Shown one piece after another: positions 1 through 64,000 of a DNA stretch of 64,000 bases. The notes under the pieces were generated by a model. It was not told the DNA's origin. It worked only from the letters and a program-made list of their open reading frames with translations, and searched no databases. Numbering within the stretch: the stretch's first letter is position 1; each line of letters begins with the position of its first letter. Made by a program: the position numbers and the translations under genes. The stretch lies in contig NZ_WJIE01000003.1 of NCBI RefSeq assembly GCF_009649845.1, positions 682,001-746,000 on the forward strand, given 5' to 3'. The DNA comes from Polyangium spumosum (GTDB taxonomy: Bacteria > Myxococcota_A > Polyangia > Polyangiales > Polyangiaceae).

Positions 1-688
1 CCATCGCCGTGAGCCCCGGCGCGAACTTCGCCCAGAAGGCGGCGCCCTCGAGCTTCGAAGGTTGCGAGAGGATCGGGCCGAACCCCCCGGCGCGGACGTA
101 CGCCCAGCCGAGCAGGAGCAGGCCCAATCCAATGAGGAACGGCGCCGCCCACGTCTCCAGGAACTTGATCGACTCGGTCCCGCGCAGGATGAAGAAGAGG
201 TTGATGAGCCAGAAGACGACGAACCCGAGGAGCTCCCCCGGGTGCGCCGCGACAAACGAGGACTTCCACGCCGCCGAGCTCAGCATTTCGCCGACCGACG
301 GGGCCAGGATCGAGAGGAGCTGCCAGAGCGCGAGCCCGCCGAACCACGTCTGGATGCCGAACCACCCGCACGCGACGAGCGCGCGGAGCACGGCCGGCAC
401 ATTCGCGCCGAGCACGCCGAACGAGGCGCGCGCGAACACGGGGAACGGAATGCCGTACTTCGTGCCCGCGTGCGCGTTCAGCACCATCGGCACGAGGACG
501 ATCACGTTGCCGAGCGCGATGCAGCCGAGCGCCTCCGACCAGCTCATCCCCTGGTCGATGAGGCTCGACGCCATCTGGTACGTCGGAATGCAGACGGCCA
601 TCCCGACCCACAACGCCGCGAAATGCCAGAGACCCCAGGTGCGCTTGTCCGACGCCGTCGGCGCGAGGTCCTCGTTCGTGAGCGACAT
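1..688 (-). CDS. NCS1-family nucleobase/allantoin permease, partial (C-terminus off the left edge)
   Basis: About 229 N-terminal residues are visible, beginning MSLTNEDLAPTASDKRTWG, and the frame is open to the window edge. The pattern is that of nucleobase:cation symporter-1 proteins: an early WHFAALWVGM helix, a MSWSEALGCIALGN segment, then GTKYGIPFPVFARASFG and a GWFGIQTWFGG helix. These are inner-membrane importers of uracil, cytosine, allantoin or hydantoins. The ATG follows the preA stop directly (TGAATG), so it is the last visible gene of the pyrimidine operon and probably imports uracil or thymine. The specificity is inferred from context; allantoin is an alternative. Confidence 0.9.
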   Translation of the reverse strand, partial: MSLTNEDLAPTASDKRTWGLWHFAALWVGMAVCIPTYQMASSLIDQGMSWSEALGCIALGNVIVLVPMVLNAHAGTKYGIPFPVFARASFGVLGANVPAVLRALVACGWFGIQTWFGGLALWQLLSILAPSVGEMLSSAAWKSSFVAAHPGELLGFVVFWLINLFFILRGTESIKFLETWAAPFLIGLGLLLLGWAYVRAGGFGPILSQPSKLEGAAFWAKFAPGLTAM

Positions 689-2110
689 TCAGGTGCTCCG
701 CTTGGCTCGCTCCATCTCCGTGACGTGAAGCCCGCCCGGCACGTAATCGGCGCCGCGATTGACGCGATCGTTCCAGCTCTCGTGCGGTTTGCCCGAGGGC
801 ACTTCCTTCATCGTGATGCAGCCGGAGACGGGGCAAACGAGCTGACAGAGATTGCAGCCGATGCACTCCTCCTCGTCGACGAACGGCACGCGTGAGCCGG
901 GGGCGTGGGGGGCACCCCCACCGTGAACAGCCGCTCCGCCCTTCGCCACGACCGCGCGGTCGGGGATGAGCTTCGGGATGTGGGTGTGCCCCGCCTTGCG
1001 CGCCTCCTCCTCGGTGCGGCCGGGGAGGTGGATGCATTGATGCGCGCCGTCCATGCAGGCCGTGTAGCAGAGCTGGCAGCCGATACATTTATCGACCGAG
1101 ATGTCCGCCACGACGCGATACCCGAGGTCGAGCTCGCCCCAGTTCTTGTATTGCGGCGCCGCCCGGCCCCGGAGGTCGAGGATCGATTTCATCCCCTTCG
1201 AATCGAGGAAATCGTTCAGGCCCTCGATCATGTCCTCGACGATGCGGTAGCCGTAATGCATGACCGCCGTGCAGACCTGCACGCTCGTGCAGCCGAGCGC
1301 GATGAACTCGGCCGCGTCGCGCCAGTTCGAGATGCCGCCGATCCCCGAGATCGGGAGCTTCGCGATGGCCGGGTGCCGCGTCAACTCGCCGACCATGTGC
1401 AGCGCGACGGGCTTCACCGCCGGGCCGCAATACCCGCCGTTCGTCGAGGCGTCGCCGACGCGCGGCAAGGGCACCATCCGGTCGAGGTCGATGGCCATGA
1501 TCGACTTGATCGTGTTGATCAAGCTGATCCCGTGCGCGCCGCTCTCGAGCACCGCCTCGCCCGGCTCGACGATGTCCGTCACGTTCGGGCTGAGCTTCAC
1601 GATGACCGGCTTCGTCGCGAATTCGACGGCCCAGCGCGCGATCTCCCGCAGGACCTTCGGCTCCGAGCTCACGGCCGAGCCCATCCCGCGCTCGCACATG
1701 CCGTGCGGGCAGCCGAAATTGAGCTCGTGGCCGTCCGAGCCCGCCTCCTCGGCGCGCTGGATGATCTCCTTCCACTCCTCCTTCGTCTCGACCATGAGCG
1801 AGGTGATGACCGCGTGGTTCGGATACCGGCGCTTGACCTCGCGAATCTCGCGCAGGTTCACCTCGAGCGGGCGATCGGTGATGAGCTCGATGTTGTTGAG
1901 CCCCATCATCCGCGTGTTTCCGTAATCGATGCCGCCGAAGCGGCTCGATACGTTGACGATCGGATTGCCGAGCGTCTTCCACACCGCGCCGCCCCAGCCG
2001 GCGTCGAAGGCGCGCATGACCTGGTCGCCCGTGTTCGTGGGCGGCGCCGAGGCGAGCCAGAACGGGTTCGGGCTCTTGATACCCGCAAAATTGATGGATA
2101 GATCTGCCAT
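689..2110 (-). CDS. preA: NAD-dependent dihydropyrimidine dehydrogenase, catalytic subunit PreA
   Basis: 473 aa. It reduces uracil or thymine to the 5,6-dihydro form together with PreT. Residues 1 to about 320 form a dihydroorotate-dehydrogenase-like FMN barrel, with the GCPHGM loop and an ISGIGGI phosphate-binding turn. The C-terminal third carries two ferredoxin clusters, CIGCQLCYTAC and CIGCNLCQLVCP. Length and order match the bacterial family. It starts 3 nt after the preT stop, so the pair is co-translated and probably forms one complex. The permease follows immediately. Confidence 0.95.
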   Translation of the reverse strand: MADLSINFAGIKSPNPFWLASAPPTNTGDQVMRAFDAGWGGAVWKTLGNPIVNVSSRFGGIDYGNTRMMGLNNIELITDRPLEVNLREIREVKRRYPNHAVITSLMVETKEEWKEIIQRAEEAGSDGHELNFGCPHGMCERGMGSAVSSEPKVLREIARWAVEFATKPVIVKLSPNVTDIVEPGEAVLESGAHGISLINTIKSIMAIDLDRMVPLPRVGDASTNGGYCGPAVKPVALHMVGELTRHPAIAKLPISGIGGISNWRDAAEFIALGCTSVQVCTAVMHYGYRIVEDMIEGLNDFLDSKGMKSILDLRGRAAPQYKNWGELDLGYRVVADISVDKCIGCQLCYTACMDGAHQCIHLPGRTEEEARKAGHTHIPKLIPDRAVVAKGGAAVHGGGAPHAPGSRVPFVDEEECIGCNLCQLVCPVSGCITMKEVPSGKPHESWNDRVNRGADYVPGGLHVTEMERAKRST

Positions 2111-2113
2111 GTC

Positions 2114-3466
2114 TCAGGCTCCGCCCGTGAGGAACGCGTGCATGCTCGTGACCGCGATCTTCGCCTCGGCGACCGCGTTCACGACCTCCTTGCCGCCGTT
2201 GACGCAATCACCGGCGCTCCAGACCTTGGGGTTTCCGGTGCGACCCGTCTTCGGATCGACGATGACCCGGCCGCGCATGTCGAGCTCGACGCCCGGGAAC
2301 GAGCGCGCGACCTCGGTCATGCGGCTCTGCCCCACCGCGACGACCACCATGTCCGCCTTGAGATCCTCCTCGGCGCCAGGGACGGGCTTCTTGTCCTCGG
2401 TCCGGACCACCCGGACGCCGATGACCTTGCCGACATTGTCCCGTAAAACCGCGACCGGCTGGCGCTCGCAGAGGACCTTCATGCCGTCGACCTTGCCGCT
2501 CGCGAGCTCGTGCTCGTACGCAGACATCTCGTGGTCGCCGCCGCGATACACCATCGTCGTGTCGATGCCGAGCAGCGCGAGCTCGTGCGCGATGTCGACG
2601 GCGGTGTTGCCGCCGCCGACGACGACGACCCGATCGACGCCCTTGAAGCGGAGCGTCGGGTCGGCCTTGAGCCGCTCGATGAGGTGCGTCGCGCCAACCA
2701 CGCCGCCGCCGTCCTCGCCGGGGATCTTCAGCCGCGAATCCGGGCCGAGGCCGAGGCCGAGGAAGACCGCGTCGTACTGGTCGAGCAGCGCCGAGGCCGA
2801 GACCTCGTCGGGCGAGCCCGAGACGGCGACGATCTCCACGCCCTCGTAGAGCTCCACGTTGCCGAGCGAGAGCACCCAGGTGACCTCCTGGAGCGCCTCC
2901 TCGACCTTCATCTTGTAGGGCGCGATTCCCAGCGTATTGAGCCCGCCCGGCAGGAACTTCTTCTCGTAAATGGCCGCCGCGTGCCCCTCGAGCGCGAGCC
3001 AGCCGGCCGCCGCGATGCTCGCCGGGCCCGCGCCGACGAGCGCGATCCGCTTGCCCGTCGAGGGCTTCGGCGCAAAAAGCTGCGGATCCTCGGCGATCGC
3101 CTTCTCCACCGCGTACCGTTGCAGACGCCCGATCTTGATCGGATCACGACTCCAGTCGTTGTACACGCAGGCGCCTGCGCAGAGGACCTCCACCGGACAA
3201 ACCTGCCCGCAGGACTTGCCGAGCAGGTTCTGCGTGAGAATCGTGCGCGCCGCGCCCTTCACGTTCCCCGTGCCGATCTTGCGAATGAACGTGGGGATGT
3301 CGATCGCGGTCGGGCAAGCCTTGATGCACGGCGCGTCCACGCAATACAGGCAACGGTTCGCTTCGGCGATGGCCTCGGCGTCGTCGTAGGGCGGCTTCTT
3401 GTCCTCGTAGAGGACCTCGAGCCTATCCCCCTCGACGTCCGGGATGTGCGGCGAATTGTGTTTCAT
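2114..3466 (-). CDS. preT: NAD(P)-dependent dihydropyrimidine dehydrogenase subunit PreT
   Basis: 450 aa. It is the electron-input subunit that passes electrons from NAD(P)H through FAD and Fe-S clusters to PreA. The N-terminus has the paired cysteine motifs of GltB-small/PreT proteins (CLYCVDAPCIKACPTAIDIP and CGQVCPVEVLC). A GAGPASIAAAGWLA Rossmann motif for FAD and a second GGGNTAVDIAHELA motif for NAD(P) follow. Its ATG overlaps the hydA stop by 4 nt (ATGA), indicating translational coupling. It could be confused with the glutamate synthase small subunit, but the preA neighbour decides it. Confidence 0.93.
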   Translation of the reverse strand: MKHNSPHIPDVEGDRLEVLYEDKKPPYDDAEAIAEANRCLYCVDAPCIKACPTAIDIPTFIRKIGTGNVKGAARTILTQNLLGKSCGQVCPVEVLCAGACVYNDWSRDPIKIGRLQRYAVEKAIAEDPQLFAPKPSTGKRIALVGAGPASIAAAGWLALEGHAAAIYEKKFLPGGLNTLGIAPYKMKVEEALQEVTWVLSLGNVELYEGVEIVAVSGSPDEVSASALLDQYDAVFLGLGLGPDSRLKIPGEDGGGVVGATHLIERLKADPTLRFKGVDRVVVVGGGNTAVDIAHELALLGIDTTMVYRGGDHEMSAYEHELASGKVDGMKVLCERQPVAVLRDNVGKVIGVRVVRTEDKKPVPGAEEDLKADMVVVAVGQSRMTEVARSFPGVELDMRGRVIVDPKTGRTGNPKVWSAGDCVNGGKEVVNAVAEAKIAVTSMHAFLTGGA

Positions 3467-4872
3467 CGAGCCTCCCTCACGGGCACCGGGAACGATTCGA
3501 GCTTGCGCGGGAGATAACGGCCCGCCCCGCGGACGACGTCGAGCTTGCCGTCCTTGTACTGGACGCGGCCGTGGACGATGGTCTGCGTCACCTTGCCCTT
3601 GACCTCGAATCCCTCGAAGATGTTGCGATCACAACGGTGGTGGTGCGTCTTCGCCGAGATCACGCCGCTGCCCTTCGGATCGAAGATCACGAGGTCGGCG
3701 TCGGCGCCCGGCACGATGGTGCCCTTGCGCGGATAGAGGCCGAAGATCTTCGCCGGCTGCGTGGAGAAGAGATCGACGAACCGGTTCACGTCGATGCGGC
3801 CCGCCTCGACGCCGTAAGTCCAGAGCAGGCCGAGGCGGTTCTCGATGCCCGCGGCGCCGTTCGGGATCTTCGTGAAATTCTCCCGGCCCATGTCCTTCTG
3901 GCCGACCTGGTTGAACGGGCAATGGTCCGTCGCGACGACCTGGATGAGCCCCGAGCCAATGCCGGCCCAGAGCGCCTCCTGGTGCCCCTTCGGCCGGATC
4001 GGCGGGCTCATGACGTACGCCGCGCCCTCGAAATCGGGCTTGTCGTAGACCGAGTCGTCGAGGAGCAGGTATTGCGGGCAGGTCTCCGCCAGCACGACCT
4101 GGCCGCGCCTCCGCGCGTCCATGACGGCGTCGAGCGCCTCGCGGCACGTGAGGTGCACGATGTAGATCGGCTCGCCGATCAAACGGGCCATCATGATCGC
4201 GCGGTTCGTCGCCTCGCCCTCGACGGGCGCGGGGCGCGAGAGGGCATGGTATTTCGGATCGAGCTTGCCCTCGGCCACGAGCTTCTTCTGCAAAGCGACG
4301 ACGACGTCGCCGTGCTCGGCGTGCACCGTGACGAGCGCGCCGAGGTCCTTCGCCGTCTGCATGACCTGGATGAGCTCGACGTCGTCGACGCCGATCGCGC
4401 CGCGATAGGCCATGAACGTCTTGAAGGAGGGGATGCCCTCCTCGCGAACGCATTGCTCCATCTCGGATTTCGTGCGGTCGCCCCACCAGGTGACCGCCAT
4501 GTGGAAGGCGTAATCGGCGACGGACTTCTTCGCCTTCTCCTTCCACATGGCGAGACCGTCGAGCAGATGCTGGCCGCGCGCCGGGATGACGAAATCGATG
4601 ATCGACGTGGTGCCGCCGGCGACGCCCGCCGCCGTGCCCGTTTCGAAATCGTCGGAGCTCTCCGTGCCCATGAAGGGCAGCTCCATGTGCACGTGCGCGT
4701 CGATGCCGCCCGGGAAGACGAGCTGGCCCGAGGCGTCGATGACGACGTCGTCCGCGCCCTGCTTCACGAGCCCGGACCCGACCGCCACGATCTTGTCGCC
4801 ATCGCAGTATACGTCACCGACAAACTTATCGGACGCGGTGACGATCTCGCCGTTCTTGATCAGGATGCCCAT
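3463..4872 (-). CDS. hydA: Dihydropyrimidinase (D-hydantoinase)
   Basis: 469 aa, the usual length. It opens the dihydrouracil/dihydrothymine ring to N-carbamoyl-beta-amino acids. The amidohydrolase metal ligands are all visible: H60 and H62 in GGIDAHVHM, the probable carbamylated lysine K151 in SFKTFMAYRG, H184 in TVHAEHGD, H240 in IVHLTCREA and D316 in ATDHCPF. The start has a GGGAGG ribosome-binding site. It is the third gene of the operon and overlaps preT by 4 nt. Confidence 0.95.
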   Translation of the reverse strand: MGILIKNGEIVTASDKFVGDVYCDGDKIVAVGSGLVKQGADDVVIDASGQLVFPGGIDAHVHMELPFMGTESSDDFETGTAAGVAGGTTSIIDFVIPARGQHLLDGLAMWKEKAKKSVADYAFHMAVTWWGDRTKSEMEQCVREEGIPSFKTFMAYRGAIGVDDVELIQVMQTAKDLGALVTVHAEHGDVVVALQKKLVAEGKLDPKYHALSRPAPVEGEATNRAIMMARLIGEPIYIVHLTCREALDAVMDARRRGQVVLAETCPQYLLLDDSVYDKPDFEGAAYVMSPPIRPKGHQEALWAGIGSGLIQVVATDHCPFNQVGQKDMGRENFTKIPNGAAGIENRLGLLWTYGVEAGRIDVNRFVDLFSTQPAKIFGLYPRKGTIVPGADADLVIFDPKGSGVISAKTHHHRCDRNIFEGFEVKGKVTQTIVHGRVQYKDGKLDVVRGAGRYLPRKLESFPVPVREAR

Positions 4873-4896
4873 CTCGTCCTCCCGAACGCCCCTCGA

Positions 4897-5769
4897 TCAG
4901 GGCAAGAGCTTGACCATGTCCTCGTACGTCTCGGGCCTGCGGTCGCGGTAGAACTGCCAGGTGCGCCGCACCTCCTCGATGAGGTCGAGGTCCATCTCCG
5001 CGACGACGAGCTCGTCCTTGTCCTCGCTGCCGACGGCGAGCATGTTGCCCCGAGGATCGCAGAAATAACTCGTCCCGTAGAACTTGCCGATGTTCCACGG
5101 AGGCTCGGTGCCGACGCGGTTCGACGCCGCGATGTAATACCCGTTCGCCACGGCGTGCGCGGGCTGCTCGAGCTTCCAGAGGTACTGGGACAACCCCGCC
5201 ACGGTCGCCGAGGGGTTGAAGACGATCTCGGCCCCGTTCAGGCCGAGCAGGCGCGCGCCCTCGGGGAAATGGCGGTCGTAGCAGATGTAGACGCCGATCT
5301 TCGCGTACCGCGTCTGGAACGTCGGATACCCGAGGTTGCCCGGCTTGAAGAAATACTTCTCCCAGAAGCCGTTCGTCTGCGGGATGTGGTTCTTCCGGTA
5401 CTTGCCGAGGTACGTCCCGTCCGCGTCGACGACGGCGGCCGTGTTGTAATACACGCCGGCCTGCACGCGCTCGTAGACGGGGATGACCATCGCCATCTGG
5501 TACTTCTTCGCGTACTCGCTGAGCCGCGCGACCGTCGGGCCGGGGACCTCCTCGGCCGTGTCGCACCATTTCGCGTCCTGCGAGGGGCAGAAATACGGCG
5601 TGTTGAAGACCTCCTGCAAGCAGAGGATCTGCACGCCCTTCTTGCCAGCCTCCTCGATGAACGGCAGGTGCTTCTCGAACATCGCGTCGCGGATCTGGAG
5701 CACCGAGGCGCCCGGATCATTGAGCGCGTTACCGCACTGGATGAGCCCGCCGATGACTTTCCTGGCCAT
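4897..5769 (-). CDS. Beta-ureidopropionase (nitrilase superfamily)
   Basis: 290 aa from the ATG that overlaps the upstream stop (TAATG); a GTG three codons earlier is possible. It hydrolyses N-carbamoyl-beta-alanine to beta-alanine, CO2 and ammonia. The catalytic triad is visible, numbered from the ATG: E53 in CLQEVF, K126 in KYRKNHIP and C163 in YICYDRHFPEG. The YDRHFPE context is the one I associate with beta-ureidopropionase and N-carbamoyl-D-amino-acid hydrolase. Gene context selects the former. Confidence 0.92.
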   Translation of the reverse strand: MARKVIGGLIQCGNALNDPGASVLQIRDAMFEKHLPFIEEAGKKGVQILCLQEVFNTPYFCPSQDAKWCDTAEEVPGPTVARLSEYAKKYQMAMVIPVYERVQAGVYYNTAAVVDADGTYLGKYRKNHIPQTNGFWEKYFFKPGNLGYPTFQTRYAKIGVYICYDRHFPEGARLLGLNGAEIVFNPSATVAGLSQYLWKLEQPAHAVANGYYIAASNRVGTEPPWNIGKFYGTSYFCDPRGNMLAVGSEDKDELVVAEMDLDLIEEVRRTWQFYRDRRPETYEDMVKLLP

Positions 5770-7217
5770 TAGAACCACCTCTCGATGACGATCTTGCGCT
5801 CGGTGTAGAAATCGACGCCGGCGGCGCCGTGGGCCTTCGTGTCGCCGTAGAGGCTCGCCTTCTGGCCGCCGAACGGGAAGAAGGCCATGGGCGCCGCGAC
5901 GCCGATGTTCACGCCGACCATGCCCGCCTCGACGCGCGCGCCGAACTCACGCGCGGCCTTGCCATTCGTCGTGTAGATGCTCGACGCGTTGCCGTATTCG
6001 CTCGCATTCGCGAGCCGGATGGCCTCGTCGAGGTCCTTCGCCCGCATGAAGCAGGCGACCGGCCCGAAGATCTCCTCGCGCCCGATCACCATGTCGGGGC
6101 GCACGCCCTCGAAGATCGTCGGCCCGATCCAGTTGCCGTCCGGAAGGCCGTCGACCGTCGCGTTCCGGCCGTCGAGCACGAGCTTCGCGCCCTCTTGCAG
6201 GCCCTTCTCGATGTACGAGAGGACCTTGTCCTTGTGCGCCCGCGAGACCACGGGGCCGAGCGTGGTGCCCGGGTTCTTGCCGTCGCCGAGCACGATCTTC
6301 TTCGTGTACTCCACGAAGAGGTCGCGCACGCGCTCGTACGCGTCGCCGACGGGGACGATCACGCTGCCCGCGAGGCAACGCTGGCCCGCGCACCCGTAGC
6401 AGCTCTCGACCGCGTTCTGCACCGCGCGCTCCATGTCCGCGTCGGGCATGATCACGATGAAGTTCTTCGCGCCGCCGAGCGCCTGCACGCGCTTGCCGGT
6501 CTCGCCGCACTTCCGGTAGACGATCTTCGCGACGTTCGACGAGCCGACGAACGAGACGCCCTTCACGTCCGGGTGCTCGCAGATCGCCTCGACGACCTCA
6601 CGGCCGCCGTTCACCAGGTTCACGACGCCGTTCGGCAGGCCGACCTGTCCGATGAGCTCGAAGATGCGCTTCTGCGAGAGCGGCACCTGCTCGCTCGGCT
6701 TGAGCACGAAGGTGTTGCCCGCGGCGATCGCGTACGGCAGGAACCAGAGCGGCACCATCGGCGGGAAGTTGAAGGGCGTGATCGCCGCGAAGACGCCGAG
6801 CGGCTGGCGCAGGACCTTCGTGTCGATGCCCGTGGCGACGTTCTCGAGGTGGTCGCCCATGAGCAGCGCGGGGATGCCACACGCGTGCTCGACGTTCTCG
6901 ATGCCGCGGCCGAAATCGTTGAACGACTCGGAGAACGTCTTGCCATGCTCGCTCGTGCAGATGTTCGCGATCTCCTCGCGGTGCTGGTCGAAGAGGTTCT
7001 TCAGCTTGAAGAGGTAACGCGCGCGCTGCACCGGCGGGACGGCCCGCCACGCGGGGAACGCAGCCTTGGCCGCCTGCACCGCGGCGTCGACGTCCGCCGA
7101 GGTCGAGAGCGGGACCTTGGCGAGAAGCTCGCCGGTCGCGGGGTTCTTCACGTCGAGCAACGTGGTGCCCGCAGAAGCAACCCAGGCGCCGTTGATGAAG
7201 TTCTCGAGCACGCGCAT
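5769..7217 (-). CDS. mmsA: CoA-acylating (methyl)malonate-semialdehyde dehydrogenase
   Basis: 482 aa from the ATG at 7217, chosen because an AGGAGGAGG ribosome-binding site (7229-7237) precedes it; the open frame upstream lacks family similarity. It converts malonate semialdehyde (from beta-alanine) to acetyl-CoA, or methylmalonate semialdehyde (from thymine) to propionyl-CoA. Aldehyde dehydrogenase motifs: FTPFNFPPMVP-type cofactor segment (TPFNFPPMVPLWFLP), GVSFVGSS nucleotide-binding turn, and the catalytic cysteine C281 in YGCAGQRCLAG. It is the first gene of the catabolic operon, with the promoter presumably in 7218-7482. Confidence 0.93.
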   Translation of the reverse strand: MRVLENFINGAWVASAGTTLLDVKNPATGELLAKVPLSTSADVDAAVQAAKAAFPAWRAVPPVQRARYLFKLKNLFDQHREEIANICTSEHGKTFSESFNDFGRGIENVEHACGIPALLMGDHLENVATGIDTKVLRQPLGVFAAITPFNFPPMVPLWFLPYAIAAGNTFVLKPSEQVPLSQKRIFELIGQVGLPNGVVNLVNGGREVVEAICEHPDVKGVSFVGSSNVAKIVYRKCGETGKRVQALGGAKNFIVIMPDADMERAVQNAVESCYGCAGQRCLAGSVIVPVGDAYERVRDLFVEYTKKIVLGDGKNPGTTLGPVVSRAHKDKVLSYIEKGLQEGAKLVLDGRNATVDGLPDGNWIGPTIFEGVRPDMVIGREEIFGPVACFMRAKDLDEAIRLANASEYGNASSIYTTNGKAAREFGARVEAGMVGVNIGVAAPMAFFPFGGQKASLYGDTKAHGAAGVDFYTERKIVIERWF

Positions 7218-7482
7218 AAAACGACGATCCTCCTCCTGACGTGGGCCCTTCGCCCTTCCCCCCCGTACGCGGCCAGGTCCCGAGCCCCGACGGGGGCCCG
7301 CGCGCAAGGCACGCCGAGCACAATCAACCGTGATTTTCTCCCCGCGACAAGGCCCAAGGGCGAACCCCGGCGCCCGAGCCCCGATGCCGCCCCGCGTCGT
7401 TCGCGCGGGCACGGTTCGGGCGTCGCAGGCATGGCGCGGGCGCTTGCGAGCGCGCCCAGGATGCTCTTACGCTGTGCCGCAC

Positions 7483-8736
7483 ATGATGGGGGCCGAAGTT
7501 TCCGCGTTCCGACGAGCGATGATCGAGCGGCGCCCAGGGATCCTCGCGCGCCTCGAACGAACGAGCGCGGAGCCCGCGTCGACCGAAGCCGAGAAGGACG
7601 ACACGTCGTCCCTCCGCGAGGAGCTCGCCGCGAGCTTCGACGCGTGGATCGACGCGACCGAGAGCCTGGATCCAGGCGCGCTCGAGGCGTGGGTCGAGCA
7701 CATCGGCGAGGCGGCGGAGGCGCGCGGCGGCGACACGCGCGGGGTGCTGCGGCGACTCGAACGCGCGGGACAAGCGCTGCTCGACGCGGCGCTCGAGGCC
7801 CTGGAGCAGGGCGTGCCGGGCGCGGACACGGGGGCGCGGCGGCTCGTCGGCGCGATGAACACGGCCGCGGCCGCCTTCAATCGAGCGTTCCGCGCGGAGG
7901 CCGAGGAGGGCGCGCGGCGCGCGACGGTGCTGCGCGCGGTGACGGAGAACGCGCCCGACGGGATCGGGATCGCCAGGGCCGACGGGACGGTGGTGTACGC
8001 GAACCCGGCGTTCTGCGCGATGATGGGCTCGGAGGAGGCGTCACGCGGGCACTTCGCGGATTTCGTGCACCCGGACGAGCACACGAAGCTCGCGCAGATG
8101 GCGGAGATCGCCGAGCGCACCGGGAACTGGGAGGGCTGCCTGCGCTACCAGCGCGCGGACGGGACGTCGTTCAACGCGCAGCTCAAGGCGTTCCGGGTGA
8201 GGTCGGAGGCCGGCGAGACGATCGCGCGGTGCGTGCTCGTGCGCGACGCGACGGCGGAAGAGCGGGCCGCGGCGGAGCGGCGCGCGCTCGAAGAGGAGAT
8301 CCAGAAGGCGCAGGCCGCGGCGCTGCGAGAGCTCGCGGCGCCGCTCTTGCCGCTCGCCGAGGGGGTGCTCGCGATGCCGCTCGTCGGCTCGCTCGACGCG
8401 TCGCGGACGCCGCGGATCATCGAGCTGATGCTCGAGGGGATCACGCGGACGGGCGCGGGGCACGTGATCGTGGACATCACGGGCGTGCCCGTGGTGGACG
8501 CGGAGGTGGCCGAGTCGCTCGTGCGCGCGGCGAGGGCCGCCGAGCTCGTGGGCGCGGAGGTGGTGCTGACGGGCGTACGCGGCGCGGTGGCGAAGACGCT
8601 GGTCGACCTCGACGTGGACCTCGGCGGCATGGACACGTGGAGCACGCTGCGCGCGGGCGTGGCGCACGCGATCGGGCACGAGCGGCAGAAGCGGCAGATG
8701 CGACGGAAGGGCCGCGGAGCAGGGCCGAGCCGATGA
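7483..8736 (+). CDS. PAS-STAS signalling protein (RsbR-like), first of a pair
   Basis: 417 aa from the first of two adjacent ATGs; the frame upstream is low-complexity and probably untranslated. Order: an N-terminal helical region (1-145), a PAS domain (about 147-262, with ENAPDGIGIARADGTVVYANP), a short coiled linker, and an RsbR-type STAS domain (288-400, with HVIVDITGVPVVDA). Such proteins form stressosome scaffolds phosphorylated on STAS threonines. The position matching the first RsbR phosphothreonine is alanine here (A340), while the second is kept (T372). It overlaps the next gene by 4 nt (ATGA). Confidence 0.85.
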   Translation: MMGAEVSAFRRAMIERRPGILARLERTSAEPASTEAEKDDTSSLREELAASFDAWIDATESLDPGALEAWVEHIGEAAEARGGDTRGVLRRLERAGQALLDAALEALEQGVPGADTGARRLVGAMNTAAAAFNRAFRAEAEEGARRATVLRAVTENAPDGIGIARADGTVVYANPAFCAMMGSEEASRGHFADFVHPDEHTKLAQMAEIAERTGNWEGCLRYQRADGTSFNAQLKAFRVRSEAGETIARCVLVRDATAEERAAAERRALEEEIQKAQAAALRELAAPLLPLAEGVLAMPLVGSLDASRTPRIIELMLEGITRTGAGHVIVDITGVPVVDAEVAESLVRAARAAELVGAEVVLTGVRGAVAKTLVDLDVDLGGMDTWSTLRAGVAHAIGHERQKRQMRRKGRGAGPSR

Positions 8737-9962
8737 GCGAGCGCGCGGATACGAAGCTCGACCCGTTCGCGGCGGCGTTCGCCGCCCGAAGGGAGATGCT
8801 CGTCGATCGGCTGACGAGAGAGGCGCTGTCGGCGCTCGGCGGGACGCTCGGGGCCACGCTCGAGAGCTTCCGCGCCGATCGCGAGATCGAGGTCGACATC
8901 GCCATCGCGGCGATCCACGACGGCAGCAGGCCCTTCGCGGTCGAGAGCTGGCGGCGCTGGATCGACGGCTCGGTGCAGCGCGGCTACTCGGCGTCGACGA
9001 TGCAGGGCGTGCTCGGCGCGATGCGGCAGGTCTTCGTCGACGTGGCGCTCGAGCTCCGCGCGTCGGGCGTCCCGGGGGCGACGTCGCGGATCCGCGCGTT
9101 CATCCGCTCGTCGAGCGACGCGCTCTCCCTGATCGACGACGAGCTGCGCGCGCGGGCGGAGCTCGTGCACAAGAAGACGCGGATCTTCGGGGCACTGATC
9201 GAGAACGCGCCGGACGGGATGGGGGTGGCGGCCCCGGACGGGACGTTGCTCCACGTGAACCCGGCGCTCGCGCGGCTGCTCGAGCGGGACGACCTCCCGG
9301 GGCACTCGATCTACGAGCTCGTGGCGAAACACGCGGAGCCGATCCACCGCGAGCAGGTGGCGAAGGCGGTGATGGAGCATGGCTCGTGGAGCGGGGAGCT
9401 CACGTACCAGCGCGCGAGCGGCGAGACGTTCGACGCGCACGTGACGGCGTTCCTCGTGCGCGACGCGCGAGGCCGCGGCATCGCGCGGTGCGCGATCATC
9501 CGGGACCTGACGGCGGCGCGGCGCGCGGAGGAGGAGCGGCGGCGGCTCGCCTCCGAGGTGATCGCGGCGCAGAGGGCGGCGCTCGAGGAGCTCGGGACGC
9601 CGCTCGTTCCGATCGCGGAGGGCGTGCTCGTGATGCCGCTCGTCGGGGTGCTCGAGCCGTCGCGGGCCGAGCGGATGCTCGGGGTGCTGCTCGAAGGCAT
9701 CGGGCGCGAGGACGCGCGGGTGGTGATCCTCGACCTGACGGGCGTAAAAGAGGCGAGCACGGAGGCGGCCGAGGCGCTCGTGCGCGCGGCGCAGGCGGCG
9801 CGGCTGCTCGGCGCCGAGGTGGTCGCGACGGGGACGGGGCCGGAGCTCGCGCGGACATTCGTGGAAAATGGGGCGGAACTAGGAATCATCGTGACGAAGG
9901 GCACGCTGCGCGACGGGGTCGCGTATGCGCTCCGCGTGGCCCGGGGGCACGAGCGCCGCTGA
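8733..9962 (+). CDS. PAS-STAS signalling protein (RsbR-like), second of a pair
   Basis: 409 aa. It is a paralogue of the preceding gene and translationally coupled to it (ATGA). An N-terminal helical domain (10-145) is followed by PAS (about 150-265, with ENAPDGMGVAAPDGTLLHVNP) and an RsbR-type STAS domain (288-400, with VVILDLTGVKEAST). Both threonines at RsbR phosphosite positions are present (T343, T375), unlike its partner. No RsbS or RsbT homologue follows, so a classic stressosome module is incomplete in this window. Confidence 0.85.
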   Translation: MSERADTKLDPFAAAFAARREMLVDRLTREALSALGGTLGATLESFRADREIEVDIAIAAIHDGSRPFAVESWRRWIDGSVQRGYSASTMQGVLGAMRQVFVDVALELRASGVPGATSRIRAFIRSSSDALSLIDDELRARAELVHKKTRIFGALIENAPDGMGVAAPDGTLLHVNPALARLLERDDLPGHSIYELVAKHAEPIHREQVAKAVMEHGSWSGELTYQRASGETFDAHVTAFLVRDARGRGIARCAIIRDLTAARRAEEERRRLASEVIAAQRAALEELGTPLVPIAEGVLVMPLVGVLEPSRAERMLGVLLEGIGREDARVVILDLTGVKEASTEAAEALVRAAQAARLLGAEVVATGTGPELARTFVENGAELGIIVTKGTLRDGVAYALRVARGHERR

Positions 9963-10079
9963 TTGTTTTTGCTCCAACGAGCTTCGCCCACGGCGCATCA
10001 TTACCATTACATTCGAAGCACGAATGCGTCGGCATTGGGGTATTCGTGAAACGGACGCTCGGTGGTAACTTCTGTGTCC

Positions 10080-10733
10080 ATGAAACACCTCACGATGTTC
10101 CTGCTCCTGACGGTGGGTTCGTTCTCTCTCATTGGCTGCGGCGGCCCCATGGAGGCAGAGGACGAATACGCGGACGTTGAGACCGAGGAAATGGACGAGG
10201 CTTTGGGGGAGGGCCTCTTCGTCGAGGAAGACGAGAACACGAAGGAGTTTGCCCCCGAGGAGGACGCGGCGGATCTCGTGGCGTGGTGCGACGACGTGGT
10301 GAGCTGGAACCAGGCCTGGAGCGATTACGAGGCGCAGGTGCTGACGCTGGTGAACCAGAAACGCGCGGCCGGCGCGACCTGCGGCGGCGTGAAGTATGCG
10401 CCCGCGCCGCCCTTGACGCTCGACGACCGGCTGCGGTGCGCGGCGCGCAAGCATTCGAAGGACATGGGCGTGAAGAATTTCTTCAGCCACACCGGGTCGA
10501 ATGGGTCGACGCCCTGGCAACGCATCAAGAGCGCAGGCTACACGTACACGCAGGCGGCCGAGAACATCGCCGCCGGGTATTCGACGCCGTCGGCGGTGGT
10601 CACGGGCTGGATGAACAGCTCGGGACATTGCAAGAACATCATGAAGTCTTCCCTCAAGCACCTCGGCGTGGGGTATTACGAGGGGACGGTCGGATACAAG
10701 AAGTACTGGACGCAGGATTTCGGGAAGCAGTAG
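10080..10733 (+). CDS. CAP/SCP-domain lipoprotein
   Basis: 217 aa starting MKHLTMFLLL, with a lipoprotein signal ending in the lipobox LIGC, then an acidic Glu/Asp-rich linker (about 22-65). A CAP (SCP/PR-1) domain fills the rest. The recognisable histidines are in CAARKHSKDM, FFSHTGSNGSTPWQR and NSSGHCKNIM, with the AENIAAGY segment between. Bacterial CAP proteins are exported and their biochemical role is mostly unknown. The start was preferred over a GTG six codons earlier because it begins the signal peptide. The repeat array follows its stop. Confidence 0.9.
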   Translation: MKHLTMFLLLTVGSFSLIGCGGPMEAEDEYADVETEEMDEALGEGLFVEEDENTKEFAPEEDAADLVAWCDDVVSWNQAWSDYEAQVLTLVNQKRAAGATCGGVKYAPAPPLTLDDRLRCAARKHSKDMGVKNFFSHTGSNGSTPWQRIKSAGYTYTQAAENIAAGYSTPSAVVTGWMNSSGHCKNIMKSSLKHLGVGYYEGTVGYKKYWTQDFGKQ

Positions 10734-10799
10734 CCGCGCCGGCCGTGGGGCGGGGTCGACGGCGACCCCGTCCACCGGGTCGATCGACCCGGTCGAGAG

Positions 10800-10973
10800 G
10801 GTCGAAGACCGGGTCGAGACCTTCGATCAAAGGTCTCGAGGGGGTCGATCGAAGGTCTCGAGGAGGTCGAAGACCGGGTCGAGACCTTCGATCAAAGGTC
10901 TCGAGGGGGTCGATCAAAGGTCTCGAGGAGGTCGACGACCGGGTCGAGACCTTCGATCGACCGGGTCGAGGGG
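10800..10973. repeat. Tandem 65-bp repeat array with internal perfect stem-loops
   Basis: Two full units (10800-10864, 10865-10929) differ by about one base; a third partial unit (10930-10973) ends in the 49-bp sequence shared with 16108-16156. Each full unit contains the inverted repeat TCGAGACCTT / AAGGTCTCGA separated by 6 nt, so it can form a strong hairpin. Related GGTCGA-rich sequence extends left to about 10755. No open frame with coding character crosses it. Confidence 0.9.
10925..10973. repeat. Left copy of 49-bp direct repeat flanking the island
   Basis: Identical at 48 of 49 positions to 16108-16156 in the same orientation; the mismatch is T10957 versus G16140. Identity stops sharply on both sides. 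The two copies enclose 5134 bp. It is embedded in the GGTCGA array, so it is either a target-site or recombination duplication, or one more copy of a dispersed array element. Confidence 0.85.
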
Positions 10974-10985
10974 TAGTGGGCAGTT
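10972..10985 (+). repeat. Left 14-bp inverted repeat (GGTAGTGGGCAGTT)
   Basis: Its reverse complement matches AACTGCCCATTACC at 16090-16103 at 13 of 14 positions. The pair face each other at the inner edges of the two arrays, as terminal inverted repeats of a mobile element would. The inner part also belongs to a local palindrome, GGGCAG-TT-CTGCCC, at 10978-10991. Confidence 0.6.
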
Positions 10986-11008
10986 CTGCCCAACCGACCC
11001 CGAACGCC

Positions 11009-11044
11009 GGGACGGCGGGGCATCCTGCGACACCCCGCCGTCCC
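11009..11044 (-). terminator. Perfect 12-bp stem-loop after the 11050-11256 gene
   Basis: GGGACGGCGGGG (11009-11020) and CCCCGCCGTCCC (11033-11044) pair perfectly around a 12-nt loop, 5 nt beyond the stop codon of the minus-strand gene. There is no T-run after it, so it may act as a Rho-assisted terminator or mRNA-stabilising hairpin rather than a canonical intrinsic terminator. Confidence 0.6.
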
Positions 11045-11049
11045 CTCGA

Positions 11050-11256
11050 TCAGTACGTTTCGAGGAAACGCCCGCGCGGTCCGTCGTCGTCGCGGACCTT
11101 CACTCTTGGCGCCGGGACGTTGCACATCGCCGCGAGTCGGTCGGTCGCTTCCTGGGTGACCTCGAAATCTCCCGCGCGCTTGTGCATCTCCCAGAGCTTG
11201 TAGAAGTGCGCCATTCGCTCGTGCAGGGGAAGGTTCTTGATCTCGTCGCTCGCCAT
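11050..11256 (-). CDS. Small hypothetical protein (68 aa)
   Basis: It starts MASDEIKNLPLHERMAHFYK with a GGAGG ribosome-binding site about 10 nt upstream, which is the reason for choosing this start over longer frames. The sequence is helical and charged, with MHKRAGDFEVTQEATDRLAA in the middle and a basic/acidic tail RVKVRDDDGPRGRF. No family is recognised. It lies at the left end of the island, points outward and is followed by a strong hairpin. Confidence 0.65.
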   Translation of the reverse strand: MASDEIKNLPLHERMAHFYKLWEMHKRAGDFEVTQEATDRLAAMCNVPAPRVKVRDDDGPRGRFLETY

Positions 11257-11695
11257 GAGGGTGATCCTCCAAAGCAGCGAGCGCGCGGAGTGCAGAACAT
11301 CGCCTTGACGGATAGCCACCCTTCCCATACACTCCTCCCGACCGTCTCTCCCAGAGAACGGATCGGGCGAGTATCGCTGGAGTGGCCGCTCCGCGTGCTC
11401 GCCTGATGTCTTTTGTTCTGCCGTCGCCCCGTGAAGGGGTACGGATGACCTAGCACGCTCCGGATTCGCCTGCACCGGAAACCGCAAGTGTTCCGCTAGG
11501 TTACTCTCATAATGAGACATTCGCCCGACTGTCCGACCTAGGACATTGCGTGTCCGACCATATCGGCGATTGATCACGAAAACACCGCGTTTCGTGATAC
11601 TCTCATCCCATCGAGTTGACCGGTCGGACGGGCGAGGATGACGCGCAGAGGGCGCGTCGGGATCCCCGGGAGACGGCGCTCGTCGGGGCTTCGCC
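11257..11695. promoter_or_regulatory. Divergent intergenic region with operator-like repeats
   Basis: 439 bp without a convincing gene, lying between the outward-pointing small gene and the transposase homologue. It contains two TGTCCGACC direct repeats 21 bp apart (11530-11538, 11551-11559), the first also forming TGTCC-N6-GGACA, and a perfect 9-bp inverted repeat ATCACGAAA-N8-TTTCGTGAT (11573-11598). The section around 11500-11600 is AT-richer than its surroundings. These look like protein-binding sites or promoters; no sigma-factor consensus is assigned. Confidence 0.5.
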
Positions 11696-12826
11696 GTGGG
11701 CAATCACCTTTCGCTTGCCGAGCGTACCGCCGTCGTTTCTCACCTCGTGGAGGGCGCCAGCGTGCGCGCAACGTCCAGGCTCACGGGCACGTGCAAGGAA
11801 GCGATCCTCTCGCTTCTCGTGCGGGTCGGCGAGGGCTGCGATCGATTGCACAATCGGCTCGTCTGCGGTTTGGATATCCGTGAAATCCAGTGCGACGAGA
11901 TTTGGTCCTACGTCGCGAAGAAGCAGGCCCGGGTGAAGCCCGAGGATCCGGCCGAGTACGGCGACGCCTACGCGTACCTCGCGCTCGCCCGGACCAAGAA
12001 ACTGATCGTGTCCTACCGCGTGGGGAAGCGAGACGAGGCCACGACCAAGGCTTTCGTAGCGGACCTCCGCGCTCGTCTCGTGACGATTCCCGAGGTCTCC
12101 ACGGACGGTTGGCAGTCGTATCCGGTGGCGATCGGGCAGAGCTTCGGGGGCGCGGTCGACCACGCCGTGATCCACAAGGACTACTCGAAGAAGGGGCGGC
12201 GCGAGGGACCGGCGGACCACCGCTACGAACCCCCGCGGGACCCCTTCATCACGAAGAAGACCGCGCACGGTGCGCCGAACCTCGACCGCGCGAGCACGTC
12301 TCACGTCGAGCGTGCGAACCTCACGGTCCGGATGCATGTCCGCCGGTTTACGCGGCTCTGCAACGGCTTCAGCCGGAAGATCGAGAATCACCGCGCGGCC
12401 GTCGCCCTGCACGTGGCGTTCTACAACTTCGTCCGCGTGCACGAGGCGCTCCGGGTGACCCCGGCCATGGAGGCGGGGATTGCGGATCACGTCTGGACGG
12501 TGGAAGAGCTCGTCGAGCGCGCCCTAGCGGCGGCCCCGTGCGAGCCTCCCAAGCCTCGGGAGCTTGCTCCGGCGGCTGCCGCCCCGGGAGCGAAGCCGAG
12601 CGCCGCCAGGAAGCTCCCGGACGGCAAGGGATGGCTCCGGGTCATCGACGGAGGCAGGGCCCCGTCAAATCAGGCGCCGAAGCCCCCGCCGCCTCCGGTT
12701 CCCGTCCGATACCCGACGCCGCACGTGGACGACCACGAGGCGCGATGGGAGCAGATGGATCTTCTCGCGTGGCGCGAGCGGGAGAAGCGGCTTGCGTTCT
12801 TCGACGAGGAACCCGAAGACGAGTAG
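11696..12826 (+). CDS. IS1-family-type DDE transposase homologue with a C-terminal extension
   Basis: 376 aa from GTG. An N-terminal HTH segment (LAERTAVVSHLVEGASVRATSRL) is followed by the IS1-type catalytic core: D67 in CDEIWSYV, D137 in STDGWQSY and E205 in TSHVERANLTVRM. The conserved RRFTRLCNGFSRKIENH and YNFVRVHEALRVTPAM segments come next. Residues 281-376 are a Pro/Ala-rich tail that I do not associate with this family. No terminal inverted repeats hug the gene, and it ends 3 nt before the convergent XRE gene, so it may be resident or domesticated rather than an active insertion sequence. Confidence 0.85.
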   Translation: MGNHLSLAERTAVVSHLVEGASVRATSRLTGTCKEAILSLLVRVGEGCDRLHNRLVCGLDIREIQCDEIWSYVAKKQARVKPEDPAEYGDAYAYLALARTKKLIVSYRVGKRDEATTKAFVADLRARLVTIPEVSTDGWQSYPVAIGQSFGGAVDHAVIHKDYSKKGRREGPADHRYEPPRDPFITKKTAHGAPNLDRASTSHVERANLTVRMHVRRFTRLCNGFSRKIENHRAAVALHVAFYNFVRVHEALRVTPAMEAGIADHVWTVEELVERALAAAPCEPPKPRELAPAAAAPGAKPSAARKLPDGKGWLRVIDGGRAPSNQAPKPPPPPVPVRYPTPHVDDHEARWEQMDLLAWREREKRLAFFDEEPEDE

Positions 12827-12829
12827 GCG

Positions 12830-13114
12830 TCAGCGCCATCCCTGCGTCCTCTTGCGCGGTCTGCCGGGCTTTGCTTCGGGAAGTGTTGCTTTTCGGAAGA
12901 GCCTCCCGGGAGGCACGCCGAGCGCGCCCGCGAGCGCCACGATCACGGCGACGCCGACGTTGGTCTGACCACGCTCGACCCGCTGAAGGAAGCGAAGATC
13001 GAGTTCCGCGGCCTCGGCGAGTTGTTCCTGCGTGAGCCCGCGGGACAGGCGCAGACGGCGCACGTTCGCCCCGATGTAGCCGAGGACCTCGACGACGCGG
13101 GCGGAGCGGGTCAC
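12830..13114 (-). CDS. XRE-family HTH transcriptional regulator
   Basis: 94 aa from a GTG at 13114; the frame extends upstream but without recognisable sequence. The HTH is clear: NVRRLRLSRGLTQEQLAEAA followed by LDLRFLQRVERGQTNV and a VALAGALGVPPGRLF helix. The C-terminus is basic (KPGRPRKRTQGWR), possibly a DNA contact. It converges with the transposase homologue (3-nt gap) and diverges from the membrane protein at 13224, so it may regulate that 110-bp promoter region. Confidence 0.75.
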   Translation of the reverse strand: MTRSARVVEVLGYIGANVRRLRLSRGLTQEQLAEAAELDLRFLQRVERGQTNVGVAVIVALAGALGVPPGRLFRKATLPEAKPGRPRKRTQGWR

Positions 13115-13223
13115 CCCCGCGGGTCTACGCTGTCGTCCTCGTCGGAATAACGGCCGATACGCCGTGTTTCGTTGACCCCGACGAACCTCGGCCCTACCGT
13201 GTACGCCTCGCGTGGAGGACGAC

Positions 13224-13916
13224 ATGGAGCAGGCGAAGGACGAGAACCGGAGCAACGGTAAGACGGCGAAGGGCGAGCGGAGGTTCGTCCTATTCCTCTA
13301 CGCGGCGATCGTGCCGATCGGGCTCGTGGTTGTCTACTTCATGTTCGTGAAGCCTCCGAGCGCGGGCGTCTTCTGCTCGACGTCGAGCGGGTGCTACGAG
13401 GCCGACTTCGGCTCGGGCTTCGGCGACGGCAGCATCGCGTTCTTCCTTCCCGGCGGAGCGCGGTCGAAGCGGCTTCCGTTGGTCCGGGAGTCGCGCGGCG
13501 TCTACGGCGCGAGCTTTCTCGGCGACGCGCGGGTGCGGCTCGTCGTGGAGGACGACGATCATTTCGTGCGCGACGGCGAGACCACCTACGGGCGCTCGGC
13601 CCCGGACGACGTGCAGCGACACCTCGACGCGGCCCTTCGCGACGCTCGACGAGAACGAGAACGCGAAGACGCGGTCCGGGGCGCCGAGGAAGCCGAACAA
13701 ACGGCCAAGGTCCGGGCGAAGGAACGGCAGACGAAGATCGATTCGTTGGTCTCGATGCTCGCGGGCGCGAAGGACGAGACCGAGCGAACCGCGTTGGAGA
13801 AGCGGCTCGCCGAGGAGAGGGCGAAGCAGGCGGCCGAGGGAGGTTCCGCGCCCGCGAGCACGACGGGCAAGCCCTGCAAGTGCGAGCCGGGCGACCCGCT
13901 CTGCTCGTGCCTCTGA
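13224..13916 (+). CDS. Hypothetical single-pass membrane protein with coiled coil and Cys-rich tail
   Basis: 230 aa. The ATG at 13224 was chosen because GGAGG lies 8 nt upstream. It has a short charged N-terminus, one membrane helix (RFVLFLYAAIVPIGLVVVYF, about 20-40), then a domain with two cysteines (FCSTSSGCYEADFGSG). A long charged, probably coiled-coil stretch (about 135-205) follows, then a small-residue linker and the terminus CKCEPGDPLCSCL. No family is recognised. The Cys tail could bind metal or form disulfides; the protein probably faces the periplasm. Confidence 0.7.
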   Translation: MEQAKDENRSNGKTAKGERRFVLFLYAAIVPIGLVVVYFMFVKPPSAGVFCSTSSGCYEADFGSGFGDGSIAFFLPGGARSKRLPLVRESRGVYGASFLGDARVRLVVEDDDHFVRDGETTYGRSAPDDVQRHLDAALRDARREREREDAVRGAEEAEQTAKVRAKERQTKIDSLVSMLAGAKDETERTALEKRLAEERAKQAAEGGSAPASTTGKPCKCEPGDPLCSCL

Positions 13917-13939
13917 TTGTGCACGGGCATGATGGGAAC

Positions 13940-14113
13940 ATGCGAGAACCGAACACGCCCGAGCCCGAGCAAAGTACCAACCAACAGCCCGAACCTGCCT
14001 ACATGGCGCAGTTGCGCGAATATCAACGACGAATCGCCGACATGAAGAGCGGTCGCCTGGTCACTCGTCTTCTCGACCCGCTGGGGCAGGCGGAACCACG
14101 AACCGGACTTTGA
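13940..14113 (+). CDS. Possible small hypothetical protein (57 aa)
   Basis: It starts MREPNTPEPEQSTNQQPEPA and continues with a charged helix MAQLREYQRRIADMKSGRL. It lies 23 nt after the membrane protein gene and its end overlaps the convergent gene at 14061 by about 50 bp. The ribosome-binding site is weak (GATGGGA). It may be real and co-transcribed with 13224-13916, but coding evidence is thin. Confidence 0.35.
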   Translation: MREPNTPEPEQSTNQQPEPAYMAQLREYQRRIADMKSGRLVTRLLDPLGQAEPRTGL

Positions 14114-14390
14114 TGTCCAGACCCAAGAACGCTTCTTCGACGAACGCTTGCACGAGTTCTAGCGTCTGGTTCTGGTTCAGCGGGCGGATCTGCATCTCGC
14201 CCGTTTCCAGCGCCGTCGGGTATCCGGGCACTTTCGGCGAGAGAGCTATGTTCTGAACGATGGACGTGTGCGTCGCGTCCATCCCAGCCAGCACGGCTTC
14301 GGCGTAGGCCATCACCGCCACGGCCAGCGTCTTGTGCTCCAGAGGCATCTCGCGGATGCCTCGCCCGTCGATCGTTACGGTGAAGATCAC
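14061..14390 (-). CDS. Hypothetical protein (109 aa)
   Basis: It starts at a GTG, reading (M)IFTVTIDGRGIREMPLEHK. The rest is mixed alpha/beta: LAVAVMAYAEAVLAGMDA, a hydrophilic middle, then LELVQAFVEEAFLGLDIKV and RFVVPPAPAGREDE. No family is recognised. It lies 64 nt after the sigma-like gene on the same strand and is probably the last gene of that operon. No good ribosome-binding site is visible, so the start is uncertain. Confidence 0.55.
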   Translation of the reverse strand: MIFTVTIDGRGIREMPLEHKTLAVAVMAYAEAVLAGMDATHTSIVQNIALSPKVPGYPTALETGEMQIRPLNQNQTLELVQAFVEEAFLGLDIKVRFVVPPAPAGREDE

Positions 14391-14454
14391 GCCCGGCGCA
14401 TACGCCGGATCGGGGCCGGCAGGTAGTCGGACCGTATGCGCCGGGCGCGCCCGT

Positions 14455-15045
14455 TCAGCGCTTTTGCTTCCGGTTCTTCCGCGTGGGGTGTGGAGCCTGC
14501 TTCGGGGGAGCCGCGCCGAGCTTCTGGAGGGCGGCGCGAAGCTTCTTCTCGTGGGCGTGGAAGGTCGCCCGGTGCTGGCCTGCCTCTCGCGCCGCGTCGG
14601 CCCCGATGAGCCCGCGGGCGGCGAGTTCTACGACGTGGGCGACCTTTGGGCTCGACGCCATGACCTTTGCGAGCACGTCCCGCGCCTCGATCGCGTGCGT
14701 CGGGTCCGGCGACACGAGGATCGGAACGTCCCGAAGCGAGGACACGGGGACCTCGCGCCCGGAGCCGCGCCGCGAGAGGTTCATGGCGTGGAACCACGCC
14801 GTCTGTCGCGCGAACCCCTGAAACGCAGCCGCGGGGGGCGTCTTCTCCCCGCCCCGCACGCGTCCCTCGCCGAGCGCGATCCACGTCGTGATCATCGTCT
14901 CCTGCACGACGTCGTCCGCGTGCCGCCGTTCCACGCCGAGCGCGAGGGCATGGCGAAGGAGCATCGGGCGCATGGCCTCGATGTCCTCCGCGTCCGCCTC
15001 TACGATCGGCGCGCCCCCGCCGGGGGAGGCGCGGTACCGGATCAC
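14455..15045 (-). CDS. Sigma-70-family (ECF-like) RNA polymerase sigma factor
   Basis: 196 aa from a GTG that overlaps the upstream stop by 4 nt (GTGA). Region 2 is recognisable from the LRHALALGVERRHADDVVQET helix and its VVQETMITTW end, resembling the DLVQETFL core-binding motif. A C-terminal region 4-like HTH is suggested by VELAARGLIGADAAREAGQ and HRATFHAHEKKLRAALQKL. The tail is very basic (KNRKQKR). The family call is moderate because region 4 is divergent. It is the fourth gene of a tightly overlapping operon with three HTH-like genes, so a self-contained regulatory circuit is plausible. Confidence 0.7.
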   Translation of the reverse strand: MIRYRASPGGGAPIVEADAEDIEAMRPMLLRHALALGVERRHADDVVQETMITTWIALGEGRVRGGEKTPPAAAFQGFARQTAWFHAMNLSRRGSGREVPVSSLRDVPILVSPDPTHAIEARDVLAKVMASSPKVAHVVELAARGLIGADAAREAGQHRATFHAHEKKLRAALQKLGAAPPKQAPHPTRKNRKQKR

Positions 15046-15302
15046 GTCCCGTCACCCCGGATCAGGGCGTCGAGATCGACCCGGAGCACGCGCGCCACGC
15101 GTGACGCGAAAAGCAGCGTGCAGTGGATCTCGCCGTGGAGAACGGCGCGCACGTACTGCCGGGCGAAGCCGAGCATCTTGGCCGACTCCCGCGCCGTCCG
15201 CGCCGCGACGTAGGGCGCAAGCGCCTTCCGAACGCGCGCCGCCTGCGCTTCCGTGAGGACCGCGGGCAAGCTCTCCGGGGCCTTGTCCTGGGGCTCGGTC
15301 AC
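15042..15302 (-). CDS. HTH-like DNA-binding protein, third of a tandem trio
   Basis: 86 aa from a GTG overlapping the upstream stop by 4 nt (GTGA). The core reads TARESAKMLGFARQYVRAVL, then HCTLLFASRVARVLRVDLDALIRGDG, a pattern of HTH followed by the last helices of a Cro/CI-type fold. It shares this layout with the two genes upstream. It could recruit or control the sigma-like factor it is coupled to. The family assignment is by pattern only. Confidence 0.6.
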   Translation of the reverse strand: MTEPQDKAPESLPAVLTEAQAARVRKALAPYVAARTARESAKMLGFARQYVRAVLHGEIHCTLLFASRVARVLRVDLDALIRGDGT

Positions 15303-15604
15303 GAGGCGCCTCCCTTCCGCTTCGGGGACGCCACGAGGGAGAGCACGGGAGCCTTGCGGGGCGGCGCCTTCCCGGCGAGGGCATCGTCGAGCGTGAGCCC
15401 TACGGCACGGGAGATGCTCCGCGCGAGCGCCATGTTGCCGGGGTTCGTGCCGTCGCAGAACGCGAGGACCACGTACCGGCGGAAGCCGATCTTGTGGGCC
15501 ACGAGGATCCAGGAACCGAGCTCCCGGTGAAGGTGGCGAAGCAGGGCGCGGAGGTTCGCCCGCTGGATCTCGACGAGACCCCCGGGGTAGAGGGGAGCGG
15601 CCAT
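15299..15604 (-). CDS. HTH-like DNA-binding protein, second of a tandem trio
   Basis: 101 aa from the ATG at 15604, which overlaps the upstream stop by one base (TGATG). HTH-like core: ILVAHKIGFRRYVVLAFCDG, then MALARSISRAVGLTLDDALAGK. The N-terminal MAAPLYPGGLVEIQRANLRA is unique to this copy, and the tail is Lys/Pro-rich. The C-terminal pattern (small-residue helix, then G-(I/L)-x-(L/V)-(D/E)-x-(A/V)-L-x-G) matches both neighbours. Confidence 0.6.
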   Translation of the reverse strand: MAAPLYPGGLVEIQRANLRALLRHLHRELGSWILVAHKIGFRRYVVLAFCDGTNPGNMALARSISRAVGLTLDDALAGKAPPRKAPVLSLVASPKRKGGAS

Positions 15605-15936
15605 CACGACGCGCCTCCCTTCCGCCCGCAAAGGGCGCACGCGCCGGCCACATGAGGCTTACCGGAAAGGACTTGCTCGACGGGGATGCCGCCCGCTCGC
15701 GCGAGGAGCACGGCGACGGCGTAGGAGGATCCGCGGCGGATGTTGTTGAGCGCGTCCTTCGAGACGCCCATCACGGCGGCGAGCACGTCCCGCCCGCCGT
15801 AGGCGCGGGCGATGTTGCGCTCGGCGGCTCGCATGCGGGCGCGCTCGGTTCGGGAGGGGAAGAGAGCGGGGCTCTTCCGCGCGGAAGGCGGACGAGTCCC
15901 TTGGCCCTCGCGACGAGGGTGTACTAGACGAAGCAT
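15604..15936 (-). CDS. HTH-like DNA-binding protein, first of a tandem trio
   Basis: 110 aa with a GGAG ribosome-binding site upstream. A basic N-terminal region (about 1-35) is followed by the HTH-like core AAERNIARAYGGRDVLAAVM, GVSKDALNNIRRG and YAVAVLLARAGGIPVEQVLSGK. CALCGRK near the C-terminus provides a CxxC. It is the first gene of the overlapping operon, so the operon promoter should lie between 15937 and the array at 16104. Confidence 0.6.
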   Translation of the reverse strand: MLRLVHPRREGQGTRPPSARKSPALFPSRTERARMRAAERNIARAYGGRDVLAAVMGVSKDALNNIRRGSSYAVAVLLARAGGIPVEQVLSGKPHVAGACALCGRKGGAS

Positions 15937-16089
15937 CGGGTGGCTCCTCGTGAGATGAGGTGGCTGCCAAGTCGCCCCGTGGGATTGAGTAGGTCCCCCG
16001 GGGCGGCGCCTTTCTCAGGCACGCCGACCCTACGCCCCGCGATCGCCCGGCGCTACGGCATTACGCCGAAACCGCCCACCGATTACGAA

Positions 16090-16103
16090 AACTGCCCATT
16101 ACC
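16090..16103 (-). repeat. Right 14-bp inverted repeat (AACTGCCCATTACC)
   Basis: The partner of 10972-10985 at 13/14 identity in inverted orientation. It directly abuts the right GGTCGA array. A degraded relative, ACCGCCCACCGATTACG, lies just to its left. Confidence 0.6.
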
Positions 16104-16178
16104 GGTCGAGGAGGTCGACGACCGGGTCGAGACCTTCGAGCGACCGGGTCGAGGGGGTCGAGCGACCGGGTCGAGGAG
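16104..16178. repeat. Right GGTCGA-rich array, including the right 49-bp direct repeat (16108-16156)
   Basis: It contains the palindrome GGTCGACGACC and three CGACCGGGTCGAG-type units. Positions 16108-16156 repeat 10925-10973 at 48/49 identity. It ends 4 nt before the stop codon of the RloB-like gene, so it may also serve as that operon's 3' structure. Confidence 0.85.
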
Positions 16179-16182
16179 ATCC

Positions 16183-16824
16183 TCAGCGAGCGCCGCCTGC
16201 GCGGATCGACTCGGTCAGCGCGGGAACCCCGGTGCTCGGGTTCCTGCCGGGGCTCCCGTGCCGCGCCGCCTCTTCCGCGAGCTCTCGCGCCCTTCGCAGG
16301 GCGTCTTCGTAGCCTGCGTGGATCCGATCGAAGCTCTTGCCGTCGAGGACCTTGTCGTAGTCGGGCAGGTGTTGCCGCATCATCGACTGCGCCTTGTGCC
16401 GGTGGATGTGCGCCCGCTGGTCCTGGAAGTGCAGGAGCAACCACAACTCGAAGCAGGGGTTCGACACGGCCATCCGGATCGAGCTCTCGGTGGCGGCCTT
16501 CTGCGCGGCTTCGAGGTTCGGATGCTCGTCGACGTCGATGACGGCCCAGACCTCGTTCCAGAGGAGGTTCTCGTCCTTCTCCTCCTTCGCTCGCTGCGCG
16601 GCGATGTCGCGTTCGCGCTTGGCGATCTCGACGACGGTCACGGGGACGCCCGTCTCTCGGGCGACTTCGACGTGCACCAGAGGGTTCTTCACCTTCTGCC
16701 TGAACGCGCTGAAGTAGTGGCGCTCCGTCGCCTTTCCCTCGGCGACGATGAGGATCCGGTGCTTGGGCTCGCGCTTCGGCTTGTGCCGACGGATGTCGGC
16801 GTCGCGGCGTCCTCGGGAGACCAC
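16183..16824 (-). CDS. RloB-family protein (TOPRIM-like nuclease), putative anti-phage effector
   Basis: 213 aa from a GTG two bases after the ATPase stop overlap region. Family motifs are clear: RILIVAEGKATERHYFSAF (E29), VWAVIDVDEH (D97, D99) and SNPCFELWLLLHF (121-133), which I recognise from RloB/AbiLii-type proteins. E29 with D97/D99 would be the metal-binding residues of a TOPRIM fold. It is coupled to the AAA gene upstream, the arrangement of RloA-RloB and AbiLi-AbiLii, and analogous to AriA-AriB of PARIS. Nuclease activity and toxicity are inference from those systems. The 3' end abuts the right repeat array. Confidence 0.85.
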   Translation of the reverse strand: MVSRGRRDADIRRHKPKREPKHRILIVAEGKATERHYFSAFRQKVKNPLVHVEVARETGVPVTVVEIAKRERDIAAQRAKEEKDENLLWNEVWAVIDVDEHPNLEAAQKAATESSIRMAVSNPCFELWLLLHFQDQRAHIHRHKAQSMMRQHLPDYDKVLDGKSFDRIHAGYEDALRRARELAEEAARHGSPGRNPSTGVPALTESIRAGGAR

Positions 16825-16825
16825 G

Positions 16826-18073
16826 TCAATCCCCCTTCGCGAGGAGGTCCCCGAGGAACGGGATGGCGCCGTAGCGACCCTGGAGGTATCCCCGCTCGAT
16901 GTTCTCCTGCTGCTTGGGATGGAAGTCCGTGAGCGGGTAGAGGTGCGTCGCGCCGGCCTGGTCCTTCTCGGTGAACCAGATCTGATCACGCCGCAGAGGT
17001 GGCTCGCCGAGGGTGTTGCCGAGCAGGTTGGTGTCGTGCGTGGTGAACACGAGCTGCGCGCCGTGGGGGTTGTGCTTCGGATCGTTGAAGAGGCGCAGGA
17101 GCTCGAGCGCGAGCTTCGGGTGCAGGCTGGCTTCGAGCTCGTCGATGCAGAGGAGACCGCCGCCCGCGAGCACATCGAGGAGCGGAACTGCGATGTTGAG
17201 GAGCGCGACGGTGCCGGCGGATTGCGCAGACAGAGGTAACCAGACCTCTCGTGCGGGGTCTTCCGCACGATGCATGAACAACAACTTCTGCTTCTCGATT
17301 TTGATATCCTTGATGCCAATGTCCGCAGACTGGAGCAAGCGCCGGATCGATTCGCGTTGACGTTCCCGGACGTCGAGCTCGGACTCGATATCGGAGAACA
17401 AAGATAGCTGCCGCTCTGCACCGAAAATTCTGCGAAGGAGCTGCGCTCGTGCAGGAATGCTCGGCGTGGCTCCCTGATGGAACTCGAACCACATACTCCC
17501 AAACCAACCGTAGAGCGGTCGCAACAACCGGTGATTGTTTTGCGCCGCGGCAGACAAGAACAAACTATTGCCGCGGGTCAGGGAGGCGATGACTTCATTG
17601 TTTTCGTCGGCCAGTTGGTCACCAAACTCGAACGTTTCCCCCTTTCGCTCGAAAGCGACCCGGGCCTCGCCATCGAGAAACGTGTACAACCACTCCTCCT
17701 CGATGGCGGCGGAGTCCAGGACGAAGCCATATCGGTGCCTCTTGCCATCCAGCAGGAAGTCGACCTCGAACAATGATGACTCGGTCGCCTTGTCGGAAAG
17801 CGCAAAGGGCTCCTGGGGCGTACCACCCTCCGGCTCCCAGAGGCGCTGCGATGTGATCACCACCTCGCGCATGAAACCCATCGCGCCAACGACGTTGGTT
17901 TTCCCCGAAGCATTCGCCCCATAAAGCGCCACCGCGGGGAGGAGCGCTTCCTCGAACCCCGGGACCCGGATCAGCCGCGGGTCCGCCGGATCGAGCGTGC
18001 TGTCCGCGACGAGCGAGAGCGTCTGCTCGTCCCGCAGCGACCGGTGGTTCTCCACGCGGAACTGGATCAACAT
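16826..18073 (-). CDS. ABC-type AAA ATPase (RloA/AbiLi-like), partner of the RloB protein
   Basis: 415 aa from the ATG preceded by GGAGGCGCC. The N-terminal MLIQFRVENHRSLRDEQTLS is the typical opening of this ATPase family. Walker A GANASGKTN (52-60), an ABC-like signature LSAQSAGT (281-288), Walker B LLCIDELEASLHP (307-319, catalytic E312) and switch histidine H346 in TTHDTNLL are present. A helical insert fills about 200-265. In related systems such an ATPase senses infection and restrains a nuclease partner. The stop codon is within 2 nt of the RloB start. Confidence 0.88.
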   Translation of the reverse strand: MLIQFRVENHRSLRDEQTLSLVADSTLDPADPRLIRVPGFEEALLPAVALYGANASGKTNVVGAMGFMREVVITSQRLWEPEGGTPQEPFALSDKATESSLFEVDFLLDGKRHRYGFVLDSAAIEEEWLYTFLDGEARVAFERKGETFEFGDQLADENNEVIASLTRGNSLFLSAAAQNNHRLLRPLYGWFGSMWFEFHQGATPSIPARAQLLRRIFGAERQLSLFSDIESELDVRERQRESIRRLLQSADIGIKDIKIEKQKLLFMHRAEDPAREVWLPLSAQSAGTVALLNIAVPLLDVLAGGGLLCIDELEASLHPKLALELLRLFNDPKHNPHGAQLVFTTHDTNLLGNTLGEPPLRRDQIWFTEKDQAGATHLYPLTDFHPKQQENIERGYLQGRYGAIPFLGDLLAKGD

Positions 18074-18179
18074 GGCGCCTCCGGCGGTCTTAACCCCTTC
18101 GCCCACGAAGGCGCAAGCGACATCCAGGCCAGGTTCACGCTACCCGGCAGGTCGCCGCCCAGGACGCTCCCTCCCTCGC

Positions 18180-19130
18180 TCAGCGCACCTTCGCCGCCCC
18201 GAGCGCCGCCACGATCTGCGCGCTCACGGTATCGACGCGCTCGGGCCTCGTGAGGGCATCCGCCGACACGCGCAGGCGCGCGACCTTCACCTCGCCACGC
18301 GAAACCAGGGCCTTCTCCGGGCCCGGGACCATCTCCACGAGCACGACGCCCGACGAGCCGACCGCCACGAGCCACGTCCTGCCATCGGGCCGCGCGACGG
18401 GCACGAGCGCCACGCCCTTCGCCGCAAGCGAACGCGAGAGCTCGGCCTCCGGCTGCAGGAGCGGCGCCGCGGGCCCGTCGAGGCGCAAGCCGAAATGCAC
18501 GGCCGACGCAGGCTCGTCCGCCGTCGCGGCGGCGTCCCGCACGGCCGAGGCGAGGGCCTCGGCGAGCGGCGGATCCCGCTCGATACGCGCGAAATCCGCC
18601 GGGTCGAGGCGGACCAAAAAGCGGCGCATCGAGCGCGCCGCGGCCTGCACGAACGATTGCTCGATCGACGCCCGGCGCAGGACGCCCTCCGCGTCGTGGT
18701 GCTTGCGGGCCTCGCAGAGCTCCGCCGCGCCGCCGAGCACCGCCTCGGGCGGAGGAGGCGGCTCCGCGCGGGGTGGGGCGTCCCTGTAGCCCCCCGCCTG
18801 CCGATGAAACCCCGCGCCCGCAGGCGGGAGCGCGAGCACGAGCGAGAGGCTCTCGAGCTCGGTCTCGGGGCTACGCGCGGCCGCGGCGAACGCGTCGCGG
18901 ATCCTGGCGAGGCGGCCCGGGTGCGTGGTGAGCAGGACGTGATCCTTCGCCGCGACGACGAGCACCACGCGATACGCGCGCACCTCGCGCGCGCCCATCG
19001 ACCAGCGATCGGCCTCGCCCACGAGCTCGGCCACGCTGCGCGCGACGAGCGCCGCGAGCTCGGCCTCGCCCGAGGCCTCGAGCAGGCCCTTCGCGCCCTC
19101 GGCGAGCGCGCTGCCCTCGGGCACGAGCAC
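18180..19130 (-). CDS. Hypothetical protein downstream of slipin (316 aa)
   Basis: It starts at a GTG one nucleotide after the slipin stop, so it is almost certainly co-translated. The sequence is soluble, Ala/Glu-rich, with helix AYRVVLVVAAKDHVLL, a Pro-rich linker around 110-130, and a C-terminal beta-rich part (WLVAVGSSGVVLVEMVPGPE). No family is recognised. Position suggests a function tied to the membrane-associated SPFH protein. Confidence 0.75.
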   Translation of the reverse strand: MLVPEGSALAEGAKGLLEASGEAELAALVARSVAELVGEADRWSMGAREVRAYRVVLVVAAKDHVLLTTHPGRLARIRDAFAAAARSPETELESLSLVLALPPAGAGFHRQAGGYRDAPPRAEPPPPPEAVLGGAAELCEARKHHDAEGVLRRASIEQSFVQAAARSMRRFLVRLDPADFARIERDPPLAEALASAVRDAAATADEPASAVHFGLRLDGPAAPLLQPEAELSRSLAAKGVALVPVARPDGRTWLVAVGSSGVVLVEMVPGPEKALVSRGEVKVARLRVSADALTRPERVDTVSAQIVAALGAAKVR

Positions 19131-19131
19131 G

Positions 19132-20031
19132 TTACATCTTCCGGCCCGAGGCCAGGAACTTGCGGGCCTGCAGCTCGGCCTCGGCCTCCGCGATCGCCTC
19201 GGCCTCGTGTTGCGCCGCCGTGCGGAGCGCGCCGTCGCCGGGGTTGTCCACGCGCATGCGTTGCCCCTGCTCGGCCGTCGCCGCCTCGGCCATCGCCGCC
19301 GCCGTGTGCCGGACGTCGTCGTAGGGCTTGGCGAGGTCGAAGATGACCTTCGTGTTGCCCTGGCTCAGGTTCGCCAGGGCCTCGAAGCGCCGCAGCTCCA
19401 TCGCGCCCGGCGCCTTCGAGAGGATCGAGGCCGCCTCGGCGAAGTTCTTCGCGCTCTCCACGTCGGCCTCGCTCTTGATGACCACGTACTTGCGATCCCG
19501 CTCGGCGATCGCGACCTTCGCGAGGACCTCCTGCATCTGCGGCGGGAGCTGCACGTCCTGAAGGCCGATGAGCTCGACGTGCAGGCCCCACTGCGAGACC
19601 GTCGATTCGACCTGCACGCGCACCTTGGCGGCGACCTCCTCGCGGTGCGCGAGCAGCTCGTCGAGGCGCGTCTCGCCGACGACGTCGCGCAGGACGACCT
19701 TCGCCCGATCCTTCACCGCCGCCTCGTAGTTCTCGACGGCGAGCGTGGCCTTCTCCGGGTCGACGACCTTGTAATAAAGGACCGTGTCGACCATCGTCGT
19801 CACGTTGTCGCGCGTGATGACCATCTGCCGCAAGAGATCGCGGTTCTTCGTGCGCGTGTCGATCTTGCGCAGGCTCTGGAAGCCCGGCAGGAAAAGCGTG
19901 AGCCCCGGCTGCACCCGGCCCGAGAACTTGCCGAGCGTGAAGCGCAGCGCGATCTCCCACTGGTTGATCTGCCGGAGACCCGCGAGGAGATACACGAGGA
20001 GGAGAAACCCGAGCACGAAGAGGAGCGGCAT
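19132..20031 (-). CDS. SPFH/band-7 (slipin-type) membrane protein
   Basis: 299 aa. An N-terminal membrane anchor PLLFVLGFLLLVYLLAGLRQ is followed by the band-7 domain (REINQWE-like start INQWEIALRFTLGKFSGRV, VITRDNVTTMVDTVLYYKV, LRDVVGETRLDELLAHREE). A helical C-terminal region with RKYVVIKSEADVESAKN and AEAIAEAEAELQARKFL ends it. Slipins scaffold membrane microdomains. It lies 41 bp after purM and directly before the 316-aa gene. The start ATG was chosen at the anchor; longer upstream frame is purM shadow. Confidence 0.9.
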   Translation of the reverse strand: MPLLFVLGFLLLVYLLAGLRQINQWEIALRFTLGKFSGRVQPGLTLFLPGFQSLRKIDTRTKNRDLLRQMVITRDNVTTMVDTVLYYKVVDPEKATLAVENYEAAVKDRAKVVLRDVVGETRLDELLAHREEVAAKVRVQVESTVSQWGLHVELIGLQDVQLPPQMQEVLAKVAIAERDRKYVVIKSEADVESAKNFAEAASILSKAPGAMELRRFEALANLSQGNTKVIFDLAKPYDDVRHTAAAMAEAATAEQGQRMRVDNPGDGALRTAAQHEAEAIAEAEAELQARKFLASGRKM

Positions 20032-20072
20032 GGCCCAGGCAATGTAACCGGCGATCGCGGCGCGACCACGGG

Positions 20073-21125
20073 CTATCGGTCGAATCGGACCCGATCTTCG
20101 AACGCGACGTCGGCCCCGACCGAGGTGACCTCGCCGAGCCGGAAGGCCTCTTCGCCGGCGCCACGCAGCGCAGCGAGCGCGGCAGCCTCGGCCTCGGGCG
20201 CGACCACCACGACGAGCCCCACGCCGAGGTTGAACGTGCGCCGCATCTCGGCCTCCTCGACCGGCCCTCGCTCGGCGATCACCCGGAAGATCGCAGGCCT
20301 TTCGTACGCGGACAGATCGAGCCACGCGCCGAGCCCCTCCGGCAGGACACGCGGCAGGTTGCCCGGCAAGCCCCCGCCCGTGATGTGCGAGAGGCCGCGC
20401 ACGGCCTCGCCCGCGGCCGCGAGCAGCTCCCGCACGGCGCGGGCATAGATCCGCGTCGGCACGAGCAGCGCCTCGGCCGCGCTCTTGCCGAGCCCGGGGA
20501 CCTCGTCGTGGACCCCGAGCCCCATGCGCTCGAAGAGCACCTTGCGCGCCAGCGAATACCCGTTCGAGTGCAGGCCGCTCGACGCGACGCCGAGCACGAC
20601 GTCGCCCGCGCGCGCCTTCGTCCCGTCGAGCATCTTCGCGCGCTCGACGACGCCCACCGCGAAGCCGGCGAGGTCGTACTCGCCCGGCGCGTACATGCCC
20701 GGCAACTCCGCCGTCTCGCCGCCGAGCAGCGCGCAGCCGGCGAGCTTGCAGCCCTCGGCGATGCCTCGCACGACGGCCTCGCCGACGTCGACGTCGAGCG
20801 TGCCGGTCGCGAAGTAGTCCAGGAAAAACAGGGGGCGCGCGCCGACGGTGATCACGTCGTTCACGCACATGGCGACGAGGTCCTGGCCCACGGTGTCGTG
20901 CACGTTCGCGGCGAACGCGACCTTGAGCTTCGTGCCGACGCCGTCCGTCCCGCTGACGAGGATCGGGTCGACGAGCCCGCTCGGCAGGGCGCAGAGGCCC
21001 GCGAAGCCGCCGACGTCGGCGACGACCTCGGGGATACGCGTCGGCCGCGCGAGCTTCTTGATGCGCTCGACGAGCGCGTCGCCTCGGTCGATGTCCACGC
21101 CTGCCTGGCTGTACGTGATGGCCAT
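20073..21125 (-). CDS. purM: Phosphoribosylformylglycinamidine cyclo-ligase
   Basis: 350 aa, the normal length. It closes the imidazole ring to make AIR in purine synthesis. The N-terminus MAITYSQAGVDIDRGDALVE, SGTDGVGTKLKVAF, MCVNDVITVGARPLFFLDY, LLGGETAELPGMY and SSGLHSNGYSLARK are diagnostic. It is the first gene of a minus-strand group with the slipin. It diverges from the Nudix gene across 51 bp that must hold both promoters. Confidence 0.97.
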   Translation of the reverse strand: MAITYSQAGVDIDRGDALVERIKKLARPTRIPEVVADVGGFAGLCALPSGLVDPILVSGTDGVGTKLKVAFAANVHDTVGQDLVAMCVNDVITVGARPLFFLDYFATGTLDVDVGEAVVRGIAEGCKLAGCALLGGETAELPGMYAPGEYDLAGFAVGVVERAKMLDGTKARAGDVVLGVASSGLHSNGYSLARKVLFERMGLGVHDEVPGLGKSAAEALLVPTRIYARAVRELLAAAGEAVRGLSHITGGGLPGNLPRVLPEGLGAWLDLSAYERPAIFRVIAERGPVEEAEMRRTFNLGVGLVVVVAPEAEAAALAALRGAGEEAFRLGEVTSVGADVAFEDRVRFDR

Positions 21126-21176
21126 GGCGCCCGGAATGTCACAGCTCGTGCCAAGGTGCTAGGGTCTGTCGCCGCC

Positions 21177-21602
21177 ATGACCGACGCTTCGCCACGTCCG
21201 CCCGTCCTCGTCGCCGCCGCCGTCCTCGTCGAAGAGGGGCGCGTCCTGCTCACCCAGCGCAAGCGCGGCACGCACCTCGCGGGCGCCTGGGAGTTCCCCG
21301 GCGGCAAGGTCGAGCCCGGCGAAGACCCGCGCGCGGCCCTCGTGCGCGAGCTCGTCGAGGAGATCGGCGTGGAGGTCTCGGTGGGCGACCCCGTCGAGGT
21401 GACGTTCCACAAATACCCCGAGAAATCGGTCCTCCTGCTCTTCTTTTGGGTGACGCGCCTGCCCGGCTCGCCCGATCCGCGTCCGCTCGACGTCGCCGAC
21501 GTGAAGTGGGCCGGGGCGGGCGACCTCGCTCCCGAGCTCTTCCCGCCGGCGGATGTCGCGATCCTCTCGAAGGTGCGGGCGCTGCTCTCGCCCGACACGT
21601 AA
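21177..21602 (+). CDS. mutT: Nudix hydrolase, MutT-like 8-oxo-dGTP diphosphatase
   Basis: 141 aa. A complete Nudix box spans residues 43-64 (GKVEPGED, then RELVEEIGV), with R57, E58, E61 and E62 as metal ligands. RKRGTHLAGAWEFPGGK before it is typical of MutT. It likely removes oxidised dGTP from the pool; other nucleotide substrates are possible. The amine oxidase begins 44 bp downstream on the same strand. Confidence 0.88.
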   Translation: MTDASPRPPVLVAAAVLVEEGRVLLTQRKRGTHLAGAWEFPGGKVEPGEDPRAALVRELVEEIGVEVSVGDPVEVTFHKYPEKSVLLLFFWVTRLPGSPDPRPLDVADVKWAGAGDLAPELFPPADVAILSKVRALLSPDT

Positions 21603-21646
21603 TCGGAGCACACGGGCGGCCCGAACGGCGGTATCCTGCCGCCGCG

Positions 21647-23023
21647 ATGGAAGAAAACGCGCAAGGAGCGCCGCGCGAGGTGTCGGTGGTGGTCGTCGGC
21701 GCGGGGCTCAGCGGCCTCGTGGCGGCGCGGCGGCTCGCGGCGGCGGGCGTCTCGTTCGTGGTGCTGGAGGCGCGGGATCGGGTCGGCGGCCGGACCCTGA
21801 GCCACACGACCCCGCTCGGCGATCGCGTCGAGCTCGGCGCGCAATGGATCGGACCCACGCAGGATCGAATGGCCAAGCTCGTCGCCGAGCTCGGCCTGTC
21901 GACGTTCCCGCAATGGCACGACGGCAAGAAGGTGCTCTCGCTCGGCGGCACGCTCACGACGTACCGGACCTCGATCCCGAGCCTGTCCTTGATCGGCGCC
22001 GTCGACCTCGGGATCTCGATCCAGCGCATCGAGGCGCTCGTGAAAGAGGTCCCCATCGAGGACCCGCTCGCGGCGGCGAAGGCGCTCGAATGGGACGGGA
22101 CCACGGTCGAGGCGTGGAAACGCAAGAACGTGAAGACCCGCGGCGCCAAGGCAATGCTCGACACCGCGGTGCGGGCGGTCTTCGCGGCGGAGCCGTCCGA
22201 GCTCTCCCTCTTGTTTTTCCTGTATTACCTGCGTCAAGGCGGCGGCCTGATGCGGTGCGCGGAGATCGTGAACGGCGCGCAGGAGACGCGCCTCGCCGAG
22301 GGTTTCCAGGAGGTCTCGAAGCGGCTCGCGGCAGGCCTCGGCGAAGAGCGCGTCGTTCTGGGCGCGCCCGTGCGGCGTATCGCCGAGGACGCGTCGGGCG
22401 TGACCGTGACCTCGGACGCAGGCGCGTGGCGGTGCAAGCGGGTGATCGTGGCGGTGCCGCCGGCGCTCGCCGGCCGGATCGATTACGAGCCGGGCCTGCC
22501 GGCGATCCGGGATCAGCTCACGCAGCGGGCGCCGATGGGCAGCGTGATCAAATGCGTCGCGACGTACGAGGCGCCGTTCTGGCGGCAAGCGGGGTATTCG
22601 GGAGAGGCGCTCTCCGATGTCGGCGCGGTGAAGCTCGCCTTCGACGATTCTCCCGAGGACGGCTCGCGCGGCGCGCTCGTCGGGTTCTTCATGGGCAAGG
22701 ACGCGCGCGCCATGAGCGGAAAAACCCCCGAGGAGCGGAAGAAGGCCGCCGTCGATTCGTTCACGCGGTTCTTCGGCCCGCGCGCGTCCTCGCCGATCGA
22801 TTACGTCGATCAGGACTGGCCGGCCGAGCGCTGGTCGCGCGGCTGTTATTCCATGGTCCTCGGCCCGGGCGTGCTCTCCGCGCACGCCTCCGCGCTGCGC
22901 GCCCCCGTGGGCCGCGTGCATTGGGCCGGGACGGAGACGGCTCGGATATGGACGGGATACATGGAAGGCGCGGTCGAAGCAGGCGAGCGCGCCTCGGACG
23001 AGGTGCTCGCCGTCCTCGGTTGA
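21647..23023 (+). CDS. FAD-dependent amine oxidase (flavin monoamine oxidase family)
   Basis: 458 aa. The N-terminal VVVVGAGLSGLVAARRLAAA binds FAD, followed by the family's EARDRVGGRTLS and ELGAQWIGPTQDRM. The C-terminal GRVHWAGTETARIWTGYMEG closes the FAD site. It resembles monoamine or putrescine oxidases, so it probably oxidises a primary or polyamine with H2O2 production. The exact substrate cannot be read. It ends 2 bp from a convergent gene. Confidence 0.9.
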   Translation: MEENAQGAPREVSVVVVGAGLSGLVAARRLAAAGVSFVVLEARDRVGGRTLSHTTPLGDRVELGAQWIGPTQDRMAKLVAELGLSTFPQWHDGKKVLSLGGTLTTYRTSIPSLSLIGAVDLGISIQRIEALVKEVPIEDPLAAAKALEWDGTTVEAWKRKNVKTRGAKAMLDTAVRAVFAAEPSELSLLFFLYYLRQGGGLMRCAEIVNGAQETRLAEGFQEVSKRLAAGLGEERVVLGAPVRRIAEDASGVTVTSDAGAWRCKRVIVAVPPALAGRIDYEPGLPAIRDQLTQRAPMGSVIKCVATYEAPFWRQAGYSGEALSDVGAVKLAFDDSPEDGSRGALVGFFMGKDARAMSGKTPEERKKAAVDSFTRFFGPRASSPIDYVDQDWPAERWSRGCYSMVLGPGVLSAHASALRAPVGRVHWAGTETARIWTGYMEGAVEAGERASDEVLAVLG

Positions 23024-23025
23024 TC

Positions 23026-23667
23026 CTAGCGCCTGCGCAGCGGCTCGGGCTCGCGCGGCGCGCCGTCCGGCGCCGCCACGAAATACAGCAGCCCCCGCCG
23101 CGGATCGTGGATCCCCGCGCCCCGCTCGACGAACGGCGAGAGCGGCGAGACCACGACGAGCTTCAGCATGTACCGCGCCTCCGCCTCGAGCAGCGCGTCG
23201 TCGACCGTCTTGCGCGGGACGTCCGCGACCGCGCCGCGCAGGAGCGGCAAGGGAACGCCGGGCGCACTCCGGTACGCCCCGTAGAGCCGCCCCATGGCCG
23301 CGAGCACCATCGATATCACGTCCGGGTCGGGCGCCTTCCCGCGCGCAGCGAGCAATCGTTGCGCATGTAGGAGAATATCCCCGAGCTCGCGAATCTCCAA
23401 TTTTCGGAGGATGTCGTTGATCTCGTCGAGGGGCGTCTTCAGCCGGCGGCTCCCGGGCCCGGAGCGGGGCTCCGCGGCGAGCGCCTGGACCACACCCGCG
23501 GGCTCGGGCGGGACCGAAAAATAATCCGGCGCCACGGGCCGCATCGCGGATCGAGGGCCGTACCGCTCGGATACGGGCTGCGCCGTCTCGGCCGATGCCG
23601 CCGTCACCGTGCCCAGGCGCAACGTGCGGAGCGGCGCTCGCGTCTTCGTCCCTGCCTCGTTGTTCAT
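23026..23667 (-). CDS. Hypothetical protein (213 aa)
   Basis: It starts MNNEAGTKTRAPLRTLRLG with a purine-rich GAGAAGAAAG upstream. The N-terminal ~75 residues look disordered. The middle is helical (TPLDEINDILRKLEIRELGD, ILLHAQRLLAARGK), and the end contains YMLKLVVVSPLSPFVERGAG and GLLYFVAAPDG. No family is recognised. It is monocistronic and convergent with the amine oxidase. Confidence 0.7.
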   Translation of the reverse strand: MNNEAGTKTRAPLRTLRLGTVTAASAETAQPVSERYGPRSAMRPVAPDYFSVPPEPAGVVQALAAEPRSGPGSRRLKTPLDEINDILRKLEIRELGDILLHAQRLLAARGKAPDPDVISMVLAAMGRLYGAYRSAPGVPLPLLRGAVADVPRKTVDDALLEAEARYMLKLVVVSPLSPFVERGAGIHDPRRGLLYFVAAPDGAPREPEPLRRR

Positions 23668-23798
23668 CTTTCTTCTCGTCAAGCAATGAGCAATGGCACG
23701 ACGCCCATTTTCTTCGATGCTCGGCCCGCCAAACACGAGCGCAAAAATGACGCAAAACGTCGAGCTCTCGAAGGGCCGTCCCTGGCGGACCTCTCGCG

Positions 23799-23954
23799 CT
23801 ACGGCCCGGCCTCCACCGAAGAGGCGGCGAGGGCGCGCGACCGCTCGTCGCGCCTCCGCTTGACGTGTTCACCCGCAAGCAAGGGCAAAAGCGCGAATCC
23901 ACCCGGGGCCACGATCGCCACCACCCAGAGCACGATGCGGAGCCAGGGCGCCAT
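23799..23954 (-). CDS. Possible small membrane protein (51 aa)
   Basis: It reads MAPWLRIVLWVVAIVAPGGF then ALLPLLAGEHVKRRRDERSR and a short tail. It has a hydrophobic N-terminal segment with a Pro-Gly kink followed by a basic cytoplasmic-looking stretch, the layout of a genuine small membrane protein. It lies about 70 bp downstream of the histidine kinase on the same strand. No strong ribosome-binding site is visible. Confidence 0.5.
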   Translation of the reverse strand: MAPWLRIVLWVVAIVAPGGFALLPLLAGEHVKRRRDERSRALAASSVEAGP

Positions 23955-24024
23955 GAAAGACGACCATTACAGCTTCCGTGCCACGAGCTGTGGTGCGCTC
24001 GTGCACGACACGATGCACCCCGGC

Positions 24025-25686
24025 TCAGGTGGCTGTGGCGCTCTCGTCCTCGTCCGGGGCGAGGGACCGCTCGACCGCGGCGCGCGCCTCGGCGCTGTCC
24101 GCGCGGGGCAGCCGGATTCGAAACCGCGCGCCGCCGAGGGGCGACGACGTCGCCTCGATCGTCCCGCCATGGTCGACGACGATCTTCTTCACGATCGTGA
24201 GCCCGAGCCCCGTCCCGTCGCGCTTCGTGGTCACATAAGGATCAAAAAGAACGTCGCGCACCTCGGCCGAAATCCCCGGCCCGTCGTCGTCCACGTCGAC
24301 GACGTAGAACCCCCCGGTGGAGCGCGCCGTGACCACGACCCTGCCCCAGGTCCCCTCGCCTCTCCGCGCCCGTCCGCGCGCGTCCCGCAGGGCCTGCGCC
24401 GCATTCTGCACGACATTCGTGAGCACGCGATGGAGCATTTCCCGGTCGAGCACCGCGGGCATTTCTCCGTCGGGCACGTCGAAGCGCAAATCGACGCGCG
24501 AGAGGAGCGCCTCCTCGCCCTCCACCCGGCCGCCCTCCGTCCGGGCCGAGAGGTGGTCGCGTTGCTCGCGCAAGAACGCCCCGAGGTCCACGGGCGAGAG
24601 CTCCGCCCGCGGCAGCCGCGCGAAGCTCGAGAACTCGCCGACGAGGCGGCGCAGCGTGCCCACCTCCTCCTCGACGACCTCCAGCGTGGTCTGGACGATA
24701 CGCTTGTAATCGGCGTCGTCGCCGGCATAACGGCGGTGGCACTCCTGCACGGCGAGCTGGATCGGCGTGAGCGGATTCTTGATCTCGTGCGCGAGGTGCC
24801 GCGCCATCTTCTGCCACTCGCTCATCCGCCGCAGAAACTCGACCCGCGCGCGGGTCTGCTCGAGCTCCTCCAGCATTCGATTGAACGCCCGCCCGAGGTC
24901 GCCGACCTCGTCATCCCCCGTCACCTCGACCCGCACCGTCAAATCACCCGCCGCCACGGGCCGCGTCGCCGCCGCGAGCTCGGCGATCCGCCGCGTCACC
25001 GGCCGCGCGACCACGATCCCGGCGATCGCCGCGAGCACGATCAAGAGCCCGAACAAGAGGCCAAACGCCCGCGTGTACGTCCGGTCGACGTACTCCTCGC
25101 GGTGATGTCGTTCGAGCTGATGGTATGCCTGGACGAACTCCTGCGCGGACTCCATCTCGGCGAACCGCGCGTTTGGCGCGGCGAACGTCGCGACGAGGAA
25201 GGGCCCGTCCTCCTCGCCCGCCTCGCCGAGCGGCCTGCGCACGAGGAGCGTGCGCTCCAGGAGCGGATCGACGGGTTTGTCCCGCTCGTGTGTGCCGAGG
25301 ACCTTCCCCGTCGCGTCCTCGAGCTTCAGCGAGACGAGCGAAGGGTGCGCGACGAACTCCCGCGCGAGCTCTTCGGAGACTCGCCCCTCGCCCTCCTCCT
25401 TCGCCACGCGGACGAGCGCCGGCCGCATCGCAATGGCGTCGGCCTCGTACCGCATGCCTTGCTTGATGGTCTTCGCGAGGTCCGCGTACACCCCGAGCGC
25501 CCGGTCGAGGTGCGCGCCGAACTCGGGCTGAAACGCGGTCGCGCTGACGCGCGCCACCATCTCCCGGGCCAGGAGCAGCGCGGCGACGAGCGGGATGACG
25601 GCGGTCACGAGCACCGCGAGGACGACGCGGCGCTCGATCTTCCGTCGTTTGATGAGGGAGGCGGGGCGAGGCAGAGGGGCGGACAC
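24025..25686 (-). CDS. NtrY-like sensor histidine kinase
   Basis: 553 aa from GTG. A membrane helix (VVLAVLVTAVIPLVAALLLA, about 21-40), a sensor region of about 170 residues outside the membrane, a second helix (FGLLFGLLIVLAAIAGIVVA) and HAMP come first. The H-box MARHLAHEIKNPLTPIQLAV, N-box LTNVVQNAAQAL, DVDDDGPGIS and GTGLGLTIVKKIV follow. The HEIKNPLTPIQ box is typical of NtrY/NtrB-like kinases that pair with sigma-54 activators. No response regulator is adjacent. It begins 22 bp after the adenosine deaminase stop, so the two are probably one transcript. Confidence 0.93.
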   Translation of the reverse strand: MSAPLPRPASLIKRRKIERRVVLAVLVTAVIPLVAALLLAREMVARVSATAFQPEFGAHLDRALGVYADLAKTIKQGMRYEADAIAMRPALVRVAKEEGEGRVSEELAREFVAHPSLVSLKLEDATGKVLGTHERDKPVDPLLERTLLVRRPLGEAGEEDGPFLVATFAAPNARFAEMESAQEFVQAYHQLERHHREEYVDRTYTRAFGLLFGLLIVLAAIAGIVVARPVTRRIAELAAATRPVAAGDLTVRVEVTGDDEVGDLGRAFNRMLEELEQTRARVEFLRRMSEWQKMARHLAHEIKNPLTPIQLAVQECHRRYAGDDADYKRIVQTTLEVVEEEVGTLRRLVGEFSSFARLPRAELSPVDLGAFLREQRDHLSARTEGGRVEGEEALLSRVDLRFDVPDGEMPAVLDREMLHRVLTNVVQNAAQALRDARGRARRGEGTWGRVVVTARSTGGFYVVDVDDDGPGISAEVRDVLFDPYVTTKRDGTGLGLTIVKKIVVDHGGTIEATSSPLGGARFRIRLPRADSAEARAAVERSLAPDEDESATAT

Positions 25687-25708
25687 GCCCCTACTCTAGG
25701 CGAGCGGG

Positions 25709-26941
25709 CTAGTTCGCGCTGTCTTCGATGGCGCGCTCGACGGCGGCGTGCACCGGAGAGACCTCGGTCGCGGGCTTCTGCACGTCGAAGCTCACCGGCG
25801 GCAGCACGCCCCGCGGCAGCCAGGTCTCCTGCTCGCTGCGCGAAGACTCGGGCTTGCGCGCCGGCAGGATGCGGCCGTCGGGCTGGAAGCGCTCGAGCTC
25901 CTCGGTCACGCGCCGGAGGTACGACTGCTTGATGTGGAACGGCATGAACGCGCTCTTGAACCCCGAGACGATGATCGTCTTGATGTCCTTGAGCGACATG
26001 CCCATCTTCGTGTGGCAGAGCCAGAGCTCGTTCGAGACCGTCGTGTCCGTGACGAGCCGGTTGTCCGTGTTCACCGTGACCCGCAGGCCGAGGTTGTAAT
26101 AGAGCTTCAGCGGGTGCGACGCGAGGTCACGCACCGCGCCGGTCTGCACGTTCGACGACGGGCAAGCCTCGAGCGGGATGCGGTGGTCGTTCACGTAATG
26201 CAGGAGGTCGCCGTTTTCGCGCAGGCGGCAGCCGTGGCCGATGCGATGCGCGCCGCAGACGTGGATCGCCTGCGCGATCGACTCGGGCCCGTACGCCTCG
26301 CCCGCGTGGATCGTGCAGTTGATGTTGTTGTCGCGGACGAGCTGGAAGGCGGCCTTGTGGTGCTTCGCGGGGTTGTCGTACTCGGCGCCGGCGAGGTCGA
26401 AGCCGACGACGCCGCGGTTCTTGTAGGCCACCGCGAGCTCGGCCATCTCGAGCGAGGAGTGCGGCGAGATGTTGCGGATGCCGCACACGATGACCGCGCT
26501 CTCGATCCCGAGGTTGTCGTGCGCCGCGCGCAGGCCCGCGAGCACCGCCTCGACGACGCTCGTGAGCTTGAGCCCGAGCCGCGTGTGCAGCATCGGCGCG
26601 TAACGCACCTCCATGTAGCGGACGTTCTCGCGCGCCGCGTCCTCGGCGAGCTCGTAGGCGCAGCGGAAGAGCGCGTCCTCCGTCTGCAAGACGCGCAGCG
26701 TGACGTCGAACGCCTTGAGGTACTCGACGAGCGAGCCCGTGTTTTGCCCGAGCCGCATCGCGCGCCGGAGCTCGGCAGGCTCGTACGACGGCATCTCCAC
26801 GCCGTGTTTTTTCGCCAGGTCGATGATGGTCTCGAGCCGCAGCGAGCCGTCGAGATGGACGTGGAGGTCCGTCTTCGGGATCTGCTGGAAGAACTCGAGC
26901 GGCAGCGTACTCACGCTGCCCGTCGCTGTTTCGGTCTCCAT
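25709..26941 (-). CDS. add: Adenosine deaminase
   Basis: 410 aa, longer than the common ~340 because of a ~60-residue C-terminal tail. It deaminates adenosine (and deoxyadenosine) to inosine. Zinc and catalytic motifs: TDLHVHLDGSL, the HAGEAYGPESI glutamate/histidine motif, HRIGHGCRL and the VNTDNRLVTDT aspartate. Upstream of and probably co-transcribed with the histidine kinase. The C-terminal extension (after DGRILPARKPE) has no recognised domain. Confidence 0.93.
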   Translation of the reverse strand: METETATGSVSTLPLEFFQQIPKTDLHVHLDGSLRLETIIDLAKKHGVEMPSYEPAELRRAMRLGQNTGSLVEYLKAFDVTLRVLQTEDALFRCAYELAEDAARENVRYMEVRYAPMLHTRLGLKLTSVVEAVLAGLRAAHDNLGIESAVIVCGIRNISPHSSLEMAELAVAYKNRGVVGFDLAGAEYDNPAKHHKAAFQLVRDNNINCTIHAGEAYGPESIAQAIHVCGAHRIGHGCRLRENGDLLHYVNDHRIPLEACPSSNVQTGAVRDLASHPLKLYYNLGLRVTVNTDNRLVTDTTVSNELWLCHTKMGMSLKDIKTIIVSGFKSAFMPFHIKQSYLRRVTEELERFQPDGRILPARKPESSRSEQETWLPRGVLPPVSFDVQKPATEVSPVHAAVERAIEDSAN

Positions 26942-27000
26942 GGTGAAGTCTTACACGGACGGCGCCTCGAGGGGAGGCCGATCCGCCCGACCAGCAAGGG

Positions 27001-28164
27001 TCAAACGGAGGGCGAGCGCTCCTTCGACGGAGCTCCGCCGTCCCGGTCACCCACCGGGGTCATGAGCGTCACGAGCACCGCGAGCAAGAAGGCGACGCCG
27101 AGGACGACGAACATGGCCCCGAGAGGCAGCGCGACGCGCTCGCCCCCGAGCTCCTGCGCGAGGGCCATCTCGACGCGCTCGGGGTTGTACCCGAGCACGA
27201 CGCGCCTTCCTACGAACGTGAACGGAAGCCCGCGCCCGCCGAGATCCGCGAAGAGTTGTTTGTCGCGCTCGAGCTCGGCCCGGGTCTGGGGCGCCTTCAT
27301 GCACGTCGCGACGGCCTCGGCGGAGACACCCGCCTTCGCGACGAGCGCGGGGACGGCTTCGTGCGTGAGCTGCTCTGGCTCCGCCGCGTAGAGCTGATCG
27401 GCGACGGCCTCGCGTTTGTCCACCGGCACGCAGAGATACGCGAGCGCCGCGGGCTCGGCGCCCGGGTGGCCCGAGAGCGGCATCATCTTGCGCACGAGCG
27501 AGACGTGATCGCCGTGGCGCGCCGCGATGTCGTGCAGCGCCGGGTGCATGCGGCGACAGAAGGGGCACTCGAAGTCGGTGAAGCCGACGATCGCGACCTT
27601 GCCCGGCGTTTGCAGGGCCTGAATGGCCTCGGGCGCCGGCGGCACGACCGGATACTTCCCCCAGACGAACGGGACGAGCACCGCGAACATCGCCGCGCCG
27701 ACCCAGGCGAGCACCACGGGCCTGCGCTGCGGCAAGAGGACGCGGCTCTCGTCCTTCCATGCGCGCAGCGCGACCCAGACCGAGGCGAACGCCGCGACGA
27801 TCGCGGAGATGTCGACCGCGACGCACCACGGACAGAACGCGCCGATCTCGTTTTTCTGGAGCCAGAGGAGGAACGCGGCGAAGAGGCCACCAGGGACGGC
27901 GAGGGCCGCGACGACCGCATGCCGGAGCTTGTGACGGGCGACGAGCGTCATCCCGAAGAGCGTCGCGTAGGCCGCGAGGCCGAGGGTCGGCAGCGGGACG
28001 CCGAACGGCCGCGACCACGGCGACATACGCACGGCGAAGCAGCCCGACGTCACGCCGCAGAACGCGGGATCACCTGCGTTCTGGTACTCGACGACGAGCG
28101 CGGAGGACGCGGCGATCGCGACGAGCAGCGCCAAACGAAGCAGGAGGACGGGGAGCGTGCGCAT
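27001..28164 (-). CDS. VKOR-DsbA fusion: vitamin K epoxide reductase-like domain plus thioredoxin domain
   Basis: 387 aa. The N-terminal half is a VKOR helix bundle with loop cysteines C36/C42 and the quinone-site motif FCPWC (C111, C114). A linker helix follows, then a DsbA-like domain with CPFC (C200-C203) and a cis-Pro segment GRGLPFTFVG. A further membrane helix (PLGAMFVVLGVAFLLAVLV) lies near the C-terminus. It probably introduces disulfides into exported proteins and passes electrons to quinone, replacing DsbB+DsbA. Divergent from rnr. Confidence 0.92.
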   Translation of the reverse strand: MRTLPVLLLRLALLVAIAASSALVVEYQNAGDPAFCGVTSGCFAVRMSPWSRPFGVPLPTLGLAAYATLFGMTLVARHKLRHAVVAALAVPGGLFAAFLLWLQKNEIGAFCPWCVAVDISAIVAAFASVWVALRAWKDESRVLLPQRRPVVLAWVGAAMFAVLVPFVWGKYPVVPPAPEAIQALQTPGKVAIVGFTDFECPFCRRMHPALHDIAARHGDHVSLVRKMMPLSGHPGAEPAALAYLCVPVDKREAVADQLYAAEPEQLTHEAVPALVAKAGVSAEAVATCMKAPQTRAELERDKQLFADLGGRGLPFTFVGRRVVLGYNPERVEMALAQELGGERVALPLGAMFVVLGVAFLLAVLVTLMTPVGDRDGGAPSKERSPSV

Positions 28165-28286
28165 CGGCTCATGTTTCGCACAAGCGCCGTCCTTTCGCAG
28201 CCGGCTTTGGTTCGGGACATGCTAGGAAACCGCCCATCGCGTGCGAAAAAGCGCGACTAGGAGGGCGCCTCCAGGCTCCACGACCC

Positions 28287-30644
28287 ATGACGTCGATCGG
28301 CCGCGTAACCATCGCCGAAGTGCTCGCCGAGCACACCCGCCCCCTGCACATCCACGAGATCGCCAGCCGGCTCGGGCTGACGGAGGGAGCGTACGAGCCG
28401 CTCCGTCGCGTGCTCGACGACCTCTGCTGGGACGGGAGCGTCGTCGCCTTGCCAGGGCAACGCTTCCGCCTCGCCCGCGCCCGGGAAGAGCGGGAGCGAC
28501 GCGGCAGAGAGCACGAGGGCAACCTGAACGTGAACCCACGCGGCTTCGGGTTCGTCGCGGTGCTCGACCTGCCCGACGACGTCTACGTGCCCGCCGAGGC
28601 GATGGCCGGCGCGCTGCACGGCGACACCGTGGCGATCCGCGTGGTCACGACGTCACGCAGGGGCATCGAGGGCGAGGTGGTGCGCGTCGTGAAGCGCAAG
28701 ACGAAGCGCGTCGCGGGCGTCTTGCGCAAGCGCGGGCGGAGCGCGTGGATCGAGCCCGACGACTCGCGGCTGCGCGGGCCGATCGTGCTGAAGAGCGAGC
28801 CTCGCATGAACCTGGAGGACGGCATGGCCGCCGTCGCCACGATCACGCGTTTCCCGGAGATGCCCGACGAGAACCCCGAGGGCGTGCTCGAGGCGGTGCT
28901 CGGCGTGCCCGGTGATCCGAACGTGGAGGTCGCCAAGGTGCTCGTGCGCGAGGCGATCGAGGAGGAGCACCCGCCCGAGGCGATCGCCGAGGCCGAGGCG
29001 TTCGGAGGCGACGTGCCCCGCGAGGCGCTCGTCGGTCGCGAGGACCTGACGCACCTGCCGCTGCCGACGATCGACCCGGAAGACGCACGTGATCACGACG
29101 ACGCGGTCTGGGCCGTGCGGAACGAGGACGGCTCGTACCGCGTGTGGATCGCGATCGCGGACGTGTCGCATTACGTGCGGCCCGGGACGGCGCTCGACGA
29201 GGCCGCGATGTCACGCGGCAACTCGATCTACCTGCCCGACAGGGCGATCCCGATGCTGCCGCGCGCGCTCTCCGCGAACCTGTGTTCGCTCGTGCCGAAC
29301 GCGACGCGCCTCTGCATGTGCGTGGAGATCGACCTCGACGCGACGGCGACCGTGACGGGGGCGCGTATCTTCGAGGGCTTCATGCGCTCGCGCGCGGCCC
29401 TCACGTACCCGGGCGTGGCGCACGCGCTCGGGCTCGCCAAGCACGCGGTGCCGGACCCGGACGCGGAGGCGATGCGCGAGGACCTCGAGGTGCTGTGGGA
29501 GCTCTCGCGGCAGCTCCGCGCGCGGCGCATGCGTCGCGGCGCGCTCGACTTCGACCTGCCCGAGGCGAAGGTGGTGCTCGACCTGGAGACGGGCGCGCCC
29601 ATCGACGTGGAGAAACGCGCCCACGATCCCGGCGTGAAGAAGGCCTACGAGCTCATCGAGGAGCTCATGCTCCTGGCGAACGAGACCGTGGCGCGCGAGC
29701 TCGTCACGCGGAACGCGCCGGCCATCTTCCGCGTGCACGCGCCGCCGAACCCCGAGCGCCTCGAGCGCTTCATCACGATGTGCGAGACGCTCGACGTGGG
29801 CTTCGAGCTCGAAGACGCCTCGGATCCGAAGAAGCTCTCGACGTTCCTGAAGGGCATCACGAACCACCCGCACAAGCAGGTGCTGCACTCGTTGCTGCTC
29901 CGCGCGATGAAGCAGGCGGTGTACGACGTGAACAACGGGGGCCACTTCGGCCTCGCGTCGACCGCGTACCTGCACTTCACCTCGCCCATCCGGCGCTACC
30001 CGGATCTCGTCGTGCACCGCGCGGTGCGGGCGCTCTTGCAGAACGAGCGCATCGACACGAGCCCCGAAGCCGAGGAGAAGCTGAAGAGCGCCGCGATGAC
30101 CGCGTCCGACTGCGAGCGCCGCGGGATGGACATCGAGCGCGAGGTCGTCGACCTGTACCGCGCGCTCTACATGCGCTCGCACATCGGCGAGGTCTTCGAA
30201 GGCACGGTGACGGCCGTCGTGGGGACGGGCCTCTTCGTGGCGATCAACAACCCCTTCGTGGACGTGCTCGTGCGCCTCGACGCCCTCGGCCCCGACGGCT
30301 ACGAGGTCGACGAGAGCAGCCTCGCCGTGACGGGCGTGCGGAGCGGCGAGCAGATCAAGCTCGGCGACACGATGCTCGTGCAGATCGAGGACGTCGCCGT
30401 GCTGCGCCGCTCGATCTACGGACGGCGCGTGATCGAGGTGGACGAAGAAGGCGTGACCGAGCAGAGGACACGCAAGGTCCGCCGGCGGGCGTCGACGAAC
30501 GCCCCCGACAAACCGAGCCGCGGGAAGACGGCGAAGGTGTCGACGAAGGGTCGCGCCACGCGCGATCGCACGAACGGCGCGAAGACGAAGAAGACGAAGT
30601 CCTCGGCCTCGAAGACCAAGAAGACCAAGAAGACCCGGCGCTAG
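28287..30644 (+). CDS. rnr: Ribonuclease R
   Basis: 785 aa from the ATG at MTSIGRVTIAEVLAEHTRPL; the longer upstream frame is shadow. It is a processive 3'-5' exoribonuclease for structured RNA. Order: N-terminal winged-HTH, cold-shock domains (NLNVNPRGFGFVAVLDLPDD), the RNB catalytic domain (PLPTIDPEDARDHDDAVW with the metal-binding aspartates, and HFTSPIRRYPDLVVHRAV), an S1 domain near 30190-30420 and a Lys-rich tail. The stop codon overlaps that of the convergent dioxygenase gene (CTAG). Confidence 0.96.
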   Translation: MTSIGRVTIAEVLAEHTRPLHIHEIASRLGLTEGAYEPLRRVLDDLCWDGSVVALPGQRFRLARAREERERRGREHEGNLNVNPRGFGFVAVLDLPDDVYVPAEAMAGALHGDTVAIRVVTTSRRGIEGEVVRVVKRKTKRVAGVLRKRGRSAWIEPDDSRLRGPIVLKSEPRMNLEDGMAAVATITRFPEMPDENPEGVLEAVLGVPGDPNVEVAKVLVREAIEEEHPPEAIAEAEAFGGDVPREALVGREDLTHLPLPTIDPEDARDHDDAVWAVRNEDGSYRVWIAIADVSHYVRPGTALDEAAMSRGNSIYLPDRAIPMLPRALSANLCSLVPNATRLCMCVEIDLDATATVTGARIFEGFMRSRAALTYPGVAHALGLAKHAVPDPDAEAMREDLEVLWELSRQLRARRMRRGALDFDLPEAKVVLDLETGAPIDVEKRAHDPGVKKAYELIEELMLLANETVARELVTRNAPAIFRVHAPPNPERLERFITMCETLDVGFELEDASDPKKLSTFLKGITNHPHKQVLHSLLLRAMKQAVYDVNNGGHFGLASTAYLHFTSPIRRYPDLVVHRAVRALLQNERIDTSPEAEEKLKSAAMTASDCERRGMDIEREVVDLYRALYMRSHIGEVFEGTVTAVVGTGLFVAINNPFVDVLVRLDALGPDGYEVDESSLAVTGVRSGEQIKLGDTMLVQIEDVAVLRRSIYGRRVIEVDEEGVTEQRTRKVRRRASTNAPDKPSRGKTAKVSTKGRATRDRTNGAKTKKTKSSASKTKKTKKTRR

Positions 30645-31102
30645 CCGGCGCGGGTCTCCTCGCTCGACGCTCGATACAGCGGCGTGAGGCTCCCGCGCTC
30701 GGCGTAGGGCTGCAGGTAGCGGAGCAGCACGTTCGCGCTCGGCAAGAAGCGGTGATAACGCTTCTCCGGGATCAAGAGCGCGTCGCCCGGACCCACCCAG
30801 ATGCGCACCCAGCGCTCGTCGGTCGCGCGCACGTCGTAGACGCCCTCGCCTTCGAGGAAGAGCCGCACCTCGGCGGTGAGGTGCAAATGCTCGTCGATCT
30901 CACGGGCGATGGTCGCCTCGTCGCGCGGGTTCGCCACGCTGAGCCGGACCTCGTCCTGCTTGGTGAAACCAAGCTCGGCTCGGATGCGCTCGACGAGCGG
31001 CTGCATCGATCGTGGATCGAAGGCCTCGGCGATGATCCCCTCGGCCCGCAGCTCGTCGGGGCTGCAAACGCGCTCGCTCGGGCTCATCCACACCGCTCGC
31101 AT
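30641..31102 (-). CDS. Acireductone dioxygenase-like cupin
   Basis: 153 aa with a GGGAGG ribosome-binding site. ARD motifs: H72, H74 and E78 in EHLHLTAEVR, and H117 in IPEKRYHRF, the expected metal ligands. In methionine salvage, ARD splits acireductone to the methionine keto-acid precursor (Fe form) or to methylthiopropionate plus CO (Ni form). No other salvage gene is nearby, so the pathway role is by family. Shares its last bases with the rnr stop. Confidence 0.85.
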   Translation of the reverse strand: MRAVWMSPSERVCSPDELRAEGIIAEAFDPRSMQPLVERIRAELGFTKQDEVRLSVANPRDEATIAREIDEHLHLTAEVRLFLEGEGVYDVRATDERWVRIWVGPGDALLIPEKRYHRFLPSANVLLRYLQPYAERGSLTPLYRASSEETRAG

Positions 31103-31164
31103 CGAGACCTCCCTCGGATCCTGCGCGCATGATCCCGCCCGCACGAGGACGCGCTGTCAAGCGC

Positions 31165-32133
31165 CTAGCGCCGGATCAACCAGAAGAACCCGACGACGCT
31201 CAGCACGAGCACGCAAGCCGCAAAGATGAGCACCACGCCGTCGGTGAGGCTCCAGCCAGAGTCGGGCGCCGGCGTGATCGCGCGTTGCGGTCGAAGCGGG
31301 CGCGATGCGTCGTCCTCCACGGGCGTCGGCTCGGGCGCCGCAGAAGCCGAAGGCGTCTCGTCGTCCGGGAGGGGCGGCGGCGGCGCGTCCTCGGGGCGCA
31401 TCGGCTCGTCGGCGCACCGCGACAGCTCCGCGAGCGCCTCGGCCGCCGGATACTCGAACACCACGACGTCGCGCCCGATCGTGAGGGTTTGTCCGGTCCG
31501 CCACGTCGTGTCCGTCGCGCCGATCGGCGCGCCTTCGAGCTGCGCGACCTTCGAGCCGAGGTCCCGCACGAGGAGGTTTTCCCCTTTGAGGCCCACCTCC
31601 ACGTGCCGGAACGCGGCCTCCGGATCGTCGAGCGGCAAGTCCACCTCGCGGGCGCGGCCGAGCACGTAACGCCTGCCAGGATCGGTGAGCGCGAGCGTCT
31701 TGCCCGCGTCGGGGCCTTCGAGGACGACGAGCTTCGGGCCGGCGTCCTCGCCCTGCGCCGCGAGCCCACGCGAGACGAGCTCGAGCGCGAGCGCCTTCGT
31801 CGCCGCGGGCGTCGCGCGCGCGGTCGCGAGCGGGTCGATCTTCACCTCGAGCCACACGCGCCCGAGGCGGAAGAGCTCTCCGGAGCGCAAGACGCGCGGC
31901 GATTGCGGGGGCAAGAGGACGGAGCCGAGCGCCGTGCCGTTGGTGCTGCCCTCGTCGACGATGACGTACTCGTGGCCGCGCTGCCGGATCGACGCGTGGC
32001 GGAGGCTGACGCTGGGGTCGGGGAGGCGGAGATCGGAGCCCTCGCCGCGGCCGATGAACACGCGCGGCATGTCGAACGTGAGCGAGAGCTCGTCGTCCTG
32101 GGCCGAAGGCCGCACCGTGATCGTGACTGCCAT
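31165..32133 (-). CDS. Tail-anchored protein with two FHA domains
   Basis: 322 aa. The first FHA (about 24-95) has FIGRGEGSDLRLPDPSVSLR-type core with VDEGSTNGT. A second, more divergent FHA (about 140-235) reads YVLGRAREVDLPLDDPEAAF then HVEVGLKGENLLVRDLGSK. An acidic/Pro-rich linker leads to a C-terminal membrane helix (VVLIFAACVLVLSVVGFFWL). FHA domains bind phosphothreonine, so it may read out one of the Ser/Thr kinases. The second domain lacks the usual S/N pair and may be degenerate. Confidence 0.85.
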   Translation of the reverse strand: MAVTITVRPSAQDDELSLTFDMPRVFIGRGEGSDLRLPDPSVSLRHASIRQRGHEYVIVDEGSTNGTALGSVLLPPQSPRVLRSGELFRLGRVWLEVKIDPLATARATPAATKALALELVSRGLAAQGEDAGPKLVVLEGPDAGKTLALTDPGRRYVLGRAREVDLPLDDPEAAFRHVEVGLKGENLLVRDLGSKVAQLEGAPIGATDTTWRTGQTLTIGRDVVVFEYPAAEALAELSRCADEPMRPEDAPPPPLPDDETPSASAAPEPTPVEDDASRPLRPQRAITPAPDSGWSLTDGVVLIFAACVLVLSVVGFFWLIRR

Positions 32134-32187
32134 GAAACCTCGGGCGAGCGCGCGGCGGGACGTGGTGCCGCGCGTGCCTTTCTAGCT

Positions 32188-34542
32188 TTACGCGCCGATG
32201 CTCCGACGCACGCGCTCCACGGCGTTGCCGAGCTGGCGCATGGTCTGCTCCTGGATCCGCGCCGCCTCCTCGATCTTCTTCGAGGCCTCGAGGAGCTGCT
32301 CGAAGCCGCGGTTCTGGTTGCGCTGCGAGGCGTTCAGGTTGTTGACCATCGCGGAGATCTGCTCGATCGAGCTCGTCATCTGACGGCCGCCGCGGGCCTG
32401 CTCCTGGCTCGATCGCTCCACGTGCTGGGTGATCGTGCGCATCTTCTCTGCGCTCTTCATGATGAGCTCCGAGCCGCGCGCCTGCTCGGCCGTGGCCGCC
32501 GCGATCTGCTGCACGGTCTCGGCGATGCGGCCGATCGCGTCGGTGACCTGCTTCGACCCCTTGGCCTGCTCGACCGTGGCGCGCGCGATGGCGCGCACCA
32601 TGTTCGTGCTCTTCTGCGAGCTGTCGAGGATCTTCTTCAGCGCGCGCTCGGCCTCGTTCGAGACCTCGACGCCCCGGTCGACGTTGTGCGCGCCGCGCTC
32701 GACGGCGGCGATCGCGTTCTTCGACTCGGCCTGGATCGTCTTGATGAGGTCCGCGATCTCCTTCGTGCTGCCGCCCGCGCGATCCGCGAGCTCCTTGATC
32801 TCGTCGGCGACGACGGCGAAACCCTTGCCGTGCTCGCCGGCCTGCGCCGAGAGGATGGCGGCGTTCAGCGCGAGCAGGTTCGTCTGCTCGGCGACGTCGT
32901 CGATGACCGCGAGGATCTGGCCGATCGCCTCGATGCGGAAGCCGAGGTTCGAGATGACGCTCACGGCCTCCTGGCTCGACTCCTTGATGCGGTAAATCTC
33001 GCTGATCGTCTTCAGGATCGCCTCGGCGCCCTTCTCGGCGTCCATGGCGACCTCCTCGGACAGACGCGCCGTCTCGTTCGCGTTCGACTGGACCTGATCG
33101 ATGGACACGTCCATCTGGTTCATCGAGGAGCTCGTCTCCTCCGCCGTCAGCGAGAGGCCGTCGACGTTCTTCGCGACCTCGCGGATCGAGTAGGCCATCT
33201 CCTCGATCGAGGAGACCGTCTCGCGCACGCTCGCCGCGAGCTCACCGACGTTCTCGGCGACCTCGTCGCTCGTCGCCGTCATCTCGAGGATGCTCGACGA
33301 GCTCTCCTCCGCGCTCGTCGCGAGCATCTCGATCGACTGCGAGAAGCTCGAGAGCGAGGCGTTGATGTCGCGCGCGTGCGCCGTCGCCTGCTCGGCCGAC
33401 GCGAGCACGGTGCCGAGGCCGTCGCCGAGCCGCGGCAGGTACTCGTCGATGACGCCGAGGGCCTCGCCGAGCTCCGAGCGCCGCTTCTGCTCGCGTTGCT
33501 CCGAGCCCGCGAGGCGCTCGCCGATCGACGCGAGCTCCATGTAGATCCGCGCGACCTCGGGCTTCGCGCCCACCGGCGCGCGCACGCGCTCGCCCTCGCC
33601 CGCGCGCTGCACGGCGTTGACGATCTCGCCCTCGAGGATCTGCATCGCCTCGGCGAGCTCTGCGCGGCGCTTCTGCTCGCGCTGCTCGGCCTGCGTGAGC
33701 CGCTCGCCGATCTGCGCGAGCTCCATGAAGATGCGGGCCACCTCCGGCTTCGCGCCGGGCGGGGGACGAACACGCTCGCCCTCGGCGACGCGCTGGACCG
33801 CGTCGACGACGTCGGACTCGACGGTCGCGAGCAGCTCGGCGAGCTCGCTCTTGCGCTGGACCTCGCGTTGCTCGGCCGTGCTCGCGCGTTGCTCGGCGGT
33901 GGCGAGGTTCTGCTCCGCGGCGACAGCGCGCGACTCGGCGGCCGAGATCCGCGCCTCGAGCGACTGGAGCCTCTGCTCGGCGCTGCCGGCGCGTTGCTCG
34001 GCGGCGCTCGCGCGCTCCTCGGCGAGCGAGACCTTCTTGTCCGCGTCCTTCGTCGCGTCGCGGACAACCTCGGCCACGCCCGAGAGCTCGGCGTAGATGC
34101 GCGCCATCTCGGGCTTCGCGCCCGCGGGAGCGCGCACCCGCTCGCCGGACGCGGCGCGACCGAGGGCCTCGATCACCTCGTCGACGTTCACGCTGCTCGT
34201 GCCCGCGTTTTGCTCGAGCTTCGCGACCTCTTCGTTGAGGTCCGCGGTCTTCTTCGAGAGACGCTGGATCTCGTCGTAGACCTCCGCGAGCTCACCGGTC
34301 ACGCCTTCGGGCGTCGCCAGCTTCTTGCCGCGGGCCGCGGCTTTCAGCGCCTCGACGAGCCCGCCGAGCTTGACGTTCGCGCCCTTCGACGCGCTCGCGA
34401 CGAACATCGCGGCCGCGGCGCCGAGGCCTAACAGGTAGAAGAGCTCGGACGAGAAGTCCCTGAGGAAGGACTTGGATCCGATGCCGAAGAGGACGGCGGC
34501 GACGAGGACGACGGCGGGGGGGCCGAGCTGCCTTGAGTTCAT
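32188..34542 (-). CDS. Methyl-accepting chemotaxis-type protein with four HAMP-like units
   Basis: 784 aa. Two short N-terminal membrane helices (about 8-20 and 34-50) with no periplasmic sensor domain between them. Four ~43-residue HAMP-like units at about 60-102, 121-163, 244-286 and 304-346 share GERVRAP-x-GAKPE and AR-I-ELA motifs, separated by coiled coil. The MCP signalling domain follows with its tip at 552-581 ([22 protein letters not shown]). It presumably senses cytoplasmic or membrane state and signals to CheA; no che genes are adjacent. Confidence 0.88.
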
Positions 34543-34686
34543 GGTCTGACGCGGCTTGCGGGTGGCGCGCGTCGGGCGAAGCTCCGGCCGAGGGGCAGGC
34601 GCGAGCCGACACGCGAACGCTCGCCGAGGTTAAGAGCGCCGGGGCCTCGGGTGCAAGGAGAGGGATCATTTCCTCGCGATCGAGGC

Positions 34687-34914
34687 CTACGGCCCGCCCG
34701 CGCCCTGGACCTGCTCGCCGCTCGGCCGCTCGGAACCCCCCTCGCCCTCGGCATTTCCCGCGGGCGGACCGTAGTCCGGCGACGTCCCGAAGGGCTTGTC
34801 GTAGCCCCGAGGATGCGAATGTTTGCGGGGTCGCGTACCGTCGCTCGATCGGATGAACGTGCCGCACCCCACAAGCATCGCCGAAAGAAGCAACAAGCCG
34901 ACGAATCTCCTCAT
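34687..34914 (-). CDS. Small lipoprotein of unknown function (75 aa)
   Basis: It starts MRRFVGLLLLSAMLVGCGTF, a complete lipoprotein signal with lipobox LVGC, preceded by GGAGGG. The mature part is short, hydrophilic, Gly/Pro/His-containing and probably disordered (RKHSHPRGYDKPFGTSPDYG). No family. It lies 144 bp upstream of the MCP on the same strand and divergent from the kinase at 35097. Confidence 0.75.
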   Translation of the reverse strand: MRRFVGLLLLSAMLVGCGTFIRSSDGTRPRKHSHPRGYDKPFGTSPDYGPPAGNAEGEGGSERPSGEQVQGAGGP

Positions 34915-35096
34915 GGACGAGCCCTCCTGCATCGCTGCTCGGAAGTCCGAACTGCGTGGACGTCGGCAGGCCGGGGCACCCTACGGCGCCGGGCGGGGAA
35001 TTTTCGGTCGATCGAAGGGCCGTTTCGTAGTGGGACGTTGCGGCGCAGCGGCCCACGTGCGCCTATGATGCGGGCCCTTTCGAGTTCTCTGCGCCC

Positions 35097-36833
35097 GTGA
35101 CCCTCGCTGCCCGGCTGCTCCTCGCCTTCGGCCTCGTCGCCATCTTCGCCGCGGCGCTCGTGGGTCTGTCGTTGCGCGACGCCTCGCGTCAGATCATCGA
35201 GGGCGATTTCGAGGACCGGATCGAGGCCGCCGCGGTGGGCGTGCGTCGCGAGCTCGCCCAGGAGGCGCGCGCGCTCGAAGGTCTGCTCGGTCCGCTCTGC
35301 GCCCACGACACGTTCGTGGACAAAGCGCACCTCTTGCTCGAAAAAGCGCGCGGCGACGAGGCCGCGATCGAGCCGGGGGCGCGCATCTCGATGCGGCACT
35401 TCGTCCCGGATCAAGCGCGCGCGCTCGGGCTCGACGATCTCGTGCTGGTCACCGACAAGGGCCTGATCCTGGCCGCCTCGGACGTCTCGCGCACGGGCAC
35501 GAAGGCCCCGGAGCTCGCGAAGCTCTTGCGATCGCCGGCGGGCGGCGCGCCGCGGCTCCGGCCCGATCCCGAGGGCGGCGAGGCGTCGCTCGAGGTGCAC
35601 TGCGCGCGCTCGGGCGGCGGCGTCGAGGTCGGGCTCGTCGGCGCGCGCCGCGTCGGCAAGATCCTCGAACGTATCGGCGCCTCGCACGGCGTCGAGCTCC
35701 GCATCGAAGGCGCAGACCGCGTGAAGACGACGGGCGACGCCGTCGTTCGTCCCATCGAGGTCGCCGAGGTCCCCGGCCTGCGCGTCGTGGCCATCGCCGC
35801 GCGCGAGAGGCTCCATGACGCGCTCGCCAAGCTCGACCGCGCGATGCTCTTCGCAGGCTCGGTCGCGCTCGGGCTCGGCCTCGCGATCGCGTTTGTCCTC
35901 GCGCGGAGCCTGTCGCGCCCGATCGTCGAGCTCGCCCGCGAGACGCGCGAGGTCGTGGCCGGCGCGCCGCGCACGGTGAAGGGCCGCGGAGGGCGCGAGC
36001 TCCACGACCTCGCCGACGCCTGGAACCGCACGATCGCCGAGCTCGTCGCGATGCGAAAGCGCCTGGCCGCGACGGAACGTATCGCCGCGCGGCGCGAGGT
36101 GGCGCGGCAGATCGCGCACGAGATCAAGAACCCGCTCGCCCCGATCCGCGCCGCCGTCGAGACGCTGCGCAGGCTCCGCGCCCGCGAAGATCCCGCCTTC
36201 GACGAGTACTTCGAAGAGGCGACGACCACGGTCCTCGAGGAGGTCCACCGGATCGCGAACATCGTCTCCGAGTTCACGCGCTTCGCGCGCCTGCCTCCGC
36301 CGAACCCCGAGCCGATCGACCTCGTCTCCGTGGCGAAGGGCGTGGTCACGCTGCACGCCTCGGCGGGCGAGGGCGTCGAGAAGACGGGGACGCGGCGGGT
36401 CGAGCTTTCGTCCGAGCCGATCCCGCAGGTGATGGCCGATCGTGATCAGATGGTGCAGGTGTTGACCAACCTGATCCAGAACGGCCTCGACGCGGCGAGC
36501 GCCGTGCGCCCCGACCCGCGTGTGCTCGTGACGATCGGCCCGCTCGCGGAGAACAAGGTCCGCGTCGTGGTGCGCGACAACGGCCCGGGCGTACCTGCGG
36601 AGATGGTGCCGCGTCTCTTCGAGGCGTACGCGACGACCAAGGAGAAAGGGACCGGCCTCGGCCTCGCGATCGTCCAGCGCATCGTGTTCGAACACGGCGG
36701 AGAAATCGCGTATCGCGAGGCGAAGAAGGGCGGCGCGGTCTTCGAGCTCCATCTGCCGGTGTCCGGCCCTCCGCTGCTCGACAAACCGCCCGCGGTCGAG
36801 ACCACGGTCCGCGGCCCGGACAGGAGCAGCTAG
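35097..36833 (+). CDS. NtrY-like sensor histidine kinase (second in the window)
   Basis: 578 aa from GTG. N-terminal membrane helix (LLLAFGLVAIFAAALVGLSL), a sensor region of about 220 residues, a second helix (AMLFAGSVALGLGLAIAFVL), HAMP (about 275-325), H-box ARQIAHEIKNPLAPIRAAVE, N-box LTNLIQNGLDAA, DNGPGVPAEM and GTGLGLAIVQRIV. The box resembles NtrY/NtrB kinases. No response regulator lies beside it. It is a distant paralogue of the kinase at 24025. Confidence 0.93.
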   Translation: MTLAARLLLAFGLVAIFAAALVGLSLRDASRQIIEGDFEDRIEAAAVGVRRELAQEARALEGLLGPLCAHDTFVDKAHLLLEKARGDEAAIEPGARISMRHFVPDQARALGLDDLVLVTDKGLILAASDVSRTGTKAPELAKLLRSPAGGAPRLRPDPEGGEASLEVHCARSGGGVEVGLVGARRVGKILERIGASHGVELRIEGADRVKTTGDAVVRPIEVAEVPGLRVVAIAARERLHDALAKLDRAMLFAGSVALGLGLAIAFVLARSLSRPIVELARETREVVAGAPRTVKGRGGRELHDLADAWNRTIAELVAMRKRLAATERIAARREVARQIAHEIKNPLAPIRAAVETLRRLRAREDPAFDEYFEEATTTVLEEVHRIANIVSEFTRFARLPPPNPEPIDLVSVAKGVVTLHASAGEGVEKTGTRRVELSSEPIPQVMADRDQMVQVLTNLIQNGLDAASAVRPDPRVLVTIGPLAENKVRVVVRDNGPGVPAEMVPRLFEAYATTKEKGTGLGLAIVQRIVFEHGGEIAYREAKKGGAVFELHLPVSGPPLLDKPPAVETTVRGPDRSS

Positions 36834-36914
36834 GCGGGATTCCCCATTCCCCTCGAGGCTCGAAAAGCAGGGCCTCGGCTGGCGAGCGTCGATCGGCTCT
36901 GGCATGGTCCCGCC

Positions 36915-39626
36915 ATGCGAAGCTCGACGGCACGCGCCTGGTTCGCCCTCTCGCTCGTGGCTCTCACGTCGATCGCGCCGGGCTGCGGCGGCGGCGCGGT
37001 CCCGAAGCAGTCGCGCACCGCACGCCCGAAGACCACGCTCCGGGCCGACCCGAACCCCAAGCCCCAGGCCGCGCTCCCGGGACCCGCGCTCTTGCCCTCG
37101 TACGTGCTCGCGCGGCTCGACGACGAGAACGCGGCGCCGTACGTCGCGCGCCGCGGCGAGCAGATGCTCCTCTTCTACGACGCGGGCGGCCGGCTCTTCA
37201 CGCGCCTCTGCAACGCGGACGGCAAGCCGAGGACGGCCGAGCCCATCGACGTCGGGCCCGCCGCGGCCGAGATGCCCGTCGCGACCGTCGAGGCCGTGGG
37301 GGACGGATACCTCGCCGCGTGGGTCGAGGGCATGAAGAGCAACGCCGCCGTGAAGGTGCTCTCGCTCGACGCCACGGGCGCCGCGCGCGGCGCGCCCATC
37401 ACGATCGCGCAGTCGGCCGACGAGGTGAGCTGGGTCGAGATCGTCGCGGGCCCGAGCTCGGCGCTCGTCGTGTGGGAGGTGCCTCGTGAAGACCACTTCG
37501 ACGTGCTCGCGGCGCCGGTTACGCCAGGAAAAACCCCCTCCCCCGCGGTCGTCCTCGCGCACGACGCCCTCGGCTGGGACCTCGTCACGACCGAGAGGGG
37601 CGCCGCGATCGCCACCGTCGTCGCGGCGACCGGCGCGCAGGACGAGGCCGAGCAAGGCCGGATCGGCCGCGTGCTCTACGCCGACGTCGATTTCACGGGG
37701 AAGGTCTCGGCGCCCGTCGTCGTGAACCCCGAGGCGACCGCGCAGAACGACATCGTCGTCGCCCGCGCCGGCAAGCGCGCGCTCATCGGCTGGACCGACG
37801 TGCGCAACATCGACTCGAGCGTGTACGTCGCGGCCGTCGAGCCCGGCGGCACGATCGTCACGCCCCCGAAACGCGCCACCACGCCCGTCGGCGAGCAAGC
37901 GCTCGTCTCGCTCGTCTCGGGCGCGGGCGCGGGCAAACGCGCGCTGCTCGCGTGGGAGGACCTCCTGCGATCGCCGCGCGAGGGCCGCCTCATCCACCTC
38001 GCCACGATGGATCCGGACGGCAAGCTCGGCGCCGAGCGCGCGACGCTCGTCTTCAGCGCGAGCGGCCCGCCCGACATCACCGCCGACGGTGACGGGTTCG
38101 CCGCGCTCACCCTCGCGCCCACCACGAGCGCCGAGGGACCGCTGCCCAAGGACGCGCCGATCTGGCCCATCTTCGTGCGCTTCGGCCCCGACATGAACGT
38201 CCGCGCCTCCGAGCCCGTGCGCGCCGAGCCCTTCGCCAGCACCGAGGGCATCCCCTACCTCACGCGCAGTTTGTCCTGCCAGGCAGGCGCTTGCACCACG
38301 CTCGCCGCGAGCGGCGGATCTCCCGCGACGCTCGCGGCGGTCGCCTTGCCCGTGCGGCAGAGCCCCTGGCGCGCGCCGGCTTCGCGGGATCCCGACGAGG
38401 TCCCGCCGCGCCCGCTCGGCGTCACAGCCCTCTACGACGGCGAACACCTCGCCCGCGTCGCCGCCGCCGAGCGCCCCTCCGGCGGCTCGCTCGCCGCGTG
38501 GGTCACCTACCACATCGAAGGCAACAGCGACGTCGGCCGCAGGCCCGCCCGCAAGGACGAGCCGCTCGCCACCGTCGGCGTGCGCGCCGTGTCCGCCGCA
38601 GGTGTTCCTGGGAAAACCCAGATCCTCTCGCGTCGCGGCCTCTCGATCGGCGGCGTCGCGATCGCCTCGGCGCCGGGCGGCAAGGTCGAGGAGAGCGCGC
38701 TCGTCTGGGCCGCGCGTGACAAGAACGACGCCCAGGTCCAGATCGCCAAGCTCGGCCCCGAGGGCGACAAACTCGCGCAGAAGCCCCTCACCACGATCAC
38801 CCGCAAGCCGAACAAGGACGGCGTCCCGAGCGAGGTATCCGACGTCGCCGTCGCCTACGCGCCTCCCAGCGAGCCGGGCAAGAGCACCGACGACGGCTTC
38901 ATCGTCGCCTGGGTCGACACGCGTGACGGCAACGCCGAGGTCTACGCCGCGCGTGTCGATCGCACCTTGCGCAAGGTCGTCCAGGATCGCCGCATCACCG
39001 AGGCGATCGGCGACTCCGCCGAGGTGCAGATCGTGGTGCGCGGCAAGGAGACGCTCCTCGTGTGGTCGGACGCTCGCTCGAACCCCGAGGATGGCAGCGG
39101 CGACATCCACGTCGTCCGCCTCGACACACGCACGCTGCAGAAGGTCGGCCCCGAGACCCGGATCTTCGCTTCTCCTGCGCACTCGCGCTCGCCCTCGGTG
39201 GCGCTCGCGGGCGATCGGGTCGTCGTCGCCTGGATCGAGGAGGCGGCCCCCGACGCGAAGCCCGAGGCGAGCGAGGCGGGCGTGCGGATCGCCGTCATCG
39301 ACGAGCGCGGCGCCAACGTGGGCACCCCGCGCCTCGTGCGTGGCGAGGAGCAGAGCGCCGTCACCTCCGTGGCCGTCACCTGCGCCGCCTCGAAATGCCG
39401 CGGCGTCCTCACCTCCGCGCTCCGCGAGAGCATGCTGCTCGACGCGTTCGAGTTCGCGCCCGGCGCCCCGCCCGGCCCCCTCAAGGCGCTCGCCGCGCTC
39501 ACGGGCGGCGCCAACGCCGACGTCTCCCCCTCGTTCGCCGGCCGCGAGGGCACCTCGCTCTTCTTCGGCGACGACGCCGTCGGCGGCACCGGCCGCGTCC
39601 GGTTCATGACGATCGGCTGGCCCTAG
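36915..39626 (+). CDS. Large exported lipoprotein with repeated beta-sheet units, unknown function
   Basis: 903 aa. Signal peptide ends in SIAPGC, a lipobox-like motif followed by Gly-rich residues. The remainder repeats a pattern of a short strand, then an A-W-x-D/E segment (for example GYLAAWVEG, RALIGWTDVRN, RALLAWEDLL, GFIVAWVDTRDGN, ETLLVWSDARSN, RVVVAWIEEAA), typical of beta-propeller blades. It probably sits on the outer membrane surface as a propeller scaffold. No catalytic motif was seen. Confidence 0.8.
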   Translation: MRSSTARAWFALSLVALTSIAPGCGGGAVPKQSRTARPKTTLRADPNPKPQAALPGPALLPSYVLARLDDENAAPYVARRGEQMLLFYDAGGRLFTRLCNADGKPRTAEPIDVGPAAAEMPVATVEAVGDGYLAAWVEGMKSNAAVKVLSLDATGAARGAPITIAQSADEVSWVEIVAGPSSALVVWEVPREDHFDVLAAPVTPGKTPSPAVVLAHDALGWDLVTTERGAAIATVVAATGAQDEAEQGRIGRVLYADVDFTGKVSAPVVVNPEATAQNDIVVARAGKRALIGWTDVRNIDSSVYVAAVEPGGTIVTPPKRATTPVGEQALVSLVSGAGAGKRALLAWEDLLRSPREGRLIHLATMDPDGKLGAERATLVFSASGPPDITADGDGFAALTLAPTTSAEGPLPKDAPIWPIFVRFGPDMNVRASEPVRAEPFASTEGIPYLTRSLSCQAGACTTLAASGGSPATLAAVALPVRQSPWRAPASRDPDEVPPRPLGVTALYDGEHLARVAAAERPSGGSLAAWVTYHIEGNSDVGRRPARKDEPLATVGVRAVSAAGVPGKTQILSRRGLSIGGVAIASAPGGKVEESALVWAARDKNDAQVQIAKLGPEGDKLAQKPLTTITRKPNKDGVPSEVSDVAVAYAPPSEPGKSTDDGFIVAWVDTRDGNAEVYAARVDRTLRKVVQDRRITEAIGDSAEVQIVVRGKETLLVWSDARSNPEDGSGDIHVVRLDTRTLQKVGPETRIFASPAHSRSPSVALAGDRVVVAWIEEAAPDAKPEASEAGVRIAVIDERGANVGTPRLVRGEEQSAVTSVAVTCAASKCRGVLTSALRESMLLDAFEFAPGAPPGPLKALAALTGGANADVSPSFAGREGTSLFFGDDAVGGTGRVRFMTIGWP

Positions 39627-39635
39627 ATCGTTTGA

Positions 39636-40874
39636 CTACCAATCATCCGAGCGCGGCCGCGGCGCGCCTCGCAGCTCCGCGAGCGCGTCCTCGGCCGACA
39701 GGATCACCTGCTCCGCCTCGTCCACGTTGTTCGGCCAGTGCGGGCTCAGCCGCAACACGCCGTCCGGGATCGCCGTGCTGATCCCGCGCTGCAACAACGC
39801 GCGGTGCAGCGCGACCACGTCCACGTCCTCGGGCGGCAGCACCGACAAGATCCCGCTCCGCCGCTTCACCTCCGGCGCGCGCAGGCTCTTGAAGCCTCGC
39901 TCCACGAGGCCCTCCTCGACCACGTCGCCCCAGCGCACCACGTGCGTGAAGATCTCCGCCACGCCGAGCTCGGCCACGAGATCCACCGCCGCTTCGAGCC
40001 CCACGAGCCCGATCGCGTTGATGCAGCCCACCTCGAAGACGTCCGCGCGTTTCTTGAACGGCCGGTCGTAACGCATGTGCCCCGGCCCCTCGAGCAGGAA
40101 GCGCACCGCGTCCTCGTGGCTCAGCCACCCCGCGACGTGCGGATCGAGCGCCTCGATGCGCTCCTTCCGCACGTAGAGCATCCCCGTCCCCTCGGGGCCC
40201 ATCAGCCACTTGTGCCCGCCCGAGGCCCAGTAATCGACGCCGAGCGCGCGCACGTCCACGGGCACGGCGCCCGTCGCCTGGATCCCGTCCACGAACAGCT
40301 CCGCCCCCTGCGCGTGGCAGAGCGCCGCCATCTCCCCGATCGGCATCCGCAGCCCCGACCGGAACTGCACCGCGCTCACCGCCACGAGCCGCGCGCCCTT
40401 CGCGAGCTCCTCCGTCAGCCGCCCGAGCCCTCGCTCGTCGCTCTCCTGGAAGTCCGCGAGCGGGAGGAACACGGCCTCCAGGCCGAAGAGCTCCGCCGCG
40501 CGTCGCCACGGCGTCACGTTCGCCGGGAACTCCCCTTCGAACAGGATCACTCGATCGCCGCGCTTCCACGGCAAGGACAGCGCGATCGCCGTCACGCCCG
40601 TCGACGTGTTCGGGACGAACGCGATCTCCTCGGCCGACGCGCCCACGAGCCGCGCGAGCTTCTCGCGCAGCCGCGACCTCTGCGCGCCGTAGGTCCCGAA
40701 GGCCTGCGCCCCGCGCCGCCCCCAGTCGACGATCGCGTTTTGCATCGCGCGGCGCACGGGCCAGGACGGCGGCGAGATCGCCGCGTGGTTGCAATAGACG
40801 AGCGGCTCGAGGTCCGGAAAATGCTCCCGATCGCCGAGCTTTGCCGTGAATTTGACGTCGCCGTCGCGGCTCAT
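39636..40874 (-). CDS. Class V aminotransferase (isopenicillin N epimerase/cysteine desulfurase-like fold)
   Basis: 412 aa from the ATG at 40874. It is a PLP enzyme; the Schiff-base lysine is K222 in ASGGHKWLMGPEGTG. LVYCNHAAISPPS at the N-terminus, VPNTSTGVTAIA, and LFVDGIQATGAVPVDV (the aspartate contacting the PLP nitrogen) fit the class V family. No catalytic Cys loop of a desulfurase is obvious, so an epimerase, lyase or kynureninase-like role is as likely. It converges on the propeller lipoprotein. Confidence 0.85.
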   Translation of the reverse strand: MSRDGDVKFTAKLGDREHFPDLEPLVYCNHAAISPPSWPVRRAMQNAIVDWGRRGAQAFGTYGAQRSRLREKLARLVGASAEEIAFVPNTSTGVTAIALSLPWKRGDRVILFEGEFPANVTPWRRAAELFGLEAVFLPLADFQESDERGLGRLTEELAKGARLVAVSAVQFRSGLRMPIGEMAALCHAQGAELFVDGIQATGAVPVDVRALGVDYWASGGHKWLMGPEGTGMLYVRKERIEALDPHVAGWLSHEDAVRFLLEGPGHMRYDRPFKKRADVFEVGCINAIGLVGLEAAVDLVAELGVAEIFTHVVRWGDVVEEGLVERGFKSLRAPEVKRRSGILSVLPPEDVDVVALHRALLQRGISTAIPDGVLRLSPHWPNNVDEAEQVILSAEDALAELRGAPRPRSDDW

Positions 40875-40962
40875 GGGCCGAGAGGATGCGCCTCCGAACG
40901 GCCTCCTGGCAAGCCGCGACGCTCGCGGACGGCCTCGGCCTCGGGTAGTCTCCCGGGCCGAC

Positions 40963-41871
40963 GTGCGCGGCAACGACAGTGCTTATCGGGATCCCTTGCA
41001 GGGCTTGCGCGCCCGCGTGCAGGACCTCGCCCGCGAGGTCGAGGAGCGCGAGGCCATGGTGACCGACGCCCTCTTTTCGCACCTGCCTTCGATGCTCGCG
41101 AGCAAGCTCCGCGACCTTCGCGCGTATGCGCTCACGCCCGCGAAGACCGAGGCCGAGCTCCACGAGGCCGAGGCCACGCTCCTCGCGTATCGTGACGCCC
41201 TCGACGAGGCGATCGAGCTCGCGCCCGACCTCGAAGACGCGCAACGCGTCCTGCCCGAGATCACGCCCGATCCAAAACTCGCGAGCCACCTGCGTCCCTT
41301 CATCGACCTCTTCATGGCCGACATCGTCCTCGAGACGTGTGACGCCGCCGAGCGTGGCTTGCGCCTCGGCGCGCTCGCCCTCGACAAGGACGCCGCCCTC
41401 GAAAAGGAGAGCAAGTACGCCTTCCGCGCCCGTTTTCGCGCGCACGACGCGCCCATCTCGATCCTCGCCCAGATCGCCTACTCCGCCAACGACACGCCGG
41501 CCGAGGTCCACGTCTTCCTCACGACCTCCGTCGCGGCAGGAACACCGCCGCTCCGGATTCGCCCGCAGACGTTGTTGCATGGCATCGGCAAGGCGGTTGG
41601 CCTCGTGCGTGAGGCCGAGGTCGGGGACGAACGTTTTGATGATTTGTTCCTCATCGAGGCCGAACAGGACGCAGCAAAGCGCCTGCTCGGCCCCGCCGTG
41701 CGCAAGGCGCTGCTCGTGGTCGCGAGCTTCGACATCCCCGATCTCGTCGTGCGTGACGGCCGGGCCGATCTCCACTTCCGCTTCGAGCCGAACGAGCGCC
41801 TGATCCGGAGCGCCACCCTCGCCCTCGCCTTGATCCGAAAGGCGCCCGTGCGTGTCTCGCTCTTGCGCTGA
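40963..41871 (+). CDS. Hypothetical protein (302 aa)
   Basis: The start is uncertain; a GTG at 40963 is the first plausible codon between the divergent gene and the conserved-looking region. The N-terminus is helical (LRARVQDLAREVEEREAMVT), the rest alpha/beta with AFRARFRAHDAPISILAQIA and PAEVHVFLTTSVAAG. No family is recognised. The thioredoxin-like lipoprotein begins 13 bp downstream, suggesting an operon. Confidence 0.65.
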   Translation: MRGNDSAYRDPLQGLRARVQDLAREVEEREAMVTDALFSHLPSMLASKLRDLRAYALTPAKTEAELHEAEATLLAYRDALDEAIELAPDLEDAQRVLPEITPDPKLASHLRPFIDLFMADIVLETCDAAERGLRLGALALDKDAALEKESKYAFRARFRAHDAPISILAQIAYSANDTPAEVHVFLTTSVAAGTPPLRIRPQTLLHGIGKAVGLVREAEVGDERFDDLFLIEAEQDAAKRLLGPAVRKALLVVASFDIPDLVVRDGRADLHFRFEPNERLIRSATLALALIRKAPVRVSLLR

Positions 41872-41884
41872 TACATAACGCGTG

Positions 41885-42421
41885 ATGGTGATCGCCTCGA
41901 AGTGGAAATCTCTCACGCTGGCGTTCTTCGTGGCCGCGGCGCCCTTCGTCTCGGGTTGTTCGACCGAAAGAAAGCCCGCGCCGGAGGCCAAGCCCGAGCC
42001 TGCCGCTGCGTCGAAGGGGCGTGTCGAGTGGGTCCGCGCGGCCGAGGGGGAGGACGTCGCGACGATCGTTCGTCGCGAGCTCGAGCGCGCTCGCAAGGAC
42101 GGACGGGACCTCCTCGTCTACGTGGGCGCGAAGTGGTGCGAGCCCTGCCAGAGGTTCCACCACGCGGCCGAGAAGGGGGAGCTCGACGACGTCTTTCCGC
42201 GCCTCCGGATCCTGGAGTTCGACCTCGATCGTGACGCCGAGCGGCTCGCCGTCGCCGGTTACGCTTCGCGGCTCATCCCCTTATTTGTCGCGCCAAACGA
42301 TGACGGCACCGCCTCTGCGCGGCGCATCGAGGGCTCGGTCAAGGGCGAGGCGGCCGTCATGGAGATTGCGGGGCGCCTGCGCCGCATCTTGCCGCGCGCC
42401 TCGGCCGGCCCTACCGGCTGA
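41885..42421 (+). CDS. Thioredoxin-fold lipoprotein
   Basis: 178 aa from the ATG at 41885. Lipoprotein signal with lipobox FVSGC (C25), a Pro/Ala/Lys linker, then a thioredoxin fold with the redox motif WCEPC (C85, C88) in VYVGAKWCEPCQRFHHA and a cis-Pro candidate in ASRLIPLFVAP. Probably a membrane-tethered periplasmic thiol reductase or isomerase. Overall similarity is to the thioredoxin_7/DsbD-gamma type rather than TlpA. Confidence 0.85.
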   Translation: MVIASKWKSLTLAFFVAAAPFVSGCSTERKPAPEAKPEPAAASKGRVEWVRAAEGEDVATIVRRELERARKDGRDLLVYVGAKWCEPCQRFHHAAEKGELDDVFPRLRILEFDLDRDAERLAVAGYASRLIPLFVAPNDDGTASARRIEGSVKGEAAVMEIAGRLRRILPRASAGPTG

Positions 42422-42971
42422 GCCGCTCGCCATTCACGCGGCAGGGCCGATCGGGGTTCGGCCGACTGCTACGTTCTTTTCGCACCCCCGTCTCGAACGA
42501 AACCCACACGAACGAAGGACGTCGGGGGGTTCGGCCGAGCCGATCATAACGATCGCGGCGACGCCCGCGGCGCGTCATCGGATGCACGCGCCGCATCATC
42601 GAAATCTTCGGGAAGACGCGCCTCTTCGCTCGCGTTTTGCGCGTGTCTGCCGGTCACCGAGGCGAGCTCTCGCCTCGGGAGGGGAGCGTGCGCGCATGCA
42701 ACAAGCTGTAACAAATCTTACATACACAAGCTCCTATGACAAACGTGTCTCGGGGGCGGTAACTGTAATGAAACCTCATTTTCCACTGCCAAGGTTCGTC
42801 GGAACGGTGCATAGTAGGGGCGTGCTCGCCCAAAAGCATAACAGGGTGGACGTGGGACCTGCGCCCGCCCGACGACAAACCAGGCAACAGGCCCAGCAAT
42901 CAACCACTTACTTGATCCGGCACGAGGAGGGCCGGCGGGGTCGTCCGTGAGGACGTCCCGAAAGAAACGCC
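42422..42971. other. 550-bp intergenic region, no convincing gene
   Basis: The left half is GC-rich with short frames that lack coding character. The segment about 42695-42790 is clearly AT-richer (around AACAAATCTTACATACA and GTAACTGTAATGAAACC), as expected for a promoter ahead of the regulator at 42972. No tRNA or riboswitch fold was recognised. Confidence 0.5.
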
Positions 42972-43311
42972 ATGCCGCGACGAACCGTACCGGATCCTTT
43001 CGCTTCGCAGGTCGGAGGCCGCATCCGTGAGCTTCGTCTGGAACGAGGCATGTCCCTGGCCGAGCTCGCGGACGCGAGCGAGCTGTCGAAGGGGCACCTC
43101 TCCAGCGTCGAACACGGCCTCGCCGCCATCACGATCCAGACGATCTCCCGGCTCGCCCGGGGGGCTCAATCTGCCGCCCCTCTACTTGCTGACCTTCCCC
43201 GGGGAAGACGAGCGCGCGCACGCCGCGGAGCTCGTCCGCAAGCTGCCCACGGATCAGGTCCGCAAGCTCCGCCGTCAGCTCCAGGTCCAGCTCGGCCTGC
43301 GAAAGCGCTGA
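42972..43311 (+). pseudogene. XRE-family HTH regulator interrupted by a one-base frameshift
   Basis: Frame 1 encodes DPFASQVGGRIRELRLERGM, SLAELADASELSKGHLSSVE and TIQTISRLARG, a clear XRE HTH. At a run of six G (43159-43164) this frame degenerates into Arg/Ala-rich sequence. The +1 frame then continues the expected fold with LNLPPLYLLTFPGEDERAHA and ends KLRRQLQVQLGLRKR. Deleting one G restores a 112-aa protein. It may be a real mutation, a sequencing error or phase variation. A terminator follows. Confidence 0.8.
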
Positions 43312-43345
43312 CGCTCCCTCGCTGATAAAAACCCACCACGAAATC

Positions 43346-43369
43346 GGGGCCGCCCCGAAAAGCGGCCCC
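43346..43369 (+). terminator. Intrinsic-type terminator between convergent genes
   Basis: GGGGCCGC (43346-43353) and GCGGCCCC (43362-43369) form an 8-bp stem with an 8-nt loop, followed by TCCTTTC. It sits between the regulator end (43311) and the convergent radical SAM stop (43375), so it can serve both directions. Confidence 0.7.
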
Positions 43370-43374
43370 TCCTT

Positions 43375-46212
43375 TCACGTCGCCGCGGACGAACGGCGTT
43401 CGATCGGCGCGACACACCTTTCTCCGAAGAGCTTCACGTCCTCGTGCCGGACCCCGAAGCACGCCGATTGAACGGCGCAACGGTCGCACGCAGGGACCTT
43501 CCGGCGAAACTCCACCGGCCCGGGGATGGGTTTGCCCGAGAGGATACGTTCGTCGGCGTCGAAAGCGCAGAGCGGCGGCCCGCAGGGCCCGTCGAGCCCG
43601 CGCACCACGATCCCCAGGACAAACGCGCGATCGATCGCCCGCCGGAGCGCGGCCCGCAGGCGCGCGGGCTCCGGCACGATCGTCCCGACGAGCGAACGAT
43701 CGAAGGGCATCGTCGGGTAGGAGATCATGAGATGCAGCAGGCCCGGGTGCCGGCCGAAGGTGTCGTGGATGAAATCGGGCAGGCCGCCGAGCTCTTCGAT
43801 GCCCTCGGCCGTCGTCACGGCGTTCAAGGCGACCGGGATGCCCGCGTCGAGCAGCGCATGGATGCCCCGCACCGTGCGCTCGTGCGTGCCGGGCGCTCGC
43901 GTGATCGCGTCCGAGACCGCCGGATCTCCGCTATGGAGGGAGACGAACGCCTGCGTCACGCCCGCCTTCGCGAGGCGCGCCGCATACCCCGGCTTGCTCG
44001 CCTGGATGGCGTTCGTCTCGAGCGTGACCCCGGCAAAACCGAGCGCGCGCGCCCGCTCCACGTAACGAATGAGCTCGGGGTCGAGCATGGGCTCGCCGCC
44101 CGAGACGATGAGCGAACGCGCGCCGGCCGCCCATAAATCCTCGATCCATCGAACGACCTGCTCGGGCCCGTAGCGCCCCCAATCGCGGCCCTGCCAGCAC
44201 ATGCCGCAGTCCTGGTTGCAGCCGAAGCCCGTCCGCACGATCCCCTCGGGCGGCTCCACGCCCGCGACGATCTGCCGGAAAAACCCGAGCGGCACGCCCA
44301 CGGGCAGCCGCGCGAGCTCTTTTCCGATCGAAGACGCGCGCTCCCACCGCTCTTTCGTGGTCGAAACGACGAGCCGCGCCGCCATCGCCTCGAACGCCTT
44401 CGCCCACCGCGTGGCCTCGGGTATGTCCGGACATACCTCCACCGTGGCCTTGCCCGCGGCCTTGTCCCAGCCGAGCCGGAGCCGCGCGATCGGGTCCCGC
44501 TTGCCGAGGACGAGCTCGACGTGATGTTTGTCCGCATTCACGTCGAGCAGCGACAGCCCGAACGCGGGAAGCTGCACGGGCAGCGAGGGCGCGTTCACGA
44601 GCGCCGAAACGAGCGCGCGTTTTTTTTCGGCCGCCTCGGCCTCGACGCTCGGAGGATCCCGGAAGGCGACGCCGCTCGTCTCGCCGACGTCCCGACCTCG
44701 CGCGCGGCCCTTCGAGGCCATCGCGCGCTCGACGTCGGAGGCCGTCACGAGCTCCGGATCGGCCGCCGACGAGACGAGCGCGAGGAGCGTCTCGAAGAGC
44801 GTGAGCTCGTCCCGACCTCCGCTCCGCCGGATGCTCTCGGCCGCGAGCTCGGCGACGCGGCGCACGCGTTTGTCCCGGAACACAAATGGCCGCGAGGGCA
44901 GATACCCATAACGCGCGCTCGCGTCGTCCTCGGGGCTCTCGTAGGCGCCTGTGAGCAACCCGTCGCGCTCGGCGAGCCAGTAGAGCGCGGTGTCGGGATA
45001 AAGCCGCACGCGCGAGAGGAGCAGGTGACCGCGGAGCTCGTGCATGCCGGTGCGCCGGATGCAGTCGAGGTTCGTCCGGAGGTCCTCCATCGTGGTCCAG
45101 GGCGTGAAGAGGATGAAGCCAAACGCCGCGTGCGAGAGGTCCATCGCGGGCGCGTATTCGGCGTTCCAGCGGCGCAGGGCGTCGAGGAATCGGACGAGCG
45201 TCTCCTGGGTCGCGCCTTTGTTGAAGCGATCGAGCTCGGGCTGCGAGAAGTTCTCCACGCCGACGAGGAAAGGCGCGAGGCGGATCGACGAGCGACGCGC
45301 GGAGGCGAGCGCGCGCGTGAAGCGGGCCGCGTTCTGGAGCCACCAGTCGGCGCGTGACTCGATGAGCAGCGTGAAGGGCCCGAGCTTCTCGGCCTCGGCG
45401 GCCTCGACGAGCTCGGTGAGGTAATAAAACGGGTTCTGATCGCGCAGGACGAGCGCCTCGATCTCCGGCGCGTTTTCGCGCAGATACCGGAGCTGCTGGA
45501 GCGCCCAGGCGAGGGCCTCGTCCCGCGACTTGTGCTCGTAATGGTTGCCCGTGGTGCAGAACGCGCAGCCCTTCCCCGCCCCCTCGGGGATCGTCGTGCC
45601 CGCATAAAGCGGGTTCTGCCGCGCGTCGGCCTGGTAGGGGCAGCCGGTGTTGCCCGTGATCGGGAACGACGGGGAGCGCGGCCGCGCGTCGGGCGTCGCG
45701 TACACGGGCCGGAGCAGCGGCGCATAACGCGGCGGCGGCCCCTCCGGAGGTCTCCGGCCCGCGAGCGCGGAGAGGAGCGCGACGACGGACGCAGGTTCCG
45801 CCGGACAAACGTGGTTCGCCGGCGCGTCGGAGAGGTCGTGCTCGCCGATCAGGCGGACGAACGTGGCCTCGGGCAATGCGCGGGCGAGCCGCTCGACGAT
45901 GGCCGCGCTCCAGAGCCGCTCGTAGAGGATCGTCGGGTAGGCCCGAAGCGCGCGGACGAGCGCGTCCCACGCTGCATTCGGCTCGACTTCGGCGCCGCGT
46001 GGCAGGTGCGCGACGACGAGGTCGCCGGAGAGCCCCGCCGCGCGCATCGCGCCCGCGATGTGGTGCAGGCTCACGTCGTCGAGGAACGACCGATCCCGAT
46101 GGCTGTGCAGGCTGAGGACGGCCGCCGGGAGCACGCCTTCCCCACGCGCGTCGGGCGCGGGCAAAGAAGGGGGCGGCATACCCGCCTCGCGAACGAGCGG
46201 CAAGGATCGCAT
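43375..46212 (-). CDS. Protein with two radical SAM domains
   Basis: 945 aa from the ATG at 46212 (an ATG 11 codons later is possible). The first domain (about 180-480) has an unusual cysteine spacing: C191 in GNTGCPYQ, then C216 and C219 in GKGCAFCTTGN, after a B12-binding-like N-terminal region. The second (about 655-870) has canonical CNQDCGMC (C665, C669, C672), the GGEPML motif and LETNAI. The C-terminus carries further cysteines (C877, C882, C909, C912, C918, C933), probably an auxiliary Fe-S cluster as in SPASM/twitch proteins. The substrate is unknown. It is divergent, by 30 bp, from the DUF483-like gene. Confidence 0.88.
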   Translation of the reverse strand: MRSLPLVREAGMPPPSLPAPDARGEGVLPAAVLSLHSHRDRSFLDDVSLHHIAGAMRAAGLSGDLVVAHLPRGAEVEPNAAWDALVRALRAYPTILYERLWSAAIVERLARALPEATFVRLIGEHDLSDAPANHVCPAEPASVVALLSALAGRRPPEGPPPRYAPLLRPVYATPDARPRSPSFPITGNTGCPYQADARQNPLYAGTTIPEGAGKGCAFCTTGNHYEHKSRDEALAWALQQLRYLRENAPEIEALVLRDQNPFYYLTELVEAAEAEKLGPFTLLIESRADWWLQNAARFTRALASARRSSIRLAPFLVGVENFSQPELDRFNKGATQETLVRFLDALRRWNAEYAPAMDLSHAAFGFILFTPWTTMEDLRTNLDCIRRTGMHELRGHLLLSRVRLYPDTALYWLAERDGLLTGAYESPEDDASARYGYLPSRPFVFRDKRVRRVAELAAESIRRSGGRDELTLFETLLALVSSAADPELVTASDVERAMASKGRARGRDVGETSGVAFRDPPSVEAEAAEKKRALVSALVNAPSLPVQLPAFGLSLLDVNADKHHVELVLGKRDPIARLRLGWDKAAGKATVEVCPDIPEATRWAKAFEAMAARLVVSTTKERWERASSIGKELARLPVGVPLGFFRQIVAGVEPPEGIVRTGFGCNQDCGMCWQGRDWGRYGPEQVVRWIEDLWAAGARSLIVSGGEPMLDPELIRYVERARALGFAGVTLETNAIQASKPGYAARLAKAGVTQAFVSLHSGDPAVSDAITRAPGTHERTVRGIHALLDAGIPVALNAVTTAEGIEELGGLPDFIHDTFGRHPGLLHLMISYPTMPFDRSLVGTIVPEPARLRAALRRAIDRAFVLGIVVRGLDGPCGPPLCAFDADERILSGKPIPGPVEFRRKVPACDRCAVQSACFGVRHEDVKLFGERCVAPIERRSSAAT

Positions 46213-46242
46213 CGGGGCCCGGAAGCCCGTAGGCTACACCGG

Positions 46243-47592
46243 GTGGCTCGGCCCGTCATCCTCCTCGGCAAAGGCGAAGTGTCGCTCGCGGCGGCAGACG
46301 GAGACGTGCTCGCCGAACCCGAAGGCGCTGGCCTCGCAGCGATCGAGGCGCTCCTCGCGCAGGACCCACGCGCGGCCGTGGTGACCTCGGGCGGAGACGA
46401 AGGATTTTTTCGCGCGAGCCTGTGCCTCGAGCGCGGCGTGCCACGCGTGATCGTGCGTCGCGGCGCCCTCGGCGAGGCGCGCGAGCAGGAGCTCGCCGCG
46501 CGGGCCAGGAGCTTCGGCAAGGAGCTCTTCGTGCACGACGACGCGCGCGGATACGGGCGGGTGCGCGCGGCGAACGAGCGCGTGCAGGTGGGCGCGCCCG
46601 AGGCCCGTGCGTGGGAAGCGGCCGTGCAGGCTGCGGCAGGGGACGCCACGTGTTCGGCGGCGATCGGGCTCGAGGTGGACGCTGCCTGGGAAGAGGCCGC
46701 GCGCGCCGCGGCGCCGCTGCCGATCGATACCCCCGTGCCGGGTTTGTCCGAGAACCTGGAGGAGGTGGCGTTCGCGAACGGGGACAAACCCGTGCTGTAC
46801 CTGGTCGTCCCCGCCCGCTCGCTCGAGGCCACGCGGGCGCGGCACGCGGGCGCCGCGATGGCCCTCGCGCGGACGCAGGCGTCGCCGCTCGTGGTCGAGG
46901 GCGCGACGGGGCGGCGCATCGAAGGCGCGACCGGCGAGGCCACGGTGCATGCGTTTTTCTCGACAGACCCGGCGCTCGCGGAGCGGGCGGCCTCGCTCTG
47001 GGAGCAGGGTTCGTCCCGGAACGCGCTCGCGATCGGCGAGCTGCTCGGGTATCCGCCCTGCTGCGCGGCCGCGTTCGTGGCGCTCGCCGATCGGCGGAAC
47101 AACGCGGCGCTCGTGTACGTCACGGCCGCGCGGACGCGCGCGCTTCAGGCGCGTTTTCATCCGCTGCTCGACGTCGCCGTGCGGCGCGTCGTCCCCTTCA
47201 CCCCGTGCTCGTTCGGCTGCGAGCGGGCGATCACCGCCGCCGCGCGTGTCCTCGCCGCGCTCCCGTCTGCGCAGGCCGAAGCGCTCGGCCGCGCGCTCGC
47301 CCGCCCGGTCCTCTACCTCGACGAGGCGCGCGCCGTCGCGCTCGAAGGCGCGCGCGTGGGCGAGGCCTCGATCACGTTCGAATCCGCGTGTTTCCTCCCC
47401 GCCCCCGCGCCGCTCGACGCCGAGGGCGAGCTCTTCACCCGCAAGCTCCTCGGCGCGCTCTTCGAGGGCGGCGGCACGCTCGCCTGCACGGAAGGAGCCT
47501 TCGAGGTGCGTGGCGCGTCCTTCACGCGGCGCCTCGGACGAACCTCGCCGCGGCTCGGCGTATTGCTACCGTTCGACCGTTTGTCAGAGTAA
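46243..47592 (+). CDS. DUF483-like cysteine-motif protein (449 aa)
   Basis: It starts at GTG, reading (M)ARPVILLGKGEVSLA. Residues 1-160 are an alpha/beta domain of unknown type. The C-terminal half has the motif IGELLGYPPCCAAAFVA (C273, C274) and FTPCSFGCERA (C322, C326). I associate the GYPxCC-x-F plus PCSxxC pattern with DUF483-type proteins found near radical SAM enzymes; the family name is from memory. It lies between two radical SAM genes, divergent from one and convergent (3 bp) with the other. Confidence 0.7.
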   Translation: MARPVILLGKGEVSLAAADGDVLAEPEGAGLAAIEALLAQDPRAAVVTSGGDEGFFRASLCLERGVPRVIVRRGALGEAREQELAARARSFGKELFVHDDARGYGRVRAANERVQVGAPEARAWEAAVQAAAGDATCSAAIGLEVDAAWEEAARAAAPLPIDTPVPGLSENLEEVAFANGDKPVLYLVVPARSLEATRARHAGAAMALARTQASPLVVEGATGRRIEGATGEATVHAFFSTDPALAERAASLWEQGSSRNALAIGELLGYPPCCAAAFVALADRRNNAALVYVTAARTRALQARFHPLLDVAVRRVVPFTPCSFGCERAITAAARVLAALPSAQAEALGRALARPVLYLDEARAVALEGARVGEASITFESACFLPAPAPLDAEGELFTRKLLGALFEGGGTLACTEGAFEVRGASFTRRLGRTSPRLGVLLPFDRLSE

Positions 47593-47595
47593 ACC

Positions 47596-50235
47596 TCAGC
47601 CGAGGTACCCCGCGCCTCCGGCCGGGCCATCGACGCGGCCTCGTTGCCCGCCCGGGGCGACCGGCGCCTGATTGCGCCGCCCCACGGGCCGCGGCGGCAC
47701 TTCGAGCAGATACTTCGTCACGGTCGCCTTGTCGTACCTGCGGGACATCCAGAAGAGATCGTACTCGTTGATCTTGTCGAGCGTCCGGATGCCGAGCTCC
47801 TCCATGCGGACGAGGATTCGATTGCGGGAGGCGTCGATCACGTCGCGTTTGTCCTCCCATTTCAATCCGCCGATCTCGTCGTACGCGAGCGTCACCTGCC
47901 CCGTCTTCAGCCGGTCGAAGGCGGGCCGCAGGACGATGCCGGCCTTCTCCGGGTCGACGCCCATGCCGGGGAACAGGTAAAACCCCTGGAAGCACCCGAC
48001 GATGTCGATCTCCTCGGCGAGCGTCTCCACGAGGTGGATCGTCGCGTCGACGTCCTCCGTGGTCTCGTGGAAATACCCGGCGATGAAATTGACGCGGTTG
48101 ATGATGCCCGCCCTGTGCGTGCTCCGCAGCGTCTCGACGATGTCCCGCGCGAGCAGGCCCTTCTTCATCAATTCGAGGATCTTGTCGCTGCCGCTCTCGG
48201 CGCCGTAATTGAGCAAGAGGCAGCCGGATTCGCGCATGAGTGCGGCGAGCTCGGCGGAGATGTCGGTGGGGCGGCAGGAGTCGGTCCATTGCAGGCCGGC
48301 CTTCGCATCGACGAGGCGGCGGCAGAGGCGCTCGAGCAGGCGCGGGCTCACGTTGACGAGGTTGTTCAGGAACATGAAGTCCCGGACCCCGTACCGCTCG
48401 GCGAGGGCCATGAGCTCGTCCGCGGTCTTCTCGGGCGACTGGACGTCGAGCCACTCCTTCGCGCTGCAAAACTCGCATTTCGCCGTGCAGCCCTTCACGA
48501 ATCCATAAGGTAGATACGCGAAGGGCTCGATCGGCTCGCCCTGGTAGAGGCCGTCCCGGGCGAGGGCGGCGAGCAGGCGCTCGGTGGGTTTGCCGCGGTA
48601 GAGCTCGAACGGGACGTCGTCGAAATCGGGGCGCGGCATGGCGTTGAGGTGCGAGCGGATGAGCTTGTTTTTCGTGACGCTCTCGCCCTCGCGGGACCAG
48701 ACGCCCGGGATGTCGGCCGCGCGCCGATCACGATACGCCTCGAGGTGGAGCAGGCCGAGGAGCGGGACCTCGCCGTCGCCGTCGACCACGTAATCGAAGG
48801 TGTTCGGGGTGGCGAGCGCGCGATCACCGTCGACCTGGTCCCGCTCGCCGCCGAGCACCGTGGGAAAACCCGTCCGCTCCTTGACGAGCCGCGCGAGGCT
48901 CGCCGCGATGTTCATCTGAAAATGTCCGAAGTAATCGACGATCGAGAACCCGACGAGGGCCCGGCGGCCGGATTCGGCGGCGCGCACGAGCTCCGGGCCG
49001 AACGAATCCCACATGCGCTCGGCCGCCGCGGCGACCCGAGGGCTCTCGGCGCCGGCGAGCCAGCCGTCGACGGCGGCGTCGTCCGTGAAACAATCGAGGG
49101 GGTCGTCGGCGTGCGCGATCTGCAGATCGAAGATACGGGTGAGAAAGCCGTGGCCGCGCGTGAACGCCGCGAGCCGCGCCGCCGCGAGGGAGGGCAATTC
49201 GAGCTCGTCGTAGCTGTTGCGATATCGCGGGACGTGCACGAGCACCATTTCGAGAGGGCGATTCGCCCCGCGCGTCGCATATCGCTCGAGGCTCGCGCGC
49301 GCGGCCGTGACGGACGCCTCCGCGCCGGCGAGCGAGGCCGGCGAAGGGACGTCCGCCGATCGCGGCGCCGCGAGGGCGTGGCGCGTCGCGACCTCGAGGG
49401 GGCTCGGGACGACGTCGAGCCGCACGGGGCCGTCGCGCAGGGGCGCCTTTCGCGTCAGCGACGCGCCCTGCTTGCTCCACCGACAAACCAGGCTGCCGCG
49501 GCGCATGACGGCCTCGACCTCGAGCGGCCCCTCGCCCTGCATCTCCTCGTCGAGGTCGACCTCGACCACGACCTCACCCACGCGCGCGTGACACACGATC
49601 CGATCGGCGCCTCCTTGCGCGACGACCTCCGTCACCTCGAGCGCCCGCGAAGCGCCCGGGACGACCTGCTCCGCGAGCGCGAACGGACCGGCGGCGAGGC
49701 GCGTGATCCGCGCGAGGACGTCCTCGGAGAGCACGAACGAGAGGCGCGCGCCGTCGAGGAAAGGCGTACGCGTCGAGGCCGCGCGCCGGACACGTCGCCC
49801 CGCCGGCGAGCGCACGAACAAACCCACGAGCGCGCCCATCGATGCGCGCCGCGCCTCCTCGACGAGCGCGAGGAACATCGGCTCGAGCACGAGCGCGCCC
49901 GCGTCGATCACGTCCGCCGAAGCCGTGTCCGAGAGCGCCTGCGCGAGCGCCGCGGGGGCGACGATCCGCGCCGCGCCACGGCCGCTTCGAGCCGCCGCGA
50001 CGAGCGCGCGCGCCACGTCCTCGGGCACGTCCTCGCCGAGCACGAGGCAGCCGCCCTCGGCGCCGAGCTTCGCCACGAGATCCGGCGCGCGACGGAGCAC
50101 CTCCGCCGCGGTCGTGGGCACGATCTTCGCGGCGCGCGCGAGGCGCGAGAGGGGCGAGACGACCCGAGGCACCGACTCCGGCTTCCCGGCTACGGCGACG
50201 AGGAGGGCTTGCCGCTTGCCGTGCACGTCCGTCAT
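47596..50235 (-). CDS. B12-binding-type radical SAM protein
   Basis: 879 aa from the ATG at 50235. The N-terminal 320 residues have no recognised domain. A B12-binding-like domain follows (about 328-500, with LVHVPRYRNSYDELELPS and TVLGGERDQVDGD). The radical SAM domain has CTAKCEFC (C583, C587, C590), and NYGAESGSDKILELMKKGL is typical of this superfamily. No DxHxxG cobalamin motif was seen, so the B12 domain may be degenerate. The Pro/Gly-rich tail looks disordered. Its role with the two neighbours is unknown. Confidence 0.85.
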   Translation of the reverse strand: MTDVHGKRQALLVAVAGKPESVPRVVSPLSRLARAAKIVPTTAAEVLRRAPDLVAKLGAEGGCLVLGEDVPEDVARALVAAARSGRGAARIVAPAALAQALSDTASADVIDAGALVLEPMFLALVEEARRASMGALVGLFVRSPAGRRVRRAASTRTPFLDGARLSFVLSEDVLARITRLAAGPFALAEQVVPGASRALEVTEVVAQGGADRIVCHARVGEVVVEVDLDEEMQGEGPLEVEAVMRRGSLVCRWSKQGASLTRKAPLRDGPVRLDVVPSPLEVATRHALAAPRSADVPSPASLAGAEASVTAARASLERYATRGANRPLEMVLVHVPRYRNSYDELELPSLAAARLAAFTRGHGFLTRIFDLQIAHADDPLDCFTDDAAVDGWLAGAESPRVAAAAERMWDSFGPELVRAAESGRRALVGFSIVDYFGHFQMNIAASLARLVKERTGFPTVLGGERDQVDGDRALATPNTFDYVVDGDGEVPLLGLLHLEAYRDRRAADIPGVWSREGESVTKNKLIRSHLNAMPRPDFDDVPFELYRGKPTERLLAALARDGLYQGEPIEPFAYLPYGFVKGCTAKCEFCSAKEWLDVQSPEKTADELMALAERYGVRDFMFLNNLVNVSPRLLERLCRRLVDAKAGLQWTDSCRPTDISAELAALMRESGCLLLNYGAESGSDKILELMKKGLLARDIVETLRSTHRAGIINRVNFIAGYFHETTEDVDATIHLVETLAEEIDIVGCFQGFYLFPGMGVDPEKAGIVLRPAFDRLKTGQVTLAYDEIGGLKWEDKRDVIDASRNRILVRMEELGIRTLDKINEYDLFWMSRRYDKATVTKYLLEVPPRPVGRRNQAPVAPGGQRGRVDGPAGGAGYLG

Positions 50236-50246
50236 CACGAACGATG

Positions 50247-52247
50247 TTACCAGCGTCGGGGCGCGCGACGAAAGCCATCCTCGGCCCGCGTCGCCCGCTC
50301 GGCGAGCTCTTCGTGAAACGCGGCCCGCGCCTCGTCACCACCACGGAGGAAATGCTCGGCGAGGACGGCGTCACGTTCGCCTTTCTGCGCGAGCCACGCG
50401 GCGGCGAGCCGGTGCCCGAGCGCGCGATCGGCGTCGGTGAGCATGCCGTAGGCCGCCTCCCGGACGAGCGTGTGCCGGAAGGCGAGCTCCTGCTCGCCGG
50501 GAAAACGGCTGCCCTCGCGCGGCACGACGAAGCCACGCTCGACGAGCACGCGCAGCCTGCCGCTCTCGGTCGTCGTGCGCGTGTGGCCGAGCAGCGCCGC
50601 GAGGCCACCCGACCAGAAGACGTCGCCGAAGATACTCGCCGCGCGCAGGGTGCGCCGCGCCTCGGCGTCGAGCCCGCCGATGCGCCGCTCCAGCAGCGAT
50701 CGCGCCGAGCCCGGCAGCTCGTCGCCGCGCCCGTCGAGCTCGGCGCGCGAGAGCTCCTCGAGGACGAGCGGCAGGCCCGCCGCGCGCTCGACGAGGCGGT
50801 CGACACGCGCGGGCTCGGCCCGATCACCGAGCAGCACACGCGCGAGCTCGGCCGCGGCCTTGCGCGAGAGCGGCGCGAGCGGCAGCTCCTGCGTGAAGGT
50901 CGCCCCGGCCGCGGGGCCGAACTCGTCGAAGAGCTCCGGCCGCGCGAGCGCGAGCACGAGGAGCGGGCGATCGTGGAGCTCGGAGAGCACGTCGCCGAGC
51001 CTGTCGACCGAGCGCGGATCACAGCCCTGCAGATCGTCGACGACCAGCACCGCGGGGCGCCCGTCGCGCGCCGCGGAGAGCACGGTCGTGCAGTCGGCCG
51101 AGGAGGCACCTCCGGCCACGCGGCCCGCCTGCGTGATCGAGACGTCCGTGATCCCGCGGCGATACGCCTCGCGCACGAGCTCCCGCGCGAGCCGCGACTT
51201 GCCGATGCCCGGCGGACCCGTCACGAGCACCGCGCGCGGCGACACGTCTTCGACGCACGCCTCGAGGGCCGAGACCAGGACGCCGAGCTCGCGCTCCCGG
51301 CCCACGAAAGGCGCGGGCGCGCGCAGGCCCTCGGCCTCGCCGAAGAGCCGCGCCGCCGCGACGTCACGCGTGCGCACCTCGCGCTCGGTGAGCGCAGGCG
51401 GCGCGCCCGGAGGTCGCTCCGCGCTCTCGGCCTCGACGTCGATCGCGGCGAGCGCGCGCAGCACCGCGGCCGCGCTCTGCGGCCTCTCCGCGGGGTCGTC
51501 GTGCAGCAGCCGCGCTGCGAGATCGTCGAGCGCGGGTGGCACGACCGGCACGAGCGTCGAGAGGCGCGGCGCGGCCCCGTGGAGCTGCGTGGAGAGGGCC
51601 TGCCCCGAGAAGGGCCTTCGCCGCGCGACACATTCGAAGAACAAGCAGCCGAGCGCGAAGAGGTCCGTCCGCGCGTCGACCTCGCCGTCGCCGCGCGCCT
51701 GCTCGGGGGCCATGTACCCGAGCGTGCCGATGACGAGGCCGTCGCAGGTCAAGGCGCGCGCGGGGCTCGTGGCGCGGGCGATGCCGAAATCGAGCAGGCG
51801 CGCGTCGTCGGGCCTGCCGGAGACGAGCAGGACGTTCTCCGGCTTCACGTCGCGGTGCACGATCCCGAGCGCGTGGACGGCCGAGAGCGCCTCGGCGACG
51901 CGGGTCGTGATCGTGATCGACGCGGCGAGCCCGAGGGGCGCCGGCTCGGCGAGGCGCTCGGCGAGCGTCACGCCGTCGAGCCACTCCATGACGAGGAACG
52001 GCTCGCCCGCCTCGGTCGTGCCGTGGTCGAGGTACCGCACGATCGCCTGGTGATCGAGGGTGGCGAGGATGCTCGTCTCGCGCGCGAAACGCGCCGCGTC
52101 ATCACGCGTGGCGCCGCGGAGGATCTTGAAGGCCACGGGCCGACCGGTCTCGCGATCGAGCGCGCGGAAGAGGCTCACCGGCGCGCCGAGGGCGGGGCGG
52201 GCGGGGGCGAACAGCTCGTATCTCGCGGGACTCTTTCGCGCCGCCAT
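50247..52247 (-). CDS. Ser/Thr protein kinase fused to an AAA-type ATPase
   Basis: 666 aa from the ATG at 52247 (longer in-frame start possible). The kinase domain (about 10-275) has VAFKILRGA lysine, GIVHRDVKPENVLLV and LLDFGIARA. The ATPase follows with VTGPPGIGKSRLARELV (Walker A) and AVLVVDDLQGCD (Walker B). It ends shortly after the helical region (ELAERATRAEDGFRRAPRRW), whereas most relatives I know continue with long TPR domains, so it may be a naturally short or truncated member. Confidence 0.88.
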   Translation of the reverse strand: MAARKSPARYELFAPARPALGAPVSLFRALDRETGRPVAFKILRGATRDDAARFARETSILATLDHQAIVRYLDHGTTEAGEPFLVMEWLDGVTLAERLAEPAPLGLAASITITTRVAEALSAVHALGIVHRDVKPENVLLVSGRPDDARLLDFGIARATSPARALTCDGLVIGTLGYMAPEQARGDGEVDARTDLFALGCLFFECVARRRPFSGQALSTQLHGAAPRLSTLVPVVPPALDDLAARLLHDDPAERPQSAAAVLRALAAIDVEAESAERPPGAPPALTEREVRTRDVAAARLFGEAEGLRAPAPFVGRERELGVLVSALEACVEDVSPRAVLVTGPPGIGKSRLARELVREAYRRGITDVSITQAGRVAGGASSADCTTVLSAARDGRPAVLVVDDLQGCDPRSVDRLGDVLSELHDRPLLVLALARPELFDEFGPAAGATFTQELPLAPLSRKAAAELARVLLGDRAEPARVDRLVERAAGLPLVLEELSRAELDGRGDELPGSARSLLERRIGGLDAEARRTLRAASIFGDVFWSGGLAALLGHTRTTTESGRLRVLVERGFVVPREGSRFPGEQELAFRHTLVREAAYGMLTDADRALGHRLAAAWLAQKGERDAVLAEHFLRGGDEARAAFHEELAERATRAEDGFRRAPRRW

Positions 52248-52430
52248 GACGATGGATGGGTCACCTCGCGCGCTCGGGGCGCCTCGGGCCACCCGCACGA
52301 GGGTAAGGCCTTCGCCCACGATCGGGGCACGATTTCGCGTCCGCCGGGCGCAGGTCATGTCGCTCGGGTGCGCGCGGGCCTGCCCGACAACGCTTGTATC
52401 GGTACCCGGGGCCTACTAGAAACGTGCACC

Positions 52431-53816
52431 ATGATGCGAGGCGCCCTGAGTGACATCACCAAGGCCGTTGGTCGGACTCCCATCGTCAAGCTGAACAAGG
52501 TGACCGAGGGGATCGAGAGCGACATCTATGTCAAGTGCGAGTACCTGAACCCCGGCGGGAGCCACAAGGACAGGGTCGCCATCAACATGATCCGGGACGC
52601 CGAGGCGGCCGGGCTCAAGCCGGGCGGCACGATCGTCGAGGCGACGAGCGGCAACACCGGCGCGGCGCTCGCGATGAACGCGGCCGTCCGAGGCTACAAG
52701 TGCGTCTTCGTGATGCCCGACAAGATGTCGCAGGAGAAGGTCGACACCCTGCGCGCCTTCGGGGCGAAGGTCGTCGTTTGTCCCACGGCCGTCGAGCCCG
52801 ACGATCCGCGCAGCTACTACCAGGTCGCCAAGCGGATCGCGGAGGAGACGCCGAACTGCTTCTACGCGAACCAGTACCACAACCCCTCGAACCCGGGCGC
52901 GCACTACCTCTCGACGGGCCCCGAGATCTGGGAGCAAGTCGGCGAGGACCTCGACGTGTTCGTCGCCGGCATGGGCACGGGCGGCACGATCAGCGGGACG
53001 GGCAAGTACCTGCGCGAGAAGAAGCCCTCGATCAAGCTCGTCGGCGTCGATCCCGTCGGCTCGCTCTACTACGACTTCGTCAAGACGGGCCGCATCACGA
53101 AGCCCTTCAGCTACAAGGTCGAGGGCATCGGCGAGGACTTCTTCCCGAGCACGATGAACCTGCAGATCCTCGACGAGGTCATCCGCGTCGACGACAAGGA
53201 GTGCTTCCTCATGACGCGCGACCTCGTGCGCCTCGAGGGCCTGTTCGTCGGCGGATCCGGGGGCGCGGCCGTCGCGGGCGCGCTCAAGTACGCGCGGCAG
53301 AGCGGGCGCAAGGAGAACATCCTGATCCTCCTGCCCGACGCGGCCTCGAAGTACCTCGGCAAGATCTTCAACGACAACTGGATGCGCTCGAACGGCTTCC
53401 TCGAGGAGGAGAAGAGCCTCGGCACGGTGCGTGATCTGCTCGCGGGCAAGCCGCTCGGCGAGGTCGTCTCGGCGCGGCCGCAGGACCGGGTCGGCGAGGT
53501 GATCAGCAAGCTGAAGACCCACGGCATCAGCCAGATCCCCATCGTCGACGAGGGCAAGCTCTGCGGCCTCGTGCACGAGGTCGACCTGCTCCGCCACCTC
53601 GTGACGGGCAAGGGCAGCCTCGACTCGCACATCGCCGAGCTCATCGAGAGCGAATACGCGACGGTCACCGTCGACACGAAGGTCGAACTCTTGAAGGGCG
53701 TCTTGAACGACGCGCGCGTCGCCATCGTCACCGACGGCACGAAGGTCGTCGGCATCATCTCGAAGATTGATCTGATCGACTACCTGGCCAAACGCGCGGC
53801 CGAGCCCGCGGTCTGA
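52431..53816 (+). CDS. Cystathionine beta-synthase (PLP domain plus CBS pair)
   Basis: 461 aa. It condenses serine (or O-acetylserine) with homocysteine in transsulfuration. The PLP lysine is K46 in NPGGSHKDR. SGNTGAALAMNAAV and GMGTGGTISGTGK are the substrate and phosphate loops. A CBS-domain pair occupies about 335-461 (RPQDRVGEVISKLKTHGISQ and VIVTDGTKVVGIISKIDL-like end), as in the human enzyme, giving possible regulation by adenosyl ligands. Cysteine synthase activity is an alternative. Confidence 0.93.
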   Translation: MMRGALSDITKAVGRTPIVKLNKVTEGIESDIYVKCEYLNPGGSHKDRVAINMIRDAEAAGLKPGGTIVEATSGNTGAALAMNAAVRGYKCVFVMPDKMSQEKVDTLRAFGAKVVVCPTAVEPDDPRSYYQVAKRIAEETPNCFYANQYHNPSNPGAHYLSTGPEIWEQVGEDLDVFVAGMGTGGTISGTGKYLREKKPSIKLVGVDPVGSLYYDFVKTGRITKPFSYKVEGIGEDFFPSTMNLQILDEVIRVDDKECFLMTRDLVRLEGLFVGGSGGAAVAGALKYARQSGRKENILILLPDAASKYLGKIFNDNWMRSNGFLEEEKSLGTVRDLLAGKPLGEVVSARPQDRVGEVISKLKTHGISQIPIVDEGKLCGLVHEVDLLRHLVTGKGSLDSHIAELIESEYATVTVDTKVELLKGVLNDARVAIVTDGTKVVGIISKIDLIDYLAKRAAEPAV

Positions 53817-53829
53817 GCCTCCCCTCCCA

Positions 53830-54534
53830 TCAGCGACGCACGGTCTCGGCGGACTGACCGAACAGGATCTTCTTCGCCTGCTCGTCCATCGTCTGGCTCG
53901 GGTCCTGCACGAGCTCGCGGCCGGCGGCCCGGCCGCGCTCCACGGCCGGGCGGGCCTGGATCGCCTCGAACCAGCGCTTCAGGTGCGGGAAATCGTCGAG
54001 GTTTTGCCCCTGCGCCTTCCACGGGACGACCCAGGGCCAGGAGGCCATGTCCGCGATCGAGTATTCGCCGGCGAGGTATTCGCGATCCGAGAGGCGCCTG
54101 TCCATGACGCCATAGAGGCGGTTCACCTCCCGGGTATAACGATCGATCGCGTATTCGATCTTCTCGGGCGCATAGATGCGAAAATGGTGCGCCTGTCCGG
54201 CCATGGGGCCGAGCCCGGCCATTTGCCAGAAGAGCCATTGGATTGTTTCTGCCCTGCCCCGGGTGTCCTTCGGCAGGAAGCGGCCGGTCTTCTCGGCGAG
54301 GTAGACCAGAATGGCGCCCGATTCGAAGACGCTGATCGGCGCCCCGCCGCCCTCGGGGTCGTGGTCGACGATCGCGGGCATGCGGTTGTTCGGGCTGATC
54401 GCCAGGAACTCGGGGGAGAACTGCTCGCCGCGCCCGATGTTCACCGGGACGATCCGGTAGGGCAGGCCCACCTCCTCGAGCATGATGGTGACTTTGCGGC
54501 CGTTCGGCGTGGGCCAGTAGTGGAGATCGATCAT
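53830..54534 (-). CDS. Glutathione S-transferase (YfcG/YghU-like disulfide-bond oxidoreductase type)
   Basis: 234 aa. An N-terminal thioredoxin-fold (MIDLHYWPTPNGRKVTIMLE, then SPNNRMPAIVDHD with the cis-Pro, and SVFESGAILVYLAEKTGRFL) is followed by an all-helical C-terminal domain. The TPNGRK and ESGAIL motifs are typical of the YfcG/Ure2p-like class, which reduces disulfides with glutathione. It converges on the cystathionine beta-synthase gene. Confidence 0.88.
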   Translation of the reverse strand: MIDLHYWPTPNGRKVTIMLEEVGLPYRIVPVNIGRGEQFSPEFLAISPNNRMPAIVDHDPEGGGAPISVFESGAILVYLAEKTGRFLPKDTRGRAETIQWLFWQMAGLGPMAGQAHHFRIYAPEKIEYAIDRYTREVNRLYGVMDRRLSDREYLAGEYSIADMASWPWVVPWKAQGQNLDDFPHLKRWFEAIQARPAVERGRAAGRELVQDPSQTMDEQAKKILFGQSAETVRR

Positions 54535-54608
54535 GGTCCCTCTCCCTCCTCGGGGGCGCCGCGGGCCGGCGCGCGGGACATCTTAGCCCCGCGCGAGGAG
54601 GACGCACT

Positions 54609-55469
54609 TCAGAACTCGCCCATGAATCCGAGCGCCGGATACACGATGAAGCTCGAATGATCGAGCTCGCGGACGGTCTGCTCGAGCACCTCGAGGGTGC
54701 CGTTCGAGACGAGCTGCACGAGCGTGAGCTCGAAGCCGAAAAAGACGTGCTTGTAGCCGACGGCCACGCCGCCCTGCGCGCCCACGTAAAACGCGTGTCC
54801 CCCGAAGGAGGCGAGCTCGGTGCGGGCCGCGATCGCCTCGCCCACGATCTCCGGAATCGCGAGCCGCAGCGACGTGCCGAAATTCGTGTACATGAACCGC
54901 GGACCGCCCCAGAGCCGATACCAGTTCCCGTGCGTGCCGAAGACGATCGGGACGTCGATCTGCCAGCGCGTGAAATCCTCGAGCTCGACGATCTGGAGCG
55001 TATCGCCGAGCGGCATGGGGAGGATGTAATAACCGACCCCGAGCCCCGCCGAGGCGTCGATGCCGTGCTTCGCCTTGCTCAGGAATTGATAACGGCCGCC
55101 GAGGCGCAGCGAGCTCGTGGCGAACCGGAGCGAGACCTCGAGGTTGTCGACGGGCGTGTAGCCGACGCCGATATGCGGCGTCACCGAGGGCGGGTTCAGG
55201 ACGAGGCCACCCGCCGCGTCGTAGATCTGGTCGACCTCCTGCTGGGTGAGCTCGCGATCGTCGGCGTAGTCGACGATCGTCGTCGCGACGTCGATGACGT
55301 CCGAGATCGGGCCGGTCGGGATGGAGATGTCCATGCCGAGCTCGGCCTGCACGTGACCCTTCGGCGCCACGTGCGCCGGCTGCATGCTGGAGAGCGCGGG
55401 CGCGCAGCCGGCGGCGAAGAGGGAGGCGACAAACGCGAAAAACGTCGAGGTCGAGCGGAGGGCAAGCAC
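54609..55469 (-). CDS. Exported lipoprotein, probable outer-membrane beta-structure, unknown function
   Basis: 286 aa from GTG. Signal with lipobox FAAGC (residues 18-22). Alternating beta-strands follow, such as GHVQAELGMDISIPTG, LEVSLRFATSSLRLGGRYQF and VGAQGGVAVGYKHVFFGFEL, ending in an aromatic FMGEF, which suits a small barrel or barrel-like lipoprotein. No named family. Lies 30 bp downstream of the 129-aa gene. Confidence 0.75.
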   Translation of the reverse strand: MLALRSTSTFFAFVASLFAAGCAPALSSMQPAHVAPKGHVQAELGMDISIPTGPISDVIDVATTIVDYADDRELTQQEVDQIYDAAGGLVLNPPSVTPHIGVGYTPVDNLEVSLRFATSSLRLGGRYQFLSKAKHGIDASAGLGVGYYILPMPLGDTLQIVELEDFTRWQIDVPIVFGTHGNWYRLWGGPRFMYTNFGTSLRLAIPEIVGEAIAARTELASFGGHAFYVGAQGGVAVGYKHVFFGFELTLVQLVSNGTLEVLEQTVRELDHSSFIVYPALGFMGEF

Positions 55470-55499
55470 GAACCCGAACGTACCAGGAAGGGAGCGAGC

Positions 55500-55889
55500 T
55501 CAGGAAGTCGCGACGACCGGCGTGCTCGCCCCGAAGAGCGGCGCGAAGATACGCGAAAGCGCGGCGCTCGCGTCCTCGAGCGAGGGCGGCGACTTCCCCA
55601 CCGCCGAGAGGCGCAGCGTGCGGCCGTGGACCGGCACGTCGAACGAGACCATGCCCTCGCCGCGCGTGATCTCCGCGATCATGCCGTCGAAATGGGGCTC
55701 GCCCGTCACGACGCCGAGCGCCGCGAGCCACTCGTGGTCGTACCCGTCCCCGGCCCCGGCCACGAGCAGCCCCTCGTCACTCGCGAGCGCCATGGCCTTG
55801 ATCCGGTTCCTCTCGATCACGGCTTCGAGATAGAGGCTCGCCGCCTCCTGGACCATCTCGCTCCGCTTCCTGCGTCGTTCGTTCTTCAT
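55500..55889 (-). CDS. Hypothetical protein, possibly roadblock/LC7-like (129 aa)
   Basis: It starts MKNERRRKRSEMVQEAASLY. A helix is followed by IKAMALASDEGLLVAGAGDG, reminiscent of the roadblock/LC7 fold used with small GTPases in myxobacteria, then strands VSFDVPVHGRTLRLSAVGK and a C-terminal helix. The roadblock idea is weak; otherwise no family is recognised. Probably co-transcribed with the downstream lipoprotein gene. Confidence 0.6.
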   Translation of the reverse strand: MKNERRRKRSEMVQEAASLYLEAVIERNRIKAMALASDEGLLVAGAGDGYDHEWLAALGVVTGEPHFDGMIAEITRGEGMVSFDVPVHGRTLRLSAVGKSPPSLEDASAALSRIFAPLFGASTPVVATS

Positions 55890-56263
55890 GTAGGAGATCC
55901 TCCCGTCGCGTACGACACGACACTACCTTGACGAGGACCCCGGCGGCCAAGAATGGAGCGATCGATCCAGAGGACGACGATCCGATGGATCGGTACGGAG
56001 AAACGGTGGGCGTTCGTCCAGGAGGAGCGTGGAAAGTACCGTGACCAGAGGCGCCCGAATGACCGACGTTCCGTAAGGCGAGCGCGCGCGAGGCGCGAAC
56101 GATCGCATGTAGAAGGCTGGTAAGGCGCTAAGAGGCAGAATACCATGCTCGGGATGCTCCTCCCCGTCCCCACGCCGCGCGCGTCGAGTGCCGCCTGCCA
56201 TGCGCACGCGTACGGGACCGAAGAAACCCGGCCGGCCGCCCGGTGTGGTGGGCGTCGCTGACC
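55890..56263. other. 374-bp intergenic region between divergent genes
   Basis: No convincing gene in either direction. It must hold promoters for the 129-aa gene (-) and the large kinase (+). Short frames on the minus strand are Arg-rich shadows. Confidence 0.5.
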
Positions 56264-59524
<3,261 letters not shown>

Positions 59525-59530
59525 CGAGAC

Positions 59531-60517
59531 ATGAAGGCGATTCGAGTCGATGCGTTCGGGCCCCCGGCCGAGGTGGTCCGTTACCTCGAGGTGCCCGAGC
59601 CGGAGCCGCCGCGCGCGGGTGAGATCACGGTCTCGGTCGAGGCAGCCCCGATCAACCCGTCGGACCTGCTCATCCTGTCCGGCCTCTACGGCGCGCTGCC
59701 GCGGCTGCCGACGATCCCCGGCAAGGAGGGCGTGGGCCGCGTGATCGACGTGGGCCCCGGCGCGACCGGCGTCGAGCGAGGCATGCGCGTGCTCTTGCCG
59801 ATGGGCGCGGGCGCGTGGCGCCAGCGGGTGAAGGTCCTCGCCGAGGACGTGATCCCAGCGCCGGAGGACGTGCCCGCGGAGAAGCTCTCGATGGCGACGT
59901 TGAACCCGCTCGCCGCGCACTTCCTGCTGACCGCGCTCGTGACCCTGAACCCGGGCGACTTCCTCGTGCAGAACGCGGCGAACTCCGCGATCGGCCGGTG
60001 GATCGTCACGCTCGCGAAGGAGCGCGGGATCAAGACGGTGAACGTGGTGCGGCGCGCGTCGCAGTGCGCGCCGCTGCGAGCGCTCGGCGCGGACGTGGTG
60101 CTCGTCGACGGCGCGGAGCTCGGCAAGCGCATCACGGCGGCGACACGCGGCGCGTCGATCCAGCTCGGGCTCGACGCGGTGGCGAGCGGCGCGACGACGC
60201 GGATCGCGGGTTGCCTCGGCCGCGGCGGCACCGTCGTGAGTTTCGGCATGCTGAGCGGACAGCCGGGGCACATCGCGACGAACGACCTCGTCTTCCGCGA
60301 CATCCACCTGCGTGGCTTCTGGCTCTCGTCGCACCTCGCGACGATCGAGAAGGAGGAGCTACGCGTGCTCTGGAGGCGCCTCGCGAGCCTCGTCGCGAGC
60401 CGCGCGGTCGACGTGCCGGTCGAGGCGACGTACACGCTCGATCGCATCAAGGACGCCGTGACGCACGCCGAGCGTGAAGGCCGCAGCGGCAAGATCGTCC
60501 TCACGCCGAACGGCTGA
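59531..60517 (+). CDS. Zinc-independent MDR oxidoreductase (MECR/quinone reductase-like)
   Basis: 328 aa. Medium-chain dehydrogenase fold with INPSDLLILSGLYG, PTIPGKEGVGRVIDVGPG and the Rossmann segment NAANSAIGRWIVTLAKERGI. The NxAxSAIG turn is typical of mitochondrial-type 2-enoyl thioester reductase rather than alcohol dehydrogenases, and the zinc ligands are absent. It probably reduces enoyl thioesters or quinones with NADPH. It starts 6 bp after the kinase stop and converges with pgeF. Confidence 0.85.
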   Translation: MKAIRVDAFGPPAEVVRYLEVPEPEPPRAGEITVSVEAAPINPSDLLILSGLYGALPRLPTIPGKEGVGRVIDVGPGATGVERGMRVLLPMGAGAWRQRVKVLAEDVIPAPEDVPAEKLSMATLNPLAAHFLLTALVTLNPGDFLVQNAANSAIGRWIVTLAKERGIKTVNVVRRASQCAPLRALGADVVLVDGAELGKRITAATRGASIQLGLDAVASGATTRIAGCLGRGGTVVSFGMLSGQPGHIATNDLVFRDIHLRGFWLSSHLATIEKEELRVLWRRLASLVASRAVDVPVEATYTLDRIKDAVTHAEREGRSGKIVLTPNG

Positions 60518-61387
60518 TCAACCCCGCGTGACGATCGCCGAGAGGAGCCTGCCGCTCTTCGCGGCGTCGCGCCGGTAGGAGAACCAGCGCTCGTGATCGC
60601 AGACGGTGCAGCCGCGGACGTCGTCGACGAGGGAAGGCTCGACGCCCGCGGCTTCGAGCTGCGCGTGCACGACGCGGCGAAGGTCGACGTGCGCGCGGCC
60701 GCGGCTGCGATCGACCACGCTCGCGCCGGCGCTCGAGGCCCCTGCGAGCGAGGCCGCGACGTCGTCGCCGACCTCGAAGCAACACGGCTCGATGTGCGGG
60801 CCGATCGCCGCGACGATGCTCGGGGAAGGCGAAAGCTCGCAGAGGACACGCGCGCCTGCGGCCGCCGCGTTCGCCACGGTGCCGCGCCATCCGCTGTGCA
60901 CGGCGACGACGGCGCCGCTCCTCCGATCGGCGAGGAGGACGGGCACGCAGTCGGCGGAGCGCACGCCACACGCGACGCCGGGGATACGAGAGGCGGTGAT
61001 GTCGCCGAGGCGTTTGACGACCTCGTCGCGGTCTTCGGTGCCGTCGAGGATGTGGGCGTCGGTGCCGTGGACCTGGCTCAGGATGTAGAGGCGCGGCAGG
61101 GGCACACCCAGGGCCTCGGCGCAACGACGAATGTTCTCCTGCACGGAGGAAGCGTCGTCCCCGGTGGCGGCGGCGGCCACGTTGAGGGAGTCGTACGGGG
61201 CACGGCTGACCCCACCTTTCCGCGTGAAAAACGCGTGGCGGAAGCCATCGGCGTCGAGAAGCGCTGAAAAAACGGGGCTTGGCGCGGCCTCGTGGGGTGA
61301 CGTCACGGCACCTTGGGCAGGGGGGCTCGTGGAATCCCCGGTTGGCGTGGGGCGTTGGGACGCCTGCTCTCCATTCAGGCTTTTCAC
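60518..61387 (-). CDS. pgeF: Peptidoglycan editing factor PgeF (YfiH, laccase-domain family)
   Basis: 289 aa from a GTG preceded by GAGGAAG, with a ~37-residue N-terminal extension. The HAFFTRKGGVS start, the SQVHGTD histidine, SADCVPVLLAD cysteine, VHSGWRGT histidine and AIGPHIEPCCFEVGDDV segment are diagnostic of the YfiH family. PgeF removes misplaced residues from peptidoglycan precursors; relatives also have laccase or purine-nucleoside activity. Confidence 0.93.
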   Translation of the reverse strand: MKSLNGEQASQRPTPTGDSTSPPAQGAVTSPHEAAPSPVFSALLDADGFRHAFFTRKGGVSRAPYDSLNVAAAATGDDASSVQENIRRCAEALGVPLPRLYILSQVHGTDAHILDGTEDRDEVVKRLGDITASRIPGVACGVRSADCVPVLLADRRSGAVVAVHSGWRGTVANAAAAGARVLCELSPSPSIVAAIGPHIEPCCFEVGDDVAASLAGASSAGASVVDRSRGRAHVDLRRVVHAQLEAAGVEPSLVDDVRGCTVCDHERWFSYRRDAAKSGRLLSAIVTRG

Positions 61388-61463
61388 GGATCTTCCTCGC
61401 CTGAAGTGAGGCTGTCATGGACGAGCGAGGCCGGCGAGGTGATATTTTCGCGCTGAAGCTCCG

Positions 61464-62843
61464 ATGCGCCCGCAAGACCCGAACATCGGCCGAGACATTC
61501 TGGGCGGTCAGTTCCAGATCCTGCAGAAGATCGGCTCGGGCGGGATGGGATCCGTCTACAAGGCCGCGCAACCGGCGATGAACCGGATGGTGGCCGTGAA
61601 GATCCTCCATCCGAAGCTCGCGAACCGCAAAGACCTCGTCTCGAGGTTCCGCCGCGAAGCTCGCGCGATGAGCCACCTGACGCACCCGAACACGGTGAAG
61701 GTGCTGCTCTACGGCGAGCTCGAGGACGGCTCGCTGTACATCGTGATGGAGTACCTGGAGGGGAAAAACCTCAACCAGATCGTGCGCAAGGAGGGGCCGA
61801 TGTCCCTCGACCGCGCGATCCCGGTGCTCATCCAGGTCTGCGGCGCGCTGCAAGAGGCGCACTCGCAAGGGATCGTCCACCGCGACCTCAAGCCCGAGAA
61901 CATCTTCCTGTCCACCAACGGAGGTCTACGCGACTTCCCGAAGGTGCTCGACTTCGGCCTCGCGAAGGTCACCGAGCGCGAGCTGCGTCCGGGCTCGGTG
62001 ATGCTCACGCAGGAGGGCATGGTGTTCGGGACGCCCGAGTTCATGTCGCCCGAGCAAGCCCAGGGCAAACCGCTCGACGCGCGCAGCGACATCTACTCGC
62101 TCGCGGTGATCCTCTACGAGATGCTCACCGGCAAGCTGCCCTTCGACGCGCGCACGCCGATGGAGTTCATCCAGCACCACGTGACGAAGCCGCCGCTCGC
62201 GCTCGAGACGCGCGTGGCGGGAAAGACGTTCCCGCCGGGGCTCGGCGCGGTGATCGCGAAGGCGCTCGAGAAGCGGCCCGAGGATCGCTACACGACCGCC
62301 GCAGACTTCGCCGACGCGCTGAAGCCGTACGCGCCGGGCGGAGGGAAGGGCTTCTCCGGGCTCTTCCCCGCGAGCAGCCTCGAGGTGCTCGAGAAGGCGT
62401 CGCGCTCGCACGCCGAGGTCGCGCACATGCCGGAGCAGAAGCCGGAGTCGCAGCGCTCGCCCGCGGCGCCGCCCGCGTCGTCACGCAGGGGAGGAAGCGC
62501 GCCGGTCGCGATGGACGGCGCGCCCTCGAACCGCAAGCCAAACGGCGCGAACCCGATGACGAGCACGGGCAACCGCGCGAACCCGATGACGAGCACGGGC
62601 AACCCGGCGTCGTCGCCGCGCCCGATGCCGTCGCCGCACTCGGTCCGCCCGCAGCTCAAGTCGGGGAGCAACGAGGGCCCGTCGTCGCTGCGCATCCAGG
62701 CGCCGCCGTCGAGGTCCGCGCCCGCGCCCGCGCCCGTCGCCACGAAGGGCGCGCCGTCGACGCTCATGCTCGTCGGCGTGGCCGTGGGCTTCTTGATCGT
62801 CGGCGTCCTGCTCGCCGTCGTCGTCCTCAAGCTGCTCCGGTAG
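61464..62843 (+). CDS. Membrane-anchored Ser/Thr protein kinase
   Basis: 459 aa. The kinase domain (about 10-285) has KIGSGGMGSVYKA, VAVKILHPKL, IVHRDLKPENIFLS and VLDFGLAKV. A disordered linker follows with the in-frame 10-residue duplication ANPMTSTGNR/ANPMTSTGNP (DNA about 62545-62604). A C-terminal membrane helix (LMLVGVAVGFLIVGVLLAVV) anchors the kinase with its catalytic domain in the cytoplasm and almost nothing outside. Divergent from pgeF across 76 bp. Confidence 0.95.
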   Translation: MRPQDPNIGRDILGGQFQILQKIGSGGMGSVYKAAQPAMNRMVAVKILHPKLANRKDLVSRFRREARAMSHLTHPNTVKVLLYGELEDGSLYIVMEYLEGKNLNQIVRKEGPMSLDRAIPVLIQVCGALQEAHSQGIVHRDLKPENIFLSTNGGLRDFPKVLDFGLAKVTERELRPGSVMLTQEGMVFGTPEFMSPEQAQGKPLDARSDIYSLAVILYEMLTGKLPFDARTPMEFIQHHVTKPPLALETRVAGKTFPPGLGAVIAKALEKRPEDRYTTAADFADALKPYAPGGGKGFSGLFPASSLEVLEKASRSHAEVAHMPEQKPESQRSPAAPPASSRRGGSAPVAMDGAPSNRKPNGANPMTSTGNRANPMTSTGNPASSPRPMPSPHSVRPQLKSGSNEGPSSLRIQAPPSRSAPAPAPVATKGAPSTLMLVGVAVGFLIVGVLLAVVVLKLLR

Positions 62844-62886
62844 CGGACGATGGCGCGCGCGCTCGGCGTTCTCTAGACCTGAAGCC

Positions 62887-64000
62887 ATGCCGGCCGATCG
62901 CCCCTCCGAAGAGCAGAACGGCGAAGGCGCTCGGAAGAGCTCGCCCGCGCCCGCGAACGAAGCGAAGAGCGAGACCCCCGAGGAGCGCGAGAAGCGCCGC
63001 GCGGCGCGCAGGCGCAAGCGAGCGATCAAGCGCTGGGCGCGGGGCCTCGGCATCGCGGTCGTCTTGCTCGCGGCGGCGGCGATGCTCGGCGTCGCGCTGA
63101 CGATCCGGCACTACGAGTCGGACCTGCCGTCGACGGCGGAGCTGAAGAGCTACCGGCCGCCGCAGGTGACGCGGGTGATGGCGAGGGACGGTCAGGTGGT
63201 GCTCGGCGAGCTCTTCGTCGAGCGGCGCACGATCGTCGACGTCGAGTCCTTGCCCGCGCACGTGCGTCACGCGGCGCTCGCCGCGGAGGACGCGTCCTTC
63301 TACGAGCACCAGGGCCTCGACTATCCGGGCATGCTGCGCGCGCTCTACAAGAACCTGCGCAACGCGAAGGCGAGGCAGGGCGCGAGCACGATCACGCAGC
63401 AGGTCGTGAAGAACGTGCTGCTCACCTCGGCGCGCACGTTCGATCGGAAGATGAAGGAGGTCATCCTCGCGCGCCGCATCGAGCAGGAGCTCACGAAGAA
63501 CGAGATCCTCGGGCTCTACCTGAACCACATCTACTTCGGGCACGGGCGCTACGGGATCGAGGAGGCTTGCCGTTACTACTTCGGCAAGTCGATCCGCGAC
63601 GCGAGCCTCGCGCAGGCGGCGCTGCTCGCGGGGATCGTGAAGGGGCCGAGCATCTACTCGCCACGCGTGAGCCTCGAGCGCGCGAAGAAGCGGCGCGAGT
63701 ACGTCCTCGGGCAGATGCTCGCGAAGGGCTTCGCGACGGCCGAAGAGGTGGAGGCCGCGCGGGCCGAGGAGGTGAACCTCGCCCCCGCGCAGGAGGAGAT
63801 GCGCGAGCTCGCGCCCGAGGTCGTCGAGGAGGCGAAGCGCACGCTGCGCGCGCTCGTCGGGCAAGACGCGGACCGCGGCGGCTACACGATCACGACGACG
63901 ATCGATCCGACGCTGCAGTCGAAGGCGCGCGGCGCGGTGCGCGCGAGCCTCGACGGGTACTTGAAGCGGCACAAGCTGGTCGCGCCGCTCGCGCCGGGGA
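62887..64000 (+). CDS. Class A penicillin-binding protein 1A-type, partial (C-terminus off the right edge)
   Basis: 371 residues visible, frame open to the edge. Lys/Arg-rich cytoplasmic N-terminus, membrane helix (about 55-75, AVVLLAAAAMLGVALTI), then the glycosyltransferase-51 domain with catalytic E134 in LAAEDASFYEHQGLDYPG, GASTITQQVVKN and ILGLYLNHIYFGHGRYGIEE. The transpeptidase domain begins near the edge (GGYTITTTIDPTLQ). It polymerises and cross-links peptidoglycan. It starts 44 bp after the kinase gene, whose product might regulate it. Confidence 0.95.
   Translation, partial: MPADRPSEEQNGEGARKSSPAPANEAKSETPEEREKRRAARRRKRAIKRWARGLGIAVVLLAAAAMLGVALTIRHYESDLPSTAELKSYRPPQVTRVMARDGQVVLGELFVERRTIVDVESLPAHVRHAALAAEDASFYEHQGLDYPGMLRALYKNLRNAKARQGASTITQQVVKNVLLTSARTFDRKMKEVILARRIEQELTKNEILGLYLNHIYFGHGRYGIEEACRYYFGKSIRDASLAQAALLAGIVKGPSIYSPRVSLERAKKRREYVLGQMLAKGFATAEEVEAARAEEVNLAPAQEEMRELAPEVVEEAKRTLRALVGQDADRGGYTITTTIDPTLQSKARGAVRASLDGYLKRHKLVAPLAPG

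Follow-up and report, generated by a model that had tools for sequence, protein, structure and literature searches.

A probable multigene IS1-related transposon within a 21- to 22-bp tandem array of Polyangium spumosum

In the window (the whole 64,000-nucleotide stretch of the Polyangium spumosum genome that was analysed), a segment of about 5 kb carries two sets of repeats at its borders, which raises the question of whether it is a mobile element and, if so, which of these repeats belong to it. Sequence comparison confirmed both sets as originally described: a 49-bp pair in direct orientation (positions 10925 to 10973 and 16108 to 16156, 48/49 matching) and a 14-bp pair in inverted orientation (10972 to 10985 and 16090 to 16103, 13/14 matching). 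Exact matches to GGTARTGGGCAGTT occur at two places only in the 10.76-Mb genome, namely, at both ends of the element, and the 14-bp pair is therefore far beyond chance. The 49-bp match exceeds chance only because both copies sit in one tandem array with periods of 22, 43, and 65 bp; its left copy takes in 2 bp of the element end, and its right copy begins within an 8-bp duplication. It is the 14-bp inverted ends and this duplication, GGTCGAGG, that are functional, and not the 49-bp repeats. The latter had been proposed as the frame of the unit and instead are adjacent units of the array in which the element landed.

The element itself spans window positions 10972 to 16103 (5,132 bp). On its left, the target array (10763 to 10971, with the same 22/43/65-bp periods by TRF) ends in one copy of the duplication (10964 to 10971), which is followed by the left terminal inverted repeat GGTAGTGGGCAGTT (10972 to 10985, plus strand). 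On its right, the terminal inverted repeat GGTAATGGGCAGTT (16090 to 16103, minus strand) meets the second copy of the duplication (16104 to 16111), where the right target array begins (16104 to 16178, 22-bp period by TRF). In a target this repetitive, a short repeat at the borders would by itself prove little, and both copies were examined with a phase test. When one 8-bp copy was removed, the flanks rejoined in phase with a 43-bp lag and 98% identity; when both copies were kept, the lag was 51 bp, a length that does not correspond to any array period. The 14-bp ends, the duplication, and the phase bear out the idea of a transposed unit with an IS1-type transposase inside a repeat array, and insertion of the element is secure. 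An orthologous empty site was sought in five congeneric genomes, in which the upstream CAP-domain gene is kept and the array is absent.

The gene content begins with a 68-amino-acid (aa) element-specific open reading frame (ORF) without a family match (11050 to 11256, minus strand), followed by the IS1-related DDE transposase (376 aa; 11696 to 12826, plus strand). Toward the other end, four overlapping genes form an operon on the minus strand (14455 to 15936). Its first gene, which adjoins the right (R) end, encodes small HTH protein c (15604 to 15936), followed by small HTH proteins b (15299 to 15604) and a (15042 to 15302), all three of family F0, and by the conserved operon member of family F2 (14455 to 15045), an ECF-sigma-like protein with a PDB profile match to CnrH (1.1e-12) and Foldseek matches to ECF sigmas. 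The slot between transposase and operon holds variable cargo, which in the window consists of three passengers: an XRE/Cro-type HTH regulator that is not conserved among elements (12830 to 13153, minus strand; HTH_3, 1.3e-12), a 234-aa ORF with a hydrophobic N-terminal stretch (13212 to 13916, plus strand), and a 109-aa ORF (14061 to 14390, minus strand). An Rfam search gave no match, and a promoter and terminator scan yielded one weak promoter-like site and terminators at chance level. The R ends of most elements share a similar GC-rich leader between the end and the operon (GGCGCCGCCCCG ... CGGGGCGAC; window 15940 to 16070), which could form a hairpin.

We placed the transposase by profile matches, alignment, and predicted structure. 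It matched Pfam DDE_Tnp_IS1 (PF03400) with 36.1 bits against a curated cut-off of 24.1, and this model matched the transposases of 34/34 elements delimited here; D67, D137, and E205 are invariant in the transposase alignment. The predicted structure has a confident three-helix HTH (residues about 7 to 55) before an RNase-H-like core, with the ISCth4 transposase as the best match. With the NCBIfam IS1 equivalog, the score was 56 bits, below the cut-off of 100, and the match began at model position 45, past the N-terminal part; the alignment contains no conserved N-terminal cysteine set. Matches to IS6 models were marginal (16.5 bits versus a cut-off of 125), and an IS1595-type transposase matched weakly in only 1 of the 34 elements. 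The window ends fit GGnnnTG (GGTAGTG and GGTAATG), and some relatives have GGTNNCG. The element is thus IS1-related by its transposase, ends, and duplication, and we do not file it in the IS1 family because its size, its single ORF, the lack of a zinc finger, and an equivalog score below the cut-off depart from that family. The element does not fit a composite transposon: there is a single transposase with only the 14-bp ends and without two flanking IS copies. In line with the original description, in which no integrase or resolvase was seen, no tyrosine or serine recombinase was found among the ORFs scanned. The accompanying suggestion of an unusual mechanism did not hold, in that, together with the 14-bp ends and the 8-bp duplication, one IS1-related DDE transposase is enough to account for mobility; what is unusual is which targets are chosen.

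The window element belongs to a family. Including it, we delimited 34 elements across Polyangium and a single related genome; the window's own genome accounts for 17 of them, and Sorangium holds further elements beyond these 34. The own genome encodes 16 transposase homologues with 44 to 76% identity, others occur in all five congeneric genomes examined, and a scan of the genome collection gave matches in Polyangium, Sorangium, a Byssovorax metagenome-assembled genome (MAG), and a few distant MAGs. Ends were found for 17/17 own-genome homologues, for 16 other elements with duplications, and for one without; homologues that lay at a contig end or whose own ends were unclear (L063, L076, and L077) were left out. 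Among the 33 elements with duplications, these were exact 8-bp copies in 31, 9 bp in one, and 7/8 in one, the duplication match being part of the criteria by which elements were found. The closest relative, also by its ends (L058, 9529 to 13374), has a transposase 79% identical to that of the window and the same half-site ends around a different cargo slot. Together with the plan shared by the other delimited elements, it answers the earlier expectation of the same ends around different cargo. It is the element that lacks a duplication; a swapped-flank inversion was considered as the cause, and the expected flank was not seen. At the same locus (L058, 9529 to 18085 onward), two elements lie with their R ends facing, the first being the one without a duplication, and a third is inserted in the roughly 100-bp spacer.

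The elements range from 2.7 to 5.8 kb, and their only universal components are the transposase and F0, the sole accessory family found in 34/34 elements. An accessory operon is likewise present in 34/34 elements and in Sorangium. Larger elements add F2, and most smaller ones add F3, a protein of 83 aa; the Sorangium elements keep F2 and HTH homologues. At weak scores, an order-wide search with F2 runs over into ordinary ECF sigma factors. The most divergent element (L087, 6675 to 11733) has its operon beside one end in the opposite layout and a half-site pattern unlike the rest. In MAGs of proteobacteria and Chloroflexota, distant relatives of IS1-like type (L146 and L147) have GGTAGTGTCC / GGTACTGTCC ends and 8-bp duplications and no array.

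The elements have asymmetric ends in common: one carries a palindrome, and the other repeats the half-site of that palindrome in direct orientation at a distance of 20 bp. The palindrome, a plan common to most relatives, lies just inside GGTNN and consists of inverted half-sites; in the window element, this left (L)-type end is TGGGCAG-tt-CTGCCCA (10977 to 10992). At its R end, the inner half-site (16072 to 16078, TGGGCGG on the minus strand) is 20 bp from the outer half-site (16092 to 16098), which falls within the right terminal repeat. Half-sites vary from element to element, and within an element the two ends mostly carry matching ones. Half-site similarity followed the recognition helix of the transposase HTH, which sits in the predicted three-helix fold (r=0.82), and did so after catalytic-domain divergence was removed (partial 0.68, permutation p 5e-4); the catalytic domain added little to half-site prediction (0.10). 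The pairs of helix and half-site are SLPT with TGATCAA, SKPT or SKPA with YGGTCAA, CKEA with TGGGCAG, RET with TGGCCGG, HRDT with TGTCCTA, QQKT with TGCGGTA, and DRKT with TGGGGTA. The F0 proteins were rejected as end-binders, since half-sites do not follow F0 (partial -0.07). Apparently, then, the end half-site tracks the N-terminal recognition helix as a natural recognition code, in which the helix would bind the half-site.

We then asked where these elements insert. The family strongly prefers tandem arrays with a period of about 21.25 bp, which received 26/33 insertions overall and 16/17 in the own genome; array periods at the insertions were multiples of this unit (21, 43, 64, 85, 106, and 127). 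In a 400-kb sample, arrays with 21-multiple periods accounted for 0.70% of all bases and for 2.1% of those in noncoding DNA. The own-genome array insertions represent 12 separate arrays among 13 loci, for which our own arithmetic against the sampled 0.70% background gives a binomial probability of about 2e-25. An earlier phase score with a freely varying lag was uninformative when ranked and was replaced by the fixed test with one copy removed. In that test, the junction lag was a multiple of 21.25 bp at 26/26 sites (mean deviation, 0.42), and with both copies kept it was in phase at 0/26. In Sorangium, all five elements with ends found (5/5) sit in 22/42- to 44-bp arrays. DDE transposases of other families in the own genome were beside a comparable phased array at 0/11 loci; one other-family locus (L180) adjoins a low-complexity repeat. 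Single array positions were used repeatedly: the CGCCCACG position by four elements with different transposases (L078, L085, and twice in L086) and the CTACGACG position by four more with different transposases, three of them in L081. In L081 (5723 to 15031), one CTACGACG array holds three different elements, each with an identical duplication. Units similar to the window array are also present at other places in the genome (on contigs C9, C5, and C25), so the original concern that the repeats recur without this cargo was correct for the array units; it does not count against the element, as the array is merely its target.

Seven of the 33 insertions lie outside phased arrays. Four (L064, L069, L071, and L073) are inside or beside dispersed palindromic repeats. 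In L064, L071, and L073, three different elements occupy one position of the dispersed palindromic repeat GATGAACTGCGCA-TGCGCAGTTCATC next to AGCGC-GCGCT, and L069 is inserted in a similar hairpin. The L083 insertion is in a palindrome; a long run of irregular repeats (TCCCCCGAGGTCTCGCGGCC..., many about 130 to 190 bp apart) surrounds this element (7210 to 17937). The insertions in L066 and L070, without a phased array, are left unexplained. The site average of dyad symmetry is highest at the duplication center (9.4 versus 6.2 pairs, permutation p about 1e-5), with echoes at -21 and +21. Dyad symmetry alone does not explain the choice of arrays because any symmetric strand transfer would give a weak dyad. 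Elements without F2 or F3 still use arrays; therefore, neither is required, and F2 is unlikely to be the targeting protein.

Very probably, then, the segment is a multigene IS1-related DDE transposon that inserted in a tandem array of about 21 to 22 bp and duplicated 8 bp. In the mechanism that we propose from sequence, the N-terminal HTH of the transposase would bind the half-sites, which face each other at the L end and run in the same direction, 20 bp apart, at the R end; the transposase would then join the two element ends to the target at positions 8 bp apart, by either copy-and-paste or cut-and-paste movement. Less surely, the target may be chosen by the transposase itself or by F0 HTH proteins binding dyads every two helical turns; a host protein on the arrays is another candidate. 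A role in regulating expression or transposition is probable for F2 and the operon. We put forward tentatively, as a possibility somewhat short of an even chance, that these elements are a distinct transposon type whose HTH proteins or transposase read dyads every two helical turns, with DNA periodicity instead of a single sequence as the target and with end recognition that evolves independently via a simple code in the transposase HTH.

Three other explanations were weighed against this transposon. An ordinary IS1-like element with chance passengers and no preference could leave the same picture if its insertions survived in neutral intergenic repeats, as the arrays are largely noncoding and insertions there should do no harm. 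Such selection is unlikely, because arrays are just 2.1% of noncoding DNA and yet hold 16/17 insertions, different transposases share the CGCCCACG and CTACGACG positions, three elements share one palindromic-repeat position, such arrays do not adjoin the transposases of other families, and the accessory operon is conserved rather than random. The direction of the association could also be reversed, with arrays made by the transposon through replication slippage or repeated insertion and loss. The window array is absent from the matching region of the five congeneric genomes, so array and element are both lineage-specific, as that reversal would have it. It is nevertheless very unlikely, given that background arrays are common (about 0.7% of DNA) in sampled regions not chosen for elements, array sequences differ between elements and lack element termini, and one array is common to several different elements. 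Least probable of all, and only barely credible, is that the segment arose without transposition, when the 49-bp repeats recombined by a homologous or site-specific route. Their 48/49 identity would suit such an origin, whereas the 14-bp inverted ends fall on the borders, the array phase is restored solely by removing exactly 8 bp, the same ends recur in unrelated contexts, and the ORFs tested included no member of an integrase family.

With 17 exactly bordered insertions in one genome, the sequence itself reveals which targets are chosen and how ends are recognised. The preference for helically phased arrays suggests that DNA is targeted by spacing or repeated dyads, the pairs of helix and half-site are simple to test as a code, and the elements raise the question of which purpose the 21-bp arrays serve in these large genomes. 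To the right of the window array, genes matching AbiLii and AbiLi, an abortive-infection pair, lie at 16183 to 18106; no relatives of the AbiLi protein were found in the five congeneric genomes. Farther along, at 33461 to 33877, is a 186-bp tandem repeat of about 2 copies with a 77 to 80% match. The open-access literature searched yielded no description of such array-targeting elements, and the main text of the Sorangium So0157-2 genome paper does not mention tandem repeats.

Each end of a Tn7/Mu-type transposon has several sites for the transposase, and such transposons also have asymmetric ends and carry accessory genes. The elements described here may work in a similar way in all three respects and differ in that the transposase is IS1-related and no AAA+ target adaptor was found in the window element. 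IS1 family members make duplications of 8 or 9 bp (PMC10425158, PMC12428005). Like E. coli IS1, our elements have the Pfam IS1 DDE core (34/34), GGnnnTG at most ends, and duplications of 8 or 9 bp. Unlike IS1, which is 740 to 1180 bp long and has insA/insB with a frameshift, they measure 2.7 to 5.8 kb (5,132 bp in the window) and have one uninterrupted ORF (376 aa in the window); the model match starts beyond the N-terminal region where IS1 has its zinc finger, and asymmetric ends, an HTH/sigma operon, and array targeting set them further apart. With IS6/IS26 they share GGnnnTG in most ends, the 8-bp duplication, and an HTH before the DDE core (PMC6807381), although the transposase matches IS6 models only marginally. 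Repeat targeting itself has precedent in ISPsy8, ISPa11, ISPpu9, ISPpu10, ISRm22, and ISRm19, which insert in REP palindromes (PMC1525189). Our elements likewise insert into dispersed noncoding repeats, and four relatives do so in or beside palindromic ones, whereas the window element sits in a tandem array. Unlike these REP-targeting elements, the family has as its main target tandem arrays with a period of about 21 bp, used by many end specificities.
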